DNA from: Xanthobacteraceae bacterium
GTDB lineage: Bacteria > Pseudomonadota > Alphaproteobacteria > Rhizobiales > Xanthobacteraceae
Length of the DNA stretch: 64,000 bases
Assembly (NCBI GenBank): GCA_029239875.1
Contig: JARBUD010000005.1
Coordinates: 62,001 to 126,000 of the forward strand
Reading direction: 5' to 3'
Shown: piece after piece, positions 1-64,000 of the stretch
Layout of the letters: every line of letters starts with the position of its first letter
Position numbering within the stretch: the stretch's first letter is position 1
Notes under the pieces: generated by a model
The model's database searches: none
Told to the model about the DNA's origin: nothing
The model's input: the letters and a program-made list of their open reading frames with translations, nothing else
Made by a program: the position numbers and the translations under genes

Positions 1-259
1 CCTGCTCGGCGAGCGTGCGCATGAACACGTTGGCCCCGACCGGCAGCACAAAGCAGAAGCGGTAGGTCGAACCACGTGCGAGCCGCGCCGCGGCAAGGTT
101 AGGCCTGTAGCCGAGCCGGACCACCGCGTCCTTCACCCGCTCGGCGGTGACGCCTCGCACGCCCGTGCGGCCGTTGAGCACGCGGTCGGCGGTCGCCAGC
201 GACACGCCGGCCTCGCGTGCCACATCTTGCAAGGTTATGCGCGAAGCGCCTCTGGACAT
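1..259 (-). CDS. LacI-family transcriptional regulator, N-terminal part (cut by window edge)
   Basis: The first 86 codons start at an ATG at 259 and run off the left edge. They encode a LacI-type helix-turn-helix (ITLQDVAREAGVSLATADRVL, residues about 8-28) followed by the hinge-like stretch LGYRPNLAAARLARG. This is a DNA-binding repressor whose sugar-sensing domain lies outside the window. It is divergent from xylF across a 292-bp gap, so it is the obvious candidate regulator of the xylose-type importer; that link is inference. The A-D-R in the recognition helix region (commonly V-S-R) resembles the sugar-repressor subgroup that controls pentose or inositol uptake. Confidence 0.85.
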   Translation of the reverse strand, partial: MSRGASRITLQDVAREAGVSLATADRVLNGRTGVRGVTAERVKDAVVRLGYRPNLAAARLARGSTYRFCFVLPVGANVFMRTLAEQ

Positions 260-400
260 GCGGCAAGGATGCCCTCAAAATCTGAGGTGCGCAACTCATG
301 GATTGAGGTGATCCACTAGACCAAATATCGAAGGCGTGATGGCTCACGATTTGTTACGTTGGCCGCAGTCACCCGGATTGGTGAGGTGTCTGAAGATGTG

Positions 401-471
401 TCGACCCGTTGCGGTCGATCAACAATTTGACGAAACTTGAATCTTTCTGAGGTTCGGACGTCAGGAAAGAT
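401..471. promoter_or_regulatory. Two inverted repeats between the lacI-type gene and xylF (candidate operators)
   Basis: The 292-bp divergent gap contains two good inverted repeats. The first is TCGACC (401-406) / GGTCGA (413-418) with a 6-nt centre. The second is ATCTTTCTGA (441-450) and its near-perfect reverse complement TCAGGAAAGAT (461-471) around a 10-nt loop. Either could be the operator of the adjacent LacI-type protein or a leader hairpin of xylF. I could not recognise a convincing -35/-10 pair here. Confidence 0.35.
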
Positions 472-551
472 CGCGGCACGCGCCTTCTTGTAGGCAGGAG
501 GCGGCCAAGCCCGACGGCCACGACATATCGCACCCATTTTGGGAGGAACGC

Positions 552-1592
552 ATGAAGCTGAAACTGATGATCACCGCCGCTGCCTTCGCCACCGTCATGG
601 CGGCCGGCGCGGCTCGCGCCGCCGAGCCCGTGGTCGGCGTGAGCTGGTCCAACTTCCAGGAAGAGCGCTGGAAGACCGACGAAGCCGCGATCAAGAAGGC
701 ACTCGCCGCCGCCGGCGCCAAGTACATCTCCGCCGATGCGCAGTCCTCGGCCTCCAAGCAGCTCTCCGACGTCGAGGCGCTGATCGCCCAGGGCGCGAAC
801 GCCCTCATCATCCTGGCGCAGGATTCCGACGCCATCGCCCCCGCCATCGCCAAGGCCGAGGCCGAGGGCATCCCGGTGGTCGGCTATGACCGCCTGATCG
901 AGATCCCCTACGCCTACTACATCACCTTCGACAACAAGGAGGTCGGCCGCATGCAGGCGGCTGAGGTCCAGAAGCTGGCGCCGAAGGGCAACTACCTCTT
1001 CATCAAGGGCTCTTCGGCCGATCCGAACGCCGACTTCCTGTTCTCCGGCCAGATGGAAGTGCTCAAGCCCGCCATTGACAAGGGCGACATCAAGAATGTC
1101 GGCGAGGCCTATACGGATAGCTGGCTGCCCGCCAACGCTCAGAAGAATACCGAGCAGTTCCTGACCGCCAACAACAACAAGGTCGACGCCGTCGTCGCCT
1201 CCAATGACGGCACCGCCGGCGGCGCCGTCGCCGCGCTCGCCGCTCAGGGCCTCGCCGGCTCCGTGCCGGTCTCCGGCCAGGATGCCGACTTCGCGGCGCT
1301 GAACCGCATCGCTCTCGGCACCCAGACCGTATCGGTGTGGAAGGACTCCCGCGAGCTCGGCAAGCGCGCTGCGGAGATCGCCCTCCAACTCGCCAAGGGC
1401 ACCGACCCCAAGTCGATCGAGGGCACGGCGACCTTCTCCGGAGGCCCGAAGAAGGTGCCGATGAACTCGACTTTCCTGAAGCCGGTTCCGATCACCAAGG
1501 ATAATCTCGGCGTGATCATCGAGGCTGGCTGGGTGCCGAAGGCGACCGTCTGCCAGGGCGTAAAGCCGGGCACCGTCAAGGCCTGCGACTGA
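552..1592 (+). CDS. xylF: D-xylose-type ABC transporter substrate-binding protein
   Basis: A 346-aa periplasmic binding protein of the XylF/RbsB type. A signal peptide (residues 1 to about 23, ending A-R-A-A) precedes a type-1 binding fold that begins [18 protein letters not shown], a XylF-like opening in which the WKTDE segment lies near the sugar pocket. The typical N-N-K/D-G-T hinge segment is seen as [11 protein letters not shown] around residue 217. GGGAGGAA just upstream of the ATG is a good ribosome binding site. It is the first gene of xylF-xylH-xylG. Xylose is the best guess from family resemblance; a related aldose is possible. Confidence 0.88.
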
Positions 1593-1604
1593 GCCAGGCC
1601 GATC

Positions 1605-1662
1605 GCGGCGGGGGCCGACCCCGCCGCCTGCCCACCGGGGCGCCCGCGCGGGTCGCGCGGGC
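1605..1662 (+). other. Two intercistronic stem-loops between xylF and xylH
   Basis: The 85-bp gap carries two strong hairpins without T-tracts. One is GCGGCGGGG/CCCCGCCGC (1605-1613/1619-1627, 5-nt loop) and the other GCCCGCGC/GCGCGGGC (1642-1649/1655-1662, 5-nt loop). Hairpins after a binding-protein gene commonly protect the upstream mRNA so that the binding protein is made in excess of the permease. That role here is inference. Confidence 0.5.
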
Positions 1663-1677
1663 AGCAGGAGGATGCCC

Positions 1678-3006
<1,329 letters not shown>

Positions 3007-3017
3007 GAGGTGACGCC

Positions 3018-3839
<822 letters not shown>

Positions 3840-3850
3840 CTGAAGCCGCA

Positions 3851-3872
3851 GCACGGCCCAGCGTCGCCGTGC
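3851..3872 (+). terminator. Hairpin after xylG
   Basis: GCACGGC (3851-3857) and its exact reverse complement (3866-3872) surround an 8-nt loop 12 bp past the xylG stop. There is no T-tract, so it may be a weak or Rho-assisted terminator or only an mRNA-stabilising stem. Confidence 0.35.
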
Positions 3873-3888
3873 CGCTGTTCCGTAACGT

Positions 3889-3918
3889 CCTCGCCCGTGC
3901 TAAATCGCGGGCGAGGAG
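3889..3918 (+). promoter_or_regulatory. Hairpin overlapping the ribosome binding site of the DUF2946 gene
   Basis: CCTCGCCCG (3889-3897) and CGGGCGAGG (3908-3916) form a perfect 9-bp stem around a 10-nt loop. The right arm contains most of the Shine-Dalgarno GAGGAG (3913-3918), which sits 9 nt before the ATG at 3928. If transcription starts upstream of 3889, the stem would hide the ribosome binding site. Confidence 0.45.
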
Positions 3919-3927
3919 TTCAGTCCG

Positions 3928-4320
3928 ATGACGCTTGAGGATCGGCCGAAAGCCACGCTGCGCAGGATGGGGATGGCGCTCGCCATCGCCTATGTGCTCG
4001 TGCTGCAGGCGCTGTTCGGCGGCCTCGCGACCGGCGCGCATGCGGCGAGCGGCTTCGCCGTCGACGCTTTCGGCCAGACGCTCTGCCTCGGCGCGCATGA
4101 CGCGCCCGCCGCCCCGACCGATCCCGTTCAGCATACGCCGGACTGCTGCACCACCGGCTGCCAGGTCTCGCTCGGCGCCGGCCTGCCGCCACCGGCGCTC
4201 GCCGGCCTCGCCCGGCCCCTCACGCCCGTCCTCGTCGACGTTCCGCTGCCGCGCGAGGCTGTCGTCGTGCATGGCGTCGAGCGCTCGCCCCGCCATACCC
4301 GCGCGCCTCCCCTCGCCTGA
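3928..4320 (+). CDS. DUF2946-like secreted protein of a copper-handling operon
   Basis: A 130-aa protein with an N-terminal hydrophobic export segment (about residues 14-40, ending AHAAS) and a central metal-binding-looking patch with C54 and HTPDCCTTGCQ. Proteins of this kind (DUF2946) are usually found with PCu(A)C chaperones and PepSY or TonB copper genes, as here, where the chaperone gene follows 90 bp downstream. The molecular role is not established; periplasmic copper binding is inference from the Cys/His motif and context. The ATG at 3928 has GAGGAG 9 nt upstream, inside a hairpin. Confidence 0.7.
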   Translation: MTLEDRPKATLRRMGMALAIAYVLVLQALFGGLATGAHAASGFAVDAFGQTLCLGAHDAPAAPTDPVQHTPDCCTTGCQVSLGAGLPPPALAGLARPLTPVLVDVPLPREAVVVHGVERSPRHTRAPPLA

Positions 4321-4410
4321 CGCTCTGCCCGCCCTGCGGGTTTCCGCCAACGTCAGTCGAATCCGCCGGCCGCGCCAGACGAGCGCCTGCCGGCATCGGG
4401 GAGTACCACC

Positions 4411-4968
4411 ATGATCCGCTTCATCCTGCGCCGCGCGCTGCGCGGCACCGAGGACCGCGTCGGCTTCCTCATCCTCGCCGCCGCCCTCGCTCTGTTTGCT
4501 GTCCAGCCGGCCTTCGCCCATGGCTACAAGATCGGCCAGCTCGAGATCGGCCATCCCTGGGCGCGCATGACGCCCGCCGGTGCCAAGGTCGGCGGCGGCT
4601 ACCTGACCATCGAGAACAAGGGCACCGAGCCCGACCGCCTCGTCTCCGTCACCGCCGAGATCGCCGACCGCGTCGAGATCCACGAGATGACCGTCAAGGA
4701 CGGGGTGATGAACATGCGCATGCTAGCCGACGGGATCGAGATCCCGGCCGGCGGCGAGGTCAAGCTCGCGCCCGGCGGCTACCACCTCATGCTCATCGGC
4801 CTGAAGCAGCCGCTGAAGGAAGGCGAGCGCTTCAAGGGCACGCTGACCTTCGCCAAGGCCGGTACGGTAGACGTCGAGTTCAAGGTCGAAGGCATGGCCG
4901 GACCGAAAGGTGCCGCCCCTGCCGGCGCCGAGGACCATAGCGGCCATATGGCGCCGCCGGCGAACTAG
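4411..4968 (+). CDS. Periplasmic copper chaperone PCu(A)C
   Basis: A 185-aa protein with a cleavable signal peptide (to about residue 36, FAHG) and a PCu(A)C domain. The copper-ligand pattern is visible: HEMTVKDGVMNMRM followed after a PAGG-x-V-x-L-x-PGGYHLML stretch by the His-x-Met pair. The family binds Cu(I) in the periplasm and supplies the CuA site of cytochrome c oxidase. The tail (about 165-185) ends in an extra His/Met patch, HSGHM. It lies between the DUF2946 and PepSY genes, in the same orientation. Confidence 0.9.
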   Translation: MIRFILRRALRGTEDRVGFLILAAALALFAVQPAFAHGYKIGQLEIGHPWARMTPAGAKVGGGYLTIENKGTEPDRLVSVTAEIADRVEIHEMTVKDGVMNMRMLADGIEIPAGGEVKLAPGGYHLMLIGLKQPLKEGERFKGTLTFAKAGTVDVEFKVEGMAGPKGAAPAGAEDHSGHMAPPAN

Positions 4969-5064
4969 CGCCGCACCTCGCTCGAACCGCGCGACAGGCC
5001 GCCCGGCCGCCGGCTGGGCGAACGCCTGCCCGCGCCCCGCGAACCTCTTTCCCGGACCTTTCCG

Positions 5065-6414
5065 ATGACCGCTACAGCCATGCCCGCCGCTTCCGAGCGC
5101 GCGGCCAGTCTCTATCGCGCCGTCTGGCGCTGGCACTTCTATGCCGGGCTGCTGGTGCTGCCCTTCATGATCCTGCTCAGCGTGACCGGCGGGCTCTACC
5201 TTTTCTGCGACGAGATCGACGGCCTCGTCCACCGCGATCTCAAGCAGGTCGTCGTGCAAGAAGCCCCGCTGCAGGTGCCGAGTGCCTGGATCGATGCCGC
5301 GCTGGCGGCCCGGCCTGGCACCGCGCTCAAGATTGTCACGCCGGCGACGCCGGACGCCTCGGCCGAGGTGGTGGTGAAGACGCCCGAGGGCGAGCGCCGC
5401 TCGGTCTATGTCGACCCCTATGATGCGCGCGTGCTCGGCGAGCTACCCGACCGCGGCACGGTGATGTGGCTGGTGCGCCGCCTGCACAGCCTTGTCGAGT
5501 TCGGACCCATCGCCAGCGGCATCATCGAGATCGTCGGCGGCTGGTCGATCCTGCTGGTCGGCACCGGCTTCTATCTCTGGTGGCCGCGCAAGCAGGCCGG
5601 CGGGGTTCTCACCGTGCGCGGCACGCCGCGCCGCCGCGTGTTCTGGCGCGACCTGCACGCGGTGACCGGCGCGGTGGCCGGCCTCGCCGTCGGTTTCATG
5701 GCGCTCTCGGGCATGCCGTGGTCGGTGTTCTGGGGGGCCCAGGTGAACGAGTGGGCGAACAGCTCCAATTACGGCTATCCGGCCGGCCTCTATGTGGACG
5801 TGCCGATGTCGGACGAGCACCTCGCCCATGTGAATGGCCCGACAGCCTGGTCGCTGGAGCAGGCGAAGATGCCGGAATCGGCGCCCGCTTCGGGGCAGCC
5901 CATCGCCATCGACGAAGCCGCCGCCACCTTCGACAGGCTCGGCGTGGCGCCCGGCTATGCGCTGAGCCTGCCCGGCGGGCCAACGGGCGTCTATTCGGCC
6001 GCGGTCTATCCGGACGACCTCTCGCAGCAGCGCGTCGTCCATCTCGACCAATACAGCGGCAAGACGCTGCTGGACATGAGTTATGCCGATTACGGCCCGG
6101 CCGCCAAGGCGATGGAATGGGGCATCAACGTCCATATGGGCCAGGAATTTGGGCTCGCGAACCAGCTCCTTATGCTGGCCGTCTGCCTCGCCATCATCCT
6201 GATGTCGGTCTCGGCCGGCGTGATGTGGTGGAAGCGCCGGCCGAAGGGCTCGCTCGGCATCCCGCCGGCACCAAGCGACCCTTCGGTAATGGGCGGGCTC
6301 ATCGCGATAATGGCCGTGGTCGGGCTGGTCTTCCCGCTCGTCGGCGCCTCGCTGCTGGTGATGGTCCTGCTCGACCTCGCCTTCACCCGCCGACCGAGAG
6401 CACGGACCGCCTGA
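5065..6414 (+). CDS. PepSY-domain membrane protein (PepSY_TM family)
   Basis: A 449-aa inner-membrane protein with the PepSY-associated architecture. A first transmembrane helix (about residues 27-50, HFYAGLLVLPFMILLSVTGGLYLF) precedes a periplasmic PepSY region, further helices near 150-172 and 190-215 (GIIEIVGGWSILLVGTGFYLWWPR is typical) and C-terminal helices. The family includes iron-uptake reductases and proteins of copper loci. Its place after the PCu(A)C gene suggests a role in periplasmic metal reduction or transport. The precise reaction is unknown. Confidence 0.82.
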   Translation: MTATAMPAASERAASLYRAVWRWHFYAGLLVLPFMILLSVTGGLYLFCDEIDGLVHRDLKQVVVQEAPLQVPSAWIDAALAARPGTALKIVTPATPDASAEVVVKTPEGERRSVYVDPYDARVLGELPDRGTVMWLVRRLHSLVEFGPIASGIIEIVGGWSILLVGTGFYLWWPRKQAGGVLTVRGTPRRRVFWRDLHAVTGAVAGLAVGFMALSGMPWSVFWGAQVNEWANSSNYGYPAGLYVDVPMSDEHLAHVNGPTAWSLEQAKMPESAPASGQPIAIDEAAATFDRLGVAPGYALSLPGGPTGVYSAAVYPDDLSQQRVVHLDQYSGKTLLDMSYADYGPAAKAMEWGINVHMGQEFGLANQLLMLAVCLAIILMSVSAGVMWWKRRPKGSLGIPPAPSDPSVMGGLIAIMAVVGLVFPLVGASLLVMVLLDLAFTRRPRARTA

Positions 6415-6482
6415 CGGGTCGACCTGCCGGGTTTCTGCTGCGCGCCACTTCCCCTAACATCATCGTCGGGAAAGAGGCGCGC

Positions 6483-6902
6483 ATGGAACACAAGGATATC
6501 GACGACGCGGAAGAGGCGGGCGCGGGCAGGCATCGCGACGGGCTGTTCATCCGCGTCTATTTCGGCGACGGACGGCATCTCGGCCCCGGCATGATCGAGC
6601 TGCTGGAGACCATCCGCAGCGAGCATTCGATCCTGTCCGCCGCCCGCCGCATGGGCATGAGCTATCGCCGCGCCTGGCTGCTGGTCGACGAGATCGCCCG
6701 CAATTTCCGCGAGCCGATCGTCGCAACCTATCCCGGCCGGCGCGGCCACGGTACCGAGCTCACGCCCTTCGGCGAGAAGCTGATCGCGCTCTACCGCGAG
6801 GTGGAGCGCACCAGCGCCGCTGCCAGCGCCGCCGCGGTCGCGGAGCTGCGCACCGCCCTCTCCTCGCCGGCGGGCGCGAATCGGAAGAGAGCCGAGGGGT
6901 AG
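6483..6902 (+). CDS. ModE-like winged helix-turn-helix regulator without effector domain
   Basis: A 139-aa protein consisting of the LysR/ModE-type N-terminal DNA-binding domain: GPGMIELLETIRSEHSILSAARRMGMSYRRAWLLVDE, then the wing region RGHGTELTPFGEKLI. E. coli ModE has two extra C-terminal molybdate-binding (MOP/TOBE) domains that are absent here, so molybdate sensing by this protein alone is not evident. It lies 258 bp from the convergent end of modC, and a Mo-box-like palindrome precedes modA, so control of modABC is a reasonable inference. Confidence 0.8.
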   Translation: MEHKDIDDAEEAGAGRHRDGLFIRVYFGDGRHLGPGMIELLETIRSEHSILSAARRMGMSYRRAWLLVDEIARNFREPIVATYPGRRGHGTELTPFGEKLIALYREVERTSAAASAAAVAELRTALSSPAGANRKRAEG

Positions 6903-6905
6903 CAA

Positions 6906-6930
6906 GGAACCTGCCTCCCGTCCCGACGGT
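6906..6930 (+). promoter_or_regulatory. Possible EcfG-type promoter before the small membrane protein gene
   Basis: GGAAC (6906-6910) is followed after 16 nt by CGGT (6927-6930), one mismatch from the alphaproteobacterial general-stress consensus GGAAC-N16/17-CGTT. It starts 4 bp after the stop of the ModE-like gene and lies 23 bp before the next ATG. Confidence 0.3.
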
Positions 6931-6953
6931 TCTCCCCTGCGAGTGGAGGACCC

Positions 6954-7151
6954 ATGCAGACCCTCATCGTCATCATCCTGATCCTGGTGCTGCTCGGCGC
7001 CACCGGCTTCTTCGGCCATCGCGCCTACGGGCTGCGCGGCGTGCTCATGGTGCTCGTCATCGCGCTGATCATCCTCGCCGTGATCGGCTTCGTCAGCGAC
7101 GAGTTCGCGGTCGGCCCCGGCGTGCCGCCGATCATGCAGGGTCCGAACTAG
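6954..7151 (+). CDS. Small two-helix membrane protein
   Basis: A 65-aa protein with two predicted membrane helices (about residues 2-20 and 28-49) separated by FGHRAYGLRG, and a short Pro/Gly-rich tail. AGTGGAGGA precedes the ATG at a normal distance. I do not recognise a named family. Small hydrophobic proteins of this type are often induced by general stress in Alphaproteobacteria, which would fit the near-consensus EcfG promoter immediately upstream. Confidence 0.6.
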   Translation: MQTLIVIILILVLLGATGFFGHRAYGLRGVLMVLVIALIILAVIGFVSDEFAVGPGVPPIMQGPN

Positions 7152-7159
7152 GCGCCAAA

Positions 7160-8263
7160 CTAAGTCGGCGCGCCGAAATCCGGGTTTCGGCTGTCCACTG
7201 CCACGCTCTTGATCATGGCCCAGACGTCGAGCCCCGGCCGCAGGCCGAGCCGCTCGACGCTCTCGCGCGTCACGGTCGAGGTCAGCCGCCCCTCCCCGAC
7301 CTTGAGCATGACGTCGGCATAGGGGCCCTCCTGCAGCCGAATTTCCTCGATGATGGCCGGCAGCAGGTTGGAGACGGACACGTCGGCGGGCCTCGCCAGG
7401 GCCAGCGCCACGTCGCGCCCACGCACCCGCGCCCGCACCGGCGCGCCGACCGGCAGGTCGACCTGCGGCACGCGCAACTCGCCGCCGGGAAAGGCGAGGC
7501 TGGAGAGCGCATAGGCGGGATCGTGCCGGCTCACGGTGCAGTCGAGCAGCGCGCCGACATCAAAGCGTCCGACGATAGGCACCATCTCCGGCCGCGCCAT
7601 CACCTCCGCCACCGGCCCGCTGGCGACCTGCTTCCCCTCGCGCAGCGCCACCACCGTGTCGGCGAGACGCAACACCTCGTCGACGGAATGGCTGACATAG
7701 AGGATGGGCAGGCGCATGCGGTCGCGCAGCCGTTCGAGATAGGGAAGGATCTCGGCCTTGCGCGCCTCGTCGAGCGAGGCGAGCGGCTCGTCCATCAGCA
7801 GGAGGCGCGGCTGCGCCAGCAGCGCCCGGCCGATGGCGACGCGCTGGCGCTCGCCGCCGGAGAGCGTATGCGGGCGGCGCGCCAGCAGGGGAGCGATGCC
7901 GAGCAGCTCGACCACCGTGTCGAAGCCGATCGGCCGCTCCGCCGCGCGGCTGCGCCGCTCGCCATAGCGCAGGTTCTTCTCCACCGAGAGATGCGGAAAA
8001 AGCCGGGCGTCCTGAAAGACATAGCCGACCCGCCGGGCCTCGATGGGCACGTCGATGCCGCGCGCCGCATCGAAGAAGGTCTCGCCTTCCACCGCGATGC
8101 GTCCGGCATCCGGCCGCACCACACCGGCCACCGCCTGGATGATGGTGGTCTTACCGGCGCCCGAGCGGCCGAACAACGCGGTGACGCCGGCGTTCGGCGC
8201 GGTGAAAGCGGCCTGCAGCGCGAAGCCGCCCGGCCGCGCGAGACGGATGTCGACCTCGATCAT
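7160..8263 (-). CDS. modC: Molybdate ABC transporter ATP-binding protein
   Basis: A 367-aa ABC ATPase with Walker A FGRSGAGKTT (residues 31-40), signature LSGGERQR and Walker B LLLMDEPLASLD. The C-terminal MOP/TOBE region (about residues 295-360) contains the molybdate-type SNLLPAIIEEI...GEGRL pattern, which separates ModC from sulfate importers. It energises molybdate uptake through ModB. Its ATG overlaps the modB stop as ATGA (8260-8263), so translation is coupled. It ends 8 bp from the convergent small membrane protein gene. Confidence 0.93.
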   Translation of the reverse strand: MIEVDIRLARPGGFALQAAFTAPNAGVTALFGRSGAGKTTIIQAVAGVVRPDAGRIAVEGETFFDAARGIDVPIEARRVGYVFQDARLFPHLSVEKNLRYGERRSRAAERPIGFDTVVELLGIAPLLARRPHTLSGGERQRVAIGRALLAQPRLLLMDEPLASLDEARKAEILPYLERLRDRMRLPILYVSHSVDEVLRLADTVVALREGKQVASGPVAEVMARPEMVPIVGRFDVGALLDCTVSRHDPAYALSSLAFPGGELRVPQVDLPVGAPVRARVRGRDVALALARPADVSVSNLLPAIIEEIRLQEGPYADVMLKVGEGRLTSTVTRESVERLGLRPGLDVWAMIKSVAVDSRNPDFGAPT

Positions 8264-8949
8264 ACGCGCCCGATCAGTATGCGGATGCGCCGGTCGACGA
8301 GGTTCGCCGCCAGCAGCGCGGCGAGCGCCAGCACGATGGAGACGAGGGTGAGCCTGAGCGCCATGGCGTCGCCGTCGGGCATATGGGTAGCGCTGTAGAT
8401 GGCGAGCGGGATGGTCCGCGTCTGGCCCTCGACATTGGAGACGAAGGTGATGGTGGCGCCGAACTCGCCCAGCGCCGACGCGATGGAGAGCAGCGCGCCG
8501 GAGAGGATCCCGGGCAGCATCAGCGGCAGCGTCACCGAGAAGAACACGTCGAGGCGCGAGGCCCCCAGCGTACGCGCCGCCACCTCCAGCCCACGGTCGA
8601 CCGCCTCCAGCGCGAGGCGGATGGCGTTGACGGTGAGCGGGAAGCTGATGACGGCGGCGGCGACGGTGGCGCCGGCGGTCGTGAAGATCAGCTTTATGCC
8701 GAACCAAGCGTCGAGATACTGCCCGATGAAGCCGCGTGCGCCGAGGGCGATCAGCAGGAGATAGCCGACCACGACCTTGGGCAGCACGAGGGGGAGATAG
8801 ACGATCCCGTCGAACAGCCCCTTGCCGGGAAAATCGAGCCGCGCCAGCACCCAGGCGGTGAGTATGGCAAAGGGCAGGCTCCAGAAGGTCGCCCAGAACG
8901 CCACCTTCAGGCTGAGGTAGACCGCCGTCCATTCCTCGGGAGTGAGCAT
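8260..8949 (-). CDS. modB: Molybdate ABC transporter permease
   Basis: A 229-aa permease with five or six membrane helices and the cytoplasmic EAA-type loop EVAARTLGASRLDVFFSVTLPL that docks on ModC. Starts upstream of 8949 would run into an REP-like repeat and add a non-homologous tail, so the ATG giving MLTPEEW is preferred; this opening is typical of ModB. It lies 177 bp downstream of modA, with two repeat copies in between. Confidence 0.92.
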   Translation of the reverse strand: MLTPEEWTAVYLSLKVAFWATFWSLPFAILTAWVLARLDFPGKGLFDGIVYLPLVLPKVVVGYLLLIALGARGFIGQYLDAWFGIKLIFTTAGATVAAAVISFPLTVNAIRLALEAVDRGLEVAARTLGASRLDVFFSVTLPLMLPGILSGALLSIASALGEFGATITFVSNVEGQTRTIPLAIYSATHMPDGDAMALRLTLVSIVLALAALLAANLVDRRIRILIGRV

Positions 8950-8970
8950 GCTTTCCGCTCTGAATCGAAT

Positions 8971-9076
8971 ATCCTTCGAGGCTCGCTGGGCGAGCACTTC
9001 AGGATGACGTGGTTCTTCGGTCCCGACAAACCTACGTCATGCTGAGGTGCCGGCCGGAAGGCCGGCCTCGAAGCAC
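8971..9076. repeat. REP family A palindromic repeats, modA-modB gap
   Basis: Two units of the family whose core reads ATCCTTCGAGGC...GCACCTCAGGATGA: one at about 8971-9009 and one, more diverged and in opposite sense, at about 9037-9076. They fill the gap inside the modABC operon. Each unit is an imperfect palindrome and could fold in mRNA, so it may reduce modBC expression relative to modA. Confidence 0.75.
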
Positions 9077-9126
9077 GCACACGGCTTCAACCGTCTCGGG
9101 ATGACGACCTTGGACGCGGCAAGCCC

Positions 9127-9918
9127 TCACTTCACGATGAAGCCATACTTGGCATAGACCGCCTTGGCCTCGGCGCCGGTGAGGAAGTCGAAGAACGCCT
9201 TGGCGGCGGGCGTGTCCTGGCCCTTCACGATCTCGAATGGGTACTCGACCGGCGGGTGGCTGTCGGCCGGGAAGGTGGCGACCACCTTGACGTTCTTGGC
9301 GATGGCGGCGTCGGTCGAATAGACGATGCCGGCCGTCGCCTCGCCGCGCTCGACCAAAGCGAGGGCGGCGCGCACGCTCTCGGCGCCGACGATGCGTTCG
9401 CGTACCTTGTCCCACTGGCCGAGATTGGTCAGAGCGGTCTTGGCGTAGACGCCGATCGGCACGCTGTCGGTCAGGCCGGTGGAGATCTTGCCGCCCGGCC
9501 CGAGGAAGGCGAGCCAGTCGAACGACTTGTCGATCTTCACGTCCTTCGCCTTGTCCGCTGGCATGATCAGCACGAGGCTGTTGCCGATCGGGGTGACGCG
9601 AGTGGCCTTCAGCGTCAGGCCCTTGTCGTCGGTATAGTCCATCCACTTCAGGTCGGCGGAAGCGAAGATCGCCGCCGGCGCGCCGGCCTCGAGCTGCTTG
9701 GCCAGCGCCGAGGAGGCGGCAAAGGAGAAGGTCACGTCCTTGCCCACCTTCTCCTTGTAGAGCTTGCCGATGTCCTGGAAGGCGTTGGTCAGGCTGGCGG
9801 CGGCGAAGACGGTCGGCGCGGCATCCTGCGCCCGCGCGCCGGCGAACGGCGCGGCGAGGAAAGCGGCGGCGAGCAGCGCGGCTGCACCGCGGAGGAAGAG
9901 GCGACGAAACAGTTGCAT
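9127..9918 (-). CDS. modA: Molybdate-binding periplasmic protein
   Basis: A 263-aa protein with a signal peptide (about residues 1-31, cut near AGARAQD) followed by TVFAAASLTNAF, the typical ModA start whose Ser helps bind the oxyanion. Later FSFAASSALAKQ and FASAD are also ModA hallmarks. The ATG at 9918 has GGGAG 7 nt upstream; an earlier in-frame ATG would include promoter palindrome sequence. First gene of modABC. Confidence 0.93.
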   Translation of the reverse strand: MQLFRRLFLRGAAALLAAAFLAAPFAGARAQDAAPTVFAAASLTNAFQDIGKLYKEKVGKDVTFSFAASSALAKQLEAGAPAAIFASADLKWMDYTDDKGLTLKATRVTPIGNSLVLIMPADKAKDVKIDKSFDWLAFLGPGGKISTGLTDSVPIGVYAKTALTNLGQWDKVRERIVGAESVRAALALVERGEATAGIVYSTDAAIAKNVKVVATFPADSHPPVEYPFEIVKGQDTPAAKAFFDFLTGAEAKAVYAKYGFIVK

Positions 9919-9948
9919 GGCGTGGCTCCCGGGATGGTGTATCCGTCC

Positions 9949-9972
9949 GTATATATGTTCCTCCATATACAT
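9949..9972 (-). promoter_or_regulatory. Mo-box-like palindrome (candidate ModE operator) upstream of modA
   Basis: TATATATG (9950-9957), a 6-nt spacer and CATATACA (9964-9971) form an AT-rich inverted repeat with one mismatch in an otherwise GC-rich area, 31 bp upstream of the modA start. Known ModE operators are two TATAT-type half-sites separated by about six bases, so this fits a Mo-responsive operator. Confidence 0.6.
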
Positions 9973-10057
9973 GATTGGCCGCGGGATACCAGCGCCGATG
10001 CACTCGCGCCCGGCGATGTGCGCGGACGGCTTCTCCGAACTTGGCCGAAAAAGGCTC

Positions 10058-10166
10058 CCTCATCCTGAGGTGCGAGCGAAGCGAGCCTCGAAGGATGGTC
10101 AGTGAAGCGCACCCGGACGAGCATCCTTCGAGGCCCGGCGAAACGCCGGGCACCTCAGGATGAGGG
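10058..10166. repeat. REP family A, paired inverted units upstream of modA
   Basis: Two family-A units in opposite orientation (about 10058-10097 and 10121-10166). Each carries the CCTTCGAGGC and CACCTCAGGATGAGGG arms, separated by a short non-repeated spacer. This paired arrangement resembles a BIME. It occupies most of the gap between modA and the 79-aa hypothetical gene. Confidence 0.8.
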
Positions 10167-10197
10167 TGATCCTTCTGAGATCGGAACTTGGCGCCGG

Positions 10198-10437
10198 TCA
10201 GTCGATCATGCCGGTCTGCCGCGCCGTCTGGGCGGCGACCGTCTCGGCGCGGGCAACGAGATCCCAGGCGGGAATATCGCAGTCCTTGCCGAAGGTGATC
10301 CGCGGGCCGCTGCTGACCACGCGCCGGCCGCAGCCATCGTCCACCACCGAGAATTCGTAGATGTGGTGGGCGACACGGTGCATCACGCGCACGGTGGAAG
10401 GCGAAAGCGTGACAACGTCGAAATCGTCTTGCGGCAT
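10198..10437 (-). CDS. Hypothetical 79-aa protein
   Basis: A soluble 79-aa protein starting MPQDDFDVVTLSPSTVRVMHRV. GGGGAGGGG upstream of the ATG at 10437 is a strong ribosome binding site, and codon use matches the neighbours, so I take it as real. The sequence GPRITFGKDCDIPAWDLV suggests a small mixed alpha/beta domain. No family or function is recognised. Confidence 0.6.
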   Translation of the reverse strand: MPQDDFDVVTLSPSTVRVMHRVAHHIYEFSVVDDGCGRRVVSSGPRITFGKDCDIPAWDLVARAETVAAQTARQTGMID

Positions 10438-10536
10438 GTTCGTCCCCTCCCCTGCTTGCCCGTCGCGGAGACGGGCGGCGCGGCCGCTTCTACGGCTCGA
10501 TCTGGGTCCCGGCGGCTGGTCGGCACCGGGCCGTCT

Positions 10537-10561
10537 GGAACTTTCGTCCAATACGCGCGTT
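10537..10561 (+). promoter_or_regulatory. EcfG-type general stress promoter
   Basis: GGAAC (10537-10541), 16 nt, CGTT (10558-10561) matches exactly the GGAAC-N16-CGTT consensus used by the EcfG sigma factor in the alphaproteobacterial general stress response. It lies in a 317-bp stretch without a recognisable gene (10438-10754) and points toward the 85-aa protein gene, leaving an untranslated leader of about 190 nt. Confidence 0.6.
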
Positions 10562-10754
10562 GGAACAACGGGAATCTGTGCGAGGGGGAAATATTGCCAG
10601 ATAAAGGTGTTCAGGATTGGGGTCGCTCCACACCGGCGCGCGCTTCCGGTGTGAGCACCCGACGTCGTTCCCGCCCCTCATCCGCGCCGCGCGGTGGGCA
10701 AAAGCCCTTCCGATTCAAGGCCCGCCGTGCGACGCCGAGCCGGAGTAACGCCGC

Positions 10755-11012
10755 ATGAACCGCACCACAGCCCTCATCATCGCCGCCGTCGTGCTGATCC
10801 TCGCGATCTATGCCGCCGTCCAGTATTCGGGACGGATGACCACGCAGCCTACCGAGAGCCCGACGCCGCCCGCTTCCACTTCGCCGACCACGCCACCGGC
10901 CCCTGGTTCCTCGGCGACCACGCCCCCGGCCGCGCCGAGCCCGGCCACGCCGGAGAGCACCCCGCCGGCCCCGGCTCCCAGTGGTTCGCCGGCGACGCCG
11001 AATACGCCATAA
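10755..11012 (+). CDS. Small membrane-anchored Pro/Thr/Ser-rich protein
   Basis: An 85-aa protein with an N-terminal hydrophobic anchor (about residues 6-24) followed by about 55 residues of Pro, Thr, Ser and Ala repeats (PTPPASTSPTTPPAP...). The low-complexity tail should be extended and extracytoplasmic. CCGGAG precedes the ATG. It is probably under the EcfG promoter upstream. No homologous family is recognised; such proteins often act as envelope spacers, but that is speculation. Confidence 0.55.
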   Translation: MNRTTALIIAAVVLILAIYAAVQYSGRMTTQPTESPTPPASTSPTTPPAPGSSATTPPAAPSPATPESTPPAPAPSGSPATPNTP

Positions 11013-11074
11013 GACTCGGTCATCACGATCGGCGTTCATCCCCCCGGGGCCCGGCCCCAGGGGGATGAGTTCTC

Positions 11075-14000
11075 TCAGGATTGCGCGCCGCGCTCCCTCG
11101 CCATGGCGGCGAGCGCGGCGCGCGCACGTCGGCTGTCCATAGCCTCGCCTATGGGATGGGACAGCCGGCGCCGCCAGTTCGGCCGCTCGCGGTCGGTGCC
11201 CGGCAGGTTCACCGCCACGGTCTCGCCCGCGAGGTCGTCCAGCTGCGCCAGCGCCAGCATGGACGGCGTGCGGGCGACGAAGCCATGCACGGCGGCAAGG
11301 AAAGACTCGTCGAGCGGCGCATCGGCCGCCGGCAGTTCTGCAATCAGTCCCGCCTTGAGCAGCGCCTGGCCCAACTCCTCGCGCTCGCGGGCGCGCTCGA
11401 CCAGCGCCTTCTCGAAGCTCGCCTCGTCCTCGAGTTCCAGTTTTCGGCGCTCATCGAGGTCCACGCCCCGCCACCAGCCGGCGAGGGTCGGCAGGTCGTG
11501 CGTCGACACGCAGGCCGCCGCGAGCGCCGGGTAGGCGGACGGCGGCGCGAACTCTTCGCCCTGCCGCTCGAACCACAGCACGCGGTAGGACAGCATGCGC
11601 TCGCCGGCGAGCTGGTCACGCATGCCGAACGGCACGGTGCCGAGATCCTCGCCGACGACGAGGCATTTCGCCCGCATGCTCTCCAGCGCCACCTGTCCGG
11701 CGAGGCTCTCGAAGGGCATGGCGAGATAGGTGCCCTCCGCTCCGCTCGCGCCGTGCGGGATGAGGAAGAGCCGGCGCAACCCCATCACATGGTCGATCCT
11801 GAGCGCGCCGGCGTGGCGCATATTCGCTCGCACCAGACCGGCGAAGCTGCGATAGCCATCGCGCTGCAGGGCGAGCGGGTCGAAGGGCGGCAGGTTCCAG
11901 TTCTGCCCCTCTGGGCCGAGCGGATCGGGCGGCGCGCCGACGCTTACACCCTGCATGATCATCGCCGCCTCGGACCAGGCCTCGGCCCCGTCCGGCGCCG
12001 TGCCCACCGCGAGGTCGCGGTAGAGGCCGAGCGAGAGTCCCGCCTCCCGCGCCTTGCCGGCCGCCGCCGCGAGCTGGCAGTCGGCCACCCACTGCTGCCA
12101 CAGCGCGAAGCGCACCGCCTCGGAGTGCGTACCGGCGAAGTTCTCGACCGCCGCACTGCCGACCTCGCTCAGGCCGCCGGGCCAGTCGCGCCATCCCTTC
12201 CCTGGGTTTTCAGCGGCTATCGCCTGATGGATGGCGAAGCGGCGCAGCGTCTCGCCGCCTTCGGCGACGAAGCGGTCGAAATCCGGATCCGTGCGGAACG
12301 CGGCGAAGGCCGCCTTCAGCGCCACCTCCTTCGCCGCCCAGACGCCGGTGTAGTCCACCGCCTCCTTGGCCGAGAGCGCGGCGAAGGGCGCGGTGTCGGC
12401 CCCGAGCGTCGCGACGTCGATATAGACGGGATCGAGGAAGCGCCGGTCGGAGGGCGAATAGGGGCTCGCCCGCTCGCGGTCGCCGGGGAACAGCGCGTGC
12501 AGCGGGTTGAGCCCGAGCACCGATACGCCCTGCCGCGCCGCCAGCTCGGCGAGTTCACCCAGTGCGGTGAAGTCGCCGATGCCCTGATCGAGCGTGGCCC
12601 GGCGCAACGTGTAGAGATGAATGCCGACACCGGTCAGCCTTCCACCCCCGGCAAGCTCCGGCGGCAAATAGCAGGCCGGCGGAGCGACGGTGAGCCGGCA
12701 CTGCGTGCCGCCGAGATCGAGCACATGCCGCCCGACCGGCAGCTCCGGCAGCTCGATGGTGCGGGTCGTCGCCGGCCGCCCGTCCGGCCGCGTCGCCCGC
12801 TCGCGCCGGCCGTCCTCGGGGCGGATGGCCAGTTCGCGCTCGCCGCCGTCCTCAAGGCGGATGGAAAGGTCGAGCCGTCGCGGCGCCTCGGCCGCAGTAC
12901 CGCTCGAGGTCAGCGTCAGCGGCGCGCCGGCGCACAGCACATGGGCGAAAGGCAGGTCGCGGCCGAAGCGTTGCTCGGACAGCAGCGCGAGGCTGTCGCG
13001 GACCTCGCCGCCGGTCCCTGCCGGCAAGTCGAGCGCGGCGAGCAGCGCGCGCTTGGTGTCATCGCCGACCGGGTGGCGCTCCCCAATGACGTCCCACCAT
13101 TCCTTGTCGATGCCGGCGGCGGCGGAGAGCCGCTCCAGCAGCACCGGATCGGTACCGTTGCGGGCAGCGCCCGTCACCGGCTCCTCGGCCAGGATCAGCA
13201 CGGCGCGGCCGGCCAGCTCGAAAGGCTCGCCGGCGGCAGTGCCCTCCGGATGCGCGGTATCGGCAATGACGCGCCAGGCGAAGCCTTCGCGCGGCGGTGG
13301 CAAGGTGAGCGAATGGCCGGAATCGGAGGCGTTCAGCGCCACCGCCACGCGATCGGCCGGCTCATCCCCGTCCGGCGGCGCGTAGAACAGCGCCACCAGC
13401 GCGCCGCTCGCCGCGTCGTCCCACGCCACCGGCGTGCCGTCCGGCGCGTGCCACTCGACGTCGGGAATGCCGCTGGCATCGAGCGGATGGCCGGTCAGCG
13501 GCGCCTCCAGCCGCAGCGCGCGGTGGGCGAGGCGCAGCTTCACCAGCTTGGCGGTGAAGGCGGCGAGAGACTCGTCGGTCTTCGACCAGTCGAGCCAGGC
13601 GAGCTCGTTGTCCTGCGCATAGGCATTGTTGTTGCCGGCCTGCGAGCGGCCGCACTCGTCGCCCATGGTGAGCATGGGCGTGCCGCGGGCGACGAGCAGC
13701 GTCGCCAGCAGCGCCCGCATGTCGGCGTGCCGTGCCGCTTGAACCGCCGGATCGTCGGTCCAGCCTTCGACGCCGTGGTTCCAGCTGTGGTTGTCGCTGG
13801 TGCCGTCGCGATTGCCCTCGCCATTGGCCTCGTTGTGCTTGCCCTCGAAGGAAACGAGGTCGGCCAGCGTGAAGCCGTCATGGGCGGTGACGAAGTTGAT
13901 GCCACGCGACAGCGGCCGGCGGCGGGCGGCGAAGATGTCGGCCGAGCCGGCGAGCCGCGTGGCGACCTCGCCCACCATGCCCCGCTCGCCGCGCCAGAAG

Positions 14001-15220
14001 CGCCGCGCCGTGTCGCGGAACTTGTCGTTCCACTCGCCCCAGTTCGGCGGGAACTGCCCGACCTGATAGCCGCCCGGGCCGATATCCCACGGCTCGGCGA
14101 TGAGCGCGAGATCGCGCAGCATCGGATCCTGCTGGAGCGCAGCGAGGAAGGGCGCTTCGGGGTCGAAGCCGTCGACCCGCCGCCCGAGCGTCGCCGCGAG
14201 GTCGAAGCGGAAGCCGTCGAGGCCGAGCGCCGCCCAGCGCCGCAGCATGTCCATGCCGAGCCGCAACACCGGCGCGCGCTCCAGCGCCAGCGTGTTGCCG
14301 GTGCCGGCATCGTTGATGAGGCGCGCGGGATCGTCCTTGGCGTGGCGGTAATAGGTCGCGTTGTCGAGGCCGCGCAGGCTCACCGTCGGGCCGAACTCGT
14401 CGCTCTCGCCGCTGTGGTTCAGCACCACGTCGAGCACGACCTTGATGCCGGCGCCGCGCAGCGCCTCGATGGCGAGCGCCACCTCCTCAAAGCCCCCCGG
14501 CGCGAGGCGCGGGTCCGGCGCGCCGAAGACGACGGGGTTGTAGCCCCAGTAATTGGTGAGCCCGAGCGCGGGCAGATGCCGCTCGTCGATCCACGCCATG
14601 GACGGCATCAGCTCGACCGTGGTGACGCCGAGCCTCACCAGATGATCGAGCGCCGGCGGCTGCGCCAGGCCTGCGAAGGTGCCGCGCATCTCCAGCGGAA
14701 CGCCCTCGTGGCGCTTGGTGAAGCCGCGCACATTGAGCTCGTAGAGCACTTCGCCGTCCCAGCGGAAGGGCAGCGCCGGGCGCGGCGCCATGCCGTCCGG
14801 CTGCGGCACGATGGCCTTGGGCACCACATGGGCGCTGTCGGTCTCGTCATGGTCGGCGCCGCGGGCGCGGGCGTCGAACATGGCCGGGTCGAGCCGGAAC
14901 GGCCGGTCGAACCGGCTCGCATAAGGGTCGACCAGCAGCTTGTAGGGATTGAAGCGGTGCCCCCTGTCTGGCGCCCACGGTCCTGCCGCGCGCAGCCCGT
15001 AGCGGGAACCGGGCGGCACGCCGGCGATATGGCCGTGGAAGATGTCGCCGGTGCGCCCCGGCAGGGCGATGCGGGCGACTTCCTGCTCGCCTGCGGCGTC
15101 GAACAGGCAGAACTCGATGCGCTCGGCATTGGCCGAGAACACCGCGACATTCACCCCCGCCGCATCCGCCGTGACGCCGAGCGGCTCGTAATGGCCCGGC
15201 GAAACGCGAAGGTCGCTCAC
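11075..15220 (-). CDS. glgX-malQ: Glycogen debranching enzyme GlgX fused to 4-alpha-glucanotransferase MalQ
   Basis: A single 1,381-aa reading frame. Residues about 1-690 are a GlgX-type isoamylase: CBM48 domain, then a GH13 barrel with [24 protein letters not shown], nucleophile D340 in [13 protein letters not shown] and acid/base E376 in [12 protein letters not shown]. Residues about 700-1381 are a GH77 amylomaltase: GIHLYTLRR...GIGDF, nucleophile D1143 in [13 protein letters not shown]. The first half trims short branches from phosphorylase-limited glycogen and the second recycles the released malto-oligosaccharides. It starts with GTG, overlapping the glgA stop (GTGA, 15217-15220). No frameshift is needed to join the halves. 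Confidence 0.9.
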
Positions 15221-16674
15221 GCGGCGCGCTCCGCCGCGAGCTGGCGGAACAGCGCGTCATACTGCTTGGCGGCGCGTTCCCAGGAGACGTCGGTAGTCAT
15301 GGCGTTGCGCTGCAGCTTCTTCCACAGCGCCTTGTCCTGCCAAAGGCCGGCGACGCGCTTCAAAGCAAGCTGCAGCGCCGGCGCGGTGACGGGAGAGAAC
15401 TGCACGCCGGTGCCGACTCCGGTGGTACGCGCCATCTCGTTGACGTCGATCACCGTGTCGGCGAGGCCGCCCACGCGGGAGACCAGCGGCAGCGCGCCGT
15501 AGCGCAGCGCCGAGAGCTGGGTCAGCCCGCAGGGCTCGAAGCGCGAGGGCACGATGAGGACGTCGGAGCCGGCCTGGATCAGGTGCGCCGCCTTCTCGTC
15601 ATAGCCGAGCTCGACGCCGATGCGGCCGGGATTGGTCTGCGCCGCCCAGGAGAAGCGACCCGCGAGGTCGGCGTCGCCCGCGCCGAGCAGCACCAGTTGC
15701 GCGCCGAGGCCGGTGAGCGTGTGCAGGCTGTCGGCCAGCAGGTCGAGCCCCTTCTGCCAGGAGAGCCGGCTCACCACGCCGAACAGCAGCGTGTCCGGGT
15801 TGGGATCGAGGCCGAAGGACTGCTGCAGGGCGGCCTTGTTGGCCGCGCGGGCCTTCAGCTTCTTCTCGTCGAAGGGTGCAGGGATCAGCTTGTCGGCGGC
15901 CGGGTTCCACGTCGCCTCGTCGAGCCCGTTCAATATGCCCGACAGCACATCGCTGCGCGCATTCAGCAGCCCGTCGAGACCCATACCGCCCTCGGGCAGC
16001 AGGATCTCGCCGGCATAGCCGGGCGAGACGGTGGTGATGCGGTCGGCGAGCTGAAGGCCGGCCTTGAGGTAGCCGACCATGCCGTAATATTCGACACCAT
16101 CGACCGCGAAAGCATGCGGCGGCAGGCCCAGCATGCCGAACATGTGGGCGGGGAACTGGCCCTGGAAGGCGATGTTGTGGATCGTCATCACCGTTCCCGG
16201 CCGCCGCCCGCCGGAATAGTGGAGATAGGCCGGGGCGAGGCCCGCCTGCCAGTCGTGCGCATGCACGATGTCGGGCACGAAACCCGGCAGCAGGCCCAGA
16301 CCGAGGCCGGAGGCCACCGCGCCGAGCGCGGCGAAGCGCTGGGCATTGTCGCCCCAGTCGACGCCGTTCGGGCCGACATAGGGGCCGCCGGGACGGTTGT
16401 AGAGATGGGGGGCGTCGATGACGAAGAGGTCGAGCCCGCCGGCCGTGCCGGCGAGGAGCCGCGCCGGCCCGCCGAAAAGATGGTCGAAACGGTGCACCGT
16501 CTCGCCCTCGCCGAGCGCCGCCAGCACGGCCGGATAGCCCGGCAGCAGCGTGCGGGTCTCGATGCCGTGCGGCGCCAGCGCGCCCGGCAGCGCGCCGGCG
16601 ACATCCGCCAGCCCGCCGGTCTTCACCAGCGGGAAAACCTCGGAAACGACCGAAAGAACCTTCAACGATGACAC
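15217..16674 (-). CDS. glgA: Glycogen synthase (GT5)
   Basis: A 485-aa bacterial glycogen synthase that adds ADP-glucose to glycogen. The N-terminal ADP-glucose motif KTGGLADV (residues 18-25) and the C-terminal GT-B signature, with [17 protein letters not shown], are intact and the length is usual for the family. It starts at GTG (16674), 24 bp downstream of the glgC stop, with AAGGGG upstream. It is part of glgP-B-C-A-X. Confidence 0.95.
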
Positions 16675-16698
16675 GCCCGACCCAGCCCCTTCAGTTCC

Positions 16699-17967
16699 TC
16701 AATTCGACAGGCGGTCGATCATCGACTGGGTGATGAGGCAGATGCCCTTCTCCGTGCGCCGGAAGCGCTTGGCGTCCAGTTCCGGGTCCTCGCCCACCAC
16801 GAGGCCTTCCGGAATCCGCACATGGGAATCGATCACCACGTTCTTCAGCCGCGCCGAGCGCCCGACCTCCACATAAGGCAAGATGACACCGTTTTCGATG
16901 GCGCCGTAGGAATTCACCCGCACGCCGGTGAACAGCAGCGCACGGCGCAGCGACGAGCCGGAGACGATGCAGCCGCCCGAGACCAGCGACGAGATCGCCT
17001 GGCCGCGCCGTCCCTCGTCGTCGTGCACGAACTTGGCCGGTGGGGTGATCTCGGCATAGGTCCAGATCGGCCAGTCGCGATCGTAGAGGTCGAGCTCGGG
17101 CACCACGCCGGTGAGGTCGATATTCGCCTCCCAATAGGCGTCGACCGTGCCGACGTCGCGCCAATAGGGCGCCGTCTCCATGTCGGAGCGCACGCAGGAG
17201 CGCGAGAAATGGTGCGCCACCGCTTTGCCGTGCTTGACGATGTGGGGGATGATGTCCTTGCCGAAGTCATGCGCCGAATTGGGGTCGGCGGCGTCGCGGC
17301 GCAGCTGGTCGATCAGGAACTTGGTCTCGAAGACGTAGATGCCCATCGAGGCCAGCGCCTTGTCGGGACGACCGGGCATGGGCGGCGGGTCCTTCGGCTT
17401 CTCCAGGAAGGAGATGATGTTGTCCTGCTCGTCGACATGCATCACGCCGAAGGCGCTCGCCTCCTCGCGCGGCACTTCTAGGCAGCCCACCGTCACGTCG
17501 GCCCCCGCGTCGACATGCTGCTGCAGCATGACCTCGTAGTCCTGCTTGTACACGTGGTCGCCGGCCAGGATGATCATGTGGCGGGTGTCGTAAGCCTCGA
17601 TGATGTCGAGGTTCTGGTAGACGGCGTCCGCTGTGCCTAAATACCACATCGTCTCCGAGACGCGCTGGCTGGCGGGCAGCACGTCGAAGCTCTCATTGCG
17701 TTCCTGGCGCAGGAAGTTCCAGCCGCGCTGCATGTGGCGGATCAGGCTATGCGCCTGGTACTGGGTGGCGACGCCGATGCGGCGTATGCCGGAGTTGATG
17801 GCGTTCGACAAAGCGAAATCGATGATGCGCGACTTGCCGCCGAAATAGATCGCCGGCTTCGCCCGTCGGTCGGTCAGCTCCATCAACCGGCTGCCGCGGC
17901 CGCCGGCGAGGACATAGGCCATCGCCGAACGGGCGAGTGGAGCATTCTGGAGCGTGGGCCGTGCCAT
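16699..17967 (-). CDS. glgC: Glucose-1-phosphate adenylyltransferase (ADP-glucose pyrophosphorylase)
   Basis: A 422-aa enzyme making ADP-glucose, the committed step of glycogen synthesis. Visible are the nucleotide-binding AGGRGSRL (residues 21-28), [15 protein letters not shown] with the activator-site lysine region, and the C-terminal left-handed helix domain. It lies 24 bp from glgB and 24 bp from glgA in the same operon. Allosteric control by glycolytic intermediates is known for the family. Confidence 0.96.
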
Positions 17968-17991
17968 TTGGCGTCTTCTCCCTGAACCTTG

Positions 17992-20226
17992 CTATTGTCC
18001 GGCCGCCGTCTCGCCCGCGGGCGGAGGTGGTTCCGGTTCCCATCTGAAATAGAGCGTGGCGAGCGGCGGCAGCACGACATGCGCGCTCGCCGGCTGGCCG
18101 TGCGCCGGCTCGGCGACGGCGGTGACCGTGCCGAGATTGCCGAGCCCCGAGCCGCCGTAATCGGTCGCGTCGGTGTTGAGGATCTCGCGCCAGGTGCCGG
18201 CCTGCGGCAGGCCGATGCGATAATCGGGGCGCGGCACCGGCGTGAGATTCGAGACCATGGCGATCGGCGGATCATCTGGTCCGCCGAAGCGCAGCCAGGC
18301 GAACACTGACTGGTTGCGGTCGTCGACCACGATCCAGCGGAAGCCCTCCGGCTCGCAGTCGCGCGCGTGCAGCGCGATCTCGTCGCGATAACGGTGGTTG
18401 AGGTCGCGCACCAGGAGCTGCATGCCGCGATGATGCGGCCCCATGCCGACGAGGTGCCAGTCGAGCGAGCGCGCCTCGCTCCATTCATTGCGCTGGGCGA
18501 ACTCCTGGCCCATGAACAGCAGCTTCTTGCCGGGATAGGCCCACATCATCCCGTAATAGGCGCGCATGGTGGCGAAGCGCTGCCAGTCGTCGCCCGGCAT
18601 ACGGCCGAAGATCGTGCCCTTCCCGTGCACCACCTCGTCATGCGAGAGCGGCAGCACGAAGTTCTCCGAGAAGGCGTACATCAGCCCGAAGGTGATCTTG
18701 TCGTGGTGCCAGGGGCGGTAGACGGCATCGGTCGACATGTAGTCGAGCGTGTCGTGCATCCAGCCCATGTTCCACTTGAAGCCGAAGCCGAGGCCACCGG
18801 TGTGGACCGGCTGCGAAACGCCGGCCCAGGAGGTCGATTCCTCGGCGATCACCACCGTGCCGGGGTGCTCGGCATAGATCACCGTGTTGGCGCGCTGCAG
18901 GAAGGCGACGGCGTCCTTGTTGTCGTTGGAGCCGTCGGGGTTAGGCGACCATTCGCCATGACGGCGCGAGTAGTCGAGATAGAGCATCGAGGCCACCGCA
19001 TCCACGCGCAGCCCGTCTATGTGGAAACGGTCGAGCCAGTAGAGCGCGTTGGCGATCAGCATATTGGCGACCTCACGCCGGCCGAAGTCGTAGATCGCCG
19101 TATTCCAGTCCGGGTGGAAGCCGCGCTTCGGGTCGGGATGCTCGTAGAGCGTCGAGCCGTCGAAATGGGCGAGGCCATGGATGTCGGTCGGGAAATGCGC
19201 CGGCACCCAGTCGAGGATGATCGACAGCCCGGCCTGATGCGCCTTGTCGACGAAGCGCGCAAAGCCGGCCGGATCGCCGAAACGGCTGGTCGGTGCGAAC
19301 AGGCCGATCGGCTGGTAGCCCCAGGAGGCGTCGAGCGGATGCTCGGAAATAGGCAGCAGCTCGATATGGGTGAACCCCATCCAGGAGGCGTAGGAGACGA
19401 GCTGGTCGGCCAGTTCGTCATAGGTGAGGAACTGCCCCCAGTCGCCGCGGCGCCATGAGCCGAGATGCACCTCGTAGACCGACATCGGCTTGCGCCGCGC
19501 CTCGCCGTCATTGCGCGAGGCGACATGCGCCTCGTCGTGCCACTCGAAATTGTCGGTGCGCGCCACTACGGAGCCGGTGGCGGGGCGGAACTCGCCCTTG
19601 AACCCGAACGGGTCGGCCTTGAGCGGCAGCAGCCGTCCGTCGCCGGAGATGATCTCGTATTTGTAGATCGTCCCCTCGCCCACGCTCGGCGCGAATATCT
19701 CCCACAACCCGCTGTCGACGCGCTTGCGCATCTGGTGGCGGCGCCCGTCCCACTGGTTGAAGTCGCCAACCACGGAAACGCGCGAAGCGTTGGGCGCCCA
19801 CACCGCGAAGCGCACGCCCTCAACCCCCTCATGCACGTCGGGATGCGCGCCGAGCCGCTCATAGAGCTGGCGGTGCGTGCCCTCGACGAGGAGGTAGTCG
19901 TCCATCGGCCCCAGCACGGGACCGAAGGAATAGGGGTCGTGGATCACCCATTCGCCGCCGGCATTGCGCGCGCGCAGGCAGTAGCGCGCCCAGGCCGGGC
20001 GACCGGGCACCCGCCCCTCGAAGAAGCCGGCATCGTGCCGGCGGTCGAGCTCGACGATCAGCGTGCCGCCGGGCTCGATCGCCTCCAGCGTGTCGGCATG
20101 GGGAACGAAGGCGCGGATGACGAGGCCGCCGGTCGTTTCGTGGGGCCCGAGCAGCGCGAACGGGTCGTGATGGCGGCCCCCGACGAGTGCATCGACCTCA
20201 TGGCCGGGGGCCTGCCATTCCAACAT
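17992..20226 (-). CDS. glgB: 1,4-alpha-glucan branching enzyme
   Basis: A 744-aa GH13 branching enzyme with N-terminal N-domain, CBM48 ([23 protein letters not shown]) and catalytic barrel. The nucleophile is D409 in [12 protein letters not shown] and the acid/base E462 in VIAEESTSW, close to D405 and E458 of the E. coli enzyme. A GTG start 84 bp upstream is possible, but the ATG giving [22 protein letters not shown] fits family N-termini and has GGTGAGG upstream. Second gene of the glg operon. Confidence 0.95.
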
Positions 20227-20353
20227 TACCGCCAACCTCACCTGTCCCGTACTTCCGGTATCAAGGCCCGGGCACAGTGAAGGTTCCTCTACCGCCAAGA
20301 CAAAGTCCACAATCCGCGGCCACGAACCGTGGCACTAGGTAAACGGCGGACCA

Positions 20354-20370
20354 TCCGGCGCGACGCCGGA
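20354..20370 (-). other. Hairpin between glgP and glgB
   Basis: TCCGGCG / CGCCGGA with a 3-nt loop lies 16 bp past the glgP stop in the 159-bp glgP-glgB gap. There is no T-run. It may attenuate or stabilise the transcript between these two genes. Confidence 0.35.
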
Positions 20371-20385
20371 CGGCCCGCGGCGGCG

Positions 20386-22887
<2,502 letters not shown>

Positions 22888-22966
22888 GCAGCTTGTGCTC
22901 CCGTTGCGACCTGCCACCCCGGATGGCGGCCGCCGTTCCTTGCTCGATGCAACCTTTTGGCCAACT

Positions 22967-23344
22967 TCAGCTGGTGCGGGTGTCCCGCTCGAATGCCGCC
23001 AGTCCCAGGACCAGCCATCCGAGGATCAGAATAGTCCCGCCCGTCGGCGCGGCCATAGGAAAAATGGGCGTGCCCCAGAGCACCCGCGTGATCAGCGCGG
23101 CGCTGAACAGCAGCGTGCCGGCGGCAATGATGCCGCCGCCGACGGTGGCGAAGGACCAGCCCGGCCCCCGCGCGGCCGCCAGCGCGCTGGCACCGACGAC
23201 GGCGGCCGCGCCGAGCATGAGGAAGCTGGCGGCCGTGGCGAGGGCAGGATCGGCATCGACATGCACGCCGGCCGCCGCGGCGGCCACCCCCGCCGCACCC
23301 ATCAGCCCGGCGAGGAGGACGAGGAAGCGGCGATAGGCGTTCAT
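22967..23344 (-). CDS. DUF423 family membrane protein
   Basis: A 125-aa protein with four predicted membrane helices and the DUF423 (YgdD-like) signature, GTLLFSAALITRVLWG followed by PMAAPTGGTILILGW. Function is unknown in the family. It sits between cobB (13 bp upstream, same strand) and glgP, so it could be the last gene of the cob transcript or travel with glg. Confidence 0.85.
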   Translation of the reverse strand: MNAYRRFLVLLAGLMGAAGVAAAAAGVHVDADPALATAASFLMLGAAAVVGASALAAARGPGWSFATVGGGIIAAGTLLFSAALITRVLWGTPIFPMAAPTGGTILILGWLVLGLAAFERDTRTS

Positions 23345-23357
23345 GGGCTCACTCCAT

Positions 23358-24668
23358 TCAGTCGGTGGCGATCACGTGGAAGAAGGTTCCCGAGACCCGC
23401 CCGCGGCGGCTGCCGGCGGGCCCGATCAGATTACCCTGTCCATCGCTCAGCTCGACCAGCGGCGCATCGTCGCCGCGATATGTGACGCTGGCATAATGGA
23501 ATTCGTGGCCGCGCAATCGCGTCCCCGCCGGGCCGACGGGCGAGGCGTCGAGCGTGACCGCGCGGCGATAGCCGAGGTTGAGCTTGCGCCTGGCGAAGCT
23601 GGTGGCGTGGCCGAGCAGGCCGAGCATTGGATGGGAGACGCCGTCCGCGTCCTCGATCGCCTGCCCCAGCACCATGAAGCCGCCGCACTCGCCATGCACC
23701 GGCCGGCTCTCGCTAAACCGCCGCACACCGTTGAGGAAGCGGGTGGCGGCGGCGAGAGTGCCGCCATGCAATTCGGGATAGCCGCCCGGCAGCCAGCAGG
23801 CGTCGGCCGCCTCGTCCGGTGCCTCGTCGGCGAGCGGCGAGAAGGGGATGATCTCCGCCCCCGCCCGCCGCCAGCCGGCGAGAAGATGCTCATAAGCGAA
23901 GGAGAAGGCGACGTCGCGCGCCAGCGCGATGCGCTGGCCGGGCGGCGGCAGGGGTACCGGGGGCGCCGCGCTCGCGGCCATCGGCGCAGCGAGCGCGATC
24001 AGGGCGTCGAGATCGATATGCGCCTGCGCCAGCGCCGCCAGCCGCGCCAGATACTCGTCCAGCGCCGCATGCTCGCCCGCCTGCACGAGGCCGAGATGGC
24101 GCTCGGGCAGGCTGGTACCCGCCTCACGCGGCAGCGAGCCGAGCACGGGGATGCCGAGCGCCCCGATGGCCTCGCCCGCCTGCTGATGGTGGCGGGCGCT
24201 CGCCACCTTGTTGAGAATCACCCCGGCGATGCGCACCGCCGGATCATGCGTCGCGAAGCCCCGCACCACCGCGGCGGCCGATTGCGACTGGCCGGAAATG
24301 TCGAGCACCAGCACCACCGGCAGGCCGAGCCGGCCGGCAAGGTCCGCCGCCGCGCCGGAGCGGCCCGGCTCGCCGGCGATGCCGTCGAACAGGCCCATGG
24401 AAGCCTCGATGATGACCAGCTCGGCGTCGGCTGCCGCCTCGCCAGCCAGCGCGTCGATCAGCGCCGGCGCCATGGCGAAGCTGTCGAGGTTGAGCCCCGG
24501 CCGGCCAGTGGCGGCGGCGTGGAAGGCAGGGTCGATATAGTCCGGCCCGGACTTCACCACGCGCATGGTGACACCGCGCGATGTCACCGCCGACCCCACT
24601 CCCAATGTCACCGTCGTCTTGCCCGATCCCGAGCGCGGCGCAGCGATGATGAGGCCGCGGGCGGTCAT
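23358..24668 (-). CDS. cobB: Cobyrinic acid a,c-diamide synthase (hydrogenobyrinate a,c-diamide synthase)
   Basis: A 436-aa glutamine-dependent, ATP-using amidase. The N-terminal dethiobiotin-synthetase-like domain has the P-loop [10 protein letters not shown] (residues 9-18). The C-terminal class I glutamine amidotransferase has nucleophile C328 in [11 protein letters not shown]. It amidates the a and c side chains before cobalt insertion by CobN. The ATG overlaps the cobM stop as ATGA (24665-24668). Last cob gene of the leftward run. Confidence 0.93.
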
Positions 24669-25423
24669 GCCCGCCCCCGGAAGCGGCGCTGATAGGCAGC
24701 GTCGTAGAGCGCGCTCTCGCGAAAATCCTCGGCCGCCAGCGCCCACCCGACTATGATCAGCGCCATGCGCTCGACCGGCTCGGCGACGACGCGCGCGGCG
24801 ATATCGGCCAGCGTGCCGCGGAGGATGCGCTCGGCGGGACGCGTCGCTTCCACCACCACCGCAACCGGGCAATCCGGCCCGTAGAGCGGCGTGAGCTCGG
24901 CAACGACCTTGTCCAGCGCGTGGATGGCGAGGTGGATCGCCAGCGTCGCCCCGGTCGCACCGAAAGCGGCCAGCGTCTCGCCCTCCGGCATGGCTGAAGC
25001 GCGGCCGGAAACGCGGGTTATCACCACGCTCTGTGCCAAACCAGGCACGGTGAGCTCGCGCCCCAGCGCCGCGCTCGCGGCTGCAAAGGCGGGCACGCCG
25101 GGGGTGAGCGTATAGGCGATGCCATGCCGCTCCAGCCGCCGGACCTGCTCGGCCACCGCCGAATAGATGGAAAGGTCGCCCGAGTGCAGCCGCGCCACGT
25201 CGAGCCCGGCGGCATGGGCAGTGACGTATTCCTGTTCGATCTCGTCGAGCGACAGCGGCGCCGTGTCGACGATGCGCGCGCTCTGCGGGCACCAGCCGAG
25301 CACCTCCGGCGGCACGATGGAGCCGGCATAGAGGCAGACGGGGCAACGGGCGATGAGATCGCGCCCGCGCAGCGTCATCAGGTCGGCCGCGCCGGGCCCG
25401 GCGCCGATAAAATGCACCGTCAT
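24665..25423 (-). CDS. cobM: Precorrin-4 C11-methyltransferase
   Basis: A 252-aa tetrapyrrole methylase. [18 protein letters not shown] at the N-terminus is the SAM-binding glycine loop of this family, and [16 protein letters not shown] and [10 protein letters not shown] are typical CobM/CbiF segments. It methylates C11 of precorrin-4. Its start overlaps the cobE stop (ATGA) and its stop overlaps the cobB start. Confidence 0.93.
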
Positions 25424-25812
25424 GAGACTTCCTTCTCCGCCTCCCGCGCCAACGCGCAGGTCACGGGTCCGAGCACGAAGCGCGGCCCAATCAGCGTCGA
25501 GCGCCGCCCCGCCACCGCCAGTGCCGAGGCCTCCGCCACCGATGGCACGCCCATCAGCGCCACGACGCGCTCCGAATGCGTCACCGCCCGCGCCCCAGCC
25601 GCCTCGAGCTGCTGTTGCGGCACCATGACGAGCAGCAGGCCGAGGTCGAGCGCCGCCTTGATGATGCCGGCCTCGCCACCCTTCAGCGCCGGGGTCGCCA
25701 TCAGCGATATCTCGTTGAGCTTGACGTCATGGCGCGCCATCGCTCCGCGCACGCAGGCGCAGACCTCCTCCGCCGTCACCCCGCGGCGGCTGCCGACGCC
25801 GGCGACGATCAC
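25420..25812 (-). CDS. cobE: CobE/CbiG C-terminal-domain protein
   Basis: A 130-aa protein starting with GTG that overlaps the cobL stop (GTGA, 25809-25812). [15 protein letters not shown] is the hallmark of the CbiG C-terminal/CobE family. In the aerobic pathway CobE's exact role is unsettled; the related CbiG opens the lactone ring in the anaerobic route. Its position between cobL and cobM with translational overlaps supports the assignment. Confidence 0.82.
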
Positions 25813-27077
25813 GGCGCGCCCCCCGGCTTGACCCAGCTCCACTGTGTCACCGGCATGGCCGGCCACCAGCCGGTGAGCCCGCCGACCGGCGCCGCGCGGG
25901 CGACGGAGAGCCGGACGAGCTCGCCGCCGCGCGAGCCATGCTGTGCAATCAGCAGCGCCTCGGTCTCCAAAGTCACCGCATTGACCACCAGCCGCCCGCC
26001 GGACTTGAGCGTGGAAAGGGCGGCGTCGAGCACGCCCGCGTCCCCCGCCCCGCCGCCGATGAAGATCGCGTCCGGCGCCGGCAAACCAGCGAGCGCTTCC
26101 GGCGCCGCGCCTTCGACAATCTCCAACCCCGGCACGCCGAGCGAAGCGGCATTGCGGCGGATGCGGGCGGCGCGCTCGGGCCGTTCCTCGATGCCGACGG
26201 CCTTGAGCGACGGATCGGCCAGCATCCATTCGATGCCGATCGACCCCGCGCCGGCCCCGATGTCCCACAGCACTTCGCCCCGGCGCGGCGCCAGCGCGGC
26301 GAGCGTCAGCGCGCGGATCTCGCGCTTGGTGAGCTGGCCGTCATGCTCATAGAGATCGTCCGGCAGGCCGGGCGTGAGCGGGATGATCCGCGCGCCCTCC
26401 CCCGCCGCCACCTCGATGCCAACGAGATTGAGCGGGTCGACATCCATGAGGTCGAACGCCGCCGCGGTGGCCCGCCGCGCCCGCTCGCGCGGCCCCCCCA
26501 GCGCCTCCAGTACGTACAGGATCGAACCGCCGAAGCCGCTTTCCGTTAGCAGCCGGGCGATCTCACCCGGCCCGGCGCCGTCCGAGGTCAGCACCAAAAG
26601 CCGCCGTCCGGGATGAAGATGTGCGCGGACGAGGTCGAGCGCGCGGCCATGCACGGTAAGGTATGTCGCCTCCGCCAGCGGCCAGCCGAGCCGGCTGGCG
26701 GCGAGACTGTAGGAGGACGGCGCTGGGATCGCCCGCATCTCGCCGGCCGGCACATGCCGCGCCAGCGTGGCGCCGACGCCGTAAAGAAATGGGTCGCCCG
26801 AGGCCAGCACGCAGACATTCCGCCCGCGCAGGGCCAGCACCATCTCCACACCGCGCTCGAAGGGCGACGGCCAGGCCTGCGCCCGCCCCTTCACCGCCGC
26901 GCCGGCCAGCGCCAGATGCCGCGCACCGCCGAACACCACCTCGGCGGCCTCGATCGCCGCACGCGCGGCCGGCGACAGGCCGTCGAGCCCGTCCTCGCCG
27001 ATGCCGACGATGGACAACCAGCGCGCCTCCTGCGCATCGTCGCGCCGCCCGGTGGCTATGGACTCAGTGCCCTGCAT
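25809..27077 (-). CDS. cobL: Precorrin-6Y C5,15-methyltransferase (decarboxylating)
   Basis: A 422-aa bifunctional enzyme. The N-terminal half is a tetrapyrrole methylase (LSIVGIGEDGLDGLSPAAR). The C-terminal half (about residues 225-422) is a CbiT-type methyltransferase/decarboxylase with LWDIGAGAGSIGIEW as its SAM loop. The ATG at 27077 shares the palindromic CATG with the divergent cobK start. A TTG at 27017 has a perfect AGGAGG 8 nt upstream and would give a 402-aa protein, but it would remove the conserved W before LSIVGIG, so the true start is open. Confidence 0.93.
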   Translation of the reverse strand: MQGTESIATGRRDDAQEARWLSIVGIGEDGLDGLSPAARAAIEAAEVVFGGARHLALAGAAVKGRAQAWPSPFERGVEMVLALRGRNVCVLASGDPFLYGVGATLARHVPAGEMRAIPAPSSYSLAASRLGWPLAEATYLTVHGRALDLVRAHLHPGRRLLVLTSDGAGPGEIARLLTESGFGGSILYVLEALGGPRERARRATAAAFDLMDVDPLNLVGIEVAAGEGARIIPLTPGLPDDLYEHDGQLTKREIRALTLAALAPRRGEVLWDIGAGAGSIGIEWMLADPSLKAVGIEERPERAARIRRNAASLGVPGLEIVEGAAPEALAGLPAPDAIFIGGGAGDAGVLDAALSTLKSGGRLVVNAVTLETEALLIAQHGSRGGELVRLSVARAAPVGGLTGWWPAMPVTQWSWVKPGGAP

Positions 27078-27867
27078 GACCCTGCCCGACCCGAACCGCG
27101 ATGAGCGCCCGCGCCTGCTGATCCTCGGCGGCACGGCCGAGGCGCGCGCTCTGGCGGCGGCGCTCGCCGCGCGCGGCCATTACGAGGTCAGCCTGTCGCT
27201 TGCCGGGCGCACGCGCAACCCGCTCGACCAGCCCGCGCCCGTCCGCTCCGGCGGCTTCGGCGGCGCGCAGGGTCTCGCGGCACATCTGAGGGCCGAGCGC
27301 ATCGACGCGCTGATCGACGCCACCCACCCCTTCGCCGCCAACATCTCGCGCAACGCCGCCGAGGCCGCGCGCTTCGCCGGCGTGCCCCTGCTCGCGCTCC
27401 TGCGCCCGGAATGGACCCGCCAGCCGCGCGACCTCTGGACCGAGGCCGCCGACATTCCAGACGCGGTGGCGAGGCTCGGCACCGCGCCGCGCCGCGTGCT
27501 CGCCGCCCTCGGCCGCAACGAGGCGCATGCCCTGGAAGCCGCGCCGCAGCATCATTGGCTGGTTCGCAGCATCGATCCGGTCGAGCCGCCGCTCGCCCTG
27601 CCCTCCGTCGCCACCATCGAGGCGCGCGGCCCCTTCCCCGAGGCCGACGAGCGCGCGCTGCTCACGGCCAACCACATCGACGCGGTGCTTTCCAAGAACA
27701 GCGGCGGCGCGGCGACCTACGGCAAGATCGCGGCCGCCCGCGCCCTCGGCATCGAGGTGATCATGGTGGCACGTCCCGCCCGCCCCAAGGTCGAGACGGT
27801 GGAGAGCGTCGAGGCGGCGCTGGCGTGGCTGGAGCCTCATCTGTCGCCCGCACGGCGCGGCGTGTAG
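27076..27867 (+). CDS. cobK: Precorrin-6A reductase
   Basis: A 263-aa NADPH-dependent reductase converting precorrin-6A to dihydroprecorrin-6. LLILGGTAEARALAAALA is the nucleotide-binding start, DATHPFAANISRNAAEAA and LSKNSGGAATYGKIAAAR are CobK signatures. It is the only plus-strand gene within the leftward cob run. Its start overlaps that of cobL, and its last 31 bp (27837-27867) overlap the cobJ 3' end on the other strand. No good Shine-Dalgarno precedes the ATG; an upstream ATG at 27058 is an alternative. Confidence 0.92.
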   Translation: MTLPDPNRDERPRLLILGGTAEARALAAALAARGHYEVSLSLAGRTRNPLDQPAPVRSGGFGGAQGLAAHLRAERIDALIDATHPFAANISRNAAEAARFAGVPLLALLRPEWTRQPRDLWTEAADIPDAVARLGTAPRRVLAALGRNEAHALEAAPQHHWLVRSIDPVEPPLALPSVATIEARGPFPEADERALLTANHIDAVLSKNSGGAATYGKIAAARALGIEVIMVARPARPKVETVESVEAALAWLEPHLSPARRGV

Positions 27868-28598
27868 ACGAGCGCCGGCCGGCCCGGCCGCTCGACGATC
27901 CGCGTCTCCGCCGAGCCGACGATGATGCAGGTCGCCATGTCGGCCATGTGCCCGCGCGCATGGGCGAGCGGGAGCGTACGCAGCCGTTCGTCCGGCCGCC
28001 CCACCGCGCGGCCGAAGATCACCGGCACCGTGTCGGGCAGCTCCTCGCGCAATATGTCGAAGGCGGTGTCGAGCTGGTGCGGGCGCGCTCGCGACACCGG
28101 ATTGTAGAAGGCCATGGCGAAGCCGGCCTGTGCGGCGAGGCGCAGGCGCTTCTCGACGACGTCCCAGGGCTTGAGGTTGTCCGACAGCGAGATGGCGCAG
28201 AAATCGTGCCCCAGCGGCGCGCCGGCCTTCGCCGCCACCGCGAGCATGGCAGTGATGCCGGGCACGATGACGAGCTCGAGTGCCCGCCATTCCGCGGGGC
28301 CGTCCTCGACCGCCTCGATCACCGCCGCCGCCATGGCGAAGACGCCGGGATCGCCGCCCGTCACCATGGCCACGCGGGCGCCTGCCGCCGCATCGGCGAG
28401 CGCGGCGCCGGCGCGCACCAGCTCCTCGCGATTGTCGGAAGGATGGCGCGCTTGGCCGTCGCGCGCCGGCACCCGGTCGAGATAGGGGCCATAGCCGTAG
28501 AGCGCCTGCGCCTCCTCCAGCGCCGCGGCCGCCTCCGGCGTGAGGAAGCGCGCTTCGCCCGGCCCGAGTCCGACGACGGTGAGCTTGCCCGCATTCAT
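27837..28598 (-). CDS. cobJ: Precorrin-3B C17-methyltransferase
   Basis: A 253-aa tetrapyrrole methylase that performs C17 methylation with ring contraction. LTVVGLGPGEARFLTPEA, GDPGVFAMAA and CAISLSDNLKPWDVVEKRL are characteristic of CobJ/CbiH. The ATG overlaps the cobI stop (28595-28598). Its 3' end overlaps the convergent cobK. Confidence 0.95.
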   Translation of the reverse strand: MNAGKLTVVGLGPGEARFLTPEAAAALEEAQALYGYGPYLDRVPARDGQARHPSDNREELVRAGAALADAAAGARVAMVTGGDPGVFAMAAAVIEAVEDGPAEWRALELVIVPGITAMLAVAAKAGAPLGHDFCAISLSDNLKPWDVVEKRLRLAAQAGFAMAFYNPVSRARPHQLDTAFDILREELPDTVPVIFGRAVGRPDERLRTLPLAHARGHMADMATCIIVGSAETRIVERPGRPALVYTPRRAGDR

Positions 28599-29335
28599 CC
28601 GCGCGCACCCCATCCCGGCACCAGCACGATGGCGAAATAAGGCGCCGGGCTCTCGTCCCGTGCCACCAATGGCGTGCAATGGCCGTCCTTCATCGTGCCA
28701 CGCTCGACATAGAGCGCGCGCTCCAGCTTGCCGGCGGCTTCCAGCGCCCGCCTGATCTTCGGCAGGTTGCGCCCGACCTTCATGATCACCGCGGCATCCG
28801 CCTCGCCGAGCCGCCGCGCGAGGTCCGACTCGGCCAGCGTGCCCGGCAGCACTGAGAGCACGTCGTCCCCTTGAGCGATCGGTGCGCCGGCCTGCGACCA
28901 GCAGCCGGACATGCCGGTGACACCGGCAATGATCTCGGTCGGGTAATGCGGTGACAGCCGCACATGCAGGTGCATGTAGGAACCGTAGAACAGCGGATCG
29001 CCCTCGGAGAGCACCGCCACCGTCCGCCCGGCGTCGAGATGGCCCGCCACCCGCTTCGCCGCCTCCTCGTAGAAGCCGGCGATGGCGTCCTTGTAGGGCG
29101 CCTCGTCCTTCGGGCTTTCGGTCGTCACGGGATAGCCGAGGAGGAGTTCCTCCACGCCGATGCGGAAGTGCCCGCCGGCGATGGCCCGCGCGTGGCTGCC
29201 ATTGCCCCGCTTGCAGAAATAGGCGACGACGTCCGCCTCCTTCAGCGCGCGCACCGCCTTGAGCGTCATCAGCTCGGGATCGCCCGGCCCGACGCCGACG
29301 CCGATCAGGCGTCCCGGAAGATTGCCCCCGCTCAT
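28595..29335 (-). CDS. cobI: Precorrin-2 C20-methyltransferase
   Basis: A 246-aa tetrapyrrole methylase. GRLIGVGVGPGDPELMTLKAVRALKEADVVAYF is the standard CobI N-terminus and SEGDPLFYGSYMHLHVRL the second SAM motif. It makes precorrin-3A. Four-base overlaps with cobH upstream and cobJ downstream indicate coupled translation. Confidence 0.95.
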   Translation of the reverse strand: MSGGNLPGRLIGVGVGPGDPELMTLKAVRALKEADVVAYFCKRGNGSHARAIAGGHFRIGVEELLLGYPVTTESPKDEAPYKDAIAGFYEEAAKRVAGHLDAGRTVAVLSEGDPLFYGSYMHLHVRLSPHYPTEIIAGVTGMSGCWSQAGAPIAQGDDVLSVLPGTLAESDLARRLGEADAAVIMKVGRNLPKIRRALEAAGKLERALYVERGTMKDGHCTPLVARDESPAPYFAIVLVPGWGARG

Positions 29336-29967
29336 ATGCCCGGCCTCGCCAGTGCGTTGACCGCGGCCGCCGTCATGGCGCTGCCGCCCAGCCGGCCGCG
29401 CACCACCAGCCACGGCACGCCGTGGTCGCCGGCCGCGAGCGCGTCCTTCGATTCGGCTGCGCCGACGAAGCCGACCGGGATGCCGAGGATTGCGGCGGGC
29501 TTAGGCGCGCCGGCGTCGAGCATTTCCAGCAGCCGGAACAAGGCCGTCGGCGCATTGCCGATGGCGACGACGGCGCCTTCCATCTTGTCGCGCCACAGCT
29601 CCAGCGCGGCGGCGGAGCGGGTGGTGCCGAGCCGCTCGGCGAGGCCGGGCACGGCCGGCTCGCGCAAGGTGCAGATCACCTCGTTGTTCGCCGGCAGGCG
29701 GGCGCGGGTGACGCCATGCGCCACCATCTCGGCATCGCAGAGGATCGGCGCGCCCGCGTCCAGCGCGGAGCGGGCGGCACGCACAAAATCCGGAGCGAAA
29801 TCAATGGCGAAGGCGGCCTCCACCAGCCCGCAGGCATGGATCATCCGCACCGCCACGTCCGCCTCCTCCGGCGAAAAGCGGCCGAGCTCGGCCTCCTCGC
29901 GGATGATGGCGAAGGAGCGCTCATAGATGGCGTTGCCGTCGCGGACGTAATCGAACGGGATGGACAC
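29332..29967 (-). CDS. cobH: Precorrin-8X methylmutase
   Basis: A 211-aa isomerase moving the C11 methyl to C12 to give hydrogenobyrinic acid. The opening FDYVRDGNAIYERSFAIIREE carries the active-site-proximal segment, and GIPVGFVGAAESKDAL is the typical CobH/CbiC C-terminal motif. It begins with GTG immediately after the cobG TGA, with no intervening base. Confidence 0.95.
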   Translation of the reverse strand: MSIPFDYVRDGNAIYERSFAIIREEAELGRFSPEEADVAVRMIHACGLVEAAFAIDFAPDFVRAARSALDAGAPILCDAEMVAHGVTRARLPANNEVICTLREPAVPGLAERLGTTRSAAALELWRDKMEGAVVAIGNAPTALFRLLEMLDAGAPKPAAILGIPVGFVGAAESKDALAAGDHGVPWLVVRGRLGGSAMTAAAVNALARPGI

Positions 29968-31269
29968 TCAGGCGTCTTCCTTTTCCAGCAATTCCCGCAC
30001 GGCCTGCGCGAGCCCCGACACGGGGACGACCCGCGCCGGAGCACTGCGCGGCGTGCCTTCGACCACGATCGCGGCCCCTTCGTCCAGCCCCACGATGGTC
30101 AGCGCCGCCGGCGCAGGATGAGCGCAGCCCTTGATGCAGCCGGAAACATGGACGTCGCGGCCCTTGGCCAGCGCGGCGATCCGCATGGCGGTCGCGTGCG
30201 TGTCGAGGCGCGCGGAGGCGCAGGCCGGACGGCCGGCGCAGGCGAAGATACGCCGCCGCGGATCGGCCGGATCGGTGATGGAGCCGAGCCCGGCGGCATT
30301 ATTTTTCAATGAGTTAGACGCGTCCAGCGAGAGACCGACGACCAGCAGCGCGCGCCCCGAGGCGGGCTCGACATGCCGGGCGCCGGCCGCCCGCGCCGCT
30401 TCGGCCAGCGCCTGCAGCGCCTCGGCCTCGACCTGCCCGAAGGCGAGGCCGAGGCCGAGCGCGAGGGTGCCGTCGTTCAGGGCGTGAAGGCCAACCGGCT
30501 CGGCCGGCGGCTTCGATTCGACGGAGGAAACGGGAGCGAGGGCGAATTCCGCGCGCAGCGCCTCGATTCCGTGTTCCATCAAGAGGTTAGCCATCCGTGC
30601 CGCCGGCCCGCGGGCGGCGAGGCGCTCCAGCAGCGCGACCACGATGGCGGGAACCCGGTGGGGCGGGACTTCGCCGGCGGGACGATTCGCCAGCAAGATC
30701 AGAGCGTTGTCTCCCCTTCCCGCCGTCACGCCGATATCGGCCTTCAGCGCCAAAAGATGCAGCTCGCCGCCGCCATCGACGACGACGGACGCTTTCGGCG
30801 CGAGGCGCAGCACCAGCTTGGCGGCGCGGTCGGAAATCTCCCGCGCCAGCGGGCGCGGGTCGAAACGCTCGACCGGATCGAGCCCGGCGAGCGCGCTCGC
30901 CTCGACCGGAAAGCCTTGCGGCACAACGATTCCCAGCGCAGCGACCGCTTCCGGCAGGCGGGTCGCGCCGGCGCTCGTCAAGCCGCGCAATTGCAGCTTG
31001 CCGCGCGCCGTCACCTCGACGATGCCGTTGCCGAGTGCGCGCGCCAGCCTTGCGAGGCCGGAGAGCTGCTCGAAAGTCAACGGCTGCAAGGGTTGCAGCC
31101 GTGCCAGCAGCCCGTCGCCGGTCTGCATCGGCGCGGGCAGCGAGGGGCAGGCGCCGCGCCGCAGGCGGGCGACATCGCTGGTGGCATTTTTGGTGACATT
31201 TCCGTCGCCACCGGTGGCGACGTCATTAGTGGCAGTAGTGGCATCGGTGGCAGGGGTGACAACGCTCAT
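29968..31269 (-). CDS. cobG: Precorrin-3B synthase (oxygen-dependent)
   Basis: A 433-aa sulfite/nitrite-reductase-like protein with ferredoxin-like half-domains. The 4Fe-4S cysteines are in CAGRPACASARLDTH and VHVSGCIKGCAHPAP. It uses O2 to form the gamma-lactone of precorrin-3B, so it marks the pathway as aerobic. The first about 33 residues are a Thr/Ala/Asn-rich tail of GTGGC-like DNA repeats that is not part of the family fold; a later start is possible. The ATG overlaps the cobN stop (31266-31269). Confidence 0.93.
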   Translation of the reverse strand: MSVVTPATDATTATNDVATGGDGNVTKNATSDVARLRRGACPSLPAPMQTGDGLLARLQPLQPLTFEQLSGLARLARALGNGIVEVTARGKLQLRGLTSAGATRLPEAVAALGIVVPQGFPVEASALAGLDPVERFDPRPLAREISDRAAKLVLRLAPKASVVVDGGGELHLLALKADIGVTAGRGDNALILLANRPAGEVPPHRVPAIVVALLERLAARGPAARMANLLMEHGIEALRAEFALAPVSSVESKPPAEPVGLHALNDGTLALGLGLAFGQVEAEALQALAEAARAAGARHVEPASGRALLVVGLSLDASNSLKNNAAGLGSITDPADPRRRIFACAGRPACASARLDTHATAMRIAALAKGRDVHVSGCIKGCAHPAPAALTIVGLDEGAAIVVEGTPRSAPARVVPVSGLAQAVRELLEKEDA

Positions 31270-34200
31270 TCCGCCGCCTCCCCCGCCAATGCCGCCAGCC
31301 CGGCGCCGACATCGTTGCGGCGCGGATGCCAGAGGCCCCGCTCCCGCGCCAGCTCGAAGCGCGCCGCGACGAAGCGTGCTGCCTCCGGCGAGACCTGGCT
31401 GAGGAAATCGCGCACGGCCTCGTCACCGACATAGGCGGCGTGCAGCGCGTCGATCAGGGGACCGGGTACGGCACGGGTCGCTTCAGTGAAGCCGATCAGC
31501 CGGTCGACGGTCTCGGCGATCTCCGCCGCGCCGCGCGGGCCGTGGCGCATGAGGCCGGCGATGTAGCGGGGATTCGTCCGCCCGCGGACGATGCGGGCGA
31601 TCGCCTCCGCCAGAGGACGCGCCTTCGGCCGGGCGGGATCGGACGTGTCGAGCACCACGAGGTCGGGCGCGCGGCCCAGCTTCTCGGCCGCCGCCGCGAA
31701 GCCGCCGATGAAGGCGAGGTCGGCATCGCCTTCCAGCAGGTCGCGGCCGGGATCGTCGCCGCCATGGACGAGAAGGTCCGCCGCCGCGACGCGCGCCTCG
31801 AAAGTGTCGCCCGCCTCCTGCGCCTCGCCCTCCGTACCGCCATAGGCATGCGAGGCGCTCGCGAGATAGGCGGCGCCCAGCGCCTCGCGCTCGATCTCGC
31901 CGGCATCGAGCCCCGCACCATAGGCGCCCGGCGCCGTTCCGAAGATGCGCGGCGCGCCCGCGCCGGCCGCCTTCAGCGGGTTCTCGTCGTGCGTTTCCTC
32001 GCGCCGGGCCACCGCGCGCAGGGCGGCGTCGAGAAGCGCGATCTGCGCCGGGAACAGGTCGCGGAACAGGCCGGATATGCGGAAGGTGACGTCGACGCGC
32101 GGGCGGCCGAGCAGCGCGGTCGGCAGCACCTCGATGCCGGTCACGCGGCCCGTGGCCGGATCCCAGGTCGGCCGCGCGCCGATCAGCGCCAGGCCCTGGG
32201 CGATCTCCTCGCCGCCGGTGCGCAGCGTGGCGCTGCCCCACAGATCCAGCACCAGCGCGCGCGGCCAGTCGCCATGCGTCTGCGCATAGGCCCGCAGCAC
32301 CTCGTCGGCGGCGAGGCGGCCGAGGTCCATGGCGGTCGGCGTCGGCAAGGCGCGGGGATCGGCGGTGAAGAGGTTGCGGCCGGTCGGCATCACGTCGCTG
32401 CGCCCGCGCCCCGGCGCACCAGCCGGCCCGGCGGGGACGCGACGGCCGTCCAGCGCGGCGAGCAGCCCGTCTCGCTCGGCATCGCCGCACGGCCCACGAC
32501 CATAGACGTGAAAGCCGTCCTTCAGCCGCATCTCCTTGATGTCGCACAGGAAAGCGTCGATCTGCTTCAGCGCCTCGTCCGGCGCCACGTCCACGGCAAG
32601 GCCGGCGTCGCGGGCAAGGCCGGTGCGCTCGGCCTCCTCGACGATGAGGCGGGCGAGGCGCTCGCGCCGTCGGCGGTCGAGCCCGTCGGCCTGCGCATAT
32701 TCGTCGACGAGACGCTCGAGCTCGGCCGCCTCGCCGGCGAGCCCGGCCTCGACGGTCGGCGGCGGCAGGTGGCCGAGCGTCACCGCGGCGATGCGCCGCT
32801 TGGCCTGCGCCGCCTCGCCGGGATTGGAAACGATGAAGGGATAGGCGACCGGGAGCGCGCCCAGCACCAGCTCGGGGAAGCAGCCTTGCGTGAGCGCGAC
32901 ATGCTTGCCCGGCAGCCATTCCAGCGTGCCATGCGCGCCCATATGCACGAGCGCATCGGAGGAGCGCTGGAGCCACAGGCCGAAGGCGAGCAGCGCATGG
33001 CGCGGGGGGAGCGCCGGGTCGTGATATTGCGCGCGGCGCTCGGTTCGCGAGCCGCGGTCCGGCGCTATGGCGACGGTCACATGGCCGAAGCGCGCCGCGC
33101 GGAAGCGGAAGGCGCCGCCGACAAGGTCCGGATCGTCCTCCGGCGCGCCCCAGGCGGCGTCGATGGCGACGACGGCGGCGGGTGGAAGGGTTGCGAGCCA
33201 CGTCCGGTATTCGGCCAATTCAAGAGCAACCTCATCCTGAGGTGCCCGGCGCCAGCCGGGCCTCGAAGGATGCTCGCCTCGAACGCCCGGACGAGCATCC
33301 TTCGAGGCTCGCTCCGCTCGCACCTCAGGATGAGGGTGTTCTTTGGTCAGTCGATGGAGCAGCCCCCGCTCATCCTCCGGCACGTCCTCCACCCGGTAGC
33401 CGGCCGCCTTCGTGTCCGAGAGCAGCGCCCGCACGCTCGCCGGCACGTCGAGGCCGACGGCCCAGCCGGTGCGGCCGGGGGCGCCGGCGTATTCCGGGAT
33501 CAGCACCGTCACCCGGCGCTTTTCGCGCGGCGTGGCCTGCAAGCGGACCAGCGCGGCGACGCGGTCGGCGACCTCGGCCACCCGGTCCGGCTCCGGGCGG
33601 TTCGCCAGCGCGGTGAAACCCGGCACCGTGGGCGCCTCCTCCGCGGCCTTGAACGAGAGCGCGCCGGCGAGCACGCGCCCGTCGAGCTCGGGCAGCACGA
33701 CGTGCATGGCGAGGTCGGCGCTCGTCAGCCCGCGCACGCCCTCCGCCCACGCCTCGCGCTTGGTCGTGGCGACGATGGCCTGCAGCACCGGCACGCCGGG
33801 CGCGTCGAGCACGGTTTCCTCGCCCGGATCGGCGGCGGCGAAGGCGGTGAGCGTGACGATGATTGCGGGCTCCATCGCCGCCAGCGCCTGCTTCAGGAAG
33901 GCGGCAGAGGCCGGCTCGCGCAGCGAAGCGACGAAGATGGGTTTTGGCGACAGCCCGCGCGCGGCCAGCGCGTCGCACAGCGCGTCGACCGGCGCCGTGT
34001 CGCCGGCCAGCCACATGGAGCGGTAGAAGATGACGGGGATGGCGGGGGCGGTGCCTTCACCGGATACGCCCTCATCCTGAGGTGCGAGCGCAGCGAGCCT
34101 CGAAGGATGGTCAGCGAGAAGGTCCCCTGCTTCAGCATCCTTCGAGGCTCGGCCCTTGGCCGAGCACCTCAGGATGAGGTCGTTGGGAATTGGGGAGGAA

Positions 34201-34757
34201 GGTCCGGTCGGGGGAACCCACTCATATCCCCCCGCCAGCGGCACGGGCTGCGGTGACGCGGCGTCCATATCGCGTCCGGCATGTCCCGCCAGACGGCGCA
34301 GCAGCGCGCGCATATTGGCCGGGCCGCCGGCGCGGAAATAGGCGAGCAGTTCCGCTAGCTCCAAAGCCGGCAGGGTGGAAGCTTCCGCAAGGCGCGGGTC
34401 GTCGCGGTCCTCGCCCGGCAGCACCGCCAGCGCGAAGCCCCTCGCCCGCGCCTCGGCGCTCAGCCGGTCGACGCCGTAGCGCCACCAGTCGAGCCCGCCG
34501 AGCAGCCGCACCACCACGATGCGGGCATGCAGCGCCACGCTGTCGATCCACAGGTCGACCGACATGGGGTGCCGCAGGTCGCGCAGGTTGGCGAGGCGCA
34601 GGCTGGGAAGCTCGGGCTCGGCCTGCTGCGCCCGCGCGAGTGCGCCGAGATCGCTGTCGGTGAAGGACAGCACCACCACCTCGCCCGGCGTCTGGCCGAG
34701 ATCGACCGGCTCGACGAGGTCGTCGAGGCTGGTCGAGGTGGTGGTGAGGATGTGCAT
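31266..34757 (-). CDS. cobN: Cobaltochelatase subunit CobN, with two in-frame palindromic repeat insertions
   Basis: An 1,163-aa large subunit of the ATP-dependent aerobic cobaltochelatase that inserts cobalt into hydrogenobyrinic acid a,c-diamide with CobS and CobT (not in this window). Family motifs are HMGAHGTLEWLPGKHVALT and YPFIVSNPGEAAQAKRRI. Residues about 193-229 and about 474-509 are encoded by family-A palindromic repeats that read through in frame. They contain peptides such as LILRC and ASKDA and have no counterpart in the fold. No stop or frameshift results, so the gene looks functional. Confidence 0.93.
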   Translation of the reverse strand: MHILTTTSTSLDDLVEPVDLGQTPGEVVVLSFTDSDLGALARAQQAEPELPSLRLANLRDLRHPMSVDLWIDSVALHARIVVVRLLGGLDWWRYGVDRLSAEARARGFALAVLPGEDRDDPRLAEASTLPALELAELLAYFRAGGPANMRALLRRLAGHAGRDMDAASPQPVPLAGGYEWVPPTGPSSPIPNDLILRCSAKGRASKDAEAGDLLADHPSRLAALAPQDEGVSGEGTAPAIPVIFYRSMWLAGDTAPVDALCDALAARGLSPKPIFVASLREPASAAFLKQALAAMEPAIIVTLTAFAAADPGEETVLDAPGVPVLQAIVATTKREAWAEGVRGLTSADLAMHVVLPELDGRVLAGALSFKAAEEAPTVPGFTALANRPEPDRVAEVADRVAALVRLQATPREKRRVTVLIPEYAGAPGRTGWAVGLDVPASVRALLSDTKAAGYRVEDVPEDERGLLHRLTKEHPHPEVRAERASKDARPGVRGEHPSRPGWRRAPQDEVALELAEYRTWLATLPPAAVVAIDAAWGAPEDDPDLVGGAFRFRAARFGHVTVAIAPDRGSRTERRAQYHDPALPPRHALLAFGLWLQRSSDALVHMGAHGTLEWLPGKHVALTQGCFPELVLGALPVAYPFIVSNPGEAAQAKRRIAAVTLGHLPPPTVEAGLAGEAAELERLVDEYAQADGLDRRRRERLARLIVEEAERTGLARDAGLAVDVAPDEALKQIDAFLCDIKEMRLKDGFHVYGRGPCGDAERDGLLAALDGRRVPAGPAGAPGRGRSDVMPTGRNLFTADPRALPTPTAMDLGRLAADEVLRAYAQTHGDWPRALVLDLWGSATLRTGGEEIAQGLALIGARPTWDPATGRVTGIEVLPTALLGRPRVDVTFRISGLFRDLFPAQIALLDAALRAVARREETHDENPLKAAGAGAPRIFGTAPGAYGAGLDAGEIEREALGAAYLASASHAYGGTEGEAQEAGDTFEARVAAADLLVHGGDDPGRDLLEGDADLAFIGGFAAAAEKLGRAPDLVVLDTSDPARPKARPLAEAIARIVRGRTNPRYIAGLMRHGPRGAAEIAETVDRLIGFTEATRAVPGPLIDALHAAYVGDEAVRDFLSQVSPEAARFVAARFELARERGLWHPRRNDVGAGLAALAGEAAE
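33231..33336. repeat. REP family A pair inside cobN (second insertion)
   Basis: Two oppositely oriented family-A units (CATCCTGAGGTGCCCGG...CTCGAAGGATG and CATCCTTCGAGGCTCG...CACCTCAGGATGAGG) lie within cobN codons about 474-509. This is the same paired form found in intergenic regions, but here it stays in the reading frame. Confidence 0.85.
34070..34179. repeat. REP family A pair inside cobN (first insertion)
   Basis: A second paired copy of the family-A repeat lies in cobN codons about 193-229: one unit at about 34070-34110, the inverted one at about 34135-34179. It too keeps the frame open and lies in the N-terminal half of the protein. Confidence 0.85.
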
Positions 34758-34780
34758 GGGTGCGACGATCTCCTGAAAAC

Positions 34781-34877
34781 GTCATCCCGGCCGAAGCGAA
34801 GCGGAGAGCCGGGATCGCGTGCCGATCTCTTTCTGACAGCGATCCCGGATACGGCCTTGCGGCCGTTCCGGGATGAC
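34781..34877. repeat. REP family B palindromic repeat between cobW and cobN
   Basis: The family-B element reads GTCATCCCGGCC...GAGAGCCGGGATCGC, a short spacer, then GCGATCCCGGA...TCCGGGATGAC. Its ends are inverted repeats of each other. It fills the 128-bp cobW-cobN gap, inside an operon. Confidence 0.8.
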
Positions 34878-34885
34878 GAAATCTC

Positions 34886-35944
34886 CTAGGCCGCCACCGC
34901 CTCGCCGGCGAGGATGGCCTCCACCTTCGCCGCGTCGAAACCCTTCAGCCCGATCGCGACCAGCCGGCCACGGCGGGGCTCGGCGCCCCAGGCACGGTCG
35001 AAATGATGCGCTACGCGCGGGCCGACCGCCTGCACCAGCAGGCGCATCGGCTTGCCCGTCACGGCGAGAAAGCCCTTCACCCGCAGCACCTCGGCCTCCT
35101 CGGCGGCGCGGGCGATGCGGGCGGCGAACTCTGCCGGCTCAGTGATCTCCGGCACCTCGATCACCACGCTGTCGAAATCGTCGTGATCGTGCTCGGCCTC
35201 GTCGTCGTGATGGGTGCGGCGGTTCTCGATGTCGTCCTCGGTGCCGACGCCAAGGCCCATCAGCACCGCCGGGTCGATCCGCCCGTCGGTGATGCTGACC
35301 ACGCGCACGCCCTTCGGCAGCTCGGCGTCGAGCGCGGCGCGGGCCTTTTGCTTGCCGGCTTCGTCGATCAGATCGCCCTTGGTGAGGATGACGAGGTCGG
35401 CGCAGGCGATCTGGTCGTCGAACACTTCCTCGATCGGGTCGTCATGGTCGAGTGAAGAATCCGCCGCGCGCTGCTCGGCGAGGGCGTCATGGTCGTGCGC
35501 CACCCGCCCGTCCGCCAGCGCCGCGCCGTCCACCACGGCGACGACGCCGTCGACCGTCACCCGACTTTTGATCGCCGGCCAGTGGAAGGCCTGCACGAGC
35601 GGCTTAGGGAGGGCGAGGCCGGAGGTCTCGATGAGGATGTGGTCGACCTTGGGCGAGCGGGCGAGGATCGCGTCGAGGGCGGGCACGAAATCATCCGCCA
35701 CGGTGCAGCAGATGCAGCCATTGGCCAGCTCGACGATGTTCTCCTCCGGGCAGGTGTCGATGCCACAGCCCTTGAGGATCTCGCCGTCGATGCCGACATC
35801 GCCGAACTCGTTGACGATCACCGCCAGCCGCTTGCCTTTGGCGGTCTCCAGCACGTGGCGGATCAGCGTCGTCTTCCCCGAGCCGAGGAAGCCGGTGACG
35901 ATGGTGCAGGGCACACGCGAAAGATTGGTCGAAGCGGCGGTCAT
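34886..35944 (-). CDS. cobW: CobW-type GTPase (COG0523 metallochaperone)
   Basis: A 352-aa G3E-family GTPase with P-loop GFLGSGKTT (residues 18-26), the metal-binding CxCC motif GCICCTVADDF and a His/Asp-rich loop HHDDEAEHDHDD typical of metal chaperones of this family. A C-terminal CobW_C domain follows. In the cobalamin context it probably supplies cobalt to the chelatase. It is the first gene after the leftward B12 riboswitch. Confidence 0.93.
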   Translation of the reverse strand: MTAASTNLSRVPCTIVTGFLGSGKTTLIRHVLETAKGKRLAVIVNEFGDVGIDGEILKGCGIDTCPEENIVELANGCICCTVADDFVPALDAILARSPKVDHILIETSGLALPKPLVQAFHWPAIKSRVTVDGVVAVVDGAALADGRVAHDHDALAEQRAADSSLDHDDPIEEVFDDQIACADLVILTKGDLIDEAGKQKARAALDAELPKGVRVVSITDGRIDPAVLMGLGVGTEDDIENRRTHHDDEAEHDHDDFDSVVIEVPEITEPAEFAARIARAAEEAEVLRVKGFLAVTGKPMRLLVQAVGPRVAHHFDRAWGAEPRRGRLVAIGLKGFDAAKVEAILAGEAVAA

Positions 35945-36065
35945 GCGGCGTCTCCACGAACGGGGTCTCGGGATGCGCCGGTCGCGGAAGGATTTTTCCG
36001 CGCGAGGCCGCGACAGGGAATCGCAGCTCTGCCTGGCCGTCGGGCACCCCGCCGACGGACACGAC

Positions 36066-36250
36066 CGAATCTCCGGCAGGTCTCCTGGCTCGCGGGTCGC
36101 CGCCTCGTCGCCGCCTTCCCGGAGAGGTCTCCAGTGGCTTCAGGCGCGGGCTCGCCGCTCACAGTTGCGGGGGCAGCCGCGGAATAGGAGCACCCGAAGG
36201 GCACCCCGCACCGCATTCCCTTTTCATCCCGCCCGAGAGCGGGAACCGTC
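36066..36250 (-). ncRNA. Cobalamin riboswitch controlling the leftward cobW-N-G-H-I-J run
   Basis: Read on the minus strand, it begins GGTTCCC (36250-36242), continues through GGGAATGCGGTGC and the conserved core CCCCCGCAACTGTGAGC (about 36175-36159), and ends with the B12 box GAGCCAGGAGACCTGCCG (36090-36073). These are the sequence elements of a cobalamin (B12) riboswitch. It lies 122 bp before the cobW start. High B12 is expected to shut off the downstream genes. Confidence 0.92.
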
Positions 36251-36260
36251 GATCGCCGCC

Positions 36261-36289
36261 ACTAAAGGAGCCTTGCCGGGGATTGTCAA
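36261..36289 (-). promoter_or_regulatory. Sigma-70-type promoter for the leftward riboswitch-cobW transcript
   Basis: On the minus strand a perfect TTGACA (36289-36284), a 17-nt spacer and TTTAGT (36266-36261) end about 11 bp before the first riboswitch base. The geometry matches transcription initiation at the start of the aptamer. Confidence 0.7.
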
Positions 36290-36309
36290 ACCGGCGCGGC
36301 GCATCCCCA

Positions 36310-36337
36310 TTGCGGCGCGGTATTTGGCCGCTATAGT
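36310..36337 (+). promoter_or_regulatory. Sigma-70-type promoter for the rightward riboswitch-cbtB transcript
   Basis: TTGCGG (36310-36315), a 16-nt spacer and TATAGT (36332-36337) lie about 10 bp before the second riboswitch. The two divergent promoters share only about 95 bp between the aptamers. Confidence 0.6.
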
Positions 36338-36347
36338 CGCGGGAGTC

Positions 36348-36540
36348 GTCGGTTCCCGTGATGCGCACGGGACGCAAGACGGGAACGCGGTGGGGCGGAA
36401 AACCTTCCTTCAAGGTCGACGTCGAATCCGCGGCTGCCCCCGCAACTGTGAGCGGCGAGCCCTTCTCCATCAGCCACTGGCGGCAACGCCGGGAAGGCGG
36501 GGAAGGGCCGAGACCCGCGAGCCAGGAGACCGGCCGGCGA
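36348..36540 (+). ncRNA. Cobalamin riboswitch controlling cbtB-cbtA-cobP-cobO
   Basis: The elements in order are GGTTCCC (36351-36357), GGGAACGCGGTGGGG, the core GCCCCCGCAACTGTGAGC (36436-36453), GCCACTGG (36473-36480) and the B12 box GAGCCAGGAGACCGGCC (36518-36534). All belong to the cobalamin riboswitch consensus. It ends 45 bp before cbtB, so sequestration of the cbtB ribosome binding site (AAAGGAG, 36572-36578) is possible. Confidence 0.92.
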
Positions 36541-36584
36541 CACAACCGCAGCGACCCTCGGGTGGAGGGTCAAAGGAGCCTGCC

Positions 36585-36770
36585 ATGAATAGCCCGCACA
36601 GCCGCACCACGGCTGCCTCGTCCCAGTCCGCCGCCTCGCGCGCCATCCCGATCACGCTCGCCGCCTTGCTCGGCGTCTTCGTCATCGGCGGCGTCGGCTT
36701 CTCGCAGATCGGGCCGATGCACAATGCGACGCACGACGTGCGTCACGCCGCTGCCTTCCCCTGCCACTGA
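36585..36770 (+). CDS. cbtB: CbtB, small subunit of predicted cobalt transporter
   Basis: A 61-aa protein with one membrane helix (about residues 23-41) and the conserved C-terminal His pattern HNATHDVRHAAAFPCH that is characteristic of CbtB. AAAGGAG precedes the ATG at a proper distance. CbtAB is a predicted, B12-riboswitch-regulated cobalt importer of proteobacteria; biochemical proof is limited. It is followed by cbtA after 19 bp. Confidence 0.9.
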   Translation: MNSPHSRTTAASSQSAASRAIPITLAALLGVFVIGGVGFSQIGPMHNATHDVRHAAAFPCH

Positions 36771-36789
36771 CCGGCGGAGACGTGCAGCC

Positions 36790-37500
36790 ATGTCGCTTTT
36801 CAGGACGATTCTGTTCGTCGCCGCGCTCGCCGGTATCGGCACCGGCGTCGTCGTCGCCGCCATCCATCTCTTCACCACCGTGCCGCTGATCGTGCAGGCC
36901 GAGAGCTTCGAGGGCTCGGCCCCCGAGGAAGCCGCCCCGCACGAGCACGCGCCCGGCACCGCGGCGCATGAGCATTCCCACGACGGCGAGGAATGGGCGC
37001 CGGCCGACGGCATCGAGCGCAACGGCCTCACCGTGCTGTTCACCGTGCTGACCGGCTTCGGCTTCGCGCTGCTGCTGGTCGCCGCGAGCGAGCTGACCGG
37101 CGGGCTGACCGGCTGGCGGCAGGGCCTGCTCTGGGGTCTGGCGGGCTTCGCCGCCTTCACCCTGGCGCCCGGGCTCGGCCTGCCGCCGGAGCTTCCGGCC
37201 ATGCCGGCCGCCGACGTCGCCGCGCGGCAGATGTGGTGGATCGGCACGGCGGCGGCGACCGCCGCCGGCCTCGCCCTCGTCGTCTTCGGCCGCTCGCCGC
37301 TGTTCGCCGTGCTGGGCATCACGCTGATCCTGGCGCCCCAGCTCATCGGCGCGCCGCAGCCGGACAGCTACGAGACGCCGATCCCCGAGGCGCTGCACCA
37401 CAGCTTCGTCGTCGCCTCGGTGACGGTGAGCTTCGTATTCTGGGTGCTGCTCGGCGGCCTCGCCGGCTGGCTGCGCCCGCGCTTCGCTTCGCACGCGTGA
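36790..37500 (+). CDS. cbtA: CbtA, predicted cobalt transporter integral membrane subunit
   Basis: A 236-aa membrane protein with five or six predicted helices. Between the first and second helices is a His-rich extracytoplasmic loop (HEHAPGTAAHEHSHDGEEW), a likely metal-capture site. PEALHHSFVVASV near the C-terminus is typical of CbtA. The stop overlaps the GTG of the next gene as GTGA (37497-37500). Confidence 0.9.
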   Translation: MSLFRTILFVAALAGIGTGVVVAAIHLFTTVPLIVQAESFEGSAPEEAAPHEHAPGTAAHEHSHDGEEWAPADGIERNGLTVLFTVLTGFGFALLLVAASELTGGLTGWRQGLLWGLAGFAAFTLAPGLGLPPELPAMPAADVAARQMWWIGTAAATAAGLALVVFGRSPLFAVLGITLILAPQLIGAPQPDSYETPIPEALHHSFVVASVTVSFVFWVLLGGLAGWLRPRFASHA

Positions 37501-38003
37501 GCCTGACCCTCGTCCTCGGCGGCGCCCGCTCCGGCAAGAGCCGGCACGCCGAGGAACTGGTCGAGCGCCTGCCCGGCCCGTGGAGCTACATCGCCACCGC
37601 GCAAGCCTATGATGAGGAGATGGTGGAGCGCATTGCGCTCCACCGCTCGCGCCGCAGCGAGGAGTGGGACACGCTCGACGCCCCGCACGACCTCGCCGGC
37701 GCGCTGGCCGGCCTGCCCGCCGGACGGCCGGTGCTGGTCGACTGCCTGACGCTCTGGCTGACCAATCGCATGCTCGCCGAGGCCGATATCGAGGCCGAGG
37801 GCGCGGCGCTGGCCGAGGCGCTGGCCGCGCGGGACGGCGAGACCGTCGTGGTTTCCAACGAGGTCGGGCTTTCCATCGTGCCGGAGAACGCCCTCGCCCG
37901 CCGCTTCCGTGATGCGCAGGGCCGGCTGAACCAGATGGTGGCCGCCTGCGCCAATGAGGTGATCTTCATGGTCGCCGGCCTTCCTATGAGGGTGAAGGGA
38001 TGA
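37497..38003 (+). CDS. cobP: Adenosylcobinamide kinase / adenosylcobinamide-phosphate guanylyltransferase
   Basis: A 168-aa bifunctional enzyme (CobP; CobU in enteric bacteria). The GTG start is followed by LTLVLGGARSGKSRHAEEL with P-loop GGARSGKS (residues 8-15). LVDCLTLWLTNRML and VVSNEVGLSIVPENALARRFRDAQGRLNQ are family signatures. It phosphorylates adenosylcobinamide and activates it with GTP. Four-base overlaps with cbtA and cobO show tight translational coupling. Confidence 0.95.
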   Translation: MSLTLVLGGARSGKSRHAEELVERLPGPWSYIATAQAYDEEMVERIALHRSRRSEEWDTLDAPHDLAGALAGLPAGRPVLVDCLTLWLTNRMLAEADIEAEGAALAEALAARDGETVVVSNEVGLSIVPENALARRFRDAQGRLNQMVAACANEVIFMVAGLPMRVKG

Positions 38004-38614
38004 CCGGGATTTCCGAGGAAGACGCCGTCCGCCACCGCGCCAAGATGGAAAAGCGCAAGGCGGTGCAGGACGCCGAGGTCGCCGGGAAGACCGTCGAGAA
38101 GGGCCTGCTGATCGTCCATACCGGCGCCGGCAAGGGCAAGTCGACCGCCGCCTTCGGCCTTGCCCTGCGGGTGCTGGGGCACGGGGGCCGCGTCGGGGTG
38201 GTGCAGTTCATCAAGGGCGCCTGGCATTCGGCCGAGCGCGACGCGCTGAAGACCTTCGGCGACCGGGTGGAATGGCACTCCATGGGCGAGGGCTTCACCT
38301 GGGAGACGCAGGACCTCGCCCGCGACATCGCCGCCGCCGGGCGCGCCTGGGAGAAGGCGCGCGAATTGATGGCGGACGAGACCATCGGCCTCCTCATCCT
38401 CGACGAGCTCAACATCGCCCTGCGCTATGATTATCTGCCGGTGGACGAGGTGGTGGCCGCGCTCGCCGCTCGCCGGCCCGACCTGCATATCGTCGTCACC
38501 GGCCGCAACGCCAAGCCCGCCCTGATCGAGGCCGCCGACCTCGTCACCGAGATGGCGCTGGTGAAGCACCACTTCAAAGCCGGGGTGAAGGCGCAGAAGG
38601 GCATCGAGTTCTGA
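38000..38614 (+). CDS. cobO: Cob(I)yrinic acid a,c-diamide adenosyltransferase
   Basis: A 204-aa ATP:corrinoid adenosyltransferase of the CobA/CobO type. Its P-loop is HTGAGKGKSTAAFG (residues 40-53); EKGLLIVHTG and NIALRYDYLPVDEVV are family segments. It attaches the 5'-deoxyadenosyl group to cobalt. The ATG overlaps the cobP stop. Confidence 0.95.
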   Translation: MTGISEEDAVRHRAKMEKRKAVQDAEVAGKTVEKGLLIVHTGAGKGKSTAAFGLALRVLGHGGRVGVVQFIKGAWHSAERDALKTFGDRVEWHSMGEGFTWETQDLARDIAAAGRAWEKARELMADETIGLLILDELNIALRYDYLPVDEVVAALAARRPDLHIVVTGRNAKPALIEAADLVTEMALVKHHFKAGVKAQKGIEF

Positions 38615-38632
38615 TGCCCGGCACTTCGCCAA

Positions 38633-38661
38633 GGAATTGCACGGTGCGATCTCGCAATTCC
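38633..38661 (+). terminator. Inverted repeat after cobO
   Basis: GGAATTGC (38633-38640) and its exact reverse complement (38654-38661) with a 13-nt loop lie 18 bp past the cobO stop. It could end the cbtBA-cobPO transcript, though no T-run follows. Confidence 0.35.
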
Positions 38662-38731
38662 GCAGCGACACTCCTATGTGGAATGCGACGCCGGATGTTG
38701 CGGCGTGGCGCTTTCACGGAGAAACGCTTCG

Positions 38732-38980
38732 ATGCGTTCCACCCCTGTCGCTTACCTGTTCTGGCTGTTCGGCCTGATCGGCATCTGCGGCATCCACCGC
38801 TTCTACACCGGCCGCTACTGGACCGGCGCGCTCTGGCTGCTGACCATCGGCCTGCTCGGCATCGGCCAGATCATCGACCTGTTCCTGATCCCCGGCATGG
38901 TGCGCGAGGCCAATCTGGAACGCCGCGTGGATTATCTCGAAGGCCGCGACTACGGCTCGCGCCACGGCCATCACGGCTGA
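38732..38980 (+). CDS. TM2-domain membrane protein
   Basis: An 82-aa protein with two membrane helices and a TM2 domain: LFGLIGICGIHRFYTGRYWTGALWLLTIGLLGIGQIIDLFLIP. The G-x-HRFY-G motif between the helices is typical. Function in bacteria is unknown. CACGGAG lies upstream of the ATG. It sits between cobO and cobQ without an obvious role in cobalamin synthesis. Confidence 0.88.
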   Translation: MRSTPVAYLFWLFGLIGICGIHRFYTGRYWTGALWLLTIGLLGIGQIIDLFLIPGMVREANLERRVDYLEGRDYGSRHGHHG

Positions 38981-39005
38981 CCTCCTCGACCCCTGAGGGC
39001 GCGTG

Positions 39006-40475
39006 ATGAACGCGCCCTCTTCTGCGCGCGCCCTGATGTTCCAGGGCACCGGCTCGGATGTCGGCAAGTCGCTGATCGTCGCCGGCCTCGCCCGCGCCTT
39101 CGCCAATCGCGGGCTCACGGTCCGCCCCTTCAAGCCGCAGAACATGTCGAACAACGCCGCCGTCACGCCCGACGGGGGCGAGATCGGCCGTGCGCAGGCG
39201 CTGCAGGCGCGGGCGGCACGCGTGGCGCCGTCCGTCCACATGAACCCGGTGCTCTTGAAGCCGCAGAGCGAGATCGGCGCGCAGGTGGTGGTGCAGGGCC
39301 GCGCGCGCGGCAACGCCAAAGCGAGCGAATACCAGAAGCTGAAGCCTTCGCTCATGGCGGCGGTACTGCAGAGCTACGGCAAGCTGCGCGCCGAGGCCGA
39401 CCTCGTTCTGGTCGAGGGCGCAGGCTCGGCCTCGGAGATCAACCTGCGCGCGGCCGACATTGCCAATATGGGTTTTTCCCGCGCGGCCGATGTGCCTGTC
39501 ATCCTGATCGGCGACATCGACCGCGGCGGCGTCATCGCCAGCCTGGTCGGGACGAAGGCGGTGCTCCTGGCGGAGGACGCGGCGATGATAAGCGGCTTCC
39601 TGGTCAACCGCTTCCGCGGCGATCCCGCGCTGTTCGCTTCCGGCATGGACGAGATCGCCGCACGCACCGGCTGGGAGGCCCTCGGCCTCATCCCCTTCTT
39701 CGCGGATGCCGGCCGTCTGCCGGCGGAGGACGCGCTGGCGCTCGACGCCGCACGACCTTTGAAACCGGGCGCGCGCGTGAAGATCGCCGTCCCCATCCTG
39801 CCGCGCATCGCCAATTTCGACGATCTCGACCCGCTGGACGCGGAACCCTCAGTGGAGGTGGTGCGCGTGCGCCCCGGCACCGCCCTGCCGGGAGATGCCG
39901 ACCTCGTCATCCTGCCCGGCTCGAAATCCACCATCCCCGACCTCGAAGATCTGCGCCGCGCCGGCTGGGACATCGACATTCTCGCCCATGTGCGGCGCGG
40001 CGGCCGGGTGCTCGGCCTGTGCGGCGGCTACCAGATGCTGGGGCGCACGCTGGCCGACCCAGAGGGCGTGGAAGGTCTGCCCGGCACCGTTGCGGGCCTC
40101 GGCCTCTTGGAGGTCGACACCGTGCTGACGGCTGAGAAGCGGCTGGTGGCGATCACCGGTTCGACCGGCGGCATACCGTTCGCCGGCTACGAGATGCATA
40201 TGGGCGTGACGGAAGGTCCGGGCCGGGCCCGCCCCTTCGCGCATATCGACGGCGGGGGTCCGGAGGGCGCCGTCTCGCCGGACGGGCGCGTCATCGGCAC
40301 CTATGCCCACGGCCTGTTCGCCGACGACCGCCAGCGCGCGCACTGGCTCGCAACCCTCGGCGCGCCGCCGAGCGGTCTAGCCTATGAGGACGGGGTGGAC
40401 GCGACGCTCGACGACCTCGCCGCCCACCTCACCGCCCATGTCGACCTCGACCGGCTGCTGGAGCTGGCGCGATAG
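39006..40475 (+). CDS. cobQ: Cobyric acid synthase
   Basis: A 489-aa glutamine-hydrolysing amidase for side chains b, d, e and g. The N-terminal domain has P-loop GTGSDVGKS (residues 14-22) and [23 protein letters not shown]. The C-terminal GATase has nucleophile C339 in [11 protein letters not shown] and the partner His in [11 protein letters not shown] at 39003 directly precedes the ATG used here; GAGGG lies upstream. Confidence 0.95.
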
Positions 40476-40491
40476 GCTTGGCGTCATCCCG

Positions 40492-40569
40492 GCCGAGCGC
40501 AGCGAGAGCCGGGATCGCCCTCCATTCTGCTTGCGATCCCGGATCGGCCTTCGGCCGTCCGGGATGACG
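40492..40569. repeat. REP family B repeat between convergent cobQ and cobD
   Basis: One family-B element (GTCATCCCGGCCGAGCG...TCCGGGATGACG) exactly fills the space between the cobQ and cobD stops. At this convergent position it could work as a bidirectional terminator or barrier. Confidence 0.8.
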
Positions 40570-40583
40570 GCTTATGGAGTGCC

Positions 40584-41558
40584 TCAGATCACCACCGCCA
40601 GCGTCAGTATCGCCAGCGCGCCCACCACAACCCCGTCCGCGGCGCGGTAGAGCGCCAGCGCCCGGCGGATGTCGGCGGCCGTGCATTCGTAGCGGCCGCC
40701 CTCGCCCATCAGCCCGTCGACCGAGAGCTTGCCGCCATAATGGCGCGGGCCGGCGATGGCGATGCCGAGCGCGCCCGCCATCGCCGCTTCCGGCCAGCCG
40801 GCATTGGGCGAGCGGTGTTTTCTCGCGTCGCGTCGCATCGCCGTCCACGCCGCGCGCGCCGAGGCACCGCGCACGAAAATCGCGCCGATCACCACCGCCA
40901 TGCCGGCGAGCCGCGAGGCGGGCAGGTTGACCAGATCGTCGAAGCGCGCCGAGGCCCAGCCGAAATCGGTGTGCCTGATGTCCTTGTGGCCGATCATGCT
41001 GTCGGCGGTGTTCACCGCCTTGTAGATCGCCCCGCCGGCGAGGCCGCCGACGCCCATCCATAGGGCCGGCGCCACGACACCGTCGGAGAAGTTCTCGGCG
41101 AGGCTCTCGATCGCCGCCCGCGCCACCCCGCCCTCGTCGAGCTTGTCCGGGTCGCGCCCGACGATGTGCGACACCGCCCGCCGCCCGGCCTCAAGGCTCT
41201 CCTCCAGCCCGTCGGCGACGCGGGCGACATATTGGTGCAGGCTGCGCTGGGCGAGCAGGGTCGAGCCGGCGAAGGCCGTGTAGAGGAAGCCGAGCGGCAG
41301 CATGAGCAAGAGCTTCTGCGTCACGAAGCCCACCGTCCCGGCGAGCGCGACGATCATGACCAGCGTCGCCACGCCGGCGATCTTGCGGTGGCGCGGGGTG
41401 TCGGTGTCGAGGTTGATCTCGCGGTCCAGCGCCGCGATCAGCCGGCCCATCCACATCACCGGATGGCCCGCGCGCTCCAGCAGAATGCGGGGATAGCCGA
41501 TCACGGCCTCGATCAGCAGCGCCGCCAGGGTTAAACCGAGAGTAAGGTCGAGGGCCAT
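40584..41558 (-). CDS. cobD: Adenosylcobinamide-phosphate synthase
   Basis: A 324-aa integral membrane protein (CobD/CbiB) attaching the aminopropanol arm to adenosylcobyric acid. HPVMWMGRLIAALDREIN, LAENFSDGVVAPALWMGVGG and KAVNTADSMIGHKD are the family hallmarks. The ATG at 41558 gives the standard length; the frame stays open far upstream, but only as a shadow of recQ. It is convergent with cobQ and divergent from recQ. Confidence 0.94.
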   Translation of the reverse strand: MALDLTLGLTLAALLIEAVIGYPRILLERAGHPVMWMGRLIAALDREINLDTDTPRHRKIAGVATLVMIVALAGTVGFVTQKLLLMLPLGFLYTAFAGSTLLAQRSLHQYVARVADGLEESLEAGRRAVSHIVGRDPDKLDEGGVARAAIESLAENFSDGVVAPALWMGVGGLAGGAIYKAVNTADSMIGHKDIRHTDFGWASARFDDLVNLPASRLAGMAVVIGAIFVRGASARAAWTAMRRDARKHRSPNAGWPEAAMAGALGIAIAGPRHYGGKLSVDGLMGEGGRYECTAADIRRALALYRAADGVVVGALAILTLAVVI

Positions 41559-41699
41559 CGGAAGTGATTCTCTTTTATAGAGGGCTTCCGGTACGCATCG
41601 AATCTGCCGGCCGCGCGTACCACCATTTCCGTCCGCGCGCGTGCCATCAAGACCCGCCGCGCGGCTTCCCGCGCCCATCAACCGGATGCTGCGCGCCGC

Positions 41700-43532
41700 A
41701 TGAACATCCCCGTCACCTCGCTCGGCCTGCTGCCGCCGGAAATGGAGCAGCTGAAGCGCGCTAGGCTGCAGGAGGTGTTCGGCTTCGACCGCTTCCGCCC
41801 CGGCCAGCAGGACGTGGTGGATTCGGTGCTCGCCGGCGTGCCGACGCTGGCGGTGATGCCGACCGGCGCGGGCAAGTCGCTGTGCTACCAGCTGCCCGCG
41901 CTGGTGCTGGGCGGGCTCTCCATCGTCGTCTCGCCGCTGATCGCGCTGATGGACGACCAGGTGAACGCGCTGAAATTGCAGGGCGTCGCCGCGGAGGCGA
42001 TCCATTCCGGCAAGTCCCGCGAGGAGAACGTCGCCATCTGGCGCCGCGTGGCGGCCGGCGAGGTGCGCCTGCTCTATCTCGCGCCCGAGCGCCTGCTGAC
42101 CGAGCGCATGCTGGCGGCGCTGTCCCGCCTCTCCCTCGGCCTCGTGGCGGTGGACGAGGCGCACTGCATCTCGCAATGGGGGCATAGCTTCCGCGGCGAA
42201 TATCTCGGCCTCGGCAAGCTGCGCGAGATCTTCCCCGGCATCCCGCTGGTCGCGCTCACCGCCACCGCCGACAAGGCGACGCGCGACGACATCGTCGAGC
42301 GGCTGTTCGGCGGCACCGCGCGGGTCTTCGTCTCCGGCTTCGACCGGCCGAACATCTTCATCGGCGTCGAGGCGAAGAAGGACCCGGCGCGGCAGATCGA
42401 GGGCTTCGTGCGCGCGCGCGCCGGCGTCTCCGGCATCGTCTACCGCATCTCGCGCAAGAAGGTGGAGGAGACCGCCGAGCGGCTCTCCACTGCGGGCATC
42501 CGCGCCTTGCCCTACCATGCCGGCCTCACGCCGGAGGTCCGCGCGGCCAACCAGGAAGTCTTCCTCGCCGAGGACGGCATCGTCATGGTCGCCACCGTCG
42601 CCTTCGGCATGGGCATCGACAAATCGGACGTGCGCTATGTGCTGCATGCCGACGCGCCGGGCACGCTGGAAGCCTATTACCAGGAGATCGGCCGCGCAGG
42701 CCGCGACGGCGCCCCGGCCGAGGCGCAGCTGCTCTATTCCGCCAGCGACATCGCCACCCGCCGCCGCTTCCTCGACGAGGAGCCCTCCCCGCCCGAGCGC
42801 AAGATGGTGGAGGCCCGCCGGCTCGACGCCATGGTCGGCTTCTGCGAGGCGGTGACCTGCCGGCGCGCGGTGCTGCTCGGCTATTTCGGCGAGCGCGCCA
42901 AGGCATGCGGCACCTGCGACGTCTGCCGCGACCCGCCGCAGGTGGTCGATGCCTCGCGCGACGCCCAGCTCGTGCTGCGCCTCGTGCGCGCCACCGGCGA
43001 GCGCTACGGCGCGGCCTATATCGCCTCCGTCGTCACCGGCCAGCGCACCGACCAGATCGCCGCCCGCGGCCACGACCGGCTGGCCGATTTCGGCACCGGC
43101 GCCGACAAGCCGGCGACCGAATGGCGCGCCCTGCTGCGCCAGCTGGTGGCGACCGGCGCGCTGCATGCCGACCCCGAGCGCTTCGGCGCGCTCACCCTCA
43201 CCGAGGCCGGCGTTTCCGTGCTCGGCGGCACCCGCGCCGTCACGCTGCGTGCGCCGACCCGCCGGAAGCGCGAGCGCTTCGCGCGCGAGAGCGGGCCGGA
43301 GCTGGCGCCGGCCGAGGCGGCGCTGCTCGGCAAGCTCAAGGCGCTGCGCCGCGAGCTCGCCGCCGAGCGCAACGTGCCGGCCTATGTGGTCTTCGCCGAC
43401 CGCACGCTGGAGGAAATGGCGGTGGAGCACCCGCGCACGCGCTCCGAGCTGGCCGGCATCAAGGGCGTCGGCGCCGCCAAGCTGGAGGCCTTCGGCACCG
43501 CATTTCTTAAGATCCTCAAAGAATTCTCTTAG
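41700..43532 (+). CDS. recQ: ATP-dependent DNA helicase RecQ
   Basis: A 610-aa superfamily 2 helicase. Motifs are FRPGQQDVVDSVL, Walker A PTGAGKSLCYQ (residues 54-64), DEAH box VDEAHCISQWGH, motif VI QEIGRAGRDG, the zinc-binding cysteines CEAVTCRRAVLL...CGTCDVC, a winged helix and a C-terminal HRDC domain (about residues 535-605). It unwinds DNA in recombination repair. An inverted repeat AGAATTC/GAATTCT (43520-43540) spans its stop codon and may form part of a terminator. Confidence 0.96.
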   Translation: MNIPVTSLGLLPPEMEQLKRARLQEVFGFDRFRPGQQDVVDSVLAGVPTLAVMPTGAGKSLCYQLPALVLGGLSIVVSPLIALMDDQVNALKLQGVAAEAIHSGKSREENVAIWRRVAAGEVRLLYLAPERLLTERMLAALSRLSLGLVAVDEAHCISQWGHSFRGEYLGLGKLREIFPGIPLVALTATADKATRDDIVERLFGGTARVFVSGFDRPNIFIGVEAKKDPARQIEGFVRARAGVSGIVYRISRKKVEETAERLSTAGIRALPYHAGLTPEVRAANQEVFLAEDGIVMVATVAFGMGIDKSDVRYVLHADAPGTLEAYYQEIGRAGRDGAPAEAQLLYSASDIATRRRFLDEEPSPPERKMVEARRLDAMVGFCEAVTCRRAVLLGYFGERAKACGTCDVCRDPPQVVDASRDAQLVLRLVRATGERYGAAYIASVVTGQRTDQIAARGHDRLADFGTGADKPATEWRALLRQLVATGALHADPERFGALTLTEAGVSVLGGTRAVTLRAPTRRKRERFARESGPELAPAEAALLGKLKALRRELAAERNVPAYVVFADRTLEEMAVEHPRTRSELAGIKGVGAAKLEAFGTAFLKILKEFS

Positions 43533-43650
43533 GGAATTCTAAGAATAGCGTGCGGGAAGTTTTCCACACGCAAAAGAGTTCACGCGCGCGGATTCTGTCC
43601 CTAGACTGGGCGGCAACGGACGAAAAGTCCGGAATGACCCCTGTTCCGGG

Positions 43651-44202
43651 ATGGAAATGATGAAGCTCCAGCTGTTCACCGCGGCGCTCGCCGCCACCAC
43701 CCTGCTCGCCGCCGTCGGCGCCGGCGCGCACGGCCCCACCCGCCAGAAGATCTCCGAGAAGATCGAGATCAACGCCCCGCCGGAGAAGGTCTGGGCCGTG
43801 GTCTCCAACTTCCAGGACGGCGGCTGGATCCCCGTCGTCGCCAAGACCGAGGGCACCGGCGGCAACGCGCCCGGCGCCAAGCGCACCCTGACGCTGAAGA
43901 ACGGCGCCACGGTCGAGGAGGAAGTGGCCAAGCTCGAGCCGGAGACCATGACCCTCATGTACCGGATCGACAAGGTCGACGTCGCCGTGCTGCCGGTGAC
44001 GAACTACTCGTCCTGGCTGGTCGTGACGCCGGCCGACGGCGGCAAGAAGTCCGAGGTCGAGTGGCGCGGCGCCTTCTATCGCGGCTACCCGAACAACGAT
44101 CCCCCGCCGGAGCTGAACGACGAGGCCGCCATCAAGGCGGTGACCGGGCTCTACAAGGCCGGGCTGGAATCGCTGAAGAAGCAGATCGAAGGCGGCAGCT
44201 GA
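43651..44202 (+). CDS. Secreted SRPBCC (START-like) protein, MxaD-like
   Basis: A 183-aa protein with a signal peptide (to about residue 27, GAGAHG) followed by an SRPBCC/polyketide-cyclase fold: ISEKIEINAPPEKVWAVVSNFQDGGWIPVV and later KSEVEWRGAFYRGYPNNDPPPELNDEAAIKAVTGLYKAGLESLK. Exported SRPBCC proteins of this length include MxaD, a periplasmic helper of methanol dehydrogenase. The following gene encodes a YVTN beta-propeller protein, another kind seen near PQQ dehydrogenases, but no dehydrogenase gene is in the window. ATGs at 43657 and 43660 are alternative starts. Confidence 0.75.
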   Translation: MEMMKLQLFTAALAATTLLAAVGAGAHGPTRQKISEKIEINAPPEKVWAVVSNFQDGGWIPVVAKTEGTGGNAPGAKRTLTLKNGATVEEEVAKLEPETMTLMYRIDKVDVAVLPVTNYSSWLVVTPADGGKKSEVEWRGAFYRGYPNNDPPPELNDEAAIKAVTGLYKAGLESLKKQIEGGS

Positions 44203-44243
44203 GGGCTGGCCCTCCGGTTTGCTGCGCCGTGAACCCCTGTGGC

Positions 44244-44331
44244 GTCATCCCGGCCGAGCGTCAGCGAGAGCCGGGATCGCTCTCCAGTCGGGTCGCGATC
44301 CCGGATCGGCCTGCGGCCGTCCGGGATGACG
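44244..44331. repeat. REP family B repeat
   Basis: A family-B element (GTCATCCCGGCCGAGCG...GTCCGGGATGACG) 41 bp past the SRPBCC gene stop, between it and the beta-propeller gene. Confidence 0.8.
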
Positions 44332-44348
44332 GCAATCGCACCTGGGAT

Positions 44349-44440
44349 CCCTCTCCCCGCCCGGGAGAGGGATCGGGTGAGGGGGAAAGCCGTGCGGCTC
44401 ATCCTCCCGGCCGCATGGCGAGGCAAGTCCCCCTCACCCG
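44349..44440. repeat. Hairpin and 12-bp inverted repeat enclosing the start codon of the YVTN gene
   Basis: CCCTCTCCCCGCCCGGGAGAGGG (44349-44371) is a self-complementary hairpin sequence. CGGGTGAGGGGG (44374-44385) and its exact reverse complement CCCCCTCACCCG (44429-44440) enclose a 43-bp loop containing the ATG at 44415. The right arm is within codons 5-9 of the protein. Confidence 0.65.
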
Positions 44441-45377
44441 CCTTTTTGCCCTGGTCGCCTGCACGCTCCTCGCGCTTCCCGCCGCCGCCGACGAGGCCTT
44501 CGTCACCTCGCAGCCGGCGGAGATGCTGTCCGTCGTCGACCTCACCGCCAACAAGGTCGTCGCCACCCTCCCCATTCCCGGCAAGCCGGCCGGCATCGCC
44601 GTCTCGCCGGACGGCAGGCGCGCCTTCGTCACCTCGCCGGACGGCAAGGCGCTGAGCATCCTCGATGCCGCCACCCGCAAGCTGGAACACCGCGTCGAGG
44701 TCGGCGGCGGGCCGCTCGGCGTCGCCGTGCATCCTTCCGGCAGCCCTGCCTATGTCGCCGACTGGTACCAGCACCGCATCCTTGCGGTGGACGCGGCGAA
44801 CGGAGCGATCACCGGCGAGGTGAAGGTGGGCGATTCCCCCTCCGGCCTCGCGGTGACGCCGGACGGGCGCCTGCTCATCTCCGCCGACCGCGATTCCGAC
44901 GCGGTGAGCCTGATCGACACGTCGAGCCTGACGCGCCTCGCCTCGATCAAGGTCGGTGCGCGGCCCTTCGGCGTCACCATCGATGCGGAAGGAAAACGCG
45001 CCTACACCGCCAACGTCGCCTCCAACGACGTCAGCATCATCGACATCGGGGAAAAGAAGCTCATCGGCACGGCCAAGGTCGGCCAGCGGCCCTATGCGGT
45101 GGCGCTGGCCAAGGGCCGCGCCTTCGTCACCGACCAGTACGATTCCACGGTCAGCGTGTTCGACCTGGAGACGCTGGCGCCGGTGGCGAAGATCGCGGTC
45201 GGCGACTATCCCGAGGGCATCGAGGCTAGCGGCGACGGCGCCTCCGTCTATGTCGCCTGCTGGGAGGCCAACACGCTGGAGGTCATCGACACGTCGAGCC
45301 ACAAGGTGATCCGGAAGATTGAGGTCGCTGACGGGCCGCGCGCCTTCGGCGCCTTCATCCGGAAGACGCAGCCCTGA
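44415..45377 (+). CDS. YVTN-family beta-propeller protein, exported
   Basis: A 320-aa protein with a signal peptide (about residues 1-23) and about seven repeats of the form VAVSPDGRRAFVTS...SVIDTAT-x-K-V, each a blade of a YncE/YVTN-type beta-propeller. Such proteins are periplasmic and often accompany redox enzymes; no catalytic residues are visible. It probably forms a pair with the SRPBCC gene 212 bp upstream. The start codon lies in the loop of an inverted repeat, and codons 5-9 derive from the repeat arm. Confidence 0.8.
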   Translation: MARQVPLTRLFALVACTLLALPAAADEAFVTSQPAEMLSVVDLTANKVVATLPIPGKPAGIAVSPDGRRAFVTSPDGKALSILDAATRKLEHRVEVGGGPLGVAVHPSGSPAYVADWYQHRILAVDAANGAITGEVKVGDSPSGLAVTPDGRLLISADRDSDAVSLIDTSSLTRLASIKVGARPFGVTIDAEGKRAYTANVASNDVSIIDIGEKKLIGTAKVGQRPYAVALAKGRAFVTDQYDSTVSVFDLETLAPVAKIAVGDYPEGIEASGDGASVYVACWEANTLEVIDTSSHKVIRKIEVADGPRAFGAFIRKTQP

Positions 45378-45399
45378 GGGAGACTTGCCTTGCTTGAGC

Positions 45400-45455
45400 C
45401 CTCATCCTGAGGTGCCGTTACACACGCGGCCCGCAGCGACGGGCCTTCGACACGG
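45400..45455. repeat. Degenerate REP family A unit
   Basis: CTCATCCTGAGGTGCC begins at about 45401, followed by a diverged right half ending CCTTCGACACGGAAGG. Only the left arm matches the family well, so it looks like a decayed copy between the YVTN and TPMT genes. Confidence 0.5.
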
Positions 45456-45469
45456 AAGGGCCGACCGAG

Positions 45470-46108
45470 ATGGAAAAGCAGTTCTGGCACGACAAATGGG
45501 AGCGCAACGAGATCGCCTTCCACGGCGGCGAGCCGCATCCGCTGCTGGTGCACAATCTTCCCGCCCTCGGCCTCGCGACCGGCGCCCGGCTGTTCCTGCC
45601 GCTGTCCGGCAAGAGCCTCGACATAGGCTGGCTGCGCGGGCGCGGCTACGAGGTCGCGGCCATCGAGCTCAGCCGGCTCGCCATCGAGCAGCTCTTCGCC
45701 GAGCTGAAGATCGAGCCGCGCGTGAGCGAGGTCGGGCCGCTGGAGCTTTTCGAGGCGGACGGGCTCACCGTCTTCGTCGGCGACTTCTTCGATCTCGACC
45801 GCGAGGCGCTGGGCACGGTCGACGCCGTCTATGACCGCGCGGCCCTTGTCGCGCTGCCCGAGCCGATGCGCGAGCGCTATGCCGGGCACCTTGTCCACCT
45901 CACCCATGCCGCGCCGCAGCTGCTGATCAGCTTCGACTACGATCCCTCGCTGCTGGTCGGCCCGCCCTTCAGCGTGCCCGAGCACGAGGTGCGCCGGCAC
46001 TATGGCGCCGCCTATCATATACGCGGGCTCGGCCGGCACGAGGTGAAGGGCGGCCTGCGCGGCGCCACGCCGATCTATGAGGAAGTCTGGCTGATGGAGC
46101 GGCGCTGA
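45470..46108 (+). CDS. tpm: Thiopurine S-methyltransferase (TPMT) family protein
   Basis: A 212-aa SAM-dependent methyltransferase with the TPMT opening FWHDKWERNEIAFH, the SAM region LFLPLSGKSLDIGWLRGRGYEVAAIELS and VYDRAALVALPEPMRERYAGHL. Bacterial members methylate thiopurines or selenium/tellurium oxyanions; the natural substrate here is unknown. GGAAGG precedes the ATG. The gene is convergent with cysA. Confidence 0.9.
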   Translation: MEKQFWHDKWERNEIAFHGGEPHPLLVHNLPALGLATGARLFLPLSGKSLDIGWLRGRGYEVAAIELSRLAIEQLFAELKIEPRVSEVGPLELFEADGLTVFVGDFFDLDREALGTVDAVYDRAALVALPEPMRERYAGHLVHLTHAAPQLLISFDYDPSLLVGPPFSVPEHEVRRHYGAAYHIRGLGRHEVKGGLRGATPIYEEVWLMERR

Positions 46109-46123
46109 GCGCGGCCCAGCTGC

Positions 46124-47224
46124 TCAGATCGCGTAGTCGCCCGGCTGCTGCGCCGGCGGGGCCTTGGTGTCGACGCCGGGGCCGGCGGGCGGGAACAGGC
46201 GGGCGCGGTCGAGCCGCACCGCCACCTGCTCGCCCACCGGCACCCGCACGGTCGGGGCGATGTCGGCCTCGAACAGCGCCGAGCCGACCTCGATCTCGAC
46301 CCGGCGGATGGCGCCGTGGCGGCGGAAGCCGCGCACCGCGCCCTTCAGCCCCGGCGTGCCGGGCAGGCCGAGCGAGACGTCGTGCGGGCGCACATAGAGC
46401 AGCGCCGGCCCATCCGGCACCGGCTGGGTGGCGGCGGCGATGGCGGTGGTGCCGGCGACGGCGACGCCGTCCTTCACCTCGACCTCGATGCGGCTGGATT
46501 CGCCCATGAAGCCGAACACGGCGGCGGTCGCCGGCTGGTCGTAGACGTCGTCCGGCGTGCCGACCTGCTCGATCCGGCCCTTGCCCATCACCACCACGCG
46601 GTCGGCGAGCTCCAGAGCCTCCTCCTGGTCGTGGGTGACGAAGAGCGTGGTATGGCCGGTGCGGTCGTGCAGCTCGCGCAGCCAGCGGCGCAGCTCCTTG
46701 CGCACCAGCGCGTCGAGCGCGCCGAAGGGCTCGTCGAGAAGAAGCACCTTCGGCTCGATGGCCAGCGCGCGGGCCAGCGCCACGCGCTGCCGCTGGCCGC
46801 CGGAAAGCTGCGCCGGGAAGCGCCCGCCATAGGAATCGAGCTGCACGAGCGAGAGGAGGTCCGCCACGCGCTTGTTGATCTCGGCTTCCGAAGGCCGCTC
46901 GGCGCGCGGGCGCGAGCGCAAGCCGAAGGCGATGTTCTCGGCCACGGTCATGTGGCGGAACAGCGCGTAGTTCTGGAACACGAAGCCGATGCCGCGCCGG
47001 CGCACGGGGACCGAGAGCGCGTCCTGCCCGTCGAAGAACACGCGGCCATGGCTCGGCTGCTCCAGCCCGGCGACGATGCGCAGCAGCGTGGTCTTGCCCG
47101 AGCCGGACGGCCCGAGCAGCGCCACCAGCTCGCTCGGCTTGACCTCGAGCGACACGTCGGAGAGCGCCGGCGCGCCGCTGCCGAAGCTCTTGCCGACCTG
47201 ATCGATCGTCACCGCGACGGTCAT
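46124..47224 (-). CDS. cysA: Sulfate/thiosulfate ABC transporter ATP-binding protein
   Basis: A 366-aa CysA-type ATPase: Walker [10 protein letters not shown] (residues 38-46), signature [15 protein letters not shown], Walker [27 protein letters not shown], the last part being characteristic of CysA, and a C-terminal TOBE domain with [11 protein letters not shown]. It should energise sulfate import through CysT/CysW, but neither permease nor a sulfate-binding protein gene lies next to it. The ATG at 47224 is preferred over starts further up. Confidence 0.88.
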
Positions 47225-47344
47225 GAATTCACTCTTAATTGGTGTACTAAATGGAATTGTCCGCAAGATATCTGAAAATTCGGCGCTGTGAACCCCTGCG
47301 ATATGGCGGAAGGCTTGGGAATTCCCATCCCTGCACTAGGTACA

Positions 47345-47490
47345 CCCTCATCCTGAGGTGCCCGGCGTAAGCCGGGCCTCGAAGGATGGTCGTCCGGGCA
47401 GGCTCAGGCGAGGATCCTTCGAGGCTCGCGGAGCCCTGTCCTCGGGCTTGCCGAAGGCAAGACCCGTGGGCTCGCACCTCAGGATGAGGG
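47345..47490. repeat. REP family A array upstream of cysA
   Basis: One family-A unit (about 47345-47389) and an inverted longer unit (about 47413-47490). The longer unit has an extended central stem region containing GAGCCCTGTCCTCGGGCTTGCC. They fill most of the 332-bp divergent gap between cysA and the acetyltransferase gene. I saw no clear promoter in the remainder. Confidence 0.8.
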
Positions 47491-47556
47491 TGCCCGCTGG
47501 TATCAGCCTGCACGCGGCGCTTCCTCCGCCCGCGCGAAGCCTGTATCCCTCGCCGC

Positions 47557-48168
47557 ATGAGCGACCCACTTCGCCTCGACCTCGACGGCTACACCGCCCT
47601 GCCCCCCGGCAAGGTGGCGGCGGTGGTCACCATGCTGGAGATGACCGCCCCACCCGCGCCGCTGTTCGAGCGTGGCGATGCCGGGCTCGTGCTGGAGCAT
47701 GTCGCGGCGCCCGACATCGGCTGGTACCGCGCGCTGTTCCGGCGCATCGGCGAGGAGTGGCTGTGGTTCTCGCGCCTGCGCCTGCCGGACGAGGAGCTCG
47801 CCGCCCTCCTCGCCGACCCGGACGTCTCGGTGCATGTGCTGAAGAAGGACGGCGTGGAGGCCGGCTTCATCGAGCTCGATTTCCGCGTGCCGGAGGAGGT
47901 GGAGCTCGCCTTCGTCGGCGTGGCGCCGGAGCTGGTCGGCTCGGGCGCCGGGCGCTTCATGATGAACCGCGCGCTGGCGCTGGCCTGGGCGCGCGCGCCG
48001 AAGCGCGTGCACGTCCACACCTGCACGCATGATTTGCAAGGCGCGGTCGGTTTCTACATGAAGGCGGGCTTCCGGCCCTATGCGCAGGCGATCGAGGTGA
48101 CGGACGACCCGCGCCTCACCGGCCTGCTGCGCCGCGACGCCGCGACGCACGTGCCGGTGATCGACTGA
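47557..48168 (+). CDS. GNAT-family N-acetyltransferase
   Basis: A 203-aa acetyltransferase with the GNAT acetyl-CoA motif VELAFVGVAPELVGSGAGRFMMNRAL (V-x-P-x-x-x-G-x-G-x-G/A) and the later motif B segment AVGFYMKAGFRPY. The first about 60 residues are a divergent extension. The acceptor substrate is unknown. It stands alone between repeat arrays. Confidence 0.85.
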   Translation: MSDPLRLDLDGYTALPPGKVAAVVTMLEMTAPPAPLFERGDAGLVLEHVAAPDIGWYRALFRRIGEEWLWFSRLRLPDEELAALLADPDVSVHVLKKDGVEAGFIELDFRVPEEVELAFVGVAPELVGSGAGRFMMNRALALAWARAPKRVHVHTCTHDLQGAVGFYMKAGFRPYAQAIEVTDDPRLTGLLRRDAATHVPVID

Positions 48169-48195
48169 AAACCACGTCCGCAACATCTGCCGGAC

Positions 48196-48279
48196 GTCAT
48201 CCCCGGGCTTGGCCCGGCGATCCACGTCTTCCTACCTGCACAAAGACGTGGATGCCCGGCACAAGGCCGGGCATGACGG
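48196..48279. repeat. REP family C repeat
   Basis: A family-C element: GTCATCCCCGGGCTTGGCCCGG, a CCACGTCTT...AAGACGTGG inner stem, then GCCCGGC...GCATGACGG. It lies between the acetyltransferase gene and the convergent fliJ. Confidence 0.8.
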
Positions 48280-48320
48280 GGCTATAGCGGCAAGGCTGCG
48301 GATGGCGGCGGTTGGCGCCC

Positions 48321-48719
48321 TCAGCCGCCCATCACGGCGCGGGCACGGCCGGCGACGTTGCGCGGGGGAATCTCGACGGGGGCGTCGGCGCGCTCGCGCT
48401 CGCCCAGCGCCTCGACCTTCTTCAGGTCGTCGAGGGCTTCCTCATAGGCGAGGCGCGCCTCTTCCAGCCGGCCCTTCAATTCGTCGGCCGAACGCTGCAG
48501 ATTGTCGCGGCGGGTGGCGGCGGCACGGGCATAGGTCGAATAGGCGAAATGCTGCGCGTCGGTGATACCGGAGCGCTGCTCCTCCGCATCGATCTCGCGT
48601 TCCAGATCGCGCGCCATGCGATCGAAATCCGCGATCATGGTCTCGATCTGCGCGAAATGGCGGCGCTTTTCCTCCGCCTGGAACCGCTTGAGGCGGATGA
48701 GTGTGTCGAGCGACTTCAT
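48321..48719 (-). CDS. fliJ: FliJ-like flagellar export chaperone
   Basis: A 132-aa, strongly charged, entirely coiled-coil protein beginning MKSLDTLIRLKRFQAEEKRRHFAQIE, as in alphaproteobacterial FliJ, which escorts export chaperones to the FliI ATPase. AGGAG precedes the ATG. fliI and other flagellar genes are not adjacent in this window. The gene lies next to ctrA, a CtrA-proximal position I associate with flagellar genes in related genomes. Coiled-coil proteins are easily over-annotated, so some doubt remains. Confidence 0.72.
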   Translation of the reverse strand: MKSLDTLIRLKRFQAEEKRRHFAQIETMIADFDRMARDLEREIDAEEQRSGITDAQHFAYSTYARAAATRRDNLQRSADELKGRLEEARLAYEEALDDLKKVEALGERERADAPVEIPPRNVAGRARAVMGG

Positions 48720-48881
48720 GGCCGGCTACTCCGCTCCTCGTACTCCGCCACGCCGCCCCCGCAGGCATGAACGCAGCCGGATCGAGCCGCCCTTACGCGG
48801 CGGCAGAGCTGATCTTGGCGCAGAGATGTTGCCGCTTCCTTACCCTTTCGGTGGAGAAGGTAGCCAGCGACCGGAAAGCCC

Positions 48882-49187
48882 GACTCTTCAGCGGGATGGA
48901 AACGATTTGTTTACCGGCCTCGTTAATGATCGACGCATCGTCCGGTGCGGACGGCCGACGACGCATGAAAGCGGAGTCGGCTGACTCACTTAGGCATACT
49001 TATTGAGATTCGACTCTAACGGTCGAGTTGATGAATTCGGGTTCCTGAACAGAACCTTGCGGGAAGACTCGAAGATTTTTCGAGTCTCTGCTTGTGCTCG
49101 GGAATCGGAGTTTGTTACCTCTATTGCCGGAAGTAACGAATCGGTGTGTCGGCCGGGCGCGGGAGGGGTCACGTTCGGTCCGGAGTC
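48882..49187 (+). promoter_or_regulatory. Cluster of ten GANTC (CcrM) sites upstream of ctrA
   Basis: The 520-bp fliJ-ctrA gap holds ten GANTC sites, starting at 48882, 48974, 48983, 49007, 49012, 49066, 49082, 49102, 49138 and 49183. About one would be expected by chance in 306 bp. AGACTCGAA (49065-49073) and TTCGAGTCT (49079-49087) form a perfect 9-bp inverted repeat whose arms each carry a site. This suggests methylation-dependent ctrA transcription. I found no exact CtrA box (TTAA-N7-TTAA). Confidence 0.65.
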
Positions 49188-49239
49188 GTCCGATTGAGCG
49201 CTGAAACCCCCGGGGCCATGGCGAGGGAAGGGGATTGGC

Positions 49240-49941
49240 ATGCGCGTCTTGCTCATCGAGGACGACCGCGCGACCGCGCAGAGCATCGAACTGATGCTCA
49301 AATCCGAGAGCTTCAACGTCTACACGACCGATCTCGGCGAAGAGGGTGTCGATCTCGGCAAGCTCTACGACTACGACATCATACTTCTGGACCTGAACCT
49401 GCCGGACATGTCCGGCTATGACGTTCTCAAGGGTCTGCGCGTCGCCAAGGTGAAGACGCCGATCCTGATCCTCTCCGGCCTCGCCGGCATCGAGGACAAG
49501 GTGAAGGGCCTCGGCTTCGGTGCCGACGACTATCTCACCAAGCCGTTCCACAAGGACGAGCTGGTGGCGCGCATCCATGCCATCGTGCGCCGCTCCAAGG
49601 GCCATGCGCAGTCGGTCATCACCACGGGCGACCTGGTGGTCAACCTCGACACCAAGACTGTCGAGGTCGCCGGCAACCGCGTGCACCTGACCGGCAAGGA
49701 GTACCAGATGCTGGAGCTCCTCAGCCTGCGCAAGGGCACCACGCTGACCAAGGAGATGTTCCTCAACCATCTCTATGGCGGCATGGACGAGCCGGAACTC
49801 AAGATCATCGACGTGTTCATCTGCAAGCTGCGCAAGAAGCTCGCGAACGCCAGCCAGGGCCACAACTTCATCGAGACGGTGTGGGGCCGCGGCTACGTCC
49901 TGCGCGAGATGGGCGAGCAGGAACAGCGCATCCCGGCGTAA
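49240..49941 (+). CDS. ctrA: Cell-cycle master response regulator CtrA
   Basis: A 233-aa OmpR-type response regulator, nearly canonical for CtrA. The receiver has acidic pair E7-D8-D9, phospho-acceptor D51 in [11 protein letters not shown] and K in [10 protein letters not shown]. The C-terminal winged helix carries [54 protein letters not shown]. It controls cell-cycle, division and motility genes and is phosphorylated through ChpT (encoded at 53485-54132). The start ATG follows AAGGGG. Confidence 0.98.
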
Positions 49942-50003
49942 GCTGAGACGACATCCCGAGCGGCGGGGCGCCAGGTCGCTTGAAGCCCGCGCCCGCCCAA
50001 CTA

Positions 50004-50032
50004 AAGCCCCGCCACGTTGGCGGGGTTTTTGT
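50004..50032 (+). terminator. Rho-independent terminator of ctrA
   Basis: CCCCGCCA (50007-50014) and TGGCGGGG (50018-50025) form an 8-bp stem with a 3-nt loop, followed by TTTTT (50026-50030), 60 bp past the ctrA stop. It is the clearest intrinsic terminator in the window. Confidence 0.9.
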
Positions 50033-50044
50033 TTTGGGGCGGGC

Positions 50045-50878
50045 TCAGCACCGTGCCGTCATCACCAGCGCCTGCAGCGGCGCCTCGATCGGCCCCGTCC
50101 CGAAGCGGAGCCCCAGCGCCTGTGCCACCTTGTCCGTCACCTCGCCGAGCCGGCCCGGCGCCCTCTCCTCGATCTCCGCGCGCAGCGGCGTGCCCTGGCA
50201 GAACGCGATTCCCGCCTCCTGCGCCGAGGCGATCCGCCCGGGCCGGCGCACCACTTCCGCCGTGAAGCCACCGAGGCCCGCGGCCTCGACCTCCTCGCGC
50301 AAGCGGTCGAGGCTGGCGTGGCCATAGGGCGTGCGGACGAAGAACAGCGGCGGATCCTGCGGGAAGAGCGCCGCCAGCGCTTCGCTCGCGGCCGCGGGAA
50401 GGAGATTGGCGGCGAGATGGTCCCAGACGCTGAAGATCAGCGTCCCGCCCGGCGCCAGCACCCGGCGTGCCTCCGCGAAGCCCTGGCGGCGGTCGGGAAA
50501 GAACATGACGCCGAACTGGCAGACCACGGTGTCGAAGCTGGCGTCCTCGAAGGGCAGCGCCAGCGCATCCGCCAGCTGCCAGACGATGCGGGGGTCGGTG
50601 GCGCCGCTCTTCGCCGTCTCCAGCATGGCCGGGTTGAGATCGGTGGCGACGAGGGTGCCGTCGGCCGGCAGGAGGGCGGCGATGCGACGCGTCACCGCCC
50701 CGGTGCCGGCGGCAGTCTCCAGCACGCGGCGCGGCGCCAATGCCGCCACCCGTGCCGCGATGTCCTCGGCATAGGGCGCGAACAGCAGCGGCACCAGCAG
50801 CCGCTCATATATTTCCGGTATGGGCCCCGCGAACACGCTGTCGCGGGTCGCGGCCGGCATCCCTTTGCTTCCGGGCAT
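50045..50878 (-). CDS. Class I SAM-dependent methyltransferase
   Basis: A 277-aa Methyltransf_11/25-type enzyme. The SAM-binding loop is VLETAAGTGAVTRRIA, with ATDLNPAMLE as motif II, DALALPFEDASFDTVVCQFGVMFFPD as motif III/IV region and LAPGGTLIFSVWD after it. The substrate is unknown; the layout resembles UbiE-like and small-molecule methyltransferases. The ATG at 50878 is preferred to an earlier GTG. Confidence 0.88.
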   Translation of the reverse strand: MPGSKGMPAATRDSVFAGPIPEIYERLLVPLLFAPYAEDIAARVAALAPRRVLETAAGTGAVTRRIAALLPADGTLVATDLNPAMLETAKSGATDPRIVWQLADALALPFEDASFDTVVCQFGVMFFPDRRQGFAEARRVLAPGGTLIFSVWDHLAANLLPAAASEALAALFPQDPPLFFVRTPYGHASLDRLREEVEAAGLGGFTAEVVRRPGRIASAQEAGIAFCQGTPLRAEIEERAPGRLGEVTDKVAQALGLRFGTGPIEAPLQALVMTARC

Positions 50879-50981
50879 GGCTGTCACCACCCTTGCCGAA
50901 CATCATACAGCAAAGGCGCGGCGAAGGGACCTGGCGCGCGGCGCCGGCCGGCCGCTCATGGCAGCCGGCCGGCGGTCTTGC

Positions 50982-51422
50982 CTACTTCGCGTTCTTCTCG
51001 AGCCAGGCCTTCAGGAAGGCGATCTCGCTCTCCTGCGCCTTGATGATGTCCTCCGCGAGCTTCTTCAGCTCGGGATCCTTGCCGTATTGCAGCTCGATCT
51101 TCGCCATGTCGATCGCGCCCTGATGATGCGGGATCATGCCGCGCGCGAAGTCGACATCGGCGTTGCCACTGAAGGTGATCGCCATGTCCTTGTGCATCTT
51201 GGCATTGGCGTCCTCGAAGGCCTTGGTAGACGGGCCGGCATTGCCGCCGCCATGGGCGCTGTGGTCCATCATCATGCCGCCCTGGCCCATATTTCCTTGG
51301 CCCATATTTCCTTGGCCCATCGGCATGTTGTCGTGCTGCATCGGCATGTTCTGCGCGATGGCGAGGACGGGAAGCGCGGCGAGGCTGACGGCGACGAGCG
51401 CCGCCTTGGTGAGAGTGTTCAT
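50982..51422 (-). CDS. DUF305 (CopM-like) secreted metal-binding protein
   Basis: A 146-aa protein with a signal peptide (about residues 1-23), a Met/Gln/Asn-rich linker (MPMQHDNMPMGQGNMGQGNMGQGG) and a DUF305 four-helix domain with MIPHHQGAIDMAK. The DNA for the linker contains tandem 15-bp repeats (GGCCCATATTTCCTT and variants, about 51284-51320), so its length may vary. DUF305 proteins such as CopM bind copper in the periplasm. It is followed upstream on the same strand by another metal-type protein gene. Confidence 0.88.
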   Translation of the reverse strand: MNTLTKAALVAVSLAALPVLAIAQNMPMQHDNMPMGQGNMGQGNMGQGGMMMDHSAHGGGNAGPSTKAFEDANAKMHKDMAITFSGNADVDFARGMIPHHQGAIDMAKIELQYGKDPELKKLAEDIIKAQESEIAFLKAWLEKNAK

Positions 51423-51482
51423 TGGGAATCTCCATCTGATCAGGGAAGGCGTGTCCCGAGGGGACAACGCCGGTGCGAGCGA

Positions 51483-51890
51483 TCAGACGGCACGGGGCGG
51501 CGGCACTGGCGCGGGCCAGGCGAGGTCGGGCAGCGGCGCCGTATCGGGAGGCGAAAGCGCAAGCAGCCGAGGTGCCGGCAAGGTCAGGCCGGGCATGGCC
51601 AGCAACGGCGCGATGAGCTGGCTGAGCACGCAGCACATGTGCAGCCGCACCGCGTCGGGCGCCGGCGGATGCAGAAGCGTGGCGCCCTGCCCCACCATGA
51701 CAGGCGTGGCCTCGACGGAATGAGCGGCATGCCCACCGTGGTCGCCCGGATCGGTGACGGCCGGCAATGCCGGCTCATGGCACGGCATGATGCGCGCCGC
51801 CATCGCCGTGGCAGCGGCCGCCGGGCCGGCCATGAGGCTGGCCAGCACCACGAGCCCGACCATCAGGCGAAGAAGGCGCAGCAGTCGCAT
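51483..51890 (-). CDS. Small exported His/Cys-containing protein (DUF2946-like)
   Basis: A 135-aa protein with a hydrophobic N-terminal export segment (about residues 5-28), a His/Met-containing middle (MPCHEP, DPGDHGGHAAHS) and HMCC near residue 83. The pattern resembles the DUF2946-type copper proteins and it lies 60 bp upstream of the DUF305 gene, probably co-transcribed. Family membership is uncertain; a metal-related envelope role is inference. Confidence 0.6.
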   Translation of the reverse strand: MRLLRLLRLMVGLVVLASLMAGPAAAATAMAARIMPCHEPALPAVTDPGDHGGHAAHSVEATPVMVGQGATLLHPPAPDAVRLHMCCVLSQLIAPLLAMPGLTLPAPRLLALSPPDTAPLPDLAWPAPVPPPRAV

Positions 51891-52014
51891 GCACGCGTCC
51901 CGGCGGAATTGCATCTTGGGGAGACTAGCAGGCGCGCGGGCGCGGGACAGCCGGGCGAAACACGGATGGCGCAGCTGTGATCGGGGAAGCCGGGAGAGGC
52001 ATCGGCATTCCCCC

Positions 52015-52111
52015 TTCCCTCATCCCCGGGCTTGACCCGGGGACCCAGCCTTTGTGGCTCGGCACCCGGTCGAAGTCTGGGTGGCCGGGTCAAGCCCGGC
52101 CATGAGGGAAG
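52015..52111. repeat. REP family C repeat
   Basis: A family-C element with outer arms CTTCCCTCAT/ATGAGGGAAG enclosing CCCCGGGCTTGACCCGGGGACCCAG and GGCCGGGTCAAGCCCGGCC. It lies between the two divergent/convergent gene blocks near 52 kb. Confidence 0.8.
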
Positions 52112-52154
52112 AAGGTGGTTTCCTGGGGCTATAGCCTTACGACTGACCGATCCC

Positions 52155-53366
52155 TCAGCCCGCACGCTGCAGCAGCGCGAGGATCAGCGCCACCTCGTCT
52201 CCCGCCGGCACCACCCGATGGAAGCCGTGCGGGAGCGCGGCACCGCCGGCCGCCAGGCCGATGCGCCGCGCCGCGTCCGTCGCCTCGACGCCCGCGTCGC
52301 GGATGTCGGCATAGGCGTCGAGGTCGATGAGGATGACGTCGAAGCGCCCACCGGCAAGCCGCGCCGCGCGCGGATCGTCGGCGAGCGAGACCTCGTGGCC
52401 CATGGCGCGGGCAAGCTCGCGCACGCCTGCGCGGGCCGGACCTTCTGGAGCGGTCACCAGAACACGGAGCGGCGCGCTCGCGGGCGCGGCTTCGGCCGGC
52501 TCCAGCAGCCGGTAGCGGGCGCTGTCGGTGGCGAGGAAGCGCAGGCCGCCGGCGCGCTCGATGCGCCCGCGCGGTGCGAGGCCGATCACTTCGTCGACGG
52601 CGACCGCCTCGTCGCCGAGATGCAGCAGCACGCGCGGGCCGCGGCGCAGGGACGGGAACAGGGCGACGCCGGGCATCTCGTCGAGCAGGGTGGCGCCGCG
52701 CAGCGCGGCGATGCGCACCGCCTCCGGCTGCGCCCGCCCGGCCCGCACCAGCAGATGGGCGGTATCGCGGGCCTCGGTGACGGTCGCTTCCATGCGGGGC
52801 GCCGCGACGCCGATCGGCAGGTCGAGGATCGCCGCCTGCGTGCCGTCGGGCAGCAGGGCGATGCCGCCGATCATGTCGTCGCAGGGCGAGAAGCGGTCGC
52901 GCCAGCTCGCCGGCATGGCCTCGACCGCGACGCGCTGGCGCGCCGGCAGGTCGTCGATGAGAACGGTGGCGCGCACCTTGCCCGCCGTGCCGAACAGCAC
53001 CAGCCCGCCCTGCACTGAGGGCGGTGCGACGAGGCCCATGCGGGTGGAAAGCCGGATCAGCGGCAGGCCGCTGGCGCCGAGCGTGCCGGCGGCGGACATG
53101 GTGACGAGCCGCTGCCAGCGCTCGCCGGAAACCGTCATCACCTCCACCACCTGGGCGGCCGGCAGGGCGAATCGCATGCCGCGCAGCGAGAACACCAGCA
53201 TCTCCTCGCGCGCCGGCGCGGGACGCGGCTCGGGCGAGGAGGTCCGCGCCGGCTGTGCCGTCAGCGCGCGGAAGGAGCGGGCGGCGAGAGCCGCGAGCGG
53301 TCCCTCGGATGCATCGCCCGGAACGGGGCCGCGCAGGGCGGCGGAATGGGTGTCGACGGGGACCAT
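52155..53366 (-). CDS. CheW-domain protein with C-terminal degenerate receiver
   Basis: A 403-aa protein. Residues about 54-190 are a CheW domain (LVFSLRGMRFALPAAQVVEVMTV...MIGGIALLPDGTQAAILDLP). Residues about 240-285 look like a partial second CheW fold. Residues about 298-403 resemble a receiver: LRVLVTAPEGPARAGVRELARAMGHEVSLA then FDVILIDLD. The N-terminal acidic pair and the late conserved Lys are missing, so phosphorylation is unlikely. It lies 118 bp downstream of chpT on the same strand, suggesting a signalling scaffold linked to ChpT or chemotaxis-like arrays. Confidence 0.75.
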   Translation of the reverse strand: MVPVDTHSAALRGPVPGDASEGPLAALAARSFRALTAQPARTSSPEPRPAPAREEMLVFSLRGMRFALPAAQVVEVMTVSGERWQRLVTMSAAGTLGASGLPLIRLSTRMGLVAPPSVQGGLVLFGTAGKVRATVLIDDLPARQRVAVEAMPASWRDRFSPCDDMIGGIALLPDGTQAAILDLPIGVAAPRMEATVTEARDTAHLLVRAGRAQPEAVRIAALRGATLLDEMPGVALFPSLRRGPRVLLHLGDEAVAVDEVIGLAPRGRIERAGGLRFLATDSARYRLLEPAEAAPASAPLRVLVTAPEGPARAGVRELARAMGHEVSLADDPRAARLAGGRFDVILIDLDAYADIRDAGVEATDAARRIGLAAGGAALPHGFHRVVPAGDEVALILALLQRAG

Positions 53367-53484
53367 GGGCGACCGGCGGTACGGAACACAACGCGCATGC
53401 CTTTCGGCCTGCAGAGCGAAGTGTCCTCCGATCGCGTTAACGTCGTCTGAAAGAAGTGACGCAGCGGGAATCGGCGCCCGCCCG

Positions 53485-54132
53485 TCAGCCGCGCTCGGCG
53501 GCGATCTCGACGCTCTCGCCGGCATGGCCGAGGCTGAGGCGGTAGCCCGCCGCCCGCGCCAGCAGGCCCGTGTAATGCGGCTGGATCGCGTGGGCGTCGA
53601 GCGCCCCGCCCTCCGGCGCCTCGCCGGCCAGCAGGGCGACGAGATGCGGCGGGATGCGCGAATGGCTGCCTTCGGTGGTCAGGCGGAAACCGCCCTCGTC
53701 GCCCTCGCCGGTGGCGATCACCAGGATCTTGCCGCCGCGCGGGATGGTCGAGGTGGCGACCACCAGCAGATTGAGCAGCAGCTTCACCTTGTTCTTCGGC
53801 GAGAGCACGCGCGGCACGTGCCATTCGAGGCTGGTGCGGTCATCCTCGATGAAGCCGCGCGCCACCTTCTCGGCGTCGCCGGTGTCGATCTGCGCGCCGG
53901 CCGAACCGGCCGCGCCGAAGGCGAGGCGGGCGAATTGCAGCCGGGCGGAGGCCTGCCGGGCGCTCTTGGCGATGAGGTCGAGCGCGAACGCCTTCATGCT
54001 CGGATCGTCCTCGTCGTCGAGCACTTCCAGCCCGTTGACGATGGCGCCGACCGGGCTGATCACGTCGTGGCAGACGCGCGAGCACAGGAGCGCGGCGAGG
54101 TCGAGCTTGTCGAGGTCGATGGCGGTCGTCAT
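53485..54132 (-). CDS. chpT: Histidine phosphotransferase ChpT
   Basis: A 215-aa dimeric histidine phosphotransferase (formerly DUF2328). The phospho-acceptor is H22 in LCSRVCHDVISPVGAIVNGLEVL; a degenerate HATPase-like domain follows (NLLVVATSTIPRGGKI). ChpT passes phosphate from CckA to CtrA and CpdR. It lies 3.5 kb from ctrA and just upstream of the CheW-like gene. AGGGA precedes the ATG. Confidence 0.95.
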   Translation of the reverse strand: MTTAIDLDKLDLAALLCSRVCHDVISPVGAIVNGLEVLDDEDDPSMKAFALDLIAKSARQASARLQFARLAFGAAGSAGAQIDTGDAEKVARGFIEDDRTSLEWHVPRVLSPKNKVKLLLNLLVVATSTIPRGGKILVIATGEGDEGGFRLTTEGSHSRIPPHLVALLAGEAPEGGALDAHAIQPHYTGLLARAAGYRLSLGHAGESVEIAAERG

Positions 54133-54268
54133 CGCGTCCCTGTCGAGAATTGCCTTGCGAATCGGCCGCGGGGCGTGCGGCCGGCACGCGGGCTGTGATA
54201 CACCGCGCTCCCGGGCACGCCAACCTTGCGCGCCCTATTGTCGCCCCGCTTCCCGGAACCCGCTTGCC

Positions 54269-55078
54269 ATGTCCCTGCCGTCGTCGTCCGCCGCCGATCT
54301 GAGCCTGCTCGCCGCGCTGGCGCAGGCCTCGCTCAAGGCCGGCGAGGTCATCATGCGCATCCGCGCGGAGGGCATCACGGTCAACGCCAAGCCCGACCAC
54401 AGCCCGGTCACCGCCGCCGACCTCGCCGCCGAGGAACTGCTGCACGCCGAGCTCGCGCGCATCCTGCCGGGCGTGCCGGTCATCGCCGAGGAGGCGGTGT
54501 CGCAGGGCAAGGGAGAAGCACCGGCCGACACCTTCCTGCTGGTCGACCCGCTCGACGGCACCAAGGAATTCATCGGCACCAGCGGCGAGTTCACGGTGAA
54601 TATCGGCCTCGTGACCGACGGCGCGCCGGCCTTCGGCATCGTCCTCGCCCCTGCGGTGGCCCGGCTCTATGCCGGCATGACCACGGCCGCCGGCGGCGGC
54701 GCCTTCGCCGCCGGGCTGGAGCCCGATGCCGGCCTGTGGACGCCGATCCGCTGCCGTCCCGCCCCCGGGCACGGCCTCGTCGCGGTTGCCAGCCGGTCGC
54801 ATCCCGATGCCGGCACCGAGGCGATTCTCGCCGGGCTCGACGTCGCCGAGCGCATCAGCTGCGGCTCGGCGCTGAAGTTCGGCCTCGTCGCCGAAGGCCG
54901 CGCCGACATCTATCCGCGCCTCGGCACCGTGTGCGAATGGGACGTCGCCGCCGGCCATGCGCTGGTGCGGGCGGCGGGCGGCAGCGTCTGCCGGCCGGAC
55001 GGCAGTCCCCTGCCCTATGGCCGCACCGAGGCGGCCTACCGCGTCCACGGTTTCATCGCCCGCGGCGCCGCGGCCTGA
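54269..55078 (+). CDS. cysQ: 3'(2'),5'-bisphosphate nucleotidase
   Basis: A 269-aa inositol-phosphatase-superfamily enzyme. Metal-binding motifs are PVTAADLAAEE, VIAEEAVS, DPLDGTKEFI and the C-terminal GTVCEWDVAAGHALVRAAGG. CysQ removes the toxic 3'-phosphoadenosine 5'-phosphate formed in sulfate assimilation. The ATG at 54269 is divergent from chpT across 136 bp. Confidence 0.92.
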   Translation: MSLPSSSAADLSLLAALAQASLKAGEVIMRIRAEGITVNAKPDHSPVTAADLAAEELLHAELARILPGVPVIAEEAVSQGKGEAPADTFLLVDPLDGTKEFIGTSGEFTVNIGLVTDGAPAFGIVLAPAVARLYAGMTTAAGGGAFAAGLEPDAGLWTPIRCRPAPGHGLVAVASRSHPDAGTEAILAGLDVAERISCGSALKFGLVAEGRADIYPRLGTVCEWDVAAGHALVRAAGGSVCRPDGSPLPYGRTEAAYRVHGFIARGAAA

Positions 55079-55226
55079 TGACCACACCTTGATCGCAACC
55101 GCCCTTTTGCCGCTGCGACACGCCTTCCTAAGGTCGCACTCCGTGCTAATGATAGGTTCGGGAGCTGGTTGCCTGGCCCGTCGCGGCCTCCGCCACCCGA
55201 TTGTTGGATCAACTGCGGGACCGACG

Positions 55227-55793
55227 ATGCCGACCTTGCGCGCTCTAATTGCCTGCCTTGCCTTGCTTGCCGCCTTGCCTTTCGCCGCCACCCCGAGCCA
55301 TGCCCAGCAGAACACCTACTCGCGTGACGAGCTGGTGCAGCAGGGCCACGGCTTCTTCGGCGAGGTCTCGCGCGGCCTCGCGCTTTCGATCGAGAAGGCG
55401 ACGAGCCAGTGGGGCCAGCCCAATGGCTACATCCTCGGCCAGGAGGGCTCCGGCGCCTTCGTCGGCGGCCTGCGCTACGGCGAGGGCACGCTCTACACAC
55501 GCAATGCCGGCGACGTGAAGGTGTTCTGGCAGGGCCCCTCGCTCGGCTGGGACTTCGGCGGCGACGGCGCCCGCACCATGATCCTGGTGTACAACCTCAA
55601 CAACATCAACGACATCTTCCGCCGTTTCGGCGGCATTTCCGGCTCCGCCTATTTCGTCGCGGGCTTCGGCATGACGGCGCTCGCGGCCGACAATATCGTG
55701 GTGGTGCCGATCCGCTCCGGCGTCGGCGTGCGCCTCGGCGCCAATATCGGCTATTTGAAGTTCACCCCCAACGCCACCTGGAACCCGTTCTGA
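55227..55793 (+). CDS. DUF1134 periplasmic protein (EipA-type envelope protein)
   Basis: A 188-aa exported protein: signal peptide about residues 1-26 (TPSHAQQ), then the DUF1134 domain with FFGEVSRGLALSIEKATSQWGQPNGYILGQEGSGAFVGGLRYGEGTLYT and GVGVRLGANIGYLKFT. The Brucella member EipA is an envelope integrity factor and is described as CtrA-regulated, which fits its position near ctrA and chpT here. I found no exact CtrA box in the 148-bp upstream gap. Confidence 0.88.
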   Translation: MPTLRALIACLALLAALPFAATPSHAQQNTYSRDELVQQGHGFFGEVSRGLALSIEKATSQWGQPNGYILGQEGSGAFVGGLRYGEGTLYTRNAGDVKVFWQGPSLGWDFGGDGARTMILVYNLNNINDIFRRFGGISGSAYFVAGFGMTALAADNIVVVPIRSGVGVRLGANIGYLKFTPNATWNPF

Positions 55794-55935
55794 TATCGCC
55801 GTTCCATCGCCGGCGGCCGGGCTATCCCGGCCGCCTTCGTATCTGTAACTTGGTGGCGGCCGGGCCTATATGCTGCCAGGTCCGACCTTCCGGCCTCGAA
55901 GGCCGGACGTACCGCGTTCGAGGTGAGACCGCCGC

Positions 55936-57162
55936 ATGATCGAAGTGATCATGTATTCCGCCATCGGCTTCCTGACGGCGACGCTGCTGGCCCTGCTGGC
56001 GCTGCCGGCAGTGTGGCGGCGTGCCGTGCGCCTCACGCGCAAGCGCATCGAGGGCGCCATCCCCTCCACGACGGCGGAGATCCTCGCCGACAAGGACGAG
56101 CAGCGCGCCGTCTTCGCCGCCGATGTCCGCCGCCTCGAGGTCGAGGTCGGCAAGCTGCAGGCCCGCGCCGCCAGCCAGTGGGGCGAGGTGACGCGCCAGG
56201 CCGAGGAGCTGCGCGCCCGCGCCGTCACCATCGAGCAGCTCTCCACCGACCTCTCGGCGCTGCAGATCGAGCACCGCGACAACCTCGTCCTCAAGGAAAC
56301 CCTGGCCGAGAATCTCGACATCCGCACCCGCGACCTCGAGGAGACCCGCGCGGCGCTGCACGAGACCCGTGCCGAGCTCGACAGCACGAAGATCGCCCTG
56401 GAAGAGACCAGCGCCCGCGAGGAGGAGCTGAAGGTCGAGCATGTCGCCCTCACCACGCTGCGCGACACGCTGAAGGACCGCATCGCCGAGCTCGACCGGC
56501 ATCTCGCCGCCACCAATGCGCATCTGACCGCCGAGCGCGCCACGCTGCGCAACACCTCCGAGAGCCTGTCGATCGAGGTCGGCCGCAACCGCGACATGAA
56601 GGAGCGGCTGGTCGATGTCGAGGCGCGGCTGGAGGCGGTCGCCGAGGAGGCGACGATGCTGCGCACCGAGCGCGCGGCGCTGATCACCCGCGTCGCCGAG
56701 CTCGACGCCCGCACCCATGCCGCCGAGACGGCGCGCACGACCACCGAGGCCGAGGCCGCCCGCGTCACCGGCGCGGCGCTGGAGGCGCAGCAGAAGGCCG
56801 AGGCGCTGGCGCGCGAGGCGGCCGACACCATCCAGATGCTGCGCGCCGAGAAGGTCATGCTGGACGGCGCGCTCGCCAAGGCGCGCGAGGACCGCACGAC
56901 CTTGCAGCAGCAGCTCGTCGGCAGCGCCGCCGCTCTCGCGCCGTCGAACGGCGCCGACACCGCGCTGCTGCGCGATCGCATCAGCGACATCGCCGCCGAG
57001 GTGGCCAATCTCACCGCCCGGCTGGAAGGCCCGGGCTCGCCGATCGACGCCCTGCTCGCCGGCCATGTGCCCGCCGCCAACGGCGCGACGCCCTCGCTCG
57101 CCGACCGCATCATCGCGCTGCGCAAGGCCGAGGAGCCGGCGGCGAACCACGCGGCGGAGTAG
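55936..57162 (+). CDS. Membrane-anchored long coiled-coil protein
   Basis: A 408-aa protein with one N-terminal membrane helix (about residues 7-26), a short basic stretch RRAVRLTRKRIEG, and then about 280 residues of heptad-rich coiled coil (RLEVEVGKLQARAASQWGEVTRQAEELRARA...). The last about 60 residues are less regular. I know similar uncharacterised proteins in Hyphomicrobiales but no function. A structural or septal role is speculation. Its stop lies beside the left direct repeat of the low-GC islet. Confidence 0.75.
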   Translation: MIEVIMYSAIGFLTATLLALLALPAVWRRAVRLTRKRIEGAIPSTTAEILADKDEQRAVFAADVRRLEVEVGKLQARAASQWGEVTRQAEELRARAVTIEQLSTDLSALQIEHRDNLVLKETLAENLDIRTRDLEETRAALHETRAELDSTKIALEETSAREEELKVEHVALTTLRDTLKDRIAELDRHLAATNAHLTAERATLRNTSESLSIEVGRNRDMKERLVDVEARLEAVAEEATMLRTERAALITRVAELDARTHAAETARTTTEAEAARVTGAALEAQQKAEALAREAADTIQMLRAEKVMLDGALAKAREDRTTLQQQLVGSAAALAPSNGADTALLRDRISDIAAEVANLTARLEGPGSPIDALLAGHVPAANGATPSLADRIIALRKAEEPAANHAAE

Positions 57163-57172
57163 CTCGGCGCGC

Positions 57173-58066
57173 TAGCGCGCCGGTCCTCTTGGCAGCCCGC
57201 TAGTCTCCTATTGAACGTCATGCCCGGGAAGGCGCCGAGCATAACGATCGCGCCGCCGCATTTCCGCGACGACTGCAACGTCTCTAAATTGCGTGATATT
57301 ACCCTTCAGGGGGCCGCAGATGACCGACTTCGAAGCGCAACTCTATGCAACGCTTGTAGGTGCTGGCATTGCGACTGTCGTATCCCTCATCCTGGCGTGG
57401 CAGTCGAACAAAGCAATCGACAAGCGTGACCGCGAACATCGAAAACAACTTCAGCGGAGTATGTTATTAAAGCTTCAGATTCGTGGGAGCATATTGTCCA
57501 GTGATATTGCAAGCACGATGAACACAATTGACGACATACTACGTTCCGCCAACGAACTCGGACGTGTGAGCTGGCCAAAATATGCAGTAATAACTCCGAT
57601 AGTGGGAAGTTTTGAATCTATATCCTTTTCAGCGGAAGAACTAGAACCTCTCGTTGACGCGAATAAATTCGAAATCGTCCACCAACTCGTGGAAATTTCG
57701 ACGAGACACCAAGTTTTTATAGAATCAATCATGTCTTACAACAACATGCGCCTTCAACTGAAGGACAAGGTTAGTGTCGAACGATTTGACGAAAACACCG
57801 GATCCTCACTCGTCAACGATCAGCAACTGAAAGCTCTTCAACCCTATTTCGTTGAGATGGAAACGATTATCTCTCAAGCCATTTGCATTGGGAGAGAACT
57901 AGATGTGCAGGCCCGTAAGGTGGTTGCGGAGATAGGGCCAGCTGCGCAAGAATATCTCAAAGACCCCACATTTCCGCGGATTGAATATGCCAAGCCACCA
58001 GGATGGAGCGGCTAATTGCATCAACACGCGGTGGAATAGCGCGACGCGGTAGCGCGCCGGTCCTCT
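57173..58066. mobile_element. Low-GC islet bounded by 17-bp direct repeats
   Basis: TAGCGCGCCGGTCCTCT occurs at 57173-57189 and again at 58050-58066, and weaker similarity continues on both sides (CGGAGTAGC/TGGAATAGC before, and ACGTCATG-CCGGG after). Between them lies one gene with clearly lower GC than its surroundings: 23 of 60 bases are G/C at 57661-57720. This looks like a small acquired segment inserted with a duplicated end. No integrase or transposase is present. Confidence 0.55.
57320..58015 (+). CDS. Low-GC membrane-anchored protein of unknown function
   Basis: A 231-aa protein with one N-terminal membrane helix (about residues 8-25, YATLVGAGIATVVSLILAW), a charged juxtamembrane segment KAIDKRDREHRKQLQRS, and a mostly helical cytoplasmic or periplasmic domain. 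CAGGGGG lies 6-7 nt upstream of the ATG. Codon use is unlike the neighbours (AT-ending codons are common), indicating recent transfer. No family is recognised. Single-gene islets of this kind sometimes encode defence or host-interaction proteins, but nothing in the sequence proves that. Confidence 0.7.
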   Translation: MTDFEAQLYATLVGAGIATVVSLILAWQSNKAIDKRDREHRKQLQRSMLLKLQIRGSILSSDIASTMNTIDDILRSANELGRVSWPKYAVITPIVGSFESISFSAEELEPLVDANKFEIVHQLVEISTRHQVFIESIMSYNNMRLQLKDKVSVERFDENTGSSLVNDQQLKALQPYFVEMETIISQAICIGRELDVQARKVVAEIGPAAQEYLKDPTFPRIEYAKPPGWSG

Positions 58067-58092
58067 CGTCGGCGCTCCAACCACCTCTTGCA

Positions 58093-58299
58093 CGTCATGG
58101 CCGGGCTTGGCCCGGCCATCCACGACTTCGGTTCGTCTCGGCGCGCCAGCAAGTCGTGGATCCCCGGGCCAAGCCCGGGGATGACGGCCGATTTAGCCGT
58201 TTCCACTCTCACACCCTCATGGCCGGGCTTGACCCGGCCACCCAGTGACGGGGCGCAGACAGAATGGCTGGATCCCCGGGCCAAGGCCGGGGATGACGG
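58093..58299. repeat. Two tandem REP family C repeats
   Basis: One full unit at about 58093-58188 (CATGGCCGGGCTTGGCCCGGCC, CCACGACTT...AAGTCGTGG, CCCCGGGCCAAGCCCGGGGATGACGG) and a second at about 58216-58299 with the same outer arms. They fill much of the 404-bp gap between the islet gene and the COG4091 gene; I see no other feature in the remainder. Confidence 0.85.
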
Positions 58300-58419
58300 C
58301 CGACTTGGCGATTGCCGGCCGCTCGTTCAGGATGGCGACGCTACGGCAGACAACAAGAAGCCGCCGGAAAGCCCCCCAAAGAAAACGCCCCTAGGAAACG
58401 CCTCAAGGAAAACGCCCCC

Positions 58420-59790
58420 ATGAATCTCGCTCGCATGCTGAAGGCGCGCGCCGATGAAGGCCGCCCGGTCCGTGTCGGTGTCATCGGCGCCGGCAAGTTT
58501 GGCTCCATGTTCCTGTCGCAGGTCCGCACCACGCCGGGAATGCACCTCTACGGCATCGCCGATCTCTCGATTCCCCGCGCCCGCGCCGCGCTGACGGCGA
58601 CCGGCTGGGACGCGGACGCGGTGATCGCCTCCTCCTTCGACGAGGCGCTGCGCACCGGCCGCACCATGCTGACCGAGGACGCCAATGCGCTGATCGCCGC
58701 GGACGGGCTCGACGTGGTGGTCGAAGTCACCGGTAGTCCCGCCGCCGGCGCCGCCCATGCGCTGAAGGCCATCGAGCATGGAAAGCACATCGTCATGGTG
58801 ACGGTGGAGGCGGACGTGCTGGTCGGCCCGCTGCTGGCCGAGCGCGCGCGCAAGGCGGGCGTCGTCTATTCCATGGCCTATGGCGACCAGCCGGCGCTGG
58901 TGTGCGAGATGGTCGACTGGGCGCGCACCTGCGGCTTCCGCGTCGTCTGCGCCGGCAAGGGCACCAAGTACCTGCCGAGCTTCCACAAATCGACGCCGGA
59001 CACGATCTGGAGCCTTTACGGCCTCACGCCCGAGGAAGCGGCCAAGGGCGGCATGAACCCGCAAATGTTCAACTCCTTCGCCGACGGCACCAAGTCCTCC
59101 ATCGAGATGGCGGCCATCGCCAATGCGGCGGGGCTGGCGGCGCCCTCCGACGGCCTGCTGTTCCCGCCCTGCGGCGTCGACGACCTCGCCACCATTCTGC
59201 GCCCGCGCGAGCATGGCGGCGTGCTGGAGCGGTCCGGCACGGTGGAGACCATCTCCTCGCTGGAGCGCGACGGCCGGCCGGTGTTCCGCGATTTGCGCTG
59301 GGGCGTCTATGTGGTGTTCGAGGCCGATCCGTCGGCGCGCGGCGACTATGCCCGCCGCTGCTTCAAGGAATACGGCGTGGTGACGGATTCCTCCGGCCGC
59401 TACACCGCGCTCTACCGGCCCTATCACATGATCGGGCTGGAGCTCGGGGTCAGCGTCGCCAATGCCGCGCTGCGCGGCGAGCCTACGGGCGTGACGGAGG
59501 CGTTCAACGCCGACGTGGTGGCGGTGGCCAAGCGCCCCTTGAAGGCCGGCGAGATGCTCGACGGCGAAGGCGGCTACACGGTGTGGGGCAAGCTGTTCCC
59601 CGCCTCGACCTCGCTCGCCAAGGGCGGCCTGCCCATCGGCCTCGCCCACCACATGGCGCTGAAGTGCGACGTCGCCGAGGGCGAGATCGTCGGCTGGGCC
59701 GACGTCGAGGCCACCGACAGCCCCGCCATCCGCCTGCGCCGCGAGATGGAGCGGTCGTTCGGGGGCGGGGTCAGCGCGGCGGCGGAGTAG
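58420..59790 (+). CDS. Homoserine-dehydrogenase-like NAD(P) oxidoreductase with SAF domain (COG4091)
   Basis: A 456-aa protein. The N-terminal Rossmann fold is RVGVIGAGKFGSMFLSQ (residues about 18-34); VVVEVTGSPAAGAAHALKAIEHGKHIVMVTVEADVLVGP resembles homoserine dehydrogenase, and KGTKYLPSFHKSTPDT follows. The C-terminal about 90 residues (AVAKRPLKAGEMLDGEGGYTVWGK) form a SAF-like domain. COG4091 members act in sugar-acid or branched-polyol catabolism in some bacteria; the substrate here cannot be read from the sequence. Confidence 0.82.
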   Translation: MNLARMLKARADEGRPVRVGVIGAGKFGSMFLSQVRTTPGMHLYGIADLSIPRARAALTATGWDADAVIASSFDEALRTGRTMLTEDANALIAADGLDVVVEVTGSPAAGAAHALKAIEHGKHIVMVTVEADVLVGPLLAERARKAGVVYSMAYGDQPALVCEMVDWARTCGFRVVCAGKGTKYLPSFHKSTPDTIWSLYGLTPEEAAKGGMNPQMFNSFADGTKSSIEMAAIANAAGLAAPSDGLLFPPCGVDDLATILRPREHGGVLERSGTVETISSLERDGRPVFRDLRWGVYVVFEADPSARGDYARRCFKEYGVVTDSSGRYTALYRPYHMIGLELGVSVANAALRGEPTGVTEAFNADVVAVAKRPLKAGEMLDGEGGYTVWGKLFPASTSLAKGGLPIGLAHHMALKCDVAEGEIVGWADVEATDSPAIRLRREMERSFGGGVSAAAE

Positions 59791-59808
59791 ACTCTCCACC
59801 CTTCACAA

Positions 59809-59898
59809 CGTCATGCCCGGGTTTGGCCCGGGCATCCACGACTTCGGATCGTGCTGGCGGAAAGGCGTGGATGGCCGGGCCAAGCCCGGCCATGACGA
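59809..59898. repeat. REP family C repeat
   Basis: A family-C element, GTCATGCCCGGGTTTGGCCCGGGCATCCACG...GGCGTGGATGGCCGGGCCAAGCCCGGCCATGACG, directly after the COG4091 gene. Confidence 0.85.
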
Positions 59899-59972
59899 TG
59901 CATTGCTTGTTTTCGCTAACCCGCACGAACCGGCAACGCAGCCCGCTGGACTTCCCCTCGTCCATCCCTTAT

Positions 59973-60022
59973 CCCTCGCGCAACGGTCTGCAGTTCACCG
60001 AGGCGTTGCCGCCCCGCGAGGG
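59973..60022 (+). other. Stem-loop in the leader of the DUF2087 gene
   Basis: CCCTCGCGCAACG (59973-59985) pairs with CGTTG (60004-60008) and CGCGAGGG (60015-60022), leaving a 6-nt bulge. It lies about 105 bp before the next ATG. Apart from this stem and the repeat at 59809-59898, I see nothing in the 336-bp gap between genes. Confidence 0.35.
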
Positions 60023-60126
60023 GAGCTAAACCTGCATCTACCGAATGGACCCGCACCATCCTTGTGCCCGGTCGCAAGACGGCAACCCCGACATCTCCTC
60101 GCAGAGGGCACGAACGAGGATTGGTC

Positions 60127-60678
60127 ATGTCCAGAACCATTCTGGCCTATGAGGCGCCGGATATTTCCGCGCTCGCCCGCACGCTGCATCACGGCATCGC
60201 CGCGCTCGACCATGCGCCCGGCCATGTCGAGCTCCTGAACCTGCTGGCGCGCGGCGCCGGCTTCCGCAACTTCCAGCACCTTCGCGCGGATGCGCAGGCG
60301 CGGCGGCGTCTCGACGCGCCTCCCCCGCCGACGGCGCCGCTGGCCGATCACGCCCGCTGCGAGAAGGCGGCGCGGCTGTTCGATGCCGAGGGGCGGCTGG
60401 AACGCTGGTCGAAGAAGCGCAACCTGCAGATTCTCTGCCTGTGGGTGATGTGGTCGCATCTGCCGGCCGGCATCGTCTCCACCGAGCGCGAGGTGAACGA
60501 GCGGCTGAACGACTGGCACCTGTTCGGCGACCACGCGATCCTGCGCCGCGAGATGGTCGAGTTCGGCCTGATGCGCCGCACGCGCGACGGGCGCGAATAT
60601 GCCCGCATCGAGCGCGAGCCGCCGCCGGAGCTTTCCGTGCTGCTGGCGCGGCTGCGCGGGCGGCCTCACTCCTCATAG
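60127..60678 (+). CDS. DUF2087-domain protein
   Basis: A 183-aa protein. The C-terminal half (about residues 78-165) is a DUF2087 domain: KAARLFDAEGRLERWSKKRNLQILCLWVMWSHLP, then the winged-helix-like segment TEREVNERLNDWHLFGDHAILRREMVEFGLMRRTRDGREYAR. The N-terminal half (ALARTLHHGIAALDHAPGHVELLNLLARGAGFRNFQHLRAD) is a separate helical region. A DNA-binding or regulatory role is suggested for such folds but not shown. It overlaps the convergent next gene by 13 bp. Confidence 0.8.
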   Translation: MSRTILAYEAPDISALARTLHHGIAALDHAPGHVELLNLLARGAGFRNFQHLRADAQARRRLDAPPPPTAPLADHARCEKAARLFDAEGRLERWSKKRNLQILCLWVMWSHLPAGIVSTEREVNERLNDWHLFGDHAILRREMVEFGLMRRTRDGREYARIEREPPPELSVLLARLRGRPHSS

Positions 60679-61097
60679 GCCATGTAGCGGATGATCCGCC
60701 ATTTGCCGTCCGGCTCCCGGGCGAAGACGTCGAGCCCCGGCTCGACGCTCTTCGCCCCGCCGGGCTCGATGGTGAGCGTCCAGGTGAGCCGCACCACCGC
60801 GAGGTCGCCGGAGACGATGACCTCCTTGATGTCCGCCGCGTAGCGGAAGCGGCGGGCCTTGTCGTCGAGCGCCTTGGAGATCAGCGCGCAGCGGGCCTCG
60901 TAGCCCGCCTCGCCCTGCCCGCGATAGTCGGAGACCAGCGTCCTGGAGAACAGGTCGCAGGCGGTCGCCTTGTCGCCTTTGTTGAAGGCCGTGGTCCACT
61001 CCGCGAGCCGCTGGCGGATCGCCTGTGCGTCGTCGGCGAGCGCCGGGCCGGCGAGGAACAGCGCTGAGAGCGCGAGGATCGGGAACAGGCGCTTCAT
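60666..61097 (-). CDS. Secreted NTF2/SnoaL-like protein
   Basis: A 143-aa protein with a signal peptide (about residues 1-21, GPALADD) and an NTF2-like cone fold: RQRLAEWTTAFNKGDKATACDLFSR...DLAVVRLTWTLTI...DVFAREPDGKWRIIRYMAYEE. Proteins of this type (YybH/SnoaL-like) have varied or unknown roles. GGGGAGA precedes the ATG. No partner gene is evident. Confidence 0.82.
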   Translation of the reverse strand: MKRLFPILALSALFLAGPALADDAQAIRQRLAEWTTAFNKGDKATACDLFSRTLVSDYRGQGEAGYEARCALISKALDDKARRFRYAADIKEVIVSGDLAVVRLTWTLTIEPGGAKSVEPGLDVFAREPDGKWRIIRYMAYEE

Positions 61098-61157
61098 GGA
61101 GGTCTCCCCCGGCAACGGGGGGATCATAGCCATGTGGCCGGCCGTCAGGAACAAGCC

Positions 61158-61244
61158 GTCATCCCGGCCGAGCGAAGCGAGAGCCGGGATCGCTCTCCAA
61201 TTGGCCTGCGATCCCGGATCGGCCTTCGGCCGTCCGGGATAACG
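61158..61244. repeat. REP family B repeat
   Basis: A family-B element, GTCATCCCGGCCGAGCGAAGCGAGAGCCGGGATCGC...GCGATCCCGGATCGGCC...GTCCGGGATAACG, in the gap between the NTF2-like gene and the 3' end of thiE. Confidence 0.8.
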
Positions 61245-61263
61245 CCTAATGGAACAAACAGGC

Positions 61264-61881
61264 CTACGCCATCTCGCGCGTGGCCAGCACCCATTCGCGG
61301 GCGCGGCGCTCGGGGTTCTCGTTCAGCAGCACGTCGGTGACGACGGCGAGGCTGTCCGCCCCCGCCTCCAGTACGCCCTGCGCGCGGTCGATGGTGAGCC
61401 CGCCTATGCCGACCAGCGGCAGGTCTCCGACGCGCTTCTTCCACCTGGCGACGCGCTCCAGCCCCTGCGGCGCCCAGCGCATCTTCTTCAATATGGTCGG
61501 GTAGACCGGGCCGAGCGCGACATAGTCCGGCCGCGCCAGCAGCGCGACTTCCAGCTCCGCCTCGTCATGGGTGCTGATGCCGAGCCTGAGCCCCGCGCTG
61601 CGGATCGCCGTTATGTCCGCCGTGGCGAGGTCTTCCTGGCCGAGATGGACGAAGTCGCAGCCCTCCTCGATGGCGAGCCGCCAATAGTCGTTGACGACGA
61701 GCTGCGCGCCGTAGCGCTCGCACACCGCGCGCGCCTCGGCGATCTCGCGGCGCAGCTCCGCCTCCTCCATGTCCTTGGCGCGCAGCTGCACCAGCTTCAC
61801 GCCCTGCGGCAGCAGCCGCGGCAGCCAGGAGGCTCGGTCGACGATGAGGTAGAACGGGTCGAGCTTCATCGGTTCACTCAC
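61264..61881 (-). CDS. thiE: Thiamine phosphate synthase
   Basis: A 205-aa TIM-barrel enzyme joining the thiazole and pyrimidine halves of thiamine. [52 protein letters not shown] and [13 protein letters not shown] are family motifs. A GTG at 61881 overlaps the thiG stop (GTGA); an ATG 12 bp further in is an alternative. Last gene of the thiO-S-G-E operon. Confidence 0.93.
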
Positions 61882-62693
61882 TGGCCCAGCACGGCGCGGC
61901 CCATCACGGGCGTCGAGGGCGCGGCCATGTCGCGCACCTCCATCGGGTCGGCGAGCACCGCCTCGCGCCCGGCCTCGATGGCGCGGGCGAAGGCGCGCGC
62001 CATGCGCACGGGGTCGCCGGCCTTGGCGACGGCGGTGTTCAGCAGCACCGCATCATAGCCCATCTCCATCGCCGCCGCCGCATGCGAGGGAACACCGACG
62101 CCGGCGTCCACCACCAGCGGCACGCCGGGGAAATGCGCCCGCAGCGAGCGCAGGCCATAGGGGTTGTTGAGCCCGCGGCCGGAGCCGATCGGCGCACCCC
62201 ACGGCATCAGCACCTCGCAGCCGGCGCCGATCAGCTTCTCCGCCACCACCAGGTCCTCGGTGGTGTAGGGAAAGACCTCGAAGCCGTCGCGCGAGAGGAT
62301 GCGCGCGGCCTCCACCAGCCCGAACACGTCGGGTTGCAGCGTGTCGTCCTCGCCGATCACCTCCAGCTTCACCCAGGGCGTGCCGAAGAGCTCGCGCGCC
62401 ATCTCGGCGGTGGTGACGGCTTCCTTCACGGTCTTGCAGCCGGCGGTGTTGGGCAGAACCTTCACGCCGAGGTCGCGGATGAGCTGCCAGAAGCTCTGGC
62501 CCGCCTTCGCAGCCCCGGATTCCCGGCGCAGCGAGACGGTGACGATCTCCGCCCCCGAGGCGCGGATCGCCTCGGACAGGATCGCTGGCGAGGGGTACTG
62601 CGCCGTGCCGAGCAGCAGGCGCGAATTCACCTTGGTGCCGTAGAACTCGACCGGATCGGCGAGCGTGCCGGGATTGTTGGTCATCGCGTCCAT
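61878..62693 (-). CDS. thiG: Thiazole synthase
   Basis: A 271-aa enzyme that forms the thiazole ring from deoxyxylulose phosphate, the thiocarboxylated ThiS and dehydroglycine. [52 protein letters not shown] (containing the Schiff-base Lys) and [15 protein letters not shown] are hallmarks. It starts 2 bp after the thiS stop; a second ATG at 62684 is possible. Confidence 0.96.
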
Positions 62694-62695
62694 GA

Positions 62696-62893
62696 TTAGC
62701 CTCCCTGCATCGGGGCGAGGATCTCGACCCGGTCGCCATCGGATATGGCCGTCGCCTCGCGCTTCACCGCGCGCACCATCGCCCCGTTCAGCGCCGTGGC
62801 GACCATGGCGCCGGTGAGGCCGAGTTCGGCGAGGAGGTCCGCGAGGGTGCCGGCGCGGGTGTCCGCCGGCTCACCATTGACGATGATCTTCAT
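62696..62893 (-). CDS. thiS: Sulfur carrier protein ThiS
   Basis: A 65-aa ubiquitin-like sulfur carrier. The sequence begins [25 protein letters not shown] and ends in the essential Gly-Gly (PMQGG) that becomes the thiocarboxylate. It overlaps the thiO 3' end by 23 bp, so the two genes are translationally linked. Confidence 0.95.
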
Positions 62894-63938
62894 CCATCAC
62901 CTCCGGGAAATACGCCCCGTCGAACGCCACTTCCGCCGCGCGGCGCGCCAGCGCCGGGGCCGCGAGGAAACCGTGGCGGTAGAGCCCGTTCACATAGATC
63001 GTGTTGCCGCGCTTGCGCAGCCGCGGCAGGTTGTCGGGGAAGGCCGGGCGCACATCGGCGCCGATCTCCACGATCTCCGCCTCGCCGAAGGCGGGATGCA
63101 GCGCATAGGTGGCCGAGAGCAGCTCCAGCATGGAGCGGCCCGTCACCCGGCCGCGCTCGTCATTCTCGATCGAGGTGGCGCCGATCATGAAATGCCCGTC
63201 GCCGCGCGGCACGATGTAGACCGGGATGCGCGGGTGCAGCATGCGCACGGCGCGCTTGAGGGAGATCTCGGTGGAATAGAGCACCAGCATCTCGCCCTTC
63301 ACGCCGCGCAGGTCGGCGAGCTGGTCGCGGGCGGCGAGCCCGCGGCAGTCGACCGTCAGATCGATCTCGTCCTCAGCCCCTTGCTCGCTCTCGAAGCCGT
63401 CCGCCTCGTAGCGGATCTTCACCTGATGCTCGTCAACCAGCTTGGCGGTCAGCGCGGCGAGCGCCTTGCGCGGCTCCAGATGCGCCTCGGTGGGGAAGAA
63501 CAGCCCCTGCTCGAAGCGCCCGTCGAGGTCCGGCTCCAGCGCCGCGATGCCGGCGCCGTCGAGCCACTCATAGCCTTCCGTCCGGCGCGAGAAGCGCTTC
63601 AGCTCCGGCAGGTCGCGGGCCGGCGCCAGCACCAGCGAGCCTTCGCGCGGCACGTCGGGCACCGCCTCGCGCCAGTAGTCGAGGGATTCGAAGCCCAATT
63701 CGGCGATGATCGGCTCGGCGCTCTCGCGCTCGCACCAGGGCGCCAGCATGCCGCCGGCGAACCAGGAGCAGCCCTGCCCCGTCCCGGCCTTGCGCTCGAC
63801 GATGGTCACCTGCGCGCCCCTCTTGGCGAAGGCATGGGCGCAGGTCAGCCCGGCGACGCCGGCGCCGACGATCTTCACGCGCATGGCGTTGGCGCCGCGG
63901 GCGGCGCATTCGGTCGATTCGGTGTGCGGGGACGTCAT
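62871..63938 (-). CDS. thiO: Glycine oxidase ThiO (FAD-dependent)
   Basis: A 355-aa DAO-family flavoenzyme. The Rossmann motif is KIVGAGVAGLTCAHAFAKRG, then GTGQGCSWFAGGMLAPWCERE, and near the C-terminus NTIYVNGLYRHGFLAAPALARRAAE. It oxidises glycine to the imine needed for thiazole synthesis. GAGGGAGG lies directly before two adjacent ATGs (63941 and 63938); I use the second. The C-terminus overlaps thiS. Confidence 0.92.
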   Translation of the reverse strand: MTSPHTESTECAARGANAMRVKIVGAGVAGLTCAHAFAKRGAQVTIVERKAGTGQGCSWFAGGMLAPWCERESAEPIIAELGFESLDYWREAVPDVPREGSLVLAPARDLPELKRFSRRTEGYEWLDGAGIAALEPDLDGRFEQGLFFPTEAHLEPRKALAALTAKLVDEHQVKIRYEADGFESEQGAEDEIDLTVDCRGLAARDQLADLRGVKGEMLVLYSTEISLKRAVRMLHPRIPVYIVPRGDGHFMIGATSIENDERGRVTGRSMLELLSATYALHPAFGEAEIVEIGADVRPAFPDNLPRLRKRGNTIYVNGLYRHGFLAAPALARRAAEVAFDGAYFPEVMDEDHRQW

Positions 63939-63942
63939 CATT

Positions 63943-64000
63943 CCTCCCTCCGCCAGTCTCAACTGGATCAGGTTCGAAGGGTCGCCATGCCGCTTGCGCG
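63943..64000 (-). ncRNA. TPP riboswitch, 3' part (cut by window edge)
   Basis: On the minus strand the sequence GACCCTTCGAACCTGATCCAGTTGAGACTGGCGGAGGGA matches the 3' half of the thiamine pyrophosphate riboswitch (THI box): the ACCUGAUC core, the short CAGU...ACUG hairpin and GCGGAGGGA. The first part lies beyond the window. The final GGAGGGA is also the ribosome binding site of thiO, which suggests translational control by sequestration. Confidence 0.93.

Follow-up and report, generated by a model that had tools for sequence, protein, structure and literature searches.

Palindromic repeats that lie within genes and are read in frame are already known from two described systems. The Rickettsia palindromic elements (RPEs) occur both between genes and, in frame, inside them, and nearly half of those first described lie in genes, according to the sections of PMC10969869 drawn on here. 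The CGTC REPs (Di Nocera 2013), in the corresponding sections of PMC3733652, are found mostly in alphaproteobacteria, include intragenic copies and have no dedicated transposase; some of the genes that carry them are the only REP-modified ones in their species, and the REPs found at roughly one site of recB differ between Xanthomonas campestris and X. oryzae. The RepRanger paper (PMC12306157) contains no occurrence of 'intragenic', 'in-frame' or 'Ancylobacter', and no paper on palindromes in cobN was among the matches listed for open-licence PMC articles, a scope that carries no claim about absence from print. Judged against these sources, in-frame intragenic REPs are already known, whereas a genus-wide landing pad at two sites of one gene, used by several families and with visible turnover, is new. 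The gene is cobN of a bacterium from the genus of Ancylobacter (genome of 5.07 Mb), located in a window of 64,000 nucleotides (the whole stretch of DNA under analysis), and the repeat is here termed family A.

Family A behaves like the RPEs in occurring both in intergenic gaps and, in frame, inside a gene, and the Rickettsia analogy drawn in an earlier sequence-only reading of the window is apt in that sense, the likeness being claimed for behaviour only. In PMC10969869 a large share of RPEs lies in genes and the genes are unrelated metabolic ones, whereas only 2 of 173 family-A elements lie in a coding segment and two sites of one gene have been refilled by several families across the genus. 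With the CGTC REPs, as characterized in the sections of PMC3733652 at hand, family A shares C(G/C)TC ends followed by AT, paired hairpins, intragenic copies, a location mostly between convergent or tandem genes (where an own-genome element has a gene no more than 60 nt away on each side, the pair is convergent in 19 cases, tandem in 23 and divergent in 0) and the lack of a dedicated transposase. The tag given there (CGTC or TGTC/CCTC, then AT) is borne by the 248 family-A ends, whose termini are C (.98), C (.77), T (.99), C (1.0), A (.98) and T (1.0); both ends read C(C/G)TCATCC, and the flank beyond is weakly conserved. The 8-9 bp stem and 4-5 nt loop described for the CGTC REPs differ from the longer half-elements and variable inner arm of family A, in which a typical half-element is predicted to fold into an 11-bp stem, a 2-nt bulge and then the inner arm (matched half-sites 32-44 nt, arms variable). 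Because family A falls outside the stem and loop sizes stated in that text, it is called CGTC-like and is not filed in any of the four families. Head-to-head dimers predominate among the CGTC REPs according to PMC3733652, which in the sections cited does not define the orientation so named; in family A, 124 of 173 elements are '+-' pairs whose tags point outward. A second repeat, family B, fits the CGTC REP description there (CGTC, 9-bp stem, 5-nt loop, CCA tail) with the sequence CGTC-ATGGCCGGG-CTTGG-CCCGGCCAT-CCA, although its predicted fold runs one base further (10 bp, 3-nt loop). The GTAG REP/RAYT system combines a GTAG tag with a Y1 transposase, and family A has neither: its tag is C(C/G)TC, and the Y1 transposase profile of RAYT type (PF01797) has 0 matches in the own genome, while 5 of 14 control genomes match. 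Mobilisation of family A by a RAYT was dropped for want of such a match. The closest parallel in kind is Xanthomonas recB, where the same recurrence is seen at about one place of one gene with different REPs; recB, as presented in that source, involves two species and one site, whereas cobN involves 29 species, two sites, at least four families, relics and apparent replacement scars.

Family A in the genome and in cobN

The features of the window that bear on this comparison are as follows.

8971-9065, no strand: family-A copy, intergenic, halves in opposite order
10060-10163, no strand: family-A copy, intergenic
31266-34757, minus strand: cobN, cobaltochelatase large subunit, 1163 aa, frame uninterrupted through both inserts
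33230-33335, minus strand: site 2, family-A palindromic pair, 106 nt, residues 475-509, in frame
34070-34179, minus strand: site 1, family-A palindromic pair, 110 nt, residues 194-229, in frame
34780-34878, no strand: cobW-cobN intergenic palindrome, family D type
47343-47446, no strand: family-A copy, intergenic, one half partly decayed

The CobN model NCBIfam PRK12321 covers residues 1-1158 of the cobN product as a profile match. Within CobN, site 1 separates the N-terminal stretch from the IPVIFYRSM stretch, and site 2 precedes the LELAEYR segment. The sequence-only reading had placed family-A repeats inside cobN, translated without a stop, and all 1163 codons are indeed open; its interval for site 1 holds exactly, while that for site 2 was one base off (33231-33336, corrected to 33230-33335). 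The hairpins predicted for the two elements have energies of -74 and -83 kcal/mol, and their folding z values against dinucleotide shuffles are -8.9 and -10.1. Genome-wide, exact family-A half-sites number 256, compared with 0 for a reversed control pattern; taken with the folding z values, the in-gene repeats are far beyond chance. The same repeat stands in intergenic gaps, including the copies at about 9.0, 10.1 and 47.4 kb, which are real and lie outside coding segments by a codon-usage test, and the claim that the inserts derive from an intergenic family is thereby borne out.

Listing of 239 of the 256 half-sites gave 161 elements, the 17 left out (16 of one pattern and one other) making this census incomplete, and a looser scan of ~731 kb around the listed half-sites gave 173. 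Elements were assigned to coding segments by an open-frame codon-usage test with a sensitivity of 0.90 at LLR>5, measured on 830 genic points. Its classifier was retrained (GC3 0.92) after a first version trained on long ORFs (GC3 0.74) was discarded, and the test replaced a flank-only classification that had put zero elements in the open in-frame class, those of cobN included. By this test, the genome scan for in-gene copies proposed in the sequence-only reading places 171 of the 173 elements outside coding segments and two inside, both in cobN. The chance of a second in-gene copy falling in cobN is of the order of 0.001 (~3.5 kb of ~4.2 Mb coding, the latter by arithmetic from a coding fraction of 0.825). 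One further family-A pair, at L071:5451-5553, lies in an open frame of 114 aa with weak coding-like scores (4.3 and 14.3) and is a possible third in-gene copy, left out of the in-gene count by the coding-segment test. Families B, C and D have no clear in-gene inserts among 66 clusters (795 kb, window included, with overlap). A B-type cluster at L102:6705 is ambiguous, its open frame being coding-like on both flanks yet the best frame on neither.

These counts bear directly on the suggestion that family A evolved to be readable in protein. The in-gene copies do translate without stops, as that suggestion would have it, but almost the whole family (171 of 173) is outside coding segments, and open frames are rarer than in dinucleotide shuffles (a mean of 0.316 per pair versus 0.524), one of the phases being open in no more than 3 of 248. 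Family A is not adapted to being read and is less readable than shuffled DNA, and we regard an origin by selection for readability as very improbable.

Occupants of the two sites across the genus

A search returned 30 genomes of the genus, all with CobN, of which 29 have complete frames and were analysed; the thirtieth (G005) was left out because of an N run in site 2 and the lack of a single open frame. Alignment of the 29 proteins, a check proposed in the sequence-only reading, reveals seven length-variable regions (columns filled in <80% of the rows over at least five columns), and only two exceed 20 residues. Both coincide with the insert points and reach 114 and 97 residues. Both inserts of the window are common to the closest relative (G011, 93% identity). 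Family A is present at site 2 in several species of the genus, with another family or nothing in the rest. By pattern calls (one false call in 580 core segments), site 1 is occupied in 20 of the 29 species (A in 2, B' in 3, C in 13, B'+C in 2) and site 2 in 17 (A in 5, B in 2, C in 5, D in 3, A+B in 2, namely G025 and G010); at least one called element is present at either site in 21 species, and eight have none at either. The pattern calls drop both sites of G006 and site 2 of G023, which by eye look like decayed remnants. On a CobN gene tree built without the two sites, which is not a species tree, the fewest occupant changes are 12 at site 1 and 15 at site 2, or 11 and 14 with composites merged; site 2 of G010, which gave both A and B calls, was counted as B. 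Earlier labels assigned by eye had given 12 and 17 changes and were replaced by the pattern calls. It is thus shown that four or more distinct palindromic families occupy the two points and that the occupants often change along the CobN tree. The earlier description of two independent insertions in one gene was correct as to the presence of the inserts and understated the situation, since different families have refilled both sites genus-wide.

The sites also show relics, shortened remnants and elements in tandem or composite arrangement, with the reading frame preserved in all 29 complete CobNs. These cases were read by eye from the alignments. In G011 a C element has left its 5' end immediately before the A element, an arrangement found at 0 of 346 flanks (60 nt, up to two mismatches) of A elements in the own genome. 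G026 carries a D element with a B-like 3' tail behind it, whereas the related G024 and G016 carry B there; G025 carries B and A in tandem where its sister G022 has A alone; and the composite C+B' occupies site 1 in G019 and G021. Three seemingly empty sites (site 1 of G027, site 2 of G013 and G028) retain the outer bases of a C element and are read as apparent deletion scars. The relics, the B+A tandem and the apparent scars indicate serial gain, nesting and loss in frame. At the cobN sites, divergence of the empty sites is too great for a target-site duplication to be demonstrated. In G023 and G018 the C-type insert of site 1 contains a further perfect palindrome, ACCAACATCGGATGCATCCGATGTTGGT, common to both species.

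A different route to the same pattern would be the swapping of occupants as REP copies recombine or templates switch between them, one palindrome being converted into another with no fresh insertion. The C+B' composites in G019 and G021 and the adjoining remnants of different families speak for such exchange, as does the fast turnover of intergenic REP clusters, 7 of 11 of which in L102 coincide with alignment breaks against G011. However, short ends aside, the four families A to D have little sequence in common (by eye), and the B+A tandem of G025 is simpler as an insertion, so that exchange is rather unlikely as the explanation. Next to cobN itself, the cobW-cobN gap of G011 holds a family-A-like element (by eye) instead of the D-type palindrome of the window.

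It could also be supposed that cobN is a pseudogene or that the inserts are assembly artefacts. The N run at site 2 of G005 and its lack of a single open frame are what this would lead one to expect, but it is hardly credible given the 29 complete cobN frames in the genus, a CobN core dN/dS of 0.15 between the own genome and G011, and the same inserts in G011, a one-contig genome.

Structure and constraint of the inserts

An AlphaFold2 model of CobN (31-row alignment, mean pLDDT 73.4, pTM 0.63) has pLDDT below 50 at residues 184-234 and 474-507, which correspond to the two inserts, between better ordered flanks; six other segments of 7-35 residues also have low pLDDT. Mapped on this model, as the sequence-only reading had proposed, the inserts are low-confidence and probably flexible stretches. 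The best solved structure by fold is CobN of M. tuberculosis (7c6o). Matches by phmmer to the CobN structure 9uk9 are interrupted between query residues 156 and 235, spanning site 1, whereas site 2 lies within a single matched stretch, in a weakly aligned part; site 2 therefore counts as a loop and not as a proven border between domains.

Between the own genome and G011, the inserts have pN.070 and pS.035 over 71 codons, and no amino-acid constraint is visible in them for this pair. Over six whole-site-region comparisons from five species pairs, insert dN/dS is 0.21, 0.28, 0.62, 0.67, 1.21 and 1.47. At the nucleotide level, 7 of 178 paired stem bases have changed between the own genome and G011, compared with 129 of 686 four-fold sites (p about 1e-7), and unpaired insert bases (6 of 38) match the four-fold sites. 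Ten pooled comparisons (eight species pairs, two of which enter the four-fold count twice) give 77 of 859 for stems, 112 of 662 for other insert bases and 1395 of 6645 for four-fold sites, and the changes at stem pairs comprise 48 broken, 20 one-sided but still paired and 4 compensatory. Structural constraint, or else copying from one repeat to another, may account for the slow stems; covariation lends no support.

An alternative is that the hairpin has a use of its own: at each linker of the cobN mRNA a strong palindrome would slow ribosomes or set mRNA stability, and any family would be kept. This would agree with the strength of the predicted hairpins, with stems slower than four-fold sites next to unpaired bases that are not, and with the refilling of the same points by different families. 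It is nevertheless unlikely: 8 of 29 species lack a called element at either site, apparent deletion scars are present, broken and one-sided pair changes far outnumber the four compensatory ones, and copying between the many genomic copies could also slow the stems. A more elaborate form, in which selection holds both linkers open and the mRNA hairpin helps co-translational folding or dosage of this very large protein, the palindromes being an interchangeable, family-independent device, is equally doubtful.

Most probably, the cobN inserts are copies of a high-copy REP-like repeat in two tolerant linkers, which together act as a neutral landing pad filtered by selection on CobN. A repeat that is normally intergenic would enter CobN linkers where extra, probably disordered residues are harmless; an early insertion may then make each linker a small neutral island inside the gene, in or beside which later elements could land, while deletions would trim or eliminate them and any frame-breaking or stop-introducing change would be purged by selection on CobN. 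Two observations sit poorly with this neutral landing pad. Stems slower than four-fold sites are not predicted by plain neutrality, and an insert dN/dS that is not uniformly near 1 (0.21 to 1.47) counts against it. Tolerance alone, moreover, does not explain the preference for cobN, because other multi-domain proteins must have linkers too.

Where the entry of selfish repeats into proteins had been documented case by case, the locus offers a natural series in free-living bacteria, one gene with two points followed over some thirty species and several families, in which gains, nested gains and losses are visible and which permits the rates of insertion, deletion and peptide decay to be measured inside a working enzyme. 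For CobN, which belongs to the CobN/ChlH chelatase class, it further identifies positions where insertions are naturally tolerated.

CobN of other genera and other large proteins

The sequence-only reading would have been contradicted by CobNs of distant genera carrying the same residues. A CobN search matched 81 of 149 genomes, the same genus included, and none of the 20 CobNs read from other genera, partly chosen for split matches, carries them. Palindromic inserts are present at site 1 in three genomes of other genera (G042, G109, G076), and a 35-residue insert at site 2 in another (G050). Site 1 of G076 holds an array of related palindromes of ~240 residues, still in frame.

Four other large proteins served as controls across the 30 genomes, inserts being sought as split or stretched matches. 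Two of them are located as follows.

11078-15250: GlgX-MalQ fusion of the own genome, without insert
L131:2689-4944 and L260-L279: GlyS loci

In the GlgX-MalQ fusion, as we name it (with the Pfam domains CBM_48, alpha-amylase and Glyco_hydro_77), 2 of 30 genomes carry palindromic inserts, in frame in the same linker, of D type in G022 and C type in its sister G025; the match in G024 is split without an insert. For glycogen phosphorylase, all 30 genomes give a single unbroken match that starts at residue 26 or before, and the PheT match is continuous in 29 of 30. cobN is therefore exceptional but not unique, because the GlgX-MalQ linker shows the same on a small scale. In GlyS (glycyl-tRNA synthetase beta subunit), the REP pattern was found in 0 of the 20 loci read from the 30 genomes. 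The inserts in PheT and GlyS were set aside, not being palindromic by pattern or by eye. The PheT insert of G009 (L209) is in frame and 114 nt long, and by eye it is A+T-richer and non-palindromic. Inserts of other kinds occur in GlyS of 16 of 20 species, at one fixed point before DLLxFFADRLKV; the ten insert-bearing GlyS scanned have no Pfam match above the cut-off besides the synthetase itself, and the inserts range by eye from ~20 to 150 aa, are mostly G+C-poorer and often appear unrelated between species.
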